Positions 1-38,387 of a DNA stretch of 38,387 bases are shown here, in pieces. The position numbers and the translations under genes are program-made. Where the stretch lies: positions 37,072-75,458 of the forward strand of contig PMES01000123.1 of NCBI GenBank assembly GCA_003154775.1, read 5' to 3'. The notes below the pieces were generated by a model. That model saw only the letters and a program-made list of their open reading frames with translations, made no database searches and was not told the DNA's origin. This stretch comes from Acidobacteriota bacterium (GTDB lineage Bacteria > Acidobacteriota > Terriglobia > Acidiferrales > UBA7541). Each line of letters starts with the position of its first letter. The first letter of the stretch is position 1.

Positions 1-66
1 TCGCCTCAGGATGACAATGTTTTGCTGAGTTTGACCAACGGAAGAACTGTAGCTCGTGAGAAAACC

Positions 67-83
67 AAGCTCCTCAGGAGCTT
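67..83. repeat. short palindrome in the gene-free left edge
   Basis: Bases 1-243 hold no gene I can support. The one open frame there is arginine-rich and unlike any family I know. A near-perfect palindrome (AAGCTCCTCAGGAGCTT) lies at 67-83 and is followed by a short T run on the plus strand, so it could be a weak terminator for a gene left of the window. Confidence 0.3.
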
Positions 84-243
84 TTGCGGGAATCTGAACA
101 ATCAAGGTCGCAGTCGAACACCACGCCGGAGACGCATCGCTGTTAGGTCTGCGTCAACGGCCGTGCCGCATCTCGGGCGGTATTTGGGGCGGGCACTTCT
201 CGCGCGGGAAAGACTTCGAGGAGCAAGCGGAAGAGATAGCGTG

Positions 244-1146
244 CTAGGGCTTGGGCTTAAGTGACGCGATCTGCGGGAATGAACTTGCGCTCGTAAAGAT
301 GCATTCTGATGGCTGTTGCCCTGTCCTCAGCGAGGTAACCAGCGCCTTGATCGCCTGGCCGGCGTTGGCAGGAATCACGATCGTGGCTGCAAGAAGTCCA
401 CGGTGAACATAAGCCTGCCCGGTGTTACGCAGGCCGTCGCAGCCGATGTAAGGCAAGCTCAACCAACGATCGCGCTCGGCTCCCCCGGTGAGTTCCTGAA
501 ACGCCCGGCGCGCGCCGAGAGCCATGGCGTCATTCTGGCCTGCCACAAGTCCGAATGCCACGTCTTTAGCGACATTGAGCTTGAGCCAGGAACCCACGGC
601 ATTGTAGGCACTCTCCTCCGTCCAAAGTCCCTTCAGCACGCGCACATCGACGTTAGCGGGTTTCGCCGCCTGCATGGCGGCAGCGCGCCGGACAGCGGCT
701 TTGTTGTCGGAGGGTCCATGGATGTACAGAACTGCGCCTCCATGGGGGAGTAAGTGCGCGATCTGTTCGCCCTGGATACGGCCGACCTCTTCATGATTGG
801 TCGTAACGCAGAAAACTGGCGTCGTCGAGTACAGGCGGCGAAGTTCGCCGAGGTAGTCGACCTCCCGGTTCAACACCACCCACCCCACTCCAGATGACGC
901 TGCGATTTTCGCGGGCTGCGCGAGCGGCGTCCCCACCGGTTCGAAGAAAATCCCGTTAGGGCGAGTCTCCGCAGGGCTATAGAGGAGTTTAAGGACTTGC
1001 TGGCTCTGCACGACTGCGTCGTGCTCAGTTTGTATAACCTGAAGGTCGGCTTCGCACTCGTGCGCCGCTTGTTTCGCCGAGATGGTTTGCTCGGCTTGAT
1101 AATCATTATTCTCAACAACCAAAAGGGCGAGGTTGAGTCTTTTCAT
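244..1146 (-). CDS. sugar-type periplasmic-binding-fold protein, no signal peptide
   Basis: This 300-residue protein has the fold pattern of the ribose/galactose-binding (Peripla_BP_4, LacI/RbsB-like) family. It has an N-terminal strand LNLALLVVENND, a motif near residue 120 where substrate binders carry an NxEVG-type segment (here TNHEEVGRIQGEQIA), a second-lobe strand GGAVLYIHGP, and the late block GLVAGQNDAMALGARRAF that matches the family's NDxMAxGA signature. It starts directly with the first strand: there is no signal peptide, no lipobox and no N-terminal helix-turn-helix, so it is neither a standard exported binding protein nor a LacI repressor. The ATG at 1146 has a GGGAGG ribosome site 6 bases upstream. 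No transporter genes are adjacent. It may be a cytoplasmic ligand sensor or a mis-sorted binding protein; the ligand is unknown. Confidence 0.75.
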   Translation of the reverse strand: MKRLNLALLVVENNDYQAEQTISAKQAAHECEADLQVIQTEHDAVVQSQQVLKLLYSPAETRPNGIFFEPVGTPLAQPAKIAASSGVGWVVLNREVDYLGELRRLYSTTPVFCVTTNHEEVGRIQGEQIAHLLPHGGAVLYIHGPSDNKAAVRRAAAMQAAKPANVDVRVLKGLWTEESAYNAVGSWLKLNVAKDVAFGLVAGQNDAMALGARRAFQELTGGAERDRWLSLPYIGCDGLRNTGQAYVHRGLLAATIVIPANAGQAIKALVTSLRTGQQPSECIFTSASSFPQIASLKPKP

Positions 1147-1639
1147 CCGAGACCTCCCTGGGACCCAGTGAGATGCCTTGATAGTTCACTGCATTTGCGG
1201 CGCTCTTTTCGTGTTTGAAGCGGCGCACATGGGGAGGGAAGAAAGAAGAAGGAGCGGGCAACTCTTGCAGCGTATCGACGCAACCGAGCAAGTGTCTCAA
1301 GTTTGACAGAGTTTTCTAGTGTTTTGGCCGTTAACAAAAACGACGCTATCGCGGGGACTGAGCTCTCTGTCCAGCTTCCTTCCTATCGGCTGGCTGAATG
1401 ATGCCAGAATTTCCGATTTCAACTCTATCTCTCCGCGAGAACCATACGCCCGCTGTCCTTGTGCGTCAAGTTCACGTGGACAAAATGGAAAGTGTGTCTT
1501 GGCCCCATAATGCCGTCACCACTTGACGGCAACTGGAAAATGTCACCCCATAAGGCAGGAGCCATTCGCACCGTCATTTCGGTTCGTCCCTCCGTGCTGG
1601 AACATGGACACGGTATCCCGTCTCAATTCACTCGCAGCA
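1147..1639. other. 493-bp gap, possible insertion-sequence debris
   Basis: I see no gene here on either strand. Two similar 13-base motifs in the same orientation, TGGAAAGTGTGTC (1486) and TGGAAAATGTCAC (1534), lie 48 bases apart. Short repeated motifs of this kind occur in the ends of some insertion sequences, for example the IS21 family. No transposase frame accompanies them, so this is only a weak hint of IS debris. Confidence 0.25.
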
Positions 1640-1893
1640 TCAGGCAGCCTGTGCCACGATCCGCAACCGCCGGTAGTCCATCACCCACTGGCCATCCTTG
1701 AACAATCTACCGCGTGCCTGGCGCTCGATCTCTTCCACCAGCCGCTCGCGCTCCACCACCGGCAGCTTTCCCGTCATGCTGCCCCCGAACATCTCCAGCC
1801 AGGTGCGCAGGCCGCGCTCGCCATCCTCCAGCGGTGTTGGCCGATCGTAGACAGCGTTGAGAGGGTGGTGACGTAAGGGAGCCTCGTTCTGGA
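1640..1893 (-). pseudogene. C-terminal remnant of a class I SAM-dependent methyltransferase
   Basis: Reading the minus strand from about 1893 to the TGA at 1640-1642 gives roughly 84 codons that end in a recognisable methyltransferase tail. It contains PLRHHPLNAVYDRPTPLEDG, then ERGLRTWLEMFGGS, a charged helix (PVVERERLVEEIERQ) and the ending DGQWVMDYRRLRIVAQAA. From memory this is the C-terminus of trans-aconitate-methyltransferase-like proteins. The SAM-binding Rossmann part is missing: upstream there is only an inverted repeat and then the stop of the S9 peptidase gene. No plausible start or ribosome site precedes it. I read it as the 3' stump of a deleted gene; the family name is recalled rather than searched. 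Confidence 0.6.
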
Positions 1894-1904
1894 TCTTGCT
1901 TCCC

Positions 1905-1938
1905 GATCTCTGATATCTGATGACTGATATCAGAGATC
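1905..1938. repeat. 13-bp perfect inverted repeat with 8-base loop
   Basis: GATCTCTGATATC at 1905-1917 is exactly complementary to GATATCAGAGATC at 1926-1938. It lies 35 bases past the stop of the S9 peptidase gene, on that gene's downstream side. It has no T tract, so it is not a classic intrinsic terminator, but it could stabilise the 3' end. It also marks where the methyltransferase remnant ends. Confidence 0.7.
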
Positions 1939-1972
1939 AGATAGCAGCGATCAGGACCCAAGGGGCAACCGA

Positions 1973-3925
1973 TCACTTCCCAGGCTGCAAATACCGGCCA
2001 AACCAATCCACCATTCTCGTCAGCATGTCCACGCGATGCTTGGGCTCGCGGAAACCGTGCGGTTCCCGCGGGTACATCACCAGTTCGGTGGCCACTCCAT
2101 AGCGCTTCAGGCCGCGATAGAGTTCCTGGCTCTGGCCGGGTGGGTCGGTGGTGTCCGCCTCGCCGTGGAGGATGAGTGTCGGCGTCTTTGCGTTCTTCAC
2201 ATAAAGGACAGGCGAACCGTTCAGGAATCCTTCGGGCTTCTCGTACGGCGTGCCCCAGAACCATTCGTCACCCGCGGATTCCTTTTCCGTGCCATATTCC
2301 GAAATCAGGTCGGACATGCCCGCGGCGGAGACTGCCGCTTTGAAACGCGTCGTCTGTGTCACGGCCCATGCCGCCATATACCCGCCATACGACCCTCCGC
2401 CAATCCCCAGGCGTTCCGGGTCGGCGATCCCTTTGGCGATCAGATCATCCACGCCCGCCATCACGTCCTTGAAGTCGCCGCCGCCCCAATCCGCGCGATT
2501 CATTTCGGTGAATTTCTGGCCGTACCCGGTTGAGCCGCGCATATTGGGATAAAGCACCGCATAGCCGCGCGCTGCCAGCAGTTGGCCCCAGGAATCAATG
2601 CTGTCTCTCCACCGGCCGGTTGGCCCGCCATGTACACGGACCACCAGAGGCAATTTCGTCTTGCCGTCGTAGCCCGCCGGCCTCAACAAGGCTGCTTCGA
2701 TTTCCAATCCGTCAAACGATTTGTATTTGTAGAATTCCGGGGCGATCACGGCAAAGTCCTTCAAGCCATCATTCACGTGACTGACAGGTTGTGCCTCGCC
2801 TTTGGTGTCCCTCAGCCAAAGCTCCGGCATGGCCGTCGAATTCCAGCCCACAAACGCGATTTCTCCCGTTGCTGCAACCGAAAACTCATTCGGATTCGCC
2901 GGCAACCGCCCGGACTCCTTCTTCTCTCCTTCGCCGCTGAAGCCGACGAACTTGTTGGCGAATCCATCCGCGTAGACGGCAATCAGCCAGCCGCCTTTGG
3001 CCCAGTGGTGGTCCATAATCTGCCGGTCGAGACTCGCCCCGGTCAAATTGCGCGCCGCCCCACCGATCACGGGAAGCAGAAAGACGTCATGCGGGTCCGG
3101 CCCATCCTCGCGGCAGCCCACGAAACTTAGCGTCGCTCCATTGGGAGAAACACGCAGATCTCCTACCGGTCCACGCGGGGCCAGCAGCTCTTTCATCCTT
3201 CCGTCTGTCGTGCTGACCAAGTAGATCCGGTCCGTGAACTCGTCGGCAGCCGGACGATTCGTTGCGATCACCGCGATGCTCTGCCCGTCGGGAAACCACG
3301 CAAGTTCCTTCACTTCCCAATTGGAATCGGTCAGCGCGCGCGATTCGTGATTGGCGAGATGGAGCAGCCGCAGGCGCGCGTGCCTTTCGTCCTTGTCCAC
3401 CACTCGCGCGTCATCCTTTTCTTTCTCCTTCTTTTCCTGCGCTTCACTCTTGGGATCCGGCGCGAGATAGGCAATCGCTTGTCCGTCCGGCGACCATTCA
3501 AACGCCGTCACCCCGGCCTTCCCACTTGTTACCGCCGCAGCTTCGCCGAATTCGCTTCGCAGGAGGAAAGTCTGCTCTTCGTCTCCTCCGCGGTCGGAGA
3601 GGAATGCCAGTCCCTTTCCGTCCGGCGACCACCGCGGCGAAGACTCCGATTTCTCCGAGTAGGTGAATTGCCGGGCCGTGTTGCTGCTCTTGTCGTAGAG
3701 CCAGATGTGCCGCGTGCGTTTTTCGCCCTTCAGTGGGTCGCTCACCACGAACGCAACCCTTGCGCCGTCAGGGGAGAATTGCGGGTCCTGCACGTCGCGC
3801 CATTCCAGAAAACTCGCGGGAGTGAGTGGCCTCTTCCCCGGCGTCGCCACCTTATCCTGCGTCCATCCCGCACTCGCGCTGCATGCCAACACCCCACAGG
3901 CTATAGCCAGTCTCAGTTTGCGCAT
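1973..3925 (-). CDS. exported S9 family (prolyl-oligopeptidase type) serine peptidase
   Basis: A 650-residue protein with a signal peptide (MRKLRLAIACGVLACSASAG), a beta-propeller built of WD40-like/TolB-type repeats (FSPDGARVAF, WSPDGKGLAFLSD, WSPDGQAIAYL, VSPNGATLSF), and a C-terminal alpha/beta hydrolase domain. The catalytic triad is visible: Ser512 in GGGSYGGYMA, Asp591 in LHGEADTTDP and His623 in REPHGF. Family members cleave oligopeptides after proline or alanine; here it should act in the periplasm on peptides used for nutrition. A GTG at 3928 opens the frame, but the ATG at 3925 is better placed 6 bases after AGGAG. It is a single gene, convergent with the methyltransferase remnant's side and 126 bp from the ABC-F gene. 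Confidence 0.93.
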   Translation of the reverse strand: MRKLRLAIACGVLACSASAGWTQDKVATPGKRPLTPASFLEWRDVQDPQFSPDGARVAFVVSDPLKGEKRTRHIWLYDKSSNTARQFTYSEKSESSPRWSPDGKGLAFLSDRGGDEEQTFLLRSEFGEAAAVTSGKAGVTAFEWSPDGQAIAYLAPDPKSEAQEKKEKEKDDARVVDKDERHARLRLLHLANHESRALTDSNWEVKELAWFPDGQSIAVIATNRPAADEFTDRIYLVSTTDGRMKELLAPRGPVGDLRVSPNGATLSFVGCREDGPDPHDVFLLPVIGGAARNLTGASLDRQIMDHHWAKGGWLIAVYADGFANKFVGFSGEGEKKESGRLPANPNEFSVAATGEIAFVGWNSTAMPELWLRDTKGEAQPVSHVNDGLKDFAVIAPEFYKYKSFDGLEIEAALLRPAGYDGKTKLPLVVRVHGGPTGRWRDSIDSWGQLLAARGYAVLYPNMRGSTGYGQKFTEMNRADWGGGDFKDVMAGVDDLIAKGIADPERLGIGGGSYGGYMAAWAVTQTTRFKAAVSAAGMSDLISEYGTEKESAGDEWFWGTPYEKPEGFLNGSPVLYVKNAKTPTLILHGEADTTDPPGQSQELYRGLKRYGVATELVMYPREPHGFREPKHRVDMLTRMVDWFGRYLQPGK

Positions 3926-4051
3926 CACCTTCTCCTAGCAAAACACCCTCTTGCTCGAATGCCTGACTCTATGCGTCCCCGCCAAATCCTGTCAATCGAG
4001 CGGCGTAGCCGGGTGCCCCAACTGGCCAGCTTTGCGCGTGGGTTGTGGAGT

Positions 4052-5869
4052 TTATTTCTGCTTCTGCTCGAGTTCCACCCAGCGCGCGTACAACGCATCA
4101 ATCGTCTTCTGCGCCGCATCCAGTTCCAGCGATGCCGCGTGCAGGCGCGCTCCATCGCCCATGATCGCCGGGTCCAGCAAGGCGTCGTGTTTCGCCTGCA
4201 ATTCCTTCTCGGCCGCGGCAATGCGCGCCTCAATGCTCTCGAATTCGCGCGCTTCCTTGTAGGATAGCTTTTTCTTCGTCAGCGAGACCTTGGCCGCACC
4301 CGTCGCCGCGCTCGGACTCTGCGTTTCCACCGACGCATTACTCTTTCCCGCGGCCTGTTGCGCCCGTTGCCACGCCTCCCATTGCTGGTAGTCCGCAAAG
4401 CGTTCCGCGCCGCCCAGTCCGTCCAGACCGAGCACGACGGTGGACACGCGGTCCAGCATGTAGCGGTCGTGCGTCACCAGCACCAGCGCCCCGCGATATT
4501 CCAGCAAACTCTCCTCCAAAATCTCCAGTGTGGGGATGTCCAGATCGTTGGTTGGCTCGTCCAGCAGCAGGACATCCGCGGGTTGCAGCATCAATTGCGC
4601 AATCAGCACGCGCGCGCGCTCGCCGCCGGACAGCCGGCCGACCTTTTGATTGAGCTGCTCCCCCGTAAACAGGAATCGCGCCGCCCACGCCGCCACATGA
4701 ATCACGCGATCCTGATAAATCACCGCATCGCTGTCCGGTGCCAGCGCGCGCCGCAGCGTCATCTCCGGGTCGAGCTCGCGATTCTGGTCGAAGTACACGA
4801 CGCGCAACGCAGCCGCCTGCCGCATGACGCCCCGCGCCGGCTTCAGTTCGCCCTTCAACAGCCGCAGCAGCGTCGTCTTGCCGCTGCCGTTCGGGCCCAC
4901 CAGCCCCACGCGCATCCCCGACGTCATGATGAAGTGCACATCGCTAAACAGCGTCCGTCCGCCCATCGCATAGCTCACGCCGTCCAGCGTAATCAACTGT
5001 TTCGTCTGCCGCCCGGATGAAGCGAAATCGATTTGCGCGCTGGTGCTTCGTGTGCGCGCGTTCAGTTCCGAAAGCTCGCCGATCATTTCGTGCGCTTTAT
5101 CAATGCGCGCCTTCGATTTTGTGGTTCGCGCTTTGGGCCCGCGCCGCAACCACTCGATTTCCGTATGCACGCGATTCTCCAACGCCGCCTGCCGGTTCCT
5201 TTGCGCGTGCAGGTACTGTTCCTTGGCCTCCAGAAACGTGCTGTAATTCCCGGAGACCCGCAGCGCCCCATCGTCGTAGGCGGCGTTGAGTTCCACCATC
5301 TCGTTCGCCACATTCTCTAGGAAATAGCGGTCGTGGCTCACCACCACGCACGCGAACGGGGCATTCTGCAATGTCTCTTCCAGCCACTGGATCCCCGCCA
5401 GGTCCAGATGATTCGTCGGCTCATCGAGCAGCAGAATGTCCGGCCGCTGCACCAGCGCTTCCACAATCGCCAGCCGCTTCCGCCACCCGCCGGAGAGCGT
5501 AGCGGCTTCCGCGTCCAGGTCGGTGAAGCCTGCGCGCCCCAAAATTTCCGCGATCCGGGACAGCCGCTCGTCCTCCGGCACCTTCGCGCGGTCCAGTGCT
5601 TTCCCGATCACCGTGCGAATCGTCTCGCCGCCTGCAAATTCGGAGATTTGCAGCGCCGCGCTCAGCCGCATGCCCTTCCGGATGGCCACGTCCCCGCTGT
5701 CCGGCGCCACCTGGCCGTGTAACATCGCCAGCAGCGTGGATTTCCCGGAGCCATTCGGCCCGATAACCCCGATGCGGCTTCCCTCGTCCACTGTAAACGA
5801 GATATTCTCAAACAGCGGCGTTGCCCCATACCGCTTCGATAATCCCTGTGCGCTGATGATCGGTGGCAA
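4052..5869 (-). CDS. uup: ABC-F family ATPase, Uup type
   Basis: A 605-residue protein with two ATP-binding cassettes and no membrane segment, the ABC-F layout. Cassette 1 has Walker A GPNGSGKS at 37-44, signature LSGGW, and Walker B LLLDEPTNHLD. Cassette 2 has Walker A GPNGSGKT with Lys331, signature LSGGERARV and LLLDEPTNDLD. Between them lies the charged linker (LRRGPKARTTKSKARIDKA) that in this family contacts the ribosome's P-site tRNA. The last 80 residues form a lysine- and glutamate-rich coiled coil like the DNA-binding C-terminal domain of Uup. ABC-F proteins act on translating ribosomes; Uup is also linked to DNA repair and transposon excision. The first codon is TTG (5867-5869) with no in-frame ATG upstream before a stop, so a rare start is likely. 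The assignment to Uup rather than another ABC-F rests on the C-terminal domain. Confidence 0.9.
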   Translation of the reverse strand: MPPIISAQGLSKRYGATPLFENISFTVDEGSRIGVIGPNGSGKSTLLAMLHGQVAPDSGDVAIRKGMRLSAALQISEFAGGETIRTVIGKALDRAKVPEDERLSRIAEILGRAGFTDLDAEAATLSGGWRKRLAIVEALVQRPDILLLDEPTNHLDLAGIQWLEETLQNAPFACVVVSHDRYFLENVANEMVELNAAYDDGALRVSGNYSTFLEAKEQYLHAQRNRQAALENRVHTEIEWLRRGPKARTTKSKARIDKAHEMIGELSELNARTRSTSAQIDFASSGRQTKQLITLDGVSYAMGGRTLFSDVHFIMTSGMRVGLVGPNGSGKTTLLRLLKGELKPARGVMRQAAALRVVYFDQNRELDPEMTLRRALAPDSDAVIYQDRVIHVAAWAARFLFTGEQLNQKVGRLSGGERARVLIAQLMLQPADVLLLDEPTNDLDIPTLEILEESLLEYRGALVLVTHDRYMLDRVSTVVLGLDGLGGAERFADYQQWEAWQRAQQAAGKSNASVETQSPSAATGAAKVSLTKKKLSYKEAREFESIEARIAAAEKELQAKHDALLDPAIMGDGARLHAASLELDAAQKTIDALYARWVELEQKQK

Positions 5870-6407
5870 GTGTCCCGCTCTTCCCTGGTTCTTCTACCTT
5901 TAATTTACGGCTCTTTCAGAATACCAGCAGCCCAATCGAACACGGTACCTGCACACTTCGTTCCGGCTCGGGACGGCATGGCTTTTTACCCCGAACAAAG
6001 TGAGGGGCAGCCATGCCATGACGGGCGCCAGGTCTACCCGGCCTCAGCCGCTGAGGGCCGGGAACTCGCCCGCGCCCGCGCCATCCGGGCATCCCTCAGA
6101 AAACTAATTCATTCCATTAAAAATCTGCACTGTACATTTTCCCGCTTTGCAGTTTATAAACTTGGTGTGTAATCGCCCCGCGCGTCGTTCTAGCGGCGCC
6201 AACTGGACTGGCAAAGCCCAGCCAGATGACGCCGGAGGACATCGCGCATACGGTTCGCTCCCCGGGCGCCGCATGGACTGGAGACTGAATGGAATCCTTC
6301 CTGCCGGCTATCCCCAGAACGAATGAGGATACTCCGGCTGATCGGCACGGCCGCAAAAATCGCAGCGTTACCCACAAATTATGTCCGGACAACGGAGTGG
6401 GAAAGCG
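5870..6407. other. 538-bp intergenic region carrying a dispersed repeat
   Basis: No gene is supported here. The long minus-strand open frame that crosses it (6117-6845) is antisense to the TonB-domain gene and has no family features. The region holds one copy of a palindrome-rich dispersed repeat at 5974-6060 and must contain the promoters of the divergent uup and TonB-domain genes, which I cannot place with confidence. Confidence 0.5.
5974..6060 (-). repeat. dispersed palindromic repeat, copy 1
   Basis: Read on the minus strand, the block ending at 6060 matches 22 of 23 bases with 20012-20034 (core GGCCCTCAGCGGCTGA). It is followed in both copies by an inverted pair built on GGCATGGCT and AGCCATGCC. 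The spacer differs: about 26 bases here against 3 in the second copy. Unlike the copy near 20 kb, it has no terminal inverted repeats. Confidence 0.7.
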
Positions 6408-6863
6408 ATGAGAATGAGAATTGTCGCTTCGACCCTGGCCTTCCTTCTGTTGCTTCCTCACGTCTTCGCCGGTGAATCTTCGCCGGCCGTCAAGTTCGCC
6501 GTAGCTCCGAAATATCCCACTCTTACGCTGGCAGGAAGGGTTTATGGCGAGGTCACCGTTCGCGTGACGATTGATCGCGCGGGTGCCGTGAAGGGTACCA
6601 AAGTGACCGAAGGGCATCCCATGCTCCGAGAGGCCGCGGTGAATGCCGCGCAACAATGGAAATTCGTGGAAGGCTCCGTAGACAACCGCGTGGCGACGCT
6701 GAAGTTCAGCTTTGTGATCTTGCCGGATAATTCCCAGGTGCAATCGCAGACCATTTTCCTGCCGCCCGCTGGCATTGAGATTCGGCAGAAGCCTGCGGCA
6801 CCCGCAGTTGAAGATCAGGAAGGTGAGTTCTCTCCTGATCAGCACCCCATCTCCAAGACCTGA
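6408..6863 (+). CDS. TonB C-terminal-domain protein with signal peptide
   Basis: A 151-residue protein with an N-terminal hydrophobic export segment (IVASTLAFLLLLPHVFA) and a TonB-like C-terminal domain: PKYPTLTLAGRVYGEVTVRV, then IDRAGAVKGTKVTEGHPMLREAA and AAQQWKF. This is the Gram-negative energy-transducer fold that normally contacts outer-membrane receptors. It lacks the long proline-rich spacer of true TonB, so after cleavage it would be a small periplasmic domain, a type frequent in Acidobacteria. I place the start at the ATG at 6408, 10 bases after GGAG; an upstream ATG at 6381 has no ribosome site. No ExbB/ExbD genes are nearby. Its partner is unknown. Confidence 0.8.
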   Translation: MRMRIVASTLAFLLLLPHVFAGESSPAVKFAVAPKYPTLTLAGRVYGEVTVRVTIDRAGAVKGTKVTEGHPMLREAAVNAAQQWKFVEGSVDNRVATLKFSFVILPDNSQVQSQTIFLPPAGIEIRQKPAAPAVEDQEGEFSPDQHPISKT

Positions 6864-6972
6864 GCAGGGCTCCGCTCCTCGCGGTGAGCACCCAGGTTGC
6901 CCGCACTTCTGTCCTCAGGGCATCCACCGGGGGCCGTTCAACCCACCTTTCAGCTTTGGATGACTTTGAATT

Positions 6973-7047
6973 TGGAGGCGCGGGTGGGAATCGAACCCAC
7001 GCATAAAGGTTTTGCAGACCTCTCCCTTACCACTTGGGTACCGCGCC
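6973..7047 (-). tRNA. tRNA-Cys (GCA)
   Basis: The minus strand folds as a cloverleaf. The acceptor arm pairs GGCGCGG (7041-7047) with CCGCGCC (6977-6983), the anticodon loop CTGCAAA carries GCA, and the T arm holds GGTTCGATTC. The 3' CCA is encoded (6973-6975). It lies on the same strand as cysS about 3.4 kb away, but the two are not adjacent. Confidence 0.95.
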
Positions 7048-7126
7048 TTTCCTTCTAGTATAGCCAAAATCCTCGACGCGTGTCAGGGCCGGCCAGCTTG
7101 TTGTTTAGGAACTCCGAGTTGCGCTT

Positions 7127-8146
7127 TTACTTCTTCGCTGGCTCCTCAATCTGCGCTTCGCGCAGGAACCTTGCTGATTCCTCCGGTGGCGTCGGATTGA
7201 TGTAGAAGCCGGTGCCCCATTCAAAACCCGCTACTTTCGTCAGCTTGGGAATGATTTCGATGTGCCAGTGGTAGTGGTCGTTGATCTCTTCGCCGATCGG
7301 CGACGTATGAATCATGAAGTTGAACGCCGGACGGTCCAGCACAGCGTCCATGCGCATCAGCGTGTCCTTCATCATGTTCGCCAGGCTCGCGTACATGGAG
7401 CTTTGATTATTCTCGTAGGCCGATCCGTGGGCCTTGGGGAGCAGCCACATCTCAAACGGGAAGCGCGGCGCGTAAGGCGCCAGCGTTATGAAATGATCGT
7501 TTTCGCCGATGACGCGCTCGCCGGTATCCCGCTCCTGGCGGATAATGTCGCAGAAGATGCAGCGCTCTTTTTCGTCGTAGTAATGCCAGCAATTGTCCAC
7601 TTCCTCGCGCACGCGCCGCGGCACAATCGGCAGCGCAATCAGTTGCGAGTGCGGGTGTTCCACCGAAGCCCCCGCAGCCTCCCCGTGGTTCTTGAAAATC
7701 AGCACGTAGCGGAAGCGTTTGTCATTCTTCAGGTCCAGCATGCGGTCGCGATAGGCCCACAGCACGTCCTCCACGGCCTTCTGGGGCAACTGCGCCAGGG
7801 TCGTCTGGTGCTGGGGCGTTTCGATAATCACCTCGTGCGCCCCGATCCCGTTCATTTTGTCGAACAGCCCTTCGCCCTCGCGATCGAGCTCGCCTTCAAT
7901 GCCCAGCGCCGGAAAGCGATTCGGCACCACCCGGATATTCCAGCCCGAGGAATTGGCGCTTCCCCCGTTGCGGCCGTAGGCAAGAATCTCCGGCGGTGTC
8001 TTCCCTTCATTGCCCGGACAGAACGGGCAGTTTCGTGGCGGGCCCGGGAAAACGCTTTCGCGCAGAAAATCCATCGGCCGCTTTCCGCGGTCCGTTGAAA
8101 TGATCACCCAGCGCCCTGTAATTGGATCCTTACGTAACTCCGGCAA
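7127..8146 (-). CDS. galT: galactose-1-phosphate uridylyltransferase (HIT superfamily)
   Basis: A 339-residue enzyme of the Leloir pathway that swaps UMP between UDP-glucose and galactose-1-phosphate. It opens with PELRKDPITGRWVIIS, the usual GalT beginning. Zinc-site cysteines lie in CPFCPGNE, and the active-site block EHPHSQLIALP has the second His of HPH at residue 166. The C-terminal half repeats the HIT fold (IFCDIIRQE, and HYHWHIEIIPK near the end). The open frame extends to a GTG at 8188, but a TTG at 8146 sits 5 bases after GGAGG, starts where family members start, and gives His166, the number I recall for the E. coli nucleophile. I therefore choose TTG. Other galactose genes are not in the window. 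Confidence 0.92.
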   Translation of the reverse strand: MPELRKDPITGRWVIISTDRGKRPMDFLRESVFPGPPRNCPFCPGNEGKTPPEILAYGRNGGSANSSGWNIRVVPNRFPALGIEGELDREGEGLFDKMNGIGAHEVIIETPQHQTTLAQLPQKAVEDVLWAYRDRMLDLKNDKRFRYVLIFKNHGEAAGASVEHPHSQLIALPIVPRRVREEVDNCWHYYDEKERCIFCDIIRQERDTGERVIGENDHFITLAPYAPRFPFEMWLLPKAHGSAYENNQSSMYASLANMMKDTLMRMDAVLDRPAFNFMIHTSPIGEEINDHYHWHIEIIPKLTKVAGFEWGTGFYINPTPPEESARFLREAQIEEPAKK

Positions 8147-8296
8147 TTCACCCTCCGAACCTGGTTGCACCCTATCGCTAGGAACCACTCTCTACAAACT
8201 CGATATTGTACTCCGACTTGGCCTCAAGGGCAGTACGCACGGTCACATTGGGCCGCTTCAGTGTAAATTTTGCATTGGTCGCTCCGGGTAATAGTC

Positions 8297-8794
8297 CTAC
8301 CCGGACCCCAATCTCGCCTGGGGGCTTAGAGCTGCCTTATGGAGCCGTACGGCGGGTGGCTGGCCGGGAGTGTTGTCAATCGCCACCACGTCAAACCGCA
8401 GCGGACATTCTTTCAAGTGTCGTTCGCGCAGGAAGTAGTGAGCAGTGCGGACAAGGACAGCGTGCTTTTCCTTCGTGATGCTCAATTCCGGCAGAGCGGG
8501 CTTGCCTTTCACGGCGAGGCGCGTGCGCACTTCCACAAAAGCCAATGTCTCGCCATCGAAGCCGATCAGGTCGATCTCGCCTTTGGCGCGGGAAGGAGCG
8601 TAATTGCGAGCGATGAAGATGTACCCAAGCCGCCGTAGATACCAATAGGCATAGGTTTCGCCACGCACACCGGTGCGCCGCGCCGCAAGCCTCTCCTCCG
8701 TGGCACTCGTTGCGCCATCCTGCGGCGGCGAGGAATCCTGGAGGCCGTGGCGGGCCTTCCACTGCATTATCGCAAATGCAATCCGCGCCAGCAT
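8297..8794 (-). CDS. YraN family (UPF0102) nuclease-fold protein
   Basis: A 165-residue protein with the restriction-endonuclease-like core of the YraN/UPF0102 family. It has helix RGETYAYWYLRRLGYIFIARNY, then the motif GEIDLIGFDGETLAFVEVR, where the aspartate and the glutamate of VEVR match the PD-ExK-like acidic residues, followed by SITKEKHAVLVRTAHYFL. The family is found in nearly all bacteria, and its exact role in DNA metabolism is not settled. About 40 extra residues precede the core, and I see no strong ribosome site at the ATG at 8794, so a slightly later start is possible. It lies between galT and the aminotransferase on the same strand. Confidence 0.88.
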   Translation of the reverse strand: MLARIAFAIMQWKARHGLQDSSPPQDGATSATEERLAARRTGVRGETYAYWYLRRLGYIFIARNYAPSRAKGEIDLIGFDGETLAFVEVRTRLAVKGKPALPELSITKEKHAVLVRTAHYFLRERHLKECPLRFDVVAIDNTPGQPPAVRLHKAALSPQARLGSG

Positions 8795-8842
8795 ATTCGT
8801 GTCTTGTTACTCACTCGGTAAGACAATCTCCAGTATAAAACA

Positions 8843-8883
8843 AAATCCCGTGGAGGGCTGGGATTTCTGCCCCCACGGGATTT
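8843..8883 (-). terminator. rho-independent terminator after the aminotransferase gene
   Basis: On the minus strand AAATCCCGTGG pairs with CCACGGGATTT around a 19-base loop, and TTTTGTTTTAT follows. It starts 24 bases after the aminotransferase stop, in the right direction for that gene. Confidence 0.8.
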
Positions 8884-8906
8884 GTCTATTGTCGTAGCGT
8901 CGTGAG

Positions 8907-10256
8907 CTAGAGCGACTTCTCCGCTTCCCGGATGCTCTCTTCCATAATCCCAATAGCGCAATCGGCCTGTTCTTCGTCAATGATGAGCGGCGGCGATATG
9001 CGGATGGAATTCTCGCCCGACTCCAGGGTCAACAAACCCCGGTGGAACGCGCCGACAATCACTTTGTCGCGCAGGTCCGGAGCCTTCTCCTTGGTGCGCT
9101 GGTCGCGGACGATCTCCACGCCGATCATCAGGCCTTTGCCGCGAACGTCGCCGACAATCTTGAAGCGGCTGGGCCAGTCATTGATCTTGCCGAAGATGTA
9201 TTCGCCCATTTTCTGCGCGTTGGCCATCAAGCCGCCCTCGATCAAATCGAGCGTGGCCATGGCCGAGGCGATGCACACCGGATTGCCGCCATAGGTTGTG
9301 CCGTGCGATCCCGGTTTCCACTGCATCACGCTTTCCTTGGCGATGAACGCGCTGATGGGCATGCCGCTGCCAATCCCCTTCGCCGTCAACACAATGTCCG
9401 GCGTGATGCCGGCGTGATCGTAAGCCCACATCTTTCCGGTACGCCCCACACCGGATTGCACCTCATCGAGGATCAGCATGATGCCGTGCTTGTTGCAGAT
9501 GCGCTGAAGCTCCTGCAGGAAAAATGCCGGCGCTGGGATGAAGCCGCCTTCGCCCTGAATCGGCTCGACGATGATCGCCGCAACCTCTTCCGGCGCAAAC
9601 AGCCGCTTCAAGATCTGCTCCTCGAGCAGTTCGATAATCTCTCCCCCACAGGTTTCCTTGGTGTGCCCGAGCGCGCAGCGGTAGGCGTAAGGGAACGGAA
9701 TGTGCTCCACGCCGCCCAGCAGTGTGCCGAAGTACTTGCGCTGGGTGCTCTTTGAGGCCGTAAGCGAGAGCGAGCCGAGGGTGCGGCCGTGGAAACAGCC
9801 GTAAAACGCAATCAGCTTGTCGCGCCGTGTGGCATAGCGCGCCAACTTAATCGCGCCTTCCACCGCCTCTGTGCCGCTATTGCCGAAGAATACCTTGTAG
9901 TGGTGCGACTTCGGCATGGTGGCGACGAGGCGCTCCGCCAACTGCGGCATGTGACGATGATAGAAATCCGTGCCGGCAATGTGGATGAGTTCCGCCGCCT
10001 GCTTCTGAATGGCTTGCACCACATGCGGGTGGCAATGGCCCGTCGAGCAGACCGCGATGCCCGCGGCAAAATCCAGGAAGGTGTTGCCATCGGGATCTTC
10101 GATAATCGCGCCGTAGCCGCGATGCGCAACCAGCGGATATTCGCGAAAGAGCGATGGCGAAATAAATTTCTTGTCGTACTCGATCACTTCCTTTGCCTTG
10201 GGGCCTGGCAAAGGCATATTGATTCTTGGGAGTTTTGTTTCCGTGGCCGTAATCAT
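8907..10256 (-). CDS. class III PLP-dependent aminotransferase (GABA / acetylornithine type)
   Basis: A 449-residue fold-type I aminotransferase. Visible marks are the early block DGNTFLDFAAGIAVCSTGHCHP, the phosphate-binding FFGNSGTEAVEGAIKLAR, FHGRTLGSLSLTASK, IIVEPIQGEGGFIPAP, LILDEVQSGVGRTGK with the PLP-ring aspartate, and the Schiff-base lysine, Lys293, in LTAKGIGSGMPISA. Length and motifs fit 4-aminobutyrate or acetylornithine-family aminotransferases, which move the terminal amino group of an omega-amino acid to 2-oxoglutarate. The substrate cannot be told from sequence alone, and no arg or gab gene is adjacent. The frame opens at 10280, but ATG 10256 has GGAGG 5 bases upstream and is the likely start. 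Confidence 0.9.
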   Translation of the reverse strand: MITATETKLPRINMPLPGPKAKEVIEYDKKFISPSLFREYPLVAHRGYGAIIEDPDGNTFLDFAAGIAVCSTGHCHPHVVQAIQKQAAELIHIAGTDFYHRHMPQLAERLVATMPKSHHYKVFFGNSGTEAVEGAIKLARYATRRDKLIAFYGCFHGRTLGSLSLTASKSTQRKYFGTLLGGVEHIPFPYAYRCALGHTKETCGGEIIELLEEQILKRLFAPEEVAAIIVEPIQGEGGFIPAPAFFLQELQRICNKHGIMLILDEVQSGVGRTGKMWAYDHAGITPDIVLTAKGIGSGMPISAFIAKESVMQWKPGSHGTTYGGNPVCIASAMATLDLIEGGLMANAQKMGEYIFGKINDWPSRFKIVGDVRGKGLMIGVEIVRDQRTKEKAPDLRDKVIVGAFHRGLLTLESGENSIRISPPLIIDEEQADCAIGIMEESIREAEKSL

Positions 10257-10468
10257 GATGCCTCCAAATTCTGTGCGCACTGGTTAGAGTTGTTGCCGAG
10301 GTGCGGGATAGAGGGCAGGCTTGCGCAGGCGGAATATCGCCACAACCTGCTGAAGATGCGGGACTTAATCTACGCTAAAGAGGCTGGGGCGCAGATTCGC
10401 CGGGCGAAACTTCCGCGGCACCCGCGGGCCCACTGCAACTCGATCATGTTTAAGAAAGTGGAAGTACT

Positions 10469-11908
10469 TCATTTGCGTTTCCAGCGGACGCTGCCGTCCT
10501 TGGCATCTTCCAAAAGTATACCACGCTCGGCGAGTTCCTTGCGGATGCGATCGCTGGCGGCAAAATCGCGGCGCTGGCGCGCGGCTTGGCGCTCGGCGAC
10601 AAGTTTTTCGATCGCCGCGTCGCCCAGTCCGCTGGAGGCATCGGCATAGCCAAGAGCCTGAAGCTTTTCCGCGTCGTTATCTTCAAGGACGGCGAACACG
10701 CGATCAAAACTGGCGAGTAAATCCTGTACAGCGGCAAGTTCGCCCTGGCGGAATTCGCCTTTGTCCATGGCGATGTTGGCTTCGCGCACCAAATCATAGA
10801 CGGCGGCGAGCGCTTGCGCGGTGTTCAAGTCGTCGGAAAGGCCGGCGTCAAAGTCATCCGCAGCTTGGGCGATGCGCTCGGCGATGGCGGGCTGCGAACC
10901 TGCCGGAAACTTTTCCTGTTTCAGGCGCGCCGCGAAGTTGCGCAACCGCTCGACGGAACTCGTGGCCTGCTGCAAGCCGTCGAACGTGAAATTTAGCTGG
11001 CGGCGATAGGGCACGCTGGCCAGGGCAAAGCGCAGCGCGGAGGGCTTGTACCCTTTGGCGAACAGGTCGCGCAACGTGAAGAAGTTGCCCAGCGACTTGG
11101 ACATTTTCTCGCCTTCCACCAGCAGGTGCTCCGCGTGCAGCCAGTAGCGCACAAACGGCTTTCCCGTGGCCGCTTCACTTTGCGCAATTTCGTTTTCGTG
11201 GTGCGGAAAGGCCAGGTCAATGCCGCCGGTGTGAATGTCCAGCGTTTCGCCCAGGTATTTCATGGCCATCGCGGAGCACTCGATGTGCCAGCCGGGACGC
11301 CCCGCGCCGATGGGCGTTTCCCAGAAATGTTCGCCGGGCTTGGGCGCTTTCCACAGGGCAAAATCGCGCGCGCTTTCCTTGTCGTAGCGGTCGTTATCCA
11401 CCCGCGCTCCCGCTTGAATGCCGGTCAGGTCAATCTTGGAGAGCTTGCCGTAATCCTTGAATTTGGCGATGCGGTAGTAGAGCGAGCCTTCGCTGGGATA
11501 GGTGTAGGTATTTTTCTGCAGCCGCTGGATCAGCGCCACCATGTCGTCAATGTGGTCCGTGGCGCGGATCCAGTGCTCCGGCGATTCCACGCTCAGCGCG
11601 CGGCAATCGGCGAAGAAGGCTTGAATGAACTTTTCCGTGTAATCCCGTATGGAGATGCCCGCCTTCGCGGCATTGGCGATGATGCGGTCGTCCACGTCGG
11701 TCAGGTTCATCACGTGGGTCAGCTTGAACCCGCGCAGTTTCAGGAAGCGCCGCAGGATGTCCTGGAAAACGAAGGTGCGGAAATTGCCGATGTGCGCGTA
11801 GTCGTACACCGTGGGGCCGCAGGTGTACATCCGGATTTCCCCGGGCTTCAGGGGCACGAACGGCTCAACCTTGCCGGAGAGCGTGTTGTGGACGCGGATT
11901 TCGTGCAT
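10469..11908 (-). CDS. cysS: cysteinyl-tRNA synthetase
   Basis: A 479-residue class I aminoacyl-tRNA synthetase that charges tRNA-Cys. Beginning [19 protein letters not shown], it shows the zinc-binding cysteine in [20 protein letters not shown] with the HIGH-type motif at 39-42. The zinc ligands continue in [14 protein letters not shown] and [13 protein letters not shown], and the KMSKS loop is at 268-272. The C-terminal DALR-type helical domain follows. The open frame runs 69 codons further upstream to 12115, but that part is translated repeat DNA (intergenic elements near 12.0-12.1 kb); ATG 11908 matches the family start. The matching tRNA-Cys gene lies about 3.4 kb away. Confidence 0.95.
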
Positions 11909-12279
11909 GACGCTTCTGCTAGGCCTTTCCGCAGTATGGCAAACGAATGATTGTAGCCGAGCCATCGCAGGCGCCGCAATGACGGGCGCCGGAAGAGTAA
12001 AGCGGTTGAAGACTTCAAAGTTGAAAGGTTCAACCGAGTGGGTGCCCCATCCTCGTCTCGTGAGGGTGGGTCTTGGGTTATTCCTTGCCGTTATCCCGCC
12101 TTCCCCTTCTGTCATCCCGACCGCAGCGGCCCGATTTTTTCTTTCGCGCCGAATTATGGCGCGTCGGGCCGCGGAGTGGAGGGATCTCTCTGCCGCTGCT
12201 TGTTCGCGTTGCCCACTGCCTTCGCACTCCGTTATTTCGAGCGGCGGATGGCGCAGGCTTAACGCGTTGAGATGACTTC
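11909..12279. repeat. intergenic region with dispersed repeat-like sequence
   Basis: No gene is supported. Around 12112-12200 every frame shows low-complexity, serine- and arginine-rich translation typical of intergenic repeats in this genome type. It contains self-complementary stretches (CGGCCCGA and TCGGGCCG flanking ATTATGGCG-like DNA). I take it as a member of another short dispersed family; no second copy is in the window. Confidence 0.4.
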
Positions 12280-12322
12280 GGGTGGCCTACCCTTTGCGCC
12301 GTATGCAAAGGGTGGGCTCTTC
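12280..12322 (+). repeat. REP palindrome, left copy flanking the RAYT gene
   Basis: This 43-base unit contains the hairpin CCCTTTGC...GCAAAGGG. Compared with the reverse complement of 12637-12679, the two units differ only in a 5-base block in the loop (CGTAT against GTTAG). The pair forms an inverted repeat around the transposase gene, the arrangement known for REP elements and their RAYT transposases. Confidence 0.85.
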
Positions 12323-12339
12323 GTCTTCTCTCTTCGCCG

Positions 12340-12625
12340 TCACTCTTTCCCCCGCATCTGGCGTGACAGCCGCTGCTTGAATACCTGCACCACCTTCGCC
12401 GCAGACACCGCCCGTGATTCGCTCACCAGCAGGTGCACATGCCGCGGCATGGTCACGTAACCCACCAGCGCGAATCTGTACCTGGCCCGCACCTCGCCCA
12501 AAATTTGTACCGCCAGATTTCGCGCCTGAACCGTCGCCAGCAGCGCACGCCGCTGGTAGCACCAGAAGGTGATGAAGTGCAGACCCCCCGCCCCGCCCCG
12601 CCCCGCGCCTGAGATTCTTCGGCAT
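12340..12625 (-). pseudogene. REP-associated tyrosine transposase (RAYT, Y1 family), frameshifted and truncated
   Basis: From ATG 12625 the frame starts MPKNLRR, a common RAYT opening. It then runs into a GC-rich homopolymer-like tract (about 12582-12605), after which the transposase continues in another frame: LHFITFWCYQRRALLATVQA, then VGYVTMPRHVHLLVSE with the HxH-type metal motif (HVH), then VVQVFKQRLSRQM and a stop at 12340-12342. About 90 residues are readable against roughly 150-190 usual, so the catalytic-tyrosine helix is incomplete or lost. RAYTs are single-strand HUH transposases thought to spread REP palindromes, two of which flank this gene. The frameshift tract is error-prone, so a sequencing artefact is possible. 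Confidence 0.8.
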
Positions 12626-12636
12626 AAGAGAAAGAG

Positions 12637-12679
12637 GAAGAGCCCACCCTTTGCCTAACGCGCAAAGGGTAGGCCACCC
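12637..12679 (-). repeat. REP palindrome, right copy flanking the RAYT gene
   Basis: This is the inverted partner of 12280-12322, with 38 of 43 bases identical and the differences confined to the hairpin loop. The two REPs enclose the RAYT remnant with about 15 bases between each REP and the gene. Confidence 0.85.
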
Positions 12680-12935
12680 ACCCCTCTGTCTTTTATCACT
12701 CTCCGGTTAATTTCTAAAGTGGTATCTTGCCATGGTGAATCCCGAATTCAACCGAAAGGCTGCGCCACCCGCCCGGATTAACATAGATAGTAAAGCAATC
12801 TCAATGGCCGTAAACAGAACTTGACAATATAGGTTAATTAGAGCAGTGTGATAGTAGGTGGAGGGTGTCTTCAGGCTTCGAGACCGGGAGCGGTGCCCTG
12901 AATCGCTTCCTTGGCCTAGAAATAAAGAGGGCGCC

Positions 12936-13322
12936 ATGTTTGCACACAAACTGTCGATGTACTTGAAGAATGACGGCGCCCTGGCATTCAAGCACAGGAT
13001 CGAGGCGGACATTATTCCCTTGCTGCGCAAGCAGAAGGGCTTCCTCGAGGAAATTACCTTTCTCTACCTAAACGGCAGAGAGGTTCACGCCTTCAGTCTG
13101 TGGGAGTCCGCCGAGCATGCGGAGGCGTTCAACCGGGGAACGTACCCGGAAGTGGCAAGAATGCTGGCGTCCGTGATTGAAGGCATGCCTCGGGTACAGA
13201 CCTACGAGGTCCTTAATTCGACCATCCCCAAGAGCGTCGCTGCCGTTTCCGCCCAGGCGTTGCACCTGGGCGCTCTTCGCGAAGGGCCCCCGGGTACCAG
13301 TTTCGAAACTAGTACCATATAA
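12936..13322 (+). CDS. ABM-type (dimeric alpha/beta barrel) small protein
   Basis: A 128-residue protein starting MFAHKLSMYLKNDGALAF. It shows the antibiotic-biosynthesis-monooxygenase-like fold: a beta strand, a helix (HRIEADIIPLLRKQKGFLEEI), a strand ending in GREVHAFSLWES, a helix with the familiar AEAFNRGTYPEVARML, and the last strand VQTYEVLNSTI. Such proteins range from small-molecule monooxygenases to heme-degrading or regulatory proteins. No catalytic residues can be assigned, so the function is unknown. ATG 12936 follows AAGAGGG at a suitable distance; an upstream ATG at 12858 would add 26 residues without family character. The 310 bases before the gene contain a TTGACA at 12821 but no well-spaced -10 box that I trust. 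Confidence 0.7.
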   Translation: MFAHKLSMYLKNDGALAFKHRIEADIIPLLRKQKGFLEEITFLYLNGREVHAFSLWESAEHAEAFNRGTYPEVARMLASVIEGMPRVQTYEVLNSTIPKSVAAVSAQALHLGALREGPPGTSFETSTI

Positions 13323-13329
13323 ATACTAA

Positions 13330-13358
13330 TTGACATACGGTAAATATTGTGCTATGCT
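13330..13358 (+). promoter_or_regulatory. near-consensus sigma-70 promoter
   Basis: TTGACA at 13330-13335, a 17-base spacer, and TATGCT at 13353-13358. Transcription would start near 13365. A small hairpin, CCCC...GGGG, follows at 13361-13378. The next supported gene begins only at 13848, so the transcript would carry a leader of nearly 500 bases or belong to an unrecognised RNA. Confidence 0.6.
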
Positions 13359-13441
13359 TCCCCTGTTATGCTGAGGGGACGCTGCTCTTGTGCCATTTCA
13401 AAAAGTCCCACACCCTCATCCGCATCGAGAATTCCGCTAAC

Positions 13442-13503
13442 TCCTTTGTTTCCCCTACATCCGCGAAATTCTCCCATAAGTCCTTTGTTTCCCCTACATC
13501 CGC
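13442..13503 (+). repeat. 23-base direct repeat, 39-base period
   Basis: The two copies (13442-13464 and 13481-13503, beginning TCCTTTGTTTCCCCTACATC) are identical across 23 bases and separated by 16 bases. With only two copies it is not a CRISPR. It resembles short intergenic repeats seen in acidobacterial genomes, which is recall rather than search. Confidence 0.75.
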
Positions 13504-13608
13504 AAAAACAGGGGGGTGGGGGGGGGGTAGCAGGCCCCGCAAAACTGATGATTTTCTCAACGCTTTCCGACCGTCAATCTTTTCCCGGAGGTTCCAAGCA
13601 GCCCGCCT

Positions 13609-13625
13609 CCCCGACCGGGTCGGGG
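13609..13625. repeat. palindrome CCCCGACC-G-GGTCGGGG, copy 1
   Basis: An 8-bp perfect inverted repeat around one base. The same 17 bases recur at 14408-14424, on the far side of the small exported-protein gene. A diverged relative with the same ends (CCCC...CGGGGCAGGC) lies near 19952-19974. Confidence 0.7.
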
Positions 13626-13847
13626 CAGGCGCCAGGCGGCCCCTACACGAACTGTGAACTGTCAACGGCGAACGGTAAACCCGCTTTTCTAAGTCCTGCG
13701 TTTACTGCTACATCATATGACAATGTCGGCGCGGCGACATTGTCGTTCTTGCACGCGACGAAAGCCAAACCCAAGAACCGACCTGAAGGTCGGCCACTAC
13801 ATAAACGGAAGAGCGGCGTGCACGGTTATACTGGAAGCGGATTTGCA

Positions 13848-14348
13848 ATGAGCGGACAAATGGCTGAGGAGACCTTCCGGGTGCGCGATTTCTGGATCGC
13901 TGTTCTGATTGCTCTGGCATGTTTAGTTGGTTCGCCATCGGTGCTCGCCCAGGACCAGAGCAACCCGCCATCCGCCCCGGAAGCCGCAAAAAAGACCGCC
14001 ATCCAGGCACCACCCAAAACGCACCGCTTCTGGGACAAGGAAAACGACTGGCTCTTTGCTGGCGTTGGCGCGTCTCGCACGCTGGATTACTTTTCGAGGC
14101 TGAACTTCCGTAGACGCGGCGACCATGAGGTGTTGCTGTCGAATGATTTGGTGGACAATCATGCGGCGTTTGCGGCCGTCGAAGCCGGCGCCACGGGGCT
14201 TTCGATCGGCGTGTCTTACCTGTTTCACCGCTATGGTCACCACAAGCTGGAGCGCTGGGTCTCGATCCTACATATCAGCGCGGCGACTGCTGGCGCGGCG
14301 CACAACTATTCCTTGAAGACGGTTCACACGGCGACCCCCGCGCCATAA
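13848..14348 (+). CDS. exported hypothetical protein
   Basis: A 166-residue protein with an N-terminal signal segment (FWIAVLIALACLVGSPSVLAQ), a proline- and alanine-rich linker, and a C-terminal part with small hydrophobic segments (FAAVEAGATGLSIGVSYLFH and SILHISAATAGAAHNY) that could be two short membrane helices. Histidines and arginines cluster around RYGHHKLERW. I do not recognise a named family; the pattern resembles small conserved proteins common in Acidobacteria. The start is taken at ATG 13848 (or 13860) because the longer frame back to 13347 is translated repeat DNA. No operon partner is evident. Confidence 0.6.
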   Translation: MSGQMAEETFRVRDFWIAVLIALACLVGSPSVLAQDQSNPPSAPEAAKKTAIQAPPKTHRFWDKENDWLFAGVGASRTLDYFSRLNFRRRGDHEVLLSNDLVDNHAAFAAVEAGATGLSIGVSYLFHRYGHHKLERWVSILHISAATAGAAHNYSLKTVHTATPAP

Positions 14349-14407
14349 CTTGCGAGGAGCCCCTGACCGGCAGAGAAGATTTCAGCACAGAGTTAATAGA
14401 AGGGCCG

Positions 14408-14424
14408 CCCCGACCGGGTCGGGG
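14408..14424. repeat. palindrome CCCCGACC-G-GGTCGGGG, copy 2
   Basis: Identical in 17 bases to 13609-13625. The two copies bracket the exported hypothetical gene. Confidence 0.7.
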
Positions 14425-14467
14425 TAAACGCCGGGCACGGAGATGAGAAACCCAAGCAAACCCAAGC

Positions 14468-14573
14468 GCACAGGCAAGAGTGCCTGTGCCACTGACCCAA
14501 GACCCACACGCAAAACCGGCGAGTGGGGCACCCGGCCAAGCAGACCCAAGCGCACAGGCAGGAGTGCCTGCGC
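14468..14573. repeat. two copies of a hairpin repeat, 84-base period
   Basis: GCACAGGCA-AGAG-TGCCTGTGC at 14468-14489 and GCACAGGCA-GGAG-TGCCTGCGC at 14552-14573 are 9-bp hairpins. Both are preceded by the same ACCCAAGC motif. The second has one broken pair. They fill the gap between two convergent genes and may act as 3'-end structures. Confidence 0.7.
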
Positions 14574-14585
14574 CACGCCCGTGAA

Positions 14586-15989
14586 TCAAAGGGAATTTCG
14601 GCGGGCGATGTTGCCCAGCATGGCGCCGCTGGGCTTGATGGTTCTGCGTTGCGTGGCCAAATCGACGGCGACGATACCGAACTTGGGCGTGAAGCCGGAC
14701 ATCCACTCGAAGTTGTCGAGGAGCGACCAGGCGACATAGCCGCGGACGTCCACGCCATCGTCAATGGCGCGCTTGAGGCCGGCGAGGGCACGCCCGAAAT
14801 ATTCGACGCGGCGCGTGTCATCGGTGGTAGCGATGCCGTTTTCCGTGACGATGAGCGGCACACCGGCTTCCTTGCTGGCGTAGCGAACCACATGCTCGAC
14901 GCATTCGGGGTAAAACTCCCAGCCAACCTGAGTGAGCTCCGCGCCTTGCGGGGCAGGCAAGTCCTTCTTTCCGACAATGGAACGCGAATAGGTTTGCACG
15001 CCGAGATAGTCGCATTGTTTTGCGGCATCGAGCCAGGGGCCGTAGATGTCCGCGCGCTTTTCGACTAGATGACTGTCCGAAGGAGCTGGCTGATCGTCCG
15101 ACATAGCGAGATTGAATCCGACGGGCATTTCGCTGCGGACGGACTTCATTGCAGCCTTACCCTTGTGGTGGGCGGCCAACAGACCATCGCGGGTCTTCAT
15201 GGGATCGCCCATAAAGAAACCCGCGAATTCAGGGGCATGGAGTTGCTGGCGCACGTTGGCGAGACTCTGCTGGAAAACGTCGGTCATATTCTTTCCCTGC
15301 AGCTCTGGCAGGTTGATCCAGTTGAGCAATTGTGGAACGTCCGGCTCATTGAATGTAGAGGCGAAATCCACCAGATCCCCCAGGTGCTTGGTGGCCTTTT
15401 CACAGAAGCGGGCGTACAGATCGGGCGCAGAGGGATTTTGCCAGGCACCCTTGTAGGCAAACCAGCGCGGGATGGAGAAGTGAGAGTAAGTAAGAAGCGT
15501 GGTCAGATGGTGCTCGCGGCAGGCGGCCAGCATGCGGCGGTAATGTTCGAGTTCGGCGCTGGAGAAGAAGCCCTCGTCGGGTTCAATGCGCGCCCACTCG
15601 AGGGAAAAGCGATAGGTGTTGAAGCCAAGATCGGCCAACATGCTGATGTCCTGAGGATAGAGATGGTAGTGATCGCAGGCGTCGCCGGAGGGTTCCTTGA
15701 AGATGGTCTGGGGCAAATGTTCCAGGGTCCAGAGGTCGCTGTTGGTATTGTTGCCCTCGACTTGATGACCTGCGGTTGCGCAGCCCCAGAGGAACTTATC
15801 GGGGAAGGATTTGGACTTCTCCGCGGGGCGAGGGGCGGCGTTTGAGGATGGCGCAGTGTCGGCTGTTCGCGCGGAGGATGTGTTTCCGATGATCCCCACC
15901 AGTGCGGCGGCAGAGGCGCCTTGTAAAAGGCTGCGGCGGGTGATGGGTTTGCAAGTCGATTCAAGCAGCGGCAGTTTTGGTTGGTTCAT
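14586..15989 (-). CDS. Tat-exported GH1 family glycoside hydrolase (beta-glucosidase type)
   Basis: A 467-residue protein with a twin-arginine signal (TRRSLLQGASAAALVG) and a full glycoside hydrolase family 1 barrel. The start of the barrel reads FPDKFLWGCATAGHQVEG. The acid/base is Glu215 in TFNEP, and the nucleophile is Glu383 in IVTENG. The aglycone-site block WSLLDNFEWMSGFTPKFG ends the domain. GH1 enzymes release terminal beta-linked glucose or galactose and retain stereochemistry; the substrate is not readable here. Export by Tat suggests the enzyme folds before crossing and works in the periplasm. ATG 15989 has GGAGGA about 9 bases upstream. It is a single gene. Confidence 0.93.
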   Translation of the reverse strand: MNQPKLPLLESTCKPITRRSLLQGASAAALVGIIGNTSSARTADTAPSSNAAPRPAEKSKSFPDKFLWGCATAGHQVEGNNTNSDLWTLEHLPQTIFKEPSGDACDHYHLYPQDISMLADLGFNTYRFSLEWARIEPDEGFFSSAELEHYRRMLAACREHHLTTLLTYSHFSIPRWFAYKGAWQNPSAPDLYARFCEKATKHLGDLVDFASTFNEPDVPQLLNWINLPELQGKNMTDVFQQSLANVRQQLHAPEFAGFFMGDPMKTRDGLLAAHHKGKAAMKSVRSEMPVGFNLAMSDDQPAPSDSHLVEKRADIYGPWLDAAKQCDYLGVQTYSRSIVGKKDLPAPQGAELTQVGWEFYPECVEHVVRYASKEAGVPLIVTENGIATTDDTRRVEYFGRALAGLKRAIDDGVDVRGYVAWSLLDNFEWMSGFTPKFGIVAVDLATQRRTIKPSGAMLGNIARRNSL

Positions 15990-16256
15990 GGATGCGTTCC
16001 TCCTGGGGGATTTCCAAGGAATTTTGTTGGCAGGTGGCCAAGTCCGAAGGGAGCGGAGATTGTTGACATGGTGGACGATGCGAGAATATCACCTTAAGAA
16101 ACATTTGCATCGGGAGTCTCGGGGGTGGAAGGTGATGGGATGAGGAAGGGCTGGCACTTCAGGGTCGCGCCTGACAGTTCATTCTTGATTCGTAGGAATT
16201 CTGCGAGCGCTCTTGAGCAGGCGCTTGGAGAGTAAGGCACCCGGCGACCGCTTACT

Positions 16257-19709
<3,453 letters not shown>

Positions 19710-20145
19710 TGGACGACCGAGGTTTCCCGATTTGGCACACAAGTCTGCGGGCTGCTCCGAGGGAAAATACGGAGGATGGTCAGGGGCGCCTGCCGGCGCT
19801 CCGCTGTTGAATGGATGATCCCGCATCGGTCCTCTGGCTTGACGCATTCCCGAGCCGGGAGACACTCTCCTCAGTAGGTTCATCGGCCACATGAGGCCCC
19901 ACCTTGAGCGCAATTCAATGCGGGTGAGCCAGAAAGGCACCCTTCGCGGCTCCCCTCAAGGATCGGGGCAGGCAGGGTGGACTAAAGAGTCTGTGTGAGA
20001 ACTAGAAAAAGCGGCCCTCAGCGGCTGAAGCCGGATTGATTATGCGAGAGTTACGGCATGGCTGAAGCCATGCCCTGACGAAAAGGCGGATATCCACACA
20101 GACTCTGAAGCCCGACACGTACATAAACCAGCGCCGCCCGGCGGC
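19710..20145. other. 436-bp intergenic region with a MITE-like repeat
   Basis: This region lies between the kinase start and the flavin reductase stop, both on the minus strand. Apart from the 121-bp repeat at 19986-20106, a diverged palindrome near 19952-19974 and a possible N-terminal extension of the kinase (to 19940), I see nothing functional. Confidence 0.5.
19986..20106 (+). repeat. 121-bp MITE-like unit with 12-bp terminal inverted repeats
   Basis: AGAGTCTGTGTG (19986-19997) and CACACAGACTCT (20095-20106) are perfect inverted repeats. Inside are two palindromic blocks: GGCCCTCAGCGGCTGAAGCC at 20013-20032 and GGCATGGCTGAAGCCATGCC at 20055-20074. The internal blocks are shared with 5974-6060. 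It has no coding capacity. Confidence 0.75.
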
Positions 20146-20682
20146 CTATTTCATTTTTGAAGGCAATTTGATGAAGCGTCCCCCGACCATGAAAACGCCG
20201 CGGCCGCAATGATGAATCGTGCGAGGACTTTTCTTTGCGCGGTCGATCCAGGCTTTCACGACCTCGAGGACAAACAGACAGTATTTGTCCACCATGCTCG
20301 CATCGATCACCTTGCATTCGAGGCTGGCGTAGCACTCGGAAATCAACGGGGCGGCGACGCGTGCGGCGGGCAGCGGAGTGAGGCGAAACTTCTTGAATTT
20401 ATCGAGCACACGGCCCGAAGTATTTCCGCAGGCGACAACTTTCTTTGCCAGCTCCACGGTGGGGATGTTGATGACGCATTCCCGCGTTTCTCTCAAGATG
20501 TCAAACGTGAAGTTGCGATTGCTGATCACGCACGCAACGGTGGGGGGCACGAAATCAACCATCATGTGCCACGACATGGTCATCACGTTGGCTTTTCCGC
20601 CGCGCGCGGAAGTGAGCAACACAACTGGCCCAGGCTCCAACAGGCGGTAAACCCGCGGCAACGGAAGCGAAGTTTTGTTCAT
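20146..20682 (-). CDS. flavin reductase family protein (FMN-binding split barrel)
   Basis: A 178-residue protein of the flavin-reductase-like split-barrel family. Visible are PGPVVLLTSARGGKANVMTMSWH, which forms the FMN-phosphate loop, then FVPPTVACVISNRNFTFDIL and ECVINIPTVELAKKVVACG, and the late strand ASLECKVIDASMVDKYCLFVLEVV. Members reduce FMN or FAD with NAD(P)H or use the bound flavin on small substrates. No monooxygenase partner gene is adjacent, so the substrate is open. It is divergent from the aldo/keto reductase gene, with 135 bp between them. Confidence 0.88.
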   Translation of the reverse strand: MNKTSLPLPRVYRLLEPGPVVLLTSARGGKANVMTMSWHMMVDFVPPTVACVISNRNFTFDILRETRECVINIPTVELAKKVVACGNTSGRVLDKFKKFRLTPLPAARVAAPLISECYASLECKVIDASMVDKYCLFVLEVVKAWIDRAKKSPRTIHHCGRGVFMVGGRFIKLPSKMK

Positions 20683-20817
20683 ATTGGCAAGCTCCAGCGG
20701 CGCATTCGTCCGCTTGCGGCATTATAGTCTCCCGGCCGTCCACACCTCGCATAGGACAGGAATTGTTGCGCGGGCAGATACCGGGCACTACAATACGCCG
20801 GGGGAGGGAAGCAACTT

Positions 20818-21750
20818 ATGAATCGTCGCAATTTTCTTGGCGCTGCAGCAGCCTTGACAGCCACGACCGCCTACGGTTGGGAGGCACCTCTGCCCCGCCG
20901 CCGGTACAAGGATGGAATAGACCTCTCCATCATCGCGCTCGGTGGCATCGTGGTTTGCGGACTTTCGCAGGAGGAGGCCTCGCGCCGCGTCGCAGTGGCA
21001 TACGACCGGGGCGTGAACTATTTCGACTGCGCGCCGTCGTACTTCAATGGTGAAGCGGAAACGAAACTCGGGGAAGCGTTGAGGCCGTATCGCAGCAAAG
21101 TGTTCCTGGCCGAAAAGACGATGAGTCGCGACGCGAAGGGCGCCCGCGAGGAGTTGGAGCGCAGCCTGCAGCGTTTCCACACCGATCATGTGGATCTCTA
21201 CCAGTTTCACGCCGTCAGCTCGATGGATGATGTGGATAAGATTCTTGCGGCAGGCGGAGCGGCGGAGACGTTTTTTGCAGCCAAGAAGGAGGGCAAAGTG
21301 CGGCATGTGGGTTTCTCCGCGCACAATGCGCCGGCCGCGCTGCGCCTGATGGACGCGCTGGAATTGGACAGCGTGCTGTTCCCGGTGAATGTCAATGCCT
21401 GGGAAAACGGCGGCTTCGGCCCGCAGATTCTGGCCAAAGCGAAAGCGAAGGGCATGGCCCGGATGGCGTTGAAGGCCCTGGCGTTCGGCAAATGGCCCGC
21501 CGGGATGAAAGAGAGCGAACGCAAGTACCCGAAGTGCTGGTATGAACCGATTGACGATCGCGAGATGGCGCGCCTGGCGCTGCGATTCACTTTAAACCAG
21601 GAGGTCACTGCCGCAGTGCCGCCGGGTGACGAGCGCATCTTTGACCTGGCGCTGGAGCTGGCGTCAGCGCCGCTGCCCGAGTTGAGCGCGGCCGAACTGA
21701 CGGGGCTGAAAACCAGGATAGCTTTCCTTGAGCCGGTTTTTCGGGCGTGA
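20818..21750 (+). CDS. aldo/keto reductase with Tat-like signal
   Basis: A 310-residue TIM-barrel oxidoreductase. It starts MNRRNFLGAAAALTATTAYG, an RRxFLG twin-arginine-like export signal. The catalytic Asp and Tyr of the family are in YDRGVNYFDCAPSYFNGEAE, the Lys in VFLAEKTMSRD and the His in VDLYQFHAV. The C-terminal part is short compared with classical aldo/keto reductases and loses the clear NADP-binding RxxxN pattern, so cofactor use is uncertain. GGGAGGGAAG precedes ATG 20818. Exported aldo/keto reductases of this type are common in Acidobacteria and Planctomycetes, mostly uncharacterised. The role is unknown. Confidence 0.88.
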   Translation: MNRRNFLGAAAALTATTAYGWEAPLPRRRYKDGIDLSIIALGGIVVCGLSQEEASRRVAVAYDRGVNYFDCAPSYFNGEAETKLGEALRPYRSKVFLAEKTMSRDAKGAREELERSLQRFHTDHVDLYQFHAVSSMDDVDKILAAGGAAETFFAAKKEGKVRHVGFSAHNAPAALRLMDALELDSVLFPVNVNAWENGGFGPQILAKAKAKGMARMALKALAFGKWPAGMKESERKYPKCWYEPIDDREMARLALRFTLNQEVTAAVPPGDERIFDLALELASAPLPELSAAELTGLKTRIAFLEPVFRA

Positions 21751-21997
21751 GGCAGGTGACGCTCCGGGCGTTTTGCTATCCCATGCAAAGAAAAGCCGGA
21801 GTGGAATGAGCCGCGCGGTGAAGGAAGCTGAGCGGAAGTGAATCGAAAAGGGCGGAAGTGTTCCGGAACGAGACGTTTCTATTTTCCTAGAAAAATCTAA
21901 CCTGACAAGTCGTGTGTTTCTTTCAACGAAAAGCCTATTTGGCCGATGAATTGGTGTGTCCCTTGCACGTTGAGCTAGTTGCTGGGGGAGGGGTGTA

Positions 21998-22022
21998 GTC
22001 CGTTTCGAGAAGCGAAACGGAC
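21998..22022 (+). promoter_or_regulatory. 10-bp hairpin just upstream of the YfiR-module start
   Basis: GTCCGTTTCG (21998-22007) pairs perfectly with CGAAACGGAC (22013-22022) around AGAAG. It ends 17 bases before the ATG at 22040, close to the ribosome site (AAGAAGG), so it could be an operator or limit translation of the signalling operon. I looked for a cyclic-di-GMP riboswitch (GEMM) in 21751-22039 and did not recognise one. Confidence 0.45.
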
Positions 22023-22039
22023 GGGCGTGAAAGAAGGCC

Positions 22040-22645
22040 ATGGGGGCGAGAGAAGAAGTGAGCCGAGGCCGGAGTGGGGGCCGAGCGAAGCTCCTGACCA
22101 GACTGATGCTGCTGGTGTGCACGGCGTGGCTGATTCCCGGCGATGTATTGAGCCAGGCGCTCTCACAGGAATATCAATTGAAAGCGATGTATCTGAGGAA
22201 GATTCCGAGCTTCGTGGAATGGCCCCCGAGCGCCGCGAACAGCAGCAAGGGAGCTTTTCAATTGTGCACGTTGGGCGACTACCCGTTCGGTACCAGACTC
22301 GCGTGGGAGGTCGGGAGCGTTTCCGTTGGCGGGCGAAGGATCGAATTGCGCTGGGCCCACAAAGAGCAGGAATTGGATGGATGCGAGGTGATTTTTTTCA
22401 GCCGGTCAGAGGCGAAACGCTACGGGAAGATTCTGGAAGGATTGAAAGGGAAAAGCGTGCTGACCATAGGCGAGAGCGAGGATTTTCTGGAAGCCGGGGG
22501 CATGGTGGAACTCAGTTTTGAAAACGACAGGCTGCAACTGGAAGTGAACCTGGTGGCGGCCCGCAATGCGAACTTGAAGGTGGACGCGCGGCTGCTGGCA
22601 ATGGCGAAACGTGTTGTCACGGAACACAGCACACCGGGCGGTTAA
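22040..22645 (+). CDS. YfiR family periplasmic protein (DUF4154)
   Basis: A 201-residue protein with a hydrophobic export segment (LLTRLMLLVCTAWLIPG) and the YfiR pattern: SQEYQLKAMYLRKIPSFVEWPP, then FQLCTLGDYPFG, the middle strands GGRRIELRW and LDGCEVIFFSRSEAKRYGKIL, the loop SVLTIGESEDFLEAGGMVELSFE, and the final helix NANLKVDARLLAMAKRVV. In Pseudomonas, YfiR is a periplasmic protein that holds the diguanylate cyclase YfiN (TpbB) inactive and releases it under envelope or redox stress. Here the next gene, 2 bases on, is a hybrid kinase and the third is a diguanylate cyclase, so this protein probably controls the kinase's sensor region. Cysteines are few (CTLGDY and DGCEV), so redox control as in Pseudomonas is possible but not shown. 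Confidence 0.88.
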   Translation: MGAREEVSRGRSGGRAKLLTRLMLLVCTAWLIPGDVLSQALSQEYQLKAMYLRKIPSFVEWPPSAANSSKGAFQLCTLGDYPFGTRLAWEVGSVSVGGRRIELRWAHKEQELDGCEVIFFSRSEAKRYGKILEGLKGKSVLTIGESEDFLEAGGMVELSFENDRLQLEVNLVAARNANLKVDARLLAMAKRVVTEHSTPGG

Positions 22646-22647
22646 GC

Positions 22648-25600
22648 ATGAAAGCGTGGCGGAACATCTCATTGAGGCGGCGTTTGGTGCTGTTGACGAT
22701 GGTCAGCAGCAGCGTCGGGTTGGCATTCGCGCTCTTCATGGGCCTGGTCTATTACGAACATTTCGCTCGCGAACATAAGGTGGAAGAACTGCAATCTGCA
22801 GCGGACCTCATCGGAACCAACAGCACGGCGGCGCTGGTGTTTGACGATAAGGCAGAAGGAGCGCGAGTGCTGCAGGCGTTGCAAACGAGAAAGGACATCC
22901 GCCAGGGTGTCTTGTTTCTTCCCGATGGGGGAGTTTTTGCCGAATACAGGCGGGGAAATTATACGGGCGCTGCGAGCGCCGGGCGGGCAGCCAAGGGGGA
23001 AGGCATTTCCTGGTACGCGGATTGTTTGGGAATCGTTCAGCCCATCCGGCTGGAAGGGCGCGAGATCGGAAAGCTGTATTTGGAAGCAGCGCTGACGGAC
23101 CTCAGGGAAGATAGATGGCACACAGTGCTGCTGGCGATCCCGGTGCTGGGCATAACGCTTGTGCTGGTGTATTTCCTGGCGCTGATCCAGCAGAAATCGA
23201 TCGTGCAGCCGATTCGGCAGCTTTCGGATGTCGCGGGGCGCGTTGCGGAAGAAAAAAACTATGCGCTGCGGGCACCGTCTTTGCAGGGGCCGGAACTCGG
23301 ACAATTGGGCAGCGCTTTTGATCACATGCTGGAGGTCATCGAAAGCCGGGATCAGGAACTCCGCGAAGCGCGGGACCTTCTGGAAGCGCGCGTGGGCGAG
23401 CGTACCATGGCGCTGGAACAGGAGATCGCAGAGCGCCAGCGGGCGCAATTGCACTTGCAAGAAAGCGAAGAACTTTTCCGCGCGTTGAACGAAGCAGCAC
23501 CAGTGGGAATTATATCCGGGACCACTGACGGCATTATCCGCCTCAGCAATCCGGCTTTCCGAAAGATGTTTGGATATACGGAAGAGGAACTCATCGGGAA
23601 CTCCGTGTCCGAGCTTTTGCTCACTCCAGCAATGCGCGAGAACTGGGTGCCCGTGCCCAAACTGCTGGAGACCAAGCGCGGCGTGCACTACACCGTAAAA
23701 CGCAAAAGTAAGGATGGAAAGGAGATCGATGTCGAAGCGTTCGGTGCACCGCTGAAGCTGGAGGGAAGAATACAGGGGTACCTGGCGATTTATGTGGATA
23801 TCTCGAAGCGCATGGAGGCAGAGAAGACCATCCGTGAAAGTGAAGAGCTATTCCGGATGCTGAGTTCAGCGGCCCCCATCGGCATCTTCCGCGCGGATCG
23901 GGAAGGGCGCTGGGTGTACGTGAACCAGAGATGGAGTGAAATGACCGGACGGGCAGGAGAGAGTGCACTTGGCTTTGGATGGCTGGAGGCTGTTCATCCA
24001 GAGGATCGGGAGGCGACGGAACGACTCTGGAAAAGCGGAACTGAGATGGGGATGGAATTACAGGACGAAACGCGGTTTCTAACTCCCGATGGAAATACCA
24101 ACTGGGTTTACTTGGGGTCGCGGGCCTTGCACGGACCCGATGGCAGCTTGATCGGATATGTTGGCGTCATTGAAGACATCACAAAACGGCGGTCAGCGGA
24201 ACAGCGCCTGCTGGAAGCCAAAGAGGCCGCGGAATCGGCAAATGAAGCGAAGAGCCAGTTCCTGGCCAACATGAGCCATGAAATTCGAACCCCGATGAAC
24301 GGCATTCTGGGAATGACGGAACTCGCACTGGAAACTCCGCTCAGCGGCCAGCAACGCGAATACCTCGAGATGGTAAAGGGGTGCTCCGAGTCCTTGCTGG
24401 AGATCATCGAAGACATACTGGATTTTTCCAAGATCGAGACTGGCAAGACGGAACTCGAGCAAGTTCCCTTCTCAATACTGGACTGTGCGGAGAACGCGCT
24501 GCAGCCGGTGACCCTGCGCGCCCAGGAGAAGGGTTTGGAATTGGAATGGTCGGTGCGCGGCGATCTGCCGGAATGGTTGCAGGGCGATCCCACCAGGTTG
24601 CGGCAGGTTCTGATCAACCTGCTCGGGAATGCCGTGAAGTTCACCGACGCAGGGGAAGTGTCGCTGGGCATCGAGTGTCTGAAGCGCAGTGAAGAAGAAG
24701 CCGAGATACGGTTCGAAGTCCGCGATACCGGCATGGGGATTCCAGCGGAACACCATTCCAAGATCTTCGATGCTTTCCAGCAGTCCGATACCTCCGTCAC
24801 CCGGCAATTCGGTGGGACGGGGCTTGGATTGTCCATCTCGGCGCGGATCGTGCGCATGATGGGCGGAGAAATTCAGGTGGAAAGCACGGCGGGTAAAGGG
24901 AGCCGTTTTTTCTTCACGGTAAAGCTGAAAACGGCTAAAAACGCGGAGAGAGCAGATGAGGAAGAGGGTAAGCTGCCGCGGGTGAAAGCCCTTGTTGTGG
25001 AAGAGAAGAAAGGCAATCAGGAATTGGTGGTCTGGTTGATGACGCGCTGGGGGCTGGAAGTAGAAGTGGCGGGAAGCGTCGAGGAAGCGCGGGCCAGCCT
25101 GGCACGGCGGAAAGAAGAGAACGAGCAGTACCGCGTCGTTCTGGTCAACCAAAACCTGCATGGCGCCGACGGATACGATGTGGCAAGAGAAATCCGCACC
25201 CACGCTCCACCAGAAACCACCGCGATTCTGATGGTGTCTTCCGCAGCTTCGATCCTGGAGGATGCCCGCGCCGCGGAATGCGGGATATTCCGTCGACTGA
25301 GAAAGCCGCTGCGCCGCCGAGTGCTGTGGGAGAGCCTGCGGGCGGCCTTGACCCAGGGAGAGATCGAATCCACGCCGATCATCGAACCACAGGTGAACGG
25401 ACCGGGGGGGCATTTCCGGATTCTGCTGGTGGAAGACAACGCGGTGAACCAGAAACTCGCCGTGCGGCTGCTGGAAAAAATGGGGCATCAGGTGGCCCTT
25501 GCGAATAATGGCGCGGAGGCTTGCGAGGCATTGTGCGCCGCGACGTATGACCTTGTCCTGATGGACCTGCAAATGCCAGTGATGGGCGGACTGGAAGCGA

Positions 25601-26178
25601 CATGCAGAATCCGTGAACGCGAACTGCTTTCAGGGCAGCACGTGCCCATCGTGGCCATGACGGCCCACGCGGCGGCGCAGGATGAAAAGCGGTGCTTGGA
25701 GGCTGGCATGGATGGATATCTGACAAAACCGATCCGGCGGGAAGTTTTGCGCAAAGAGATCGATCGAGCCGTCACGCAGAGTGGATCGGCGGAGAACTGT
25801 AGTGAGGCACCGCCGCATAGCGAGATTTCGGAAGCCGAATGGAATGTCCGCGAGTTGCTGGAACGGCTCGAGGGAGACCAGGACTTCCTCCGCGAACTCC
25901 TGCAGATGTTCCGTGCCGACAGTCAAACGACACTGATGAAAGCGCGGGAAGCCCTGGCCCAGGAGGACTTGACGGAGGTGTCGCGCGCCGCCCATACGCT
26001 GAAGGGCATGCTGAAAAACCTTTCCATGAACGCGGCTGCCGAAATAGCAGCAGGTTTGGAAACGGCCGCGCGGAATGGCGCACGGGCCGAGGCAGAAGCG
26101 CTTTTTGAGCGGCTGGACCGCTCGCTTTCCGGAATCATGCCGGAGGTGGAAACACATCTGGCGGAGGTACGCGCATGA
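22648..26178 (+). CDS. hybrid sensor histidine kinase: CHASE8-like, HAMP, PAS2, HisKA, HATPase, pseudo-REC, REC, HPt
   Basis: A 1176-residue kinase in the middle of a three-gene operon. A membrane segment at about 12-33 is followed by a roughly 120-residue periplasmic region (SAADLIGTNSTAALVFDDKA, then LQTRKDIRQGVLFLPDGGVF) that resembles CHASE8, the sensor of YfiN. TM2 is at 157-180, then HAMP, a coiled coil, PAS (about 275-395) and PAS (400-520). HisKA has His544 in [12 protein letters not shown]; the ATPase has DTGMGIP and GGTGLGL. The first receiver (about 780-895) is degenerate: the phospho-acceptor Asp is replaced by Asn834 in VLVNQNLHG and the acidic pair by VEE. The second is intact (Asp973 in LMDLQMPVMGG). 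A C-terminal HPt carries His1116 in AAHTLKGM. Its stop overlaps the start of the cyclase gene by 4 bases (ATGA), so the probable target of the relay is that cyclase's receiver. Confidence 0.92.
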   Translation: MKAWRNISLRRRLVLLTMVSSSVGLAFALFMGLVYYEHFAREHKVEELQSAADLIGTNSTAALVFDDKAEGARVLQALQTRKDIRQGVLFLPDGGVFAEYRRGNYTGAASAGRAAKGEGISWYADCLGIVQPIRLEGREIGKLYLEAALTDLREDRWHTVLLAIPVLGITLVLVYFLALIQQKSIVQPIRQLSDVAGRVAEEKNYALRAPSLQGPELGQLGSAFDHMLEVIESRDQELREARDLLEARVGERTMALEQEIAERQRAQLHLQESEELFRALNEAAPVGIISGTTDGIIRLSNPAFRKMFGYTEEELIGNSVSELLLTPAMRENWVPVPKLLETKRGVHYTVKRKSKDGKEIDVEAFGAPLKLEGRIQGYLAIYVDISKRMEAEKTIRESEELFRMLSSAAPIGIFRADREGRWVYVNQRWSEMTGRAGESALGFGWLEAVHPEDREATERLWKSGTEMGMELQDETRFLTPDGNTNWVYLGSRALHGPDGSLIGYVGVIEDITKRRSAEQRLLEAKEAAESANEAKSQFLANMSHEIRTPMNGILGMTELALETPLSGQQREYLEMVKGCSESLLEIIEDILDFSKIETGKTELEQVPFSILDCAENALQPVTLRAQEKGLELEWSVRGDLPEWLQGDPTRLRQVLINLLGNAVKFTDAGEVSLGIECLKRSEEEAEIRFEVRDTGMGIPAEHHSKIFDAFQQSDTSVTRQFGGTGLGLSISARIVRMMGGEIQVESTAGKGSRFFFTVKLKTAKNAERADEEEGKLPRVKALVVEEKKGNQELVVWLMTRWGLEVEVAGSVEEARASLARRKEENEQYRVVLVNQNLHGADGYDVAREIRTHAPPETTAILMVSSAASILEDARAAECGIFRRLRKPLRRRVLWESLRAALTQGEIESTPIIEPQVNGPGGHFRILLVEDNAVNQKLAVRLLEKMGHQVALANNGAEACEALCAATYDLVLMDLQMPVMGGLEATCRIRERELLSGQHVPIVAMTAHAAAQDEKRCLEAGMDGYLTKPIRREVLRKEIDRAVTQSGSAENCSEAPPHSEISEAEWNVRELLERLEGDQDFLRELLQMFRADSQTTLMKAREALAQEDLTEVSRAAHTLKGMLKNLSMNAAAEIAAGLETAARNGARAEAEALFERLDRSLSGIMPEVETHLAEVRA

Positions 26179-27149
26179 AAATTCTGGTGGCCGAGGATGA
26201 TGCTATTTCACGGATGCTCTTGCAGAGAACGCTGCAGCGGGCCGGCTATGAAGTGGCGGCGGTGGAAGACGGCTGCCGTGCGCTGGCGGAATTGAGCAAA
26301 GAGGACCCGCCGCGGCTGGCGCTACTGGATTGGATCATGCCAGGAATGGACGGCATCGAAGTGTGCCGCGAAGTACGCCGGCGGAAAGATCATGCGTACA
26401 CGTACCTGATTTTATTGTCCTCTCGCGAAACGAAGCAGGACATCGTGCAAGGGCTGGAGTCCGGCGCGGACGATTACCTGACGAAGCCCTATGATGCGGA
26501 AGAATTGAAGGCCAGACTGCGCGCCGGGGAGCGCATCCTGGAACTGGAGGATCGCCTGGTGGAAGCGCGCGAGAGCATGAGATTTCAGGCGACCCATGAC
26601 ATATTGACGTCGCTGTGGAACCGCGGCGTGATCGTGGAACTGGTGTCGCGAGAGGTGGTGCGCGCGCGGCGGGAAAAATCGTGCAATGCCGTGATGATGT
26701 GCGATATCGATCATTTCAAGAAGGTGAACGACCAGAACGGGCATGCCGCAGGGGATGATGTATTGCGCGAGGTGGCACGGCGGCTGCAAACGTCGGTGCG
26801 CTCTTACGACATGGTAGGGCGTTATGGGGGAGAAGAATTTCTGGTGGTGCTCAACAAGTGCGATCCATCAAGCGCAGTAGCGAGGGCTGAGAATTTGCGC
26901 AATATCGTGGCCGCGAAGCCCATCCTCCTGTCCACAAAATCCGTGACGGTTACGATCAGCATCGGGGTGGCACTGACGACGGATTTTCCCAACCGCGATG
27001 CCGACGATATCCTGCATGCCGCGGACATGGCGCTCTATGCCGCAAAAGAGGCGGGGCGAAATTGCATACGTTTGGCGCAGCCGGGAAGCCTGCCCCAGGC
27101 CCCCGAAGCGCCCCATGCGGAAAGCCCGGTACTCATTTCCAATAAGTAG
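26175..27149 (+). CDS. response-regulator diguanylate cyclase (REC-GGEEF)
   Basis: A 324-residue protein with an N-terminal receiver (acidic pair in LVAEDDA, phospho-acceptor Asp52 in LLDWIMPGMDG, Lys in YLTKPYD), a coiled linker (LELEDRLVEARESMRFQATHD) and a GGDEF-family catalytic domain. The active-site motif is GGEEF at 218-222. The upstream RSYD, five residues before it, is an intact RxxD inhibitory site, so product feedback is expected. It should make cyclic di-GMP from two GTP when the receiver is phosphorylated. Its start overlaps the kinase stop (ATGA), which couples translation and supports pairing with that kinase's REC-HPt output. No EAL or HD-GYP phosphodiesterase is in the window. 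Confidence 0.95.
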   Translation: MKILVAEDDAISRMLLQRTLQRAGYEVAAVEDGCRALAELSKEDPPRLALLDWIMPGMDGIEVCREVRRRKDHAYTYLILLSSRETKQDIVQGLESGADDYLTKPYDAEELKARLRAGERILELEDRLVEARESMRFQATHDILTSLWNRGVIVELVSREVVRARREKSCNAVMMCDIDHFKKVNDQNGHAAGDDVLREVARRLQTSVRSYDMVGRYGGEEFLVVLNKCDPSSAVARAENLRNIVAAKPILLSTKSVTVTISIGVALTTDFPNRDADDILHAADMALYAAKEAGRNCIRLAQPGSLPQAPEAPHAESPVLISNK

Positions 27150-27182
27150 CCGGCTTGCAGGCAGGGCGGGACGGGAAAGGCG

Positions 27183-27632
27183 TCACTTGGCCTTGCCGCG
27201 GCTCTGCTCCATCACCTGGCGCATGGCGGCGGTGGAGCCCGGGGCGCGCCTTTCGCGCCAGGCTTCGAGCCTTGCGCAAGCCTCTTCAATCGCGGAGAAA
27301 AGGTGAGGGTTCTTAAACGCGGCACGCCACGTAGGCACGATGCAGCGCATGCGGTCCCACACGACCCAAATCTCCCCATTGCTTTCAAAAAAGAGCTCGT
27401 CGTTGATCAGTCCGCGATTGACGATGCTGGCGACCATATCCCAGTAGCTTACGACCATGCGGATATAAGTGTTCTCCTGGCCGCCCTGAGGGTATTTCTG
27501 CATCACCTCTTCCGGAGTGGAGGCGTAGTAGTGCTCGACGAACCAGGCGCGTGCTTCGCGGAGCCGAGGCTCGCGACGGAGATCGTAGAGCTGGAGCATG
27601 AGGTTCACTTCGTCATAAGTGATCTGAGCCAT
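27183..27632 (-). CDS. hypothetical protein, MscS operon partner (DUF4760-like)
   Basis: A 149-residue, mostly helical, soluble protein rich in aromatic residues (ARAWFVEHYYASTPEEVM, then VVSYWDMVASIVNRGLINDELFF and IWVVWDRMRCIVPTWRAAF). The layout recalls DUF4760-like proteins, an impression rather than a search result. It starts 18 bases after the MscS-channel stop, with AAGGAG in front of the ATG at 27632, so the two are very likely co-transcribed. No catalytic residues are evident. It might be a regulator or accessory of the channel, or simply a neighbour. Confidence 0.65.
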   Translation of the reverse strand: MAQITYDEVNLMLQLYDLRREPRLREARAWFVEHYYASTPEEVMQKYPQGGQENTYIRMVVSYWDMVASIVNRGLINDELFFESNGEIWVVWDRMRCIVPTWRAAFKNPHLFSAIEEACARLEAWRERRAPGSTAAMRQVMEQSRGKAK

Positions 27633-27650
27633 GGGAGATTCTCCTTTGCT

Positions 27651-28526
27651 TCAAGCGGAGTGAGCGGGCGGCGGGGACTCCTGCGAAGAAGCAGGATTCA
27701 CCAACTCGACGCGTTGGACATTGTACAGGGGGACACCCTGCCGCTGGAACTCCAATTGGATGCGGCGGCGCAGCTCTCGGGCTACATCTTCGTGGCGGGA
27801 GGGCGCGGTGCGGACTTGCAGGCGCACGGTGGAGGCCGTCTGATCGAAGGACTGCAGGCCGAGCAGGCGCGGGCCATCCACAAGAGCCTGAGACCACGAG
27901 GGATCGTTGCGCAACTCGGCGGCGGCGGCATCGAGAAGTTGTAGCGCCTTTTCCTGGGGCAGATCGGGAGAGACGGCAACATCCACGAAGGCTTGCGACC
28001 AATCGCGGCTGAGGTTGGCGAGGGTGCGGATTTCGCCGTTGGAAAGGGTCACCAGGGCACCGCGCGAATCGCGGACGACGGTGCAGCGCAGGGAAAGATG
28101 CTCGACGCGGCCTTGCGTGCCGGCGGCCTCGATGGTATCGCCAACGACGAACTGGTCTTCGAGGATGATCTGAAAGCCGGCGATGATGTCCCGGATGAAA
28201 TTCTGCGCGCCAAGGCCAATGGCCAGGGTGGCGAGGCCTGCGAGCGCGGCCACGGGGAAGACGTTAATGCCGATTTCCTGCGCGGCTGTCAGCAACGCCA
28301 CCGCCCAGACAAGCTTGCTGGCCGCGCTGTAAAGAACCCCGGAGAGCGTGCGCGTTTGCTGTTCTCTCGCTTGAGCAGCGCGGGTTTGCGTCGCAGCCGG
28401 TTTGACGATCAGGTTGGTGGCCACGCGCAACAGATGGTTCACGATCAGGGCGACGGCAAAGATGAGTATGAGGTGCAACAGATGAGCAAGCGTGAATTCG
28501 GGAAGATGCGTCAGGAGACTGGACAT
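27651..28526 (-). CDS. MscS family small-conductance mechanosensitive channel
   Basis: A 291-residue membrane protein with membrane segments at about 17-36 (LILIFAVALIVNHLLRVATN) and 66-100. The pore helix TM3 (AALAGLATLAIGLGAQNFIRDIIAGFQII) has the Ala/Gly packing of MscS, followed by the beta domain DQFVVGDTIEAAGTQGRVEHLSLRCTVVRDSRGALVTLSNGEI and the C-terminal alpha/beta domain ending in QLEFQRQGVPLYNVQRVELV. Such channels open under membrane tension to release solutes on osmotic downshock. It shares an operon with the 149-residue gene downstream. Confidence 0.92.
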   Translation of the reverse strand: MSSLLTHLPEFTLAHLLHLILIFAVALIVNHLLRVATNLIVKPAATQTRAAQAREQQTRTLSGVLYSAASKLVWAVALLTAAQEIGINVFPVAALAGLATLAIGLGAQNFIRDIIAGFQIILEDQFVVGDTIEAAGTQGRVEHLSLRCTVVRDSRGALVTLSNGEIRTLANLSRDWSQAFVDVAVSPDLPQEKALQLLDAAAAELRNDPSWSQALVDGPRLLGLQSFDQTASTVRLQVRTAPSRHEDVARELRRRIQLEFQRQGVPLYNVQRVELVNPASSQESPPPAHSA

Positions 28527-28617
28527 AAGGATTGCCGGAGGGCGAGTATAGCATTGCTGGGAATGCGATGCAGTGGGAGCCGGTGCTCAGGTGGTGGCCA
28601 CGGGAGGAGGGACGTTC

Positions 28618-28965
28618 ATGAAAACGCGACGCACGTTTCTGGGTGGCATGCTCTTTGCTGGGGCGGCGACAGGCTTGGGCGGAAGCCTGACCCTGAGCCA
28701 GGTGCCAAATATCCCCCCAAAACCACAACCGGCACAAGAACCAGGCGCAGACAATCCCAATCTGCCTTCGCCTGAAAAGCAGATGCTGGAAGGCAATGAT
28801 AAGGATATTCACAAGAAGGTCGAGCGGCTCTATCAACTGGCCACGGAATTGAAGGCGGAAGTGGACAAGACAGATTCGTCGAAAGTGCTTTCGATGAATC
28901 TGGTGAAGAAAGCGGAAGAGATTGAAAAGCTGGCGCGCGATATCAAAAACCGATCGAAAGGATAG
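28618..28965 (+). CDS. small Tat-signal protein with helical C-terminus
   Basis: A 115-residue protein beginning MKTRRTFLGGMLFAGAATGLGG, a twin-arginine signal, followed by a proline-rich linker and a charged helix pair (DKDIHKKVERLYQLATELKA and MNLVKKAEEIEKLARDIKNR). ATG 28618 follows GGAGGAGGGACG, a strong ribosome site, so I start there rather than at 28573. No family is recognised. Similar short Tat-signal proteins with a KKVERLYxLAxELK core seem common in Acidobacteria (recall). It is divergent from the MscS gene and is the last chromosomal gene before the tRNA-Arg integration site. Confidence 0.7.
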   Translation: MKTRRTFLGGMLFAGAATGLGGSLTLSQVPNIPPKPQPAQEPGADNPNLPSPEKQMLEGNDKDIHKKVERLYQLATELKAEVDKTDSSKVLSMNLVKKAEEIEKLARDIKNRSKG

Positions 28966-29069
28966 AGAAAAAAGGAATTGCCGCGGCGGGCCGTGGGAAG
29001 AGGGCACTGGACGGGTCCACTGGCGCACAGGGAGAGGACGCGCTAGACTTTGTAAGACAGTTCACCGGC

Positions 29070-29146
29070 GCGCCCGTAGCTCAGCTGGATAGAGCGCTTG
29101 CCTCCGGAGCAAGAGGTCGGGAGTTCGAATCTCCCTGGGCGCGCCA
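29070..29146 (+). tRNA. tRNA-Arg (CCG), integration site of the element
   Basis: A 77-base tRNA with acceptor pairing GCGCCCG/TGGGCGC, D arm GTAGCTCAGCTGGATAGAGC, anticodon loop CTCCGGA giving CCG, T arm GGTCGGGAGTTCGAATCTCCC shortened here to its loop TTCGAAT, and encoded CCA. The integrase gene ends 15 bases past its 3' end, so its 3' half probably forms the left attachment site. Confidence 0.95.
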
Positions 29147-29161
29147 CTTAATCCTGAGAAA

Positions 29162-30355
29162 TCAATTAATTGGCGAAGCCGCCTCTTCTGTACTGCCACT
29201 TTCTACGGCGTTTTTGGGAACACTTGGGAACAATTGCCCCTCAAGGAGGTTCACAGCCTCACGCTGCGCAATCACGCTGGCGTGTGTATACACCTCGAGG
29301 GTTGTTGCCAAGTCTGAATGCCCAAGTTGGGCCTGTGCGACCTTTAGGGGAGTTCCCTGGACATGCAAGAGCGTCCCGTGGGTGTGGCGAAGCGCATGCC
29401 AACTCAACCTTGGGAGCCCAGCACGTTTGCATGCTGATCGTAATCCCCTGTTCCGTAAATTGTTGGATGCTAAGGGACCGCCGTTGCGAGTGGCGAATAC
29501 CAAAGCCTCGGCGTTGCGATCTGCAGAAATAGAGAAATGGGCCTTCAATGCTTCTACAACTGCAGGCGACAACGGGACCTCCCTCCTGCTAGCACGGGTC
29601 TTTGGTGTACCAAATCGCCCCAAGTAGCAAGTCTCCGCGACAACCAACGTCTGCCTGATGAAATCTATGCGTTTCCACCGCAATGCCAGGATTTCCCCAA
29701 TCCGCAGTCCAGTCATGGTGGCAAGCAGAACGATGGTCCTGGTTGGTTCTGTACACGCGGCAATGAGACGCCGCGCTTCATCAACATTCAGGAACTGGTG
29801 GGGTCGCTTGAGAAAACGTTCCGGCATCTTCACACCGCGAACGATGTTTTCCGCCAGATAGTCCCAACCGACTGCAGTTCCTAGAACCTTGCTCATTAGG
29901 TTGCGTAGGTGGTTTGCGGTCTCCCAGGCAAACCCTTGCTTGAGTTTTTCCAGAATGTATTGCTGGACCTCGATTCTGGAGATGTCGCACAGACGTTGAT
30001 CACCAAATCGGGGAGTCAAGTGCTTCCGCAGGAGAGCTGAGTAAATCTCCTGGGTAGCAAACTTGAGTGTCGGCAATACTCCCGGCTCGAAGCACTCTGA
30101 AACGAACTTCGAGAACAACATGGTTGCTTCCGGGCGATACTGCCCTTGGTTGATTGGGCTGAGGTGAGCGTCCAAGAGTCTGCGGGCTTCACGTCGACCT
30201 GCGATCTCGCTAACAGGTCCGAGCACTACCGAGCGCATCACCCGGCTAGCCGATCCATCAGCAAGAATCACGTCTTCCCTCCACCGTGCGACCCACACTT
30301 TCCGACGCTTACCACGAACAAATAGACAACCGTTCTGATACTGGCAACGAGCCAT
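29162..30355 (-). CDS. int: tyrosine recombinase (integrase)
   Basis: A 397-residue phage-type integrase. It has an N-terminal Arm-type region (GCLFVRGKRRKVWVARW), a SAM-like core-binding domain at about 100-185 (LRKHLTPRFGDQRLCDISR) and the catalytic domain with Arg218 in TGLRIGE, His320 and Arg323 in HALRHTH, the LGH box in AQLGHSDLATT, and the nucleophile Tyr356 in LEVYTHA. These enzymes join circular element DNA to a chromosomal attachment site, usually in a tRNA gene; the stop lies 15 bases from tRNA-Arg. The frame is open to 30505, but ATG 30355 has GAGGAG 5 bases upstream and is the probable start. The excisionase-like gene lies just upstream on the same strand. Confidence 0.93.
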   Translation of the reverse strand: MARCQYQNGCLFVRGKRRKVWVARWREDVILADGSASRVMRSVVLGPVSEIAGRREARRLLDAHLSPINQGQYRPEATMLFSKFVSECFEPGVLPTLKFATQEIYSALLRKHLTPRFGDQRLCDISRIEVQQYILEKLKQGFAWETANHLRNLMSKVLGTAVGWDYLAENIVRGVKMPERFLKRPHQFLNVDEARRLIAACTEPTRTIVLLATMTGLRIGEILALRWKRIDFIRQTLVVAETCYLGRFGTPKTRASRREVPLSPAVVEALKAHFSISADRNAEALVFATRNGGPLASNNLRNRGLRSACKRAGLPRLSWHALRHTHGTLLHVQGTPLKVAQAQLGHSDLATTLEVYTHASVIAQREAVNLLEGQLFPSVPKNAVESGSTEEAASPIN

Positions 30356-30425
30356 TTTTCTCCTCTCTATTCTGAGGTTGGCTCGTCCGCCATTTCCTAT
30401 GTCACTTCCGAGTGTAACGCGGGTG

Positions 30426-30650
30426 TCAAGCAGCATGATGGCCTCGGCTCTGACGTTTGACCCACGCGTGGATTTCCTCCTCGCGGAAGCGCCAGTATTT
30501 TCCAAGGCGGTAGCCTGGCAATCGTTCTAGAGACCGGTTTCGAGTGCGCCCATAGACCCAAGACACTGGCACGCGTAGGAGCTTTGCTACCTCTTGGACA
30601 GTGAGGAGCTGCCCTTCATCACGTGTTCCGCGCTCTGTGGCTTCGTGCAT
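30426..30650 (-). CDS. excisionase-like helix-turn-helix protein
   Basis: About 74 residues from ATG 30650, containing a MerR/excisionase-type winged helix of the helix_turn_helix_17 kind: LLTVQEVAKLLRVPVSWVYG, then LPGYRLGKYWRFREEEIHAW. Such proteins bend attachment-site DNA for excision or repress the integrase operon. The next gene downstream, 70 bases on, is the integrase. The open frame extends to 30836; GGAGG sits only 2 bases before ATG 30650, unusually close, so the start is uncertain. Confidence 0.78.
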   Translation of the reverse strand: MHEATERGTRDEGQLLTVQEVAKLLRVPVSWVYGRTRNRSLERLPGYRLGKYWRFREEEIHAWVKRQSRGHHAA

Positions 30651-30943
30651 GGCCTCCGAGAAAAGCAGATTGGGCACCTCACTTGCGAGGGCCGCGACCG
30701 TCGATCCCTGAACTTCCGCCAACGTTCGAGACGGTCTTTCTGATCTTGCGGTCGGACTTACTGAGAGGCGCAAGCCATGCACTCTTGGCGAGTCTGGGTT
30801 CTTGCGCGCAGCGAATTGGGTGTTGCGCTGTTTCATGTGGTTGTTCCGGCTTGGTATCCCTCTGGAGGCCCGGGGAGTTGTCGGCTAAAGAATTCTCTTG
30901 GCAACCCTCCCGATATGAGCTAACATCTGACTATGATGGTACA

Positions 30944-30954
30944 CCTACAGTAGG
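30944..30954. promoter_or_regulatory. palindrome CCTAC-A-GTAGG in divergent region
   Basis: A perfect 5-1-5 palindrome 16 bases before the ATG at 30971, in the space between the divergently read excisionase-like gene and the unknown RHH-type gene. It may be an operator for either protein. Short enough to arise by chance. Confidence 0.35.
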
Positions 30955-30970
30955 AGATTATGTCAACTGT

Positions 30971-32125
30971 ATGGGAATCCTCTCCAAGAAACCCCGCCAC
31001 GAGGTCATCTCCATCCGGCTCAACGAGGACCGGCTCAAGCTCCTCGAACGCTATCAAAGGCTCTTGTCCGACCAGACAGGCCGTGACGTCTCTCTGGCCG
31101 AAGCTGCCTTCTTGGTGATCGAGGACCGCGTTGTGGGCATGGACCGCGAGACGGTGCGCCATGAAATGTTGAGCACGCCAACCGCTTCGCTCTACCACAT
31201 TCGCAAGAAGTGGGAGTCACAGCACACTCTGTCCATTGCCGAGTGGGATGTTCTCGCGCTGTACGTGCAGATCGGCACGGAGGAAGATGCCCAGGAGCCC
31301 CCGCTGCTTTGGCCCGCGATACCATCCAGGGAGTCTTATCTCACTCTGCTTGATGCCTTCGAGGCCGTCTATCAGAACCGGAAGAAGCCAGCTTCGAAGC
31401 ATGTCTGGTATTACTTCGGAAACCTCGGTGGCCACTCCACGGACGTTCGGCTCTCCGATGATGACGCCGAGCAGAGGCACCAAGCAGTTCTGAAGCAGAT
31501 TGCGATTCGCAAGGAACTGCTGAAACCGTCCGAGAAATGGCAAAGCCCTGGCACGGTCGGCGGATGCTTTCTCACCGCGATCCGTGATGAAGGAGTTGAG
31601 AGTGCCAGACTCGACCAAATCCTTGCCCCCTATTGGACGACTCTCTGGGGCCTTGCCGCTCGGGGCCATTGGGTGCGGCACGATCGCCAGCCGGTGCGAC
31701 TAGCAAGCCACAGCGAGGATGATTTTCGCCGCCGAATTATTCTGTCTGATCTGCTGGAGTCCGATGAGCTAAAGCTGTCGTTCACCACGGATGCCTGTCC
31801 GGAATTGGGCGTGAATATCGATCTCGGCCCAGTGCGCCGGGTGAGCTATCTCATTGCACGGTATCCCAACCTGGCCGAGTTCCACGCCATGCTCGAAGGA
31901 TGGCCGGCCAAGCGTTCTTGGAACGGCAGGCATTTCCTTATGACGCGGGCCAAGGAGAAGGGGCCAGCGAAGTTCACGCTTTGGCTCCGGCAGAGCGATG
32001 TGGGCATCGAGTTCACCGAGAAGGAATGGGACGCCCTTCGCGAACTATTCCAGAAGGTGTGGGCCATCCCCGAGGTTCAGCGGTGGTTGCAGGAGCTTCA
32101 ACTCGAGTATGGCGAACAGGGTTGA
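30971..32125 (+). CDS. unknown protein with RHH-like N-terminus, mobile-element passenger
   Basis: About 384 residues from ATG 30971. The first 50 residues (HEVISIRLNEDRLKLLERYQ and GRDVSLAEAAFLVIEDRV) look like a ribbon-helix-helix segment: a beta strand followed by two helices. The remaining part is a soluble mixed alpha/beta protein with many Trp residues (VWYYFGNLGGHSTDV, then GHWVRHDRQPVRL and WPAKRSWNGRHFLMTRAKEKG) that I do not recognise. It ends in EWDALRELFQKVWAIPEV. A GGAG lies 16 bases upstream, rather far; the longer frame to 30623 overlaps the opposite-strand excisionase gene and is rejected. Its place between integrase and mobilisation genes suggests an element-specific regulator or maintenance factor; the function is unknown. 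Confidence 0.65.
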   Translation: MGILSKKPRHEVISIRLNEDRLKLLERYQRLLSDQTGRDVSLAEAAFLVIEDRVVGMDRETVRHEMLSTPTASLYHIRKKWESQHTLSIAEWDVLALYVQIGTEEDAQEPPLLWPAIPSRESYLTLLDAFEAVYQNRKKPASKHVWYYFGNLGGHSTDVRLSDDDAEQRHQAVLKQIAIRKELLKPSEKWQSPGTVGGCFLTAIRDEGVESARLDQILAPYWTTLWGLAARGHWVRHDRQPVRLASHSEDDFRRRIILSDLLESDELKLSFTTDACPELGVNIDLGPVRRVSYLIARYPNLAEFHAMLEGWPAKRSWNGRHFLMTRAKEKGPAKFTLWLRQSDVGIEFTEKEWDALRELFQKVWAIPEVQRWLQELQLEYGEQG

Positions 32126-32235
32126 TGGCGAGAATCGCTGTTCGTGCCGCACCTTGCGAAGAACGGTGCCTTCGGCACCGGGTGGGGGGAATGACACGTC
32201 ACCCCGTTTCGGGTGCTGTACAGCAACCAAGGTTG

Positions 32236-32325
32236 CCATACGGGAACTTACTGCAAACGCGGCAGCTAGCAACTTTCCGCTCTTCAAGGTCCCTGTGCTC
32301 CAACCTGTGGTTCCCGTATGGGAAC
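32236..32325. repeat. two inverted copies of a 12-base motif, possible operator or origin site
   Basis: CCATACGGGAAC (32236-32247) and GTTCCCGTATGG (32310-32321) are exact reverse complements 62 bases apart. The second extends to the palindrome GTTCCCGTATGGGAAC (32310-32325). They lie in the 268-bp gap before the RHH/MobC-like gene, where an origin of transfer or an autoregulatory site would be expected. No other gene is seen in this gap. Confidence 0.55.
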
Positions 32326-32393
32326 TTGTTGATTCTGTTGGGCGGCTGACCGCGCCTAATTTCCTGCCTTTCAATTAGATTCAGGAGTGCTCA

Positions 32394-32723
32394 ATGCCCA
32401 CACCACGCAGTAAATCCATCAGCACCAAAGTCACCGAAGAGGAGTACGCGCAGTTTGAAACCCTCGCGGGCGATCAAACGATGAGCGAGTGGGTGCGCGA
32501 TGCTTTGTTGAAGGCAGCTAGACCAAGTCCGGCCGAGCAGACCATTGTGGCGGAATTACTGGCACTGCGAATGATCCTGATGAATATCCTGTTCACCATT
32601 GCCAATCGGGAACCACTTACAACCACGGCCATGGACGACATTATTCAACGGGCCGATGCAAGCAAGTCGGCGAAGGCATTGGAACGGCTGACAAGGGCAA
32701 CTACGGGGCCACAGAGAGGCTGA
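32394..32723 (+). CDS. RHH / MobC-like mobilisation accessory protein
   Basis: A 109-residue protein beginning MPTPRSKSISTKVTEEEYAQ and continuing with LAGDQTMSEWVRDALLKAA, the strand-helix-helix pattern of plasmid relaxosome proteins of the MobC and CopG type. It has a helical tail with a hydrophobic stretch (LLALRMILMNILFTIA). Such proteins bind the origin of transfer and help the relaxase open the DNA. AGGAG precedes the ATG. It is followed within 26 bases by the coupling-protein-like gene and then the relaxase stub, the order expected in MobF-type elements. Naming as MobC-like is from pattern. Confidence 0.7.
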   Translation: MPTPRSKSISTKVTEEEYAQFETLAGDQTMSEWVRDALLKAARPSPAEQTIVAELLALRMILMNILFTIANREPLTTTAMDDIIQRADASKSAKALERLTRATTGPQRG

Positions 32724-32748
32724 GAGACAACCCAATCGGAGCGAAGCA

Positions 32749-33621
32749 ATGCCCATGGAATGGAGCCAAGCAAAGAGGACGAGCAGGCCGAGCATTCAGC
32801 CGGTCTATACCTATGCCCTGGTGCTCATCTCCCTCGCGGCAACTCTTGGAATCCAGGGCTTCCGTTACATGCGGGTCTGGACGCCCCTCGAAAGACATTA
32901 TTTGCCTGCCTATCTGGGCTCGCAAATGGCGGGTATAGTGCGGGACAACGGTTCGTACACGCTGCTGCAGGTTGTCACACGGAAGGGGAGCCGAGTGGCA
33001 CTGGACAGTGATGTGGTACCCGCGATGTCGGACAGCGGGCAGAATGTCTTCGCGCTCACCGAGGAAGCCGTGAAGCATGGCGGGCTGCGTCTTGAAATCC
33101 ATCGCGCCGATTACAACAACGCCGAGATGCACGCCTACCTTGGCAACTTGATTTATCGGAACCAAAATCTCGTGGATCTTGTCCGGCTTGCTTTGTGGGG
33201 CGGGCTGGTCATGTTTTTCGCGGGCGTGTTGCCAGCGACCTATCTGGATGGCAAACGTTCTGTTGCCGTGCGCAATGGGAAGAAACCGAGAAGCCTGGAG
33301 TTGATCCCCGTGGCGCAATTGAACCGCACGCGAAGCTCCCGCGGCTTGGGCTTCGTGAACAGACTTCACACGATGCTGAAGCGAGTGCTGGATATCAACA
33401 AAAAAGTCCACGCCCCGCGGAACAAAGACAACCCTTCTGCTTCGATCGTGGCGGAGCCTTTGTCACAGAAACCGATCAGGATGCCTGCGGCGGTTGGAAC
33501 AGATAACCCGCTCCGGCCGAGCAGCACGCGGCGAGAACCAACACCATCGGAGCAAACGCCGATTCAGGACCAAGAGTTCAAACCCACTGTGAAACCCACA
33601 CCGCGACGATTCTTTGAATAG
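32749..33621 (+). CDS. two-TM protein resembling the N-terminal region of a type IV coupling protein, ATPase core missing
   Basis: A 290-residue protein. TM1 is near 20-40 (YALVLISLAATLGIQGF), then about 100 periplasmic residues, and TM2 near 142-168 (LVRLALWGGLVMFFAGVLPA). A cytoplasmic part follows with GKKPRSLELIPVAQLNRTRS and VNRLHTMLKRVLDINKKVH and a proline- and threonine-rich tail ending PTPRRFFE. Two TMs with a small periplasmic domain is the membrane anchor of TraD/TrwB-type coupling proteins. In a full protein an ATPase with Walker A would follow the KKVH region; none is present, and the frame goes directly into the tail. I infer an in-frame internal deletion. It could instead be a distinct small membrane protein of the transfer locus. 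The gene lies between the MobC-like gene and the relaxase stub. Confidence 0.6.
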   Translation: MPMEWSQAKRTSRPSIQPVYTYALVLISLAATLGIQGFRYMRVWTPLERHYLPAYLGSQMAGIVRDNGSYTLLQVVTRKGSRVALDSDVVPAMSDSGQNVFALTEEAVKHGGLRLEIHRADYNNAEMHAYLGNLIYRNQNLVDLVRLALWGGLVMFFAGVLPATYLDGKRSVAVRNGKKPRSLELIPVAQLNRTRSSRGLGFVNRLHTMLKRVLDINKKVHAPRNKDNPSASIVAEPLSQKPIRMPAAVGTDNPLRPSSTRREPTPSEQTPIQDQEFKPTVKPTPRRFFE

Positions 33622-33627
33622 GAGAAC

Positions 33628-33717
33628 ATGCTCACCATTTCCAAGCCGCTCAGTGCAGGTCAAGCGCGTACTTATCATCAGGAGGAGTTCAGCAATGCGC
33701 AGGGGGAGACAATTTGA
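33628..33717 (+). pseudogene. MobF (TrwC/TraI) relaxase, 5' stub of 29 codons
   Basis: ATG 33628, with GGAG 6 bases upstream, begins MLTISKPLSAGQARTYHQEE and continues FSNAQGETI before TGA at 33715. The opening MLTI..LSAGQA..YH..EFSNAQ is the N-terminus I know from MobF relaxases, where the catalytic tyrosine pair normally follows within the next residues (ENYY). Here the frame breaks just before it. The rest of the roughly 900-residue gene is absent: the opposite-strand TOTE gene follows within 160 bases. This is a deletion junction between transfer module and cargo. Confidence 0.8.
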
Positions 33718-33875
33718 AGCTTCAGTTTGATCATTCTTCCGTTTTTTCGTGCGGAATATGCCTTCTGGAAGTTGCATCCTTGGCAATCCCCCCGGTACGG
33801 CGCCGAGTTCTTCTTATATCCTCACAACTTGCAGCGACGCGCTTTTCTCCTCTCTTCATAATTGCAGTCGCGGCA

Positions 33876-36305
33876 TCAACTCCGAACCACATCGACAACC
33901 GTATAGCCGAGCGCAGAATCCCCTGCAAGCCGCTTCTTGTACATGCGAGCCAGCATAGGCACCATCACATCCGCGTAGTCGTAGACGTGGACTTCGCTCT
34001 TGTTTTCGTGCAAGCGATGCAGGCGGCCCACATACTGTTGTAACGTACCTTTCCAAGAAATCGGCATTGCAAGGAGAAGCGTATCAAGACGCGCGTCATC
34101 AAATCCCTCGCCGAGGTAACTTCCGGTCGCTAGGATCACGCGCGGCTCATCGCAAGGAACGGCTGCGAGAGATTCAGCCAGTCTCTTTCTTTGCTTGGCA
34201 CCCATTCCACCCTTCAAAACGAAAATGTGCGGACAAAGCCCACGCAGGCGTTCAGCCAAGTAATCGAGATGTTCCGTCCGACTTGTCAGAACAAGTGGTG
34301 AACGTCCGCTGGACAAAGCCTGCTGAAGATCTTGGACGATCAGGTCGTTCCTGTCTTGGCTAACGATGAGAGCAGCATAAATATCTTGAATGGCTGTCTC
34401 ATTTTCAGGCCGATTCCAACCGAAATCAGTGATCCTGGGGAAGACCTTATGTTGGAGTGGTGAAGACTCGGCAGCTTTCTTCGCGCTGAGATGAAAACGA
34501 ATCGGGCCGCATTGCATGTAGATGACGGGTTGGTGCCCGTCTTTTCGAGTTGGTGTTGCCGTCAATCCCAAAACGTATTTTGCTTTGACTTCGCGAAGGA
34601 CTCGTTCAAACGTGACTGCTGACAGATGATGACATTCATCCACAATCACGTGGCCGTAGTCCGCGACGAAATCTTCAACTGCTCCTTTACGCTGCAAGCT
34701 TTGGATTACAGCAACATCAATCAAACCAGTTCTCTTAGCTTTCCCTCCCCCGAATTGTCCGATGTGCCCAATCGGCAAAGCCAGAAACACCGCTAATCGC
34801 TCGCGCCATTGGTCCATCAGTTGACGCCGATGCACGAGGATCAGGGCGTTGACCGCTCGTTTGGCGATAAGGCAAGCCCCCACCACTGTCTTTCCGAATG
34901 CCGTTGGCGCACATAGTATGCCTTGGTCATACGCAAGCACCCGCTCGATGGCGTCTCGTTGTTCAGGCCGCAATTCACCGTGGAAAGAAACGTCGATTGG
35001 CTGCCCCGCGGTTCGTTCATCATGAACTTCCACATTGACGTGATGTGAGCTGAAAACACGGACTATCTCTTCCATGCACCCTCTTGGAAGGCCGATGTGC
35101 TCGGGGAAGTCTTCACTGCAGGATATGATCCGCGGCTTACCGTAGGTCGAGAGCCGCATCGCTTGAGCTTTGTAAAATTCAGGGTTTTGAAAGGCAGCGA
35201 TGCGAATCAGGCGATCCACCATCGCGGGCGGCAGGCCCCCTTTCTCGATATAGATAAGATTGCTCGCCACGGCACGAACATTCGCAGGTAGCGGACCGGT
35301 GATTTGTCTTTCCTTCCGTTTTCGGGAAGGTCGCCAGAGCCATGGAGCTTCGCCCTCGTCCTCATCGGGCATATGGAGGTGCACTCCGATGGGATTCCCT
35401 TCGGGAGCTATCGAGTGAGTTATTCGAGCGAGCTGATCGATTGGCATTCTCTGAACCGACTCTAAAAACCTCCACTGATCAGGATGAGGCTGAAACAGTT
35501 CATCCAAAAACACGCTGTTGCCTTGCTCTCTGGGACGCTTTTGCAATGGCAACGCAATCAGATTTCCGAAACCGCCTTTGGGCATGATGTCCTGGTTGGG
35601 GAAAAGGCGGTCGTATGAATCAAGGCCGATTTCATGCCTATTCTCCATGGTGCGTGTCAACAAGGCACATCCCAGCCTTCGCGCATCGGCAGCGGACACC
35701 GAACGGTCAAAGAATATCCATACATGCGCGCCATTCCCCGACCGCGAGCGTTCGACTGCGAAGGGGACCTCAAATCGCCTGCATGTTGCGGCAAACGCCG
35801 CTGCATCAGCTACCCAGGATTTCTTGTCGAAATCCACTGCAAGAAACCAGCAGGTGTCGTCAGGCAGAAGCGGGTAAATGCCCACCGTGTGCTTTCCAGT
35901 CAGATGATTACGGATCGCGTCATCCGTCAGTGGCTGGAGCATCCGGGTTTTGCGGGCAACCTTTTTTCGCTCTTCTGGTCTCGCGATATGGATGGCGCGC
36001 CAGTCCATGATGCTAGCAGGTGAATAACCAGATTTGCCGCTCTTTCCTTCCCACCGAGTGGCGAAAACATCTTCGCGCCCACGGAACAGATTTCGAAAGA
36101 GCGAGATTTTCTCTTCTGGCGTGGAAACCCCTCTTTTGGTGCTGGACGAAAGCTTTGGGACCGGGCCGGCTTGGTGAACGGGCTCGTTTGGGGGCAATTG
36201 ATCAATCCCGAGCATCGCACGGAGGCGCGCATTCTCCTCCCGAAGCCGTTGGCATTCCTCTTGCGTTGTTTTCAGGTGCTCTTGAGTATTATCTTGATCA
36301 GGCAT
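33876..36305 (-). CDS. TOTE-type archaeo-eukaryotic primase fused to SF2 helicase
   Basis: About 809 residues from ATG 36305 (AAGGA 8 bases upstream; the frame is open to 36368). After a short coiled coil (TTQEECQRLREENARLRAML) comes an archaeo-eukaryotic primase domain: FRNLFRGREDVFATRWEGK, the metal motif with Asp158 and Asp160 in FLAVDFDKKSW, then ERSRSGNGAHVWIFF, SYDRLFPNQD and FGNLIALPLQ. This is the type annotated as TOTE conflict system primase. The C-terminal half is an SF2 helicase with Lys472 in APTAFGKTVVG, the DECH box at 556-559, LGLTATPTRKDG, and motifs V/VI in GEGFDDARLDTLLLA and QQYVGRLHR. Such fusions are predicted to defend against or compete with mobile DNA; the mechanism is not established. 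It stands alone, divergent from the AbiE pair. Confidence 0.88.
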   Translation of the reverse strand: MPDQDNTQEHLKTTQEECQRLREENARLRAMLGIDQLPPNEPVHQAGPVPKLSSSTKRGVSTPEEKISLFRNLFRGREDVFATRWEGKSGKSGYSPASIMDWRAIHIARPEERKKVARKTRMLQPLTDDAIRNHLTGKHTVGIYPLLPDDTCWFLAVDFDKKSWVADAAAFAATCRRFEVPFAVERSRSGNGAHVWIFFDRSVSAADARRLGCALLTRTMENRHEIGLDSYDRLFPNQDIMPKGGFGNLIALPLQKRPREQGNSVFLDELFQPHPDQWRFLESVQRMPIDQLARITHSIAPEGNPIGVHLHMPDEDEGEAPWLWRPSRKRKERQITGPLPANVRAVASNLIYIEKGGLPPAMVDRLIRIAAFQNPEFYKAQAMRLSTYGKPRIISCSEDFPEHIGLPRGCMEEIVRVFSSHHVNVEVHDERTAGQPIDVSFHGELRPEQRDAIERVLAYDQGILCAPTAFGKTVVGACLIAKRAVNALILVHRRQLMDQWRERLAVFLALPIGHIGQFGGGKAKRTGLIDVAVIQSLQRKGAVEDFVADYGHVIVDECHHLSAVTFERVLREVKAKYVLGLTATPTRKDGHQPVIYMQCGPIRFHLSAKKAAESSPLQHKVFPRITDFGWNRPENETAIQDIYAALIVSQDRNDLIVQDLQQALSSGRSPLVLTSRTEHLDYLAERLRGLCPHIFVLKGGMGAKQRKRLAESLAAVPCDEPRVILATGSYLGEGFDDARLDTLLLAMPISWKGTLQQYVGRLHRLHENKSEVHVYDYADVMVPMLARMYKKRLAGDSALGYTVVDVVRS

Positions 36306-36542
36306 GTGGGTGTTCCTTGCCATCGGTTCCAAGGGTGATCTTATCCGAGGAACGAAACGATCAAACAACCGATATTGCGAGTTGAGTCCGATACCGGAGC
36401 TCTCAAATCCTGAGTCACGAGCGTTCCGTCAACCTGGGGGGCAGCTACGGGAAGTCGCTACCGAACAAATTGTGGTCAGGGTGTAACTCCTTGGAGACCG
36501 CGCTCATACGGGGGAAGTGCAACAACGATTGGTCGGTTTTCA

Positions 36543-36607
36543 GCGTTCGTTATCATTCGCAGAAGTCGCCGAAATATGCTAACTTATGAAAGTGATAGCG
36601 TTCATTA
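36543..36607. promoter_or_regulatory. repeats upstream of abiE, probable AbiEi operator and promoter region
   Basis: The 325-bp divergent gap between the primase-helicase and AbiEi genes contains GCGTTCGTTA (36543) and GCGTTCATTA (36598) as direct repeats, and CGTTATCATT (36548) against AAGTGATAGCG (36590) as an imperfect inverted pair (9 of 11). AbiEi proteins are known to repress their own operon by binding inverted repeats in the promoter, so this is the likely operator. The rest of the gap shows nothing else. Confidence 0.5.
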
Positions 36608-36630
36608 AAACAGCAGACAGGCGTTGAGCT

Positions 36631-37446
36631 ATGCGAGTCAAGAAGCCATCTATACAAGCACGAAATCTATCCGATTTCGTCAACGCGTTGCAATCATCAG
36701 GCCGCTATACTTTTCGACGCGAAGAAGCGCTCTCCGCAATGGATGTATCGGAGGTCGCTCTGCAAAGTGCGGCACGTCGACTCGCAGCAAAGGGGAGAAT
36801 CTGCGCTCCGCGTCGCGGCTTTTATGTCATCGTTCCCATCGAGTATCGCGAAGCTGGGGCTCCACCACCATCGTGGTTCGTTGACGACCTAATGAAATTC
36901 CACGGTCACCCGTACTATGTTGGCCTCCTATCCGCCGCTGCACTACACGGCGCAGCGCATCAACAACCGCAAGAATTTCAGGTCATCACCGATACCGTTC
37001 TTCGCCCCATTACTGTGGGTCGGACTCGAATCCGGTTCTTTCTAAAATTGCACTTCTCTGAAACTCCGACTGTCGAAGTCAAGACTGGAACCGGCGCTAT
37101 GCGGGTGTCAACCCCAGAAGCCACTGCGCTCGACCTAGTCCGCTACGTGGGACACGCTGGGCAGCTTGGAAACGTGGCGAGCGTGCTGTCGGAGCTATCT
37201 GAAAGAATTGATCCGGTACGACTGGTTGAAGCGGCGCGGGCCGAGGTTGAACTTTCCATAGTGCAGCGATTGGGCTTTTTGCTCAACCGCTTCGCTTCCG
37301 AGGCGGTCGTCGCGCCCTTAGCTGAATGGCTCGCCCAAAAGCGACTACGACCGGTTCTCCTGCGTCCTGGGCGGAAAGCCAAGGTCGCCGACAAAGATTC
37401 CCGTTGGCAAGTTTTGGTAAATGAACACATCGAGATAGACGAGTGA
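36631..37446 (+). CDS. AbiEi family antitoxin and repressor (type IV toxin-antitoxin)
   Basis: A 271-residue protein with an N-terminal winged helix (RNLSDFVNALQSSGRYTFRR, then VALQSAARRLAAKGRICAPR and GFYVIVP) and the AbiEi antitoxin domain (YYVGLLSAAALHGAAHQQPQ, then FQVITDTVLRPITVG and RVSTPEATALDLVRYVGHAG). AbiEi proteins counteract the AbiEii toxin without binding it, hence type IV, and repress the operon through the winged helix. Its stop overlaps the start of the toxin gene by 4 bases (GTGA), giving translational coupling. The ribosome site at ATG 36631 is weak. It lies on an integrative element, a usual place for abortive-infection modules. Confidence 0.93.
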   Translation: MRVKKPSIQARNLSDFVNALQSSGRYTFRREEALSAMDVSEVALQSAARRLAAKGRICAPRRGFYVIVPIEYREAGAPPPSWFVDDLMKFHGHPYYVGLLSAAALHGAAHQQPQEFQVITDTVLRPITVGRTRIRFFLKLHFSETPTVEVKTGTGAMRVSTPEATALDLVRYVGHAGQLGNVASVLSELSERIDPVRLVEAARAEVELSIVQRLGFLLNRFASEAVVAPLAEWLAQKRLRPVLLRPGRKAKVADKDSRWQVLVNEHIEIDE

Positions 37447-38309
37447 TCCCGAGCGCCAACATTACCGAGTGGCGAGCGAATGCGCCCTGGTCGACGGACG
37501 CTCAAGTCGAACAGGACTTGGTTATCTGTCGGGCGATAGTCGAAATATTTTCTGATCCCCTACTGTCCGATGGCTTGGCATTCCGTGGTGGCACGGCGCT
37601 TCACAAGCTGTACCTCACGCCACCAGCGCGCTATTCCGAAGACATCGATCTTGTGCAGGTTAAGGGCGGTCCAATCGGCGATCTAATCAACGCTTTGCGT
37701 CGAAAACTCGATTCATGGCTCGGCATTCCCCAGAGGAAACGGTCCGAGGGGCGGGTGGCAATGATCTATCGCTTCGATTCGGAGATACCTCCTATTACAC
37801 CGCTTCGACTGAAAGTAGAAATAAACACACGAGAACATTTTTCCGTGCGTGGATTTAAGCGAAAGCAATTCGCCGTGGAGAGCGCGTGGTTTCGGGGATC
37901 CCAAGAGCTACTCACCTACGAGATAGAAGAATTGCTTGCGACTAAATTGCGAGCTCTATATCAGCGAAGAAAGGGGCGGGACCTATATGATCTCGCCGCC
38001 GCGATCCAGCGGATTCAGCGGCTGGATTTTGCGAAAATCGTAGACTGCTTTAATCGATACCTAGAACATGAAGGGTTGCGCGTGTCTCGGGCGGAGTTTG
38101 AGGCAAACCTCGCTGAAAAGATGGAGGACCCTGAGTTCCACGGTGACATCGGGCCGTTGCTTGTCCCGGGCGCATTCCAAGGAGATGCTTTCAAAAGTGG
38201 CGCCTTTCAAATTAGCACTGCATCATATGATCCGACAGCAGCGTATAGTCGCGTCCACAAAGCCATCATCGAGCGGTTGTCGGGTGATCCTTGGAAGGGT
38301 CGGAAGTGA
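37443..38309 (+). CDS. AbiEii family nucleotidyltransferase toxin
   Basis: A 288-residue protein that starts with GTG inside the antitoxin stop (GTGA). The nucleotidyltransferase core is clear: GGTALHKLY at 49-57 with Asp67 and Asp69 in SEDIDL, then the lysine motif ELLATKLRALYQRRKGRDLY with the third acidic position in RDLYDL. AbiEii toxins transfer nucleotides (GTP in the founding case; some relatives modify tRNA ends) and stop growth on phage infection. All catalytic motifs look intact, so the toxin is probably active. The gene is complete within the window, and 78 non-coding bases follow. Confidence 0.93.
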   Translation: MIPSANITEWRANAPWSTDAQVEQDLVICRAIVEIFSDPLLSDGLAFRGGTALHKLYLTPPARYSEDIDLVQVKGGPIGDLINALRRKLDSWLGIPQRKRSEGRVAMIYRFDSEIPPITPLRLKVEINTREHFSVRGFKRKQFAVESAWFRGSQELLTYEIEELLATKLRALYQRRKGRDLYDLAAAIQRIQRLDFAKIVDCFNRYLEHEGLRVSRAEFEANLAEKMEDPEFHGDIGPLLVPGAFQGDAFKSGAFQISTASYDPTAAYSRVHKAIIERLSGDPWKGRK

Positions 38310-38387
38310 TAACTGCCGACCACGCCCCGCTTAGCCAGAGCCCTTATTCTCCCTTCACCCCAACGATGGAGTGAACCCTTGAACTGA

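Follow-up and report, generated by a model that had tools for sequence, protein, structure and literature searches.

Integrative mobilisable elements without a relaxase, named iOriT, have been described (PMC11389934, available part), and islands of the SGI1 type are mobilised in trans by other elements. According to the available portions of the sources on R388 and TrwC-type (MobF) systems, the trwABC order is RHH accessory gene, coupling gene and relaxase gene, and a hairpin and conserved bases precede the nick (PMC4176350, PMC4853378); the loop of this hairpin is free, whereas its proximal arm is essential, as are the bases leading to the nick (PMC4176350). The available parts of two further papers give the motor domain as the defining feature of coupling proteins (PMC7431656) and report that TraM of F attaches to TraD at its C-terminal tail (PMC6362355). 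We describe here an island from the draft genome (150 contigs) of a soil bacterium, located at the end of the window (the whole stretch of 38,387 nucleotides analysed), in which the gene order of R388 is found with a motorless coupling protein and only a stub of the relaxase.

The island sits at a tRNA-Arg gene, as the first-pass annotation had proposed for a mobilisable element with a truncated MobF relaxase, and the end of its integrase gene leaves the reported 15 bases to the tRNA gene (Table 1). The attR that this annotation suggested looking for was found on contig C118, where a copy of the tRNA-Arg 3' end is identical at 53/53 bases and has flanks syntenic in a relative. A tyrosine integrase at a tRNA gene and direct repeats at both ends, which define an integrative element, are thus present. 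The window and contig C33 end together, so that the right part of the island, which falls in the unassembled gap before C118, is unseen; profile searches detected no mating-pair genes in the sequenced part. A palindrome at 38354-38375 was considered as a contig-end repeat and rejected, as a genome scan that tolerated up to 3 mismatches gave a single occurrence.

Table 1. Features of the tRNA-Arg island in the window
Feature	Position	Strand	Remarks
tRNA-Arg(CCG)	29070..29146	+	integration site
attL-side copy of 53-base repeat	29097..29149	+	partner copy attR at C118:126-178
Tyrosine integrase	29162..30505	-	PF00589 E 9.3e-31; phrog_1
Excisionase-like HTH protein	30426..30836	-	PF12728 E 1.3e-12; TIGR01764 above cut-off
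ORF388, conserved core gene	30971..32125	+	PUR-like C-terminal domain in predicted structure
oriT-like two-hairpin block	32164..32215	.	upstream of RHH gene; not in first-pass annotation
RHH accessory protein (MobC/TrwA-like by position), 109 aa	32394..32723	+	
ATPase-less coupling protein, 290 aa	32749..33621	+	
MobF relaxase stub, 29 codons	33628..33717	+	homology ends ~33703
TOTE primase-helicase, 830 aa	33876..36368	-	PF22548 E 3.6e-94; PF04851 E 1.9e-21
AbiEi antitoxin	36631..37446	+	E 2.3e-35
AbiEii toxin	37443..38309	+	E 2.7e-36

Seven related mobilisable elements were found in the genome, each with its left end beside a different tRNA gene; six of them carry a full MobF relaxase and the window island carries the stub. 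The TrwC relaxase domain PF08751, recognised in siblings (C150, E 2.8e-85; C14, E 4.9e-86), is missing from the window island, in which 25 of the 29 stub codons match MobF at 96% and are followed by the TOTE and AbiE genes. The sibling relaxases are under strong constraint (dN/dS 0.107-0.150, 21 pairs). Whether this element carries an intact relaxase at some other place, a possibility raised together with the stub, is largely answered: all six can be traced to other elements (contig continuity for two, attR for two, module type only for two), the remainder of the question lying in the unassembled gap before C118. The last two pairings depend on module type because a tRNA-Met repeat was sought in the initial 80 kb of C54, and a tRNA-Ala repeat in C60, without success.

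The suggestion that the junction at 33.7 kb may be a cargo-swap hotspot found no support, the usual border between core and cargo being the relaxase stop codon. In seven other elements, conservation common to all rows ends 2 bases past this codon, and the pairs C54-G020 and C92-G034:C150 stay alike beyond it. Of the listed matches from 36 congeneric genomes, none crosses the junction except the contig of the window itself. To its right lie an AEP-TOTE primase domain with a helicase, i.e. a TOTE conflict system, and AbiEi and AbiEii in tandem, as expected of an AbiE toxin-antitoxin system. A TOTE gene is also carried as cargo by G034:C35, an element of the same family; TOTE and AbiE as a fixed unit was rejected, no AbiE match being present in the 16 kb fetched around that gene.

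On the core side, the profile matches of Table 1 bear out the excisionase-like gene. ORF388, absent from the first-pass annotation, is conserved at 384-388 aa across the elements, and we read its N-terminal part as RHH. Its dN/dS is 0.119-0.196 in pairs with the window (7 pairs) versus 0.092-0.143 in pairs without it (21 pairs), a hint of relaxed constraint. The 109-aa gene reported as MobC-like is also present; as its sole match in the profile libraries, PF07336, is below its cut-off, we call it RHH from its own residues and its position, and no useful PDB match was found for it. Among the sequences used for dN/dS, the integrase stretch of G001 and the RHH stretch of G025 each contain one in-frame stop.

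Upstream of the RHH gene, the two-hairpin block, intact in the window, is the probable oriT of the family. Its first hairpin (CGGTGCC-TTC-GGCACCG, 32164-32180) is followed by a second part which reads CACCC-loop-GGGGT-NN-CGTGTC on the minus strand, and the nick would be expected near 32192/32193. The block is strongly conserved across 13 elements. The family pattern, to which the window's block conforms, occurred 19 times in 10 of the 36 congeners and 0 times in the reversed control, 7 of the 19 matches falling outside the elements used to build it. The block of C14, partly masked (N), was unmatched by the pattern. Four of the matches (G007:C374, G014:C234, G018:C298 and G018:C381) are on contigs in which neither RHH nor coupling nor MobF genes were recognised, and the one on G018:C298 is 309 bases away from the end of its contig. 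The block agrees with the TrwC rule as given in the available part of PMC4176350, which counts in favour of mobilisation.

The 290-aa protein had been taken for the fragment of a coupling protein of which the island lost most. The homology stands, as the protein aligns to residues 39-268 of a sibling's 702-aa TrwB-type protein (E 9e-34); the loss does not, because the short form (288-291 aa) is intact in 8/8 elements and adjoins intact relaxases in the seven others. According to the alignment, the ATPase domain alone, i.e. the nucleotide-binding domain with its Walker A motif, is missing. Both excised groups retain the N-terminal membrane domain, homologous to that of full-length members, as well as the C-terminal tail, and in the short-form groups the gene still has the RHH gene on one side and the relaxase gene on the other. 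ATPase-less forms occupy three places on the tree. The dN/dS of the short protein (0.316-0.642, 28 pairs) indicates a weaker constraint than on the neighbouring genes. No Pfam match was obtained for the window protein (E 0.001) or that of C150 (E 0.1), and the model of the former had no match in the PDB at E <= 0.001; a profile including full-length rows matched TrwB (1e9r, E 3.8e-7) at profile positions 218-330. A plasmid search yielded two distant matches, each carrying the annotation of a secretion-system DNA-binding protein. Eleven short or odd coupling frames were fetched outside the genus: L185, L186 and L187 are ATPase-less beside a near-full MobF, seven are at contig edges, frameshifted or otherwise broken, and L188 has no coupling or relaxase match. 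Taken together, these sequence comparisons indicate that the short gene is a conserved, repeatedly evolved ATPase-less form and not a product of decay. We recognised no account of an ATPase-less coupling protein in titles and abstract starts, and found no paper combining 'Acidiferrum' and 'mobile genetic elements', in a literature set that leaves out most subscription papers.

We lean towards reading the island as a non-autonomous, oriT-bearing member of a tRNA-integrated MobF family, mobilisable in trans by sibling relaxases. It has kept the integrase, the excisionase-like gene, ORF388, the oriT-like block and the RHH and ATPase-less coupling genes, and, as the relaxase is lost and the probable oriT kept, sibling copies may still move it. 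The island would be excised by its own integrase and nicked at its oriT by one of the six full-length sibling relaxases of the same genome, and the nicked strand would exit via the type IV secretion system of a helper. The ATPase-less protein would serve as an adaptor, its C-terminal tail holding the relaxosome and its membrane domain docking on the helper's channel or coupling ATPase, so that the element would need no motor of its own; the binding of TraM to the TraD tail, in the available part of PMC6362355, counts in favour of such an adaptor. The helper is uncertain, since only two weak VirB4-like matches were found in the genome, both on C58. The full-length coupling protein of C14 could be the motor, although G025 has the short form and no PF10412 match. 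A wider and still tentative proposal is that Acidobacteriota MobF elements repeatedly made the coupling protein an ATPase-less adaptor tethering the relaxosome to a foreign motor, the window island being the next reduction step, in which the relaxase also is borrowed from siblings.

Plain decay, in which deletion of the relaxase left an immobile defence island with oriT, RHH and coupling genes as undegraded leftovers, seems rather unlikely. It accounts for the missing relaxase and agrees with the slightly raised dN/dS of ORF388 in window pairs and with the degraded, stop-bearing relaxases of relatives such as G011, G017 and G007; however, the integrase, excisionase-like, ORF388, RHH and coupling frames are all open, both att repeats are intact and the oriT block is of the family type, observations which a recent loss would also produce. 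It is unlikely, too, that the ATPase-less protein, instead of being an adaptor, restrains helper transfer by occupying the helper's channel or mixing into its coupling hexamer. A membrane domain retained with the motor dropped would suit this role, and a chimaeric coupling protein exerted negative dominance over native ones (PMC7431656, available part), but the tail is also kept and the gene still lies between RHH and relaxase, which is more in keeping with an adaptor. One protein could also play both roles.

An insertion of TOTE and AbiE into the relaxase gene, the remainder of which would lie in the gap beyond 38387, is improbable: no orphan C-terminal relaxase piece of the family was found in the genome, of which the assembly may lack it, even though the start codon and 25 codons survive in the stub and, in L055, an AbiE pair is joined to and in frame with the C-terminal residues 682-888 of a MobF relaxase, which makes two cases of AbiE at a relaxase breakpoint. 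An assembly join at 33.7 kb, bringing together a left part and a TOTE-AbiE part from different places, is very improbable despite the 150-contig draft and the several sibling contigs that break within the shared core, as exact matches to five siblings that end near the junction reach at most 17 bp, the sequence to its right recurs nowhere in the genome and TOTE is cargo of the same family in G034:C35.

A maintained, repeatedly evolved motorless coupling form would set docking apart from pumping in conjugation and provide a simple handle on which part recruits the relaxosome. The family, with seven copies of which one lacks the relaxase, lends itself to the question whether mobilisable islands exploit their own siblings, the cargo of that copy being phage-defence genes. 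In the available descriptions, SGI1 is a genomic island moved in trans by other elements, as proposed here, and depends on IncA/IncC plasmids. The family shares with R388 the gene order and the hairpin with conserved bases before the expected nick, whereas the island is integrated, with no secretion genes of its own in the part seen, a motorless coupling protein and a relaxase stub. MobB of CloDF13, in the available part of PMC7431656, is a coupling protein that a mobilisable element likewise brings to a foreign secretion system; it is described with a cytosolic domain, its plasmid being of the MOBC1 type, whereas the island's protein has no ATPase domain and its siblings are MobF. With the iOriT elements, as presented in the available part of PMC11389934, the island shares tRNA integration, its own integrase, a probable oriT, the absence of its own relaxase and a presumed reliance on others; its function is predicted, and it differs in that its presumed relaxase donors are six siblings of the same genome and in that the ATPase-less coupling and RHH genes are kept.

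Gene calls, a tRNA scan and domain searches of the interval 29070-38387 recovered the gene content described in the first-pass annotation, from the integrase at tRNA-Arg to the TOTE primase-helicase and the AbiE pair, together with an additional conserved gene, ORF388, and an intergenic stretch of 268 bases preceding the RHH gene. The attR that had been predicted downstream of 38387 was found on contig C118 of the same genome (G000), identical over 53/53 bases. In contig C1 of the congener G034, tRNA-Arg is bordered by counterparts of the window flank on one side and of the C118 flank on the other, and in each flank some 1 kb close to the tRNA is without a match. The DNA between C33 and C118 is unassembled; the final ~56 bases before the C118 attR resemble, as judged by eye, the C57 element at its right end.

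Positions of the island features and of related loci
Feature	Location	Detail
Window, right end of contig C33	G000:C33:37072-75458	
ORF388	window 30971-32125	384-388 aa
oriT-like block	window 32164-32215	
RHH gene	window 32394-32723 (+)	
attR	C118:126-178	
Left end	C33	tRNA-Arg(CCG)
Left end	C150	tRNA-Leu(TAA)
Left end	C14	tRNA-Lys(TTT)
Left end	C147	tRNA-Lys(CTT)
Left end	C134	tRNA-Met
Left end	C74	tRNA-Ala
Left end	C10	tRNA-Asp
Integrase frame, Leu element	L009:6558-7862	overlaps opposite-strand tRNA gene
Integrase frame, Lys(TTT) element	L013:8776-10005	overlaps opposite-strand tRNA gene
Three tandem integrase-like frames	L011:12247-15142	adjoin attR of Lys(CTT) element
Single open frame, Asp element	L010:4880-15766	3628 aa, 3' of relaxase
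Dsr2-like gene, sibling C54	L012:7782-11423	1213 aa
AbiEi-AbiEii	L055:8472-10621	directly past integrase at tRNA-Ser
Block pattern copies	L140:4167, L141:1154, L142:309, L143:6444	

Searching G000 with the island revealed that its parts recur on further contigs, and a tRNA scan combined with a reference-protein scan of the fetched contigs identified seven left ends, each an integrase adjoining a different tRNA. A search with the 924-aa relaxase of a sibling recovered six complete or almost complete relaxases (C150, C57, C92, C54, C14 and C60) in addition to the C33 stub; the only further match was a helicase-type protein on C109 (29% identical). Left end and relaxase are continuous on C150 and C14, while C57 and C92 carry copies of the tRNA ends of C147 (37 bases) and C10 (48 bases), respectively, and are paired with them. 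By type only, the C60 relaxase would go with the C74 left end, because it is 97.5% identical to that of G034:C71, an element with a C74-type coupling gene, and the C54 relaxase with C134, because the C134 left end is 87% identical to the tRNA-Met one of G025 and the C54 and G025 relaxases are 88% identical. The six relaxases being thus paired with other left ends, none would be spare for C33.

Homology to the sibling relaxases ends in the window after codon 25 (~33703). A repeat-driven misjoin at this point is unlikely, since the longest exact match to five siblings that ends near the junction is 17 bp. Across seven elements with full relaxases, conservation in all rows stops 2 bases past the relaxase stop codon, which is the usual core-cargo border; the pairs C54-G020 and C92-G034:C150 remain similar further beyond. 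A Dsr2-like gene lies 3.5 kb past the C54 relaxase (PADLOC E 5.1e-147), and G034:C35 carries a TOTE gene, 90% identical to that of the window, with a 19-base tRNA-Ala repeat ~0.3 kb away; defence cargo is therefore a habit of the family. At L055, AbiEii and the C-terminal portion of a MobF relaxase (residues 682-888) form an in-frame fusion, a second example, besides the window, of AbiE at a relaxase breakpoint.

The coupling protein is 288-291 aa long and free of stops in 8/8 elements compared (C33, C150, C92, C57, C54, G034:C150, G020 and G025). Its alignment with a full-length G001 relative stops immediately ahead of Walker A and resumes at the post-ATPase linker, continuing to the C-terminus. 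C74 and G034:C71 have a different excision, derived from the C14 kind of protein; their tails aligned poorly by automatic means and the join was judged by eye. A third short group, outside the genus (L185, L186, L187 and L042), consists of a membrane domain and tail encoded between the RHH and relaxase genes. In a 23-row tree, the first short group forms a single clade next to full-length G001 (100/99), the second is placed among full-length proteins and the position of the third is unsure owing to long branches; the starred branches require three or more transitions between the full-length and short states. Given a full-length ancestor, three losses of the ATPase domain would be the simplest reading, and one gain with two losses could also account for the tree. 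The N-terminal domain occurs in 89/399 genomes of the class, where coupling frames are mostly full length among the matches listed; in the genus, 10 of 16 places among the matches listed are ATPase-less, 4 are full length and 2 are truncated by contig ends. The predicted structure is confident at ~13-180 and disordered in the remainder (mean pLDDT 63.1).

Pairwise dN/dS (NG86) was 0.107-0.150 for the relaxase (21 pairs), 0.066-0.224 for the RHH gene (28 pairs), 0.316-0.642 for the short coupling protein (28 pairs) and 0.092-0.196 for ORF388 (28 pairs), the 7 ORF388 pairs including the window giving 0.119-0.196. ORF388, a family core gene without an assigned name, is located just 5' of the oriT-like block. 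Residues 255-374 of its model matched the PUR repeats of human PURA (Z 10.9, rmsd 2.8, 113 residues), and whirly proteins gave Z ~6; Foldseek alone gave E 0.08. PUR and whirly families are single-strand binders, and our guess from the model is that ORF388 might handle the transferred strand.

The intergenic stretch of 13 elements contains a two-hairpin block, at which up to 8 columns per ten-base window are invariant (elsewhere mostly 0-2, a few at 3-5). A pattern derived from it matched 19 times in 10/36 genomes, 12 of these being the elements used to build it and 7 new, and the reversed pattern gave 0 matches in the 36 genomes. Fifteen of the 19, including 3 of the 7 new ones, sit ahead of an RHH gene. 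The copies at L140-L143, on contigs with no recognised RHH, coupling or MobF gene, may be stand-alone oriT copies or relics of other islands.

Taken together, the best reading is that the island is a relaxase-less element bearing a putative oriT and potentially mobilisable by its siblings; iMOB and iOriT are terms from PMC11389934. Candidate helper genes in G000 are two VirB4-like matches on C58, both weak; C14 has the sole PF10412 match of the genome. For TrwC, PMC4176350 describes a hairpin loop that is free and an essential part made up of the proximal arm and the bases after it; on the minus strand of the family's block, CACCC and GGGGT-NN-CGTGTC are invariant and the loop is variable. A nick on that strand would make ORF388, the excisionase and the integrase the leading genes to enter, with those for the RHH protein, coupling protein and relaxase arriving at the end. 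Coupling proteins are defined by their nucleotide-binding domain in PMC7431656. We propose that the short coupling protein may be an adaptor; the TraD C-terminal tail is bound by TraM, according to PMC6362355.
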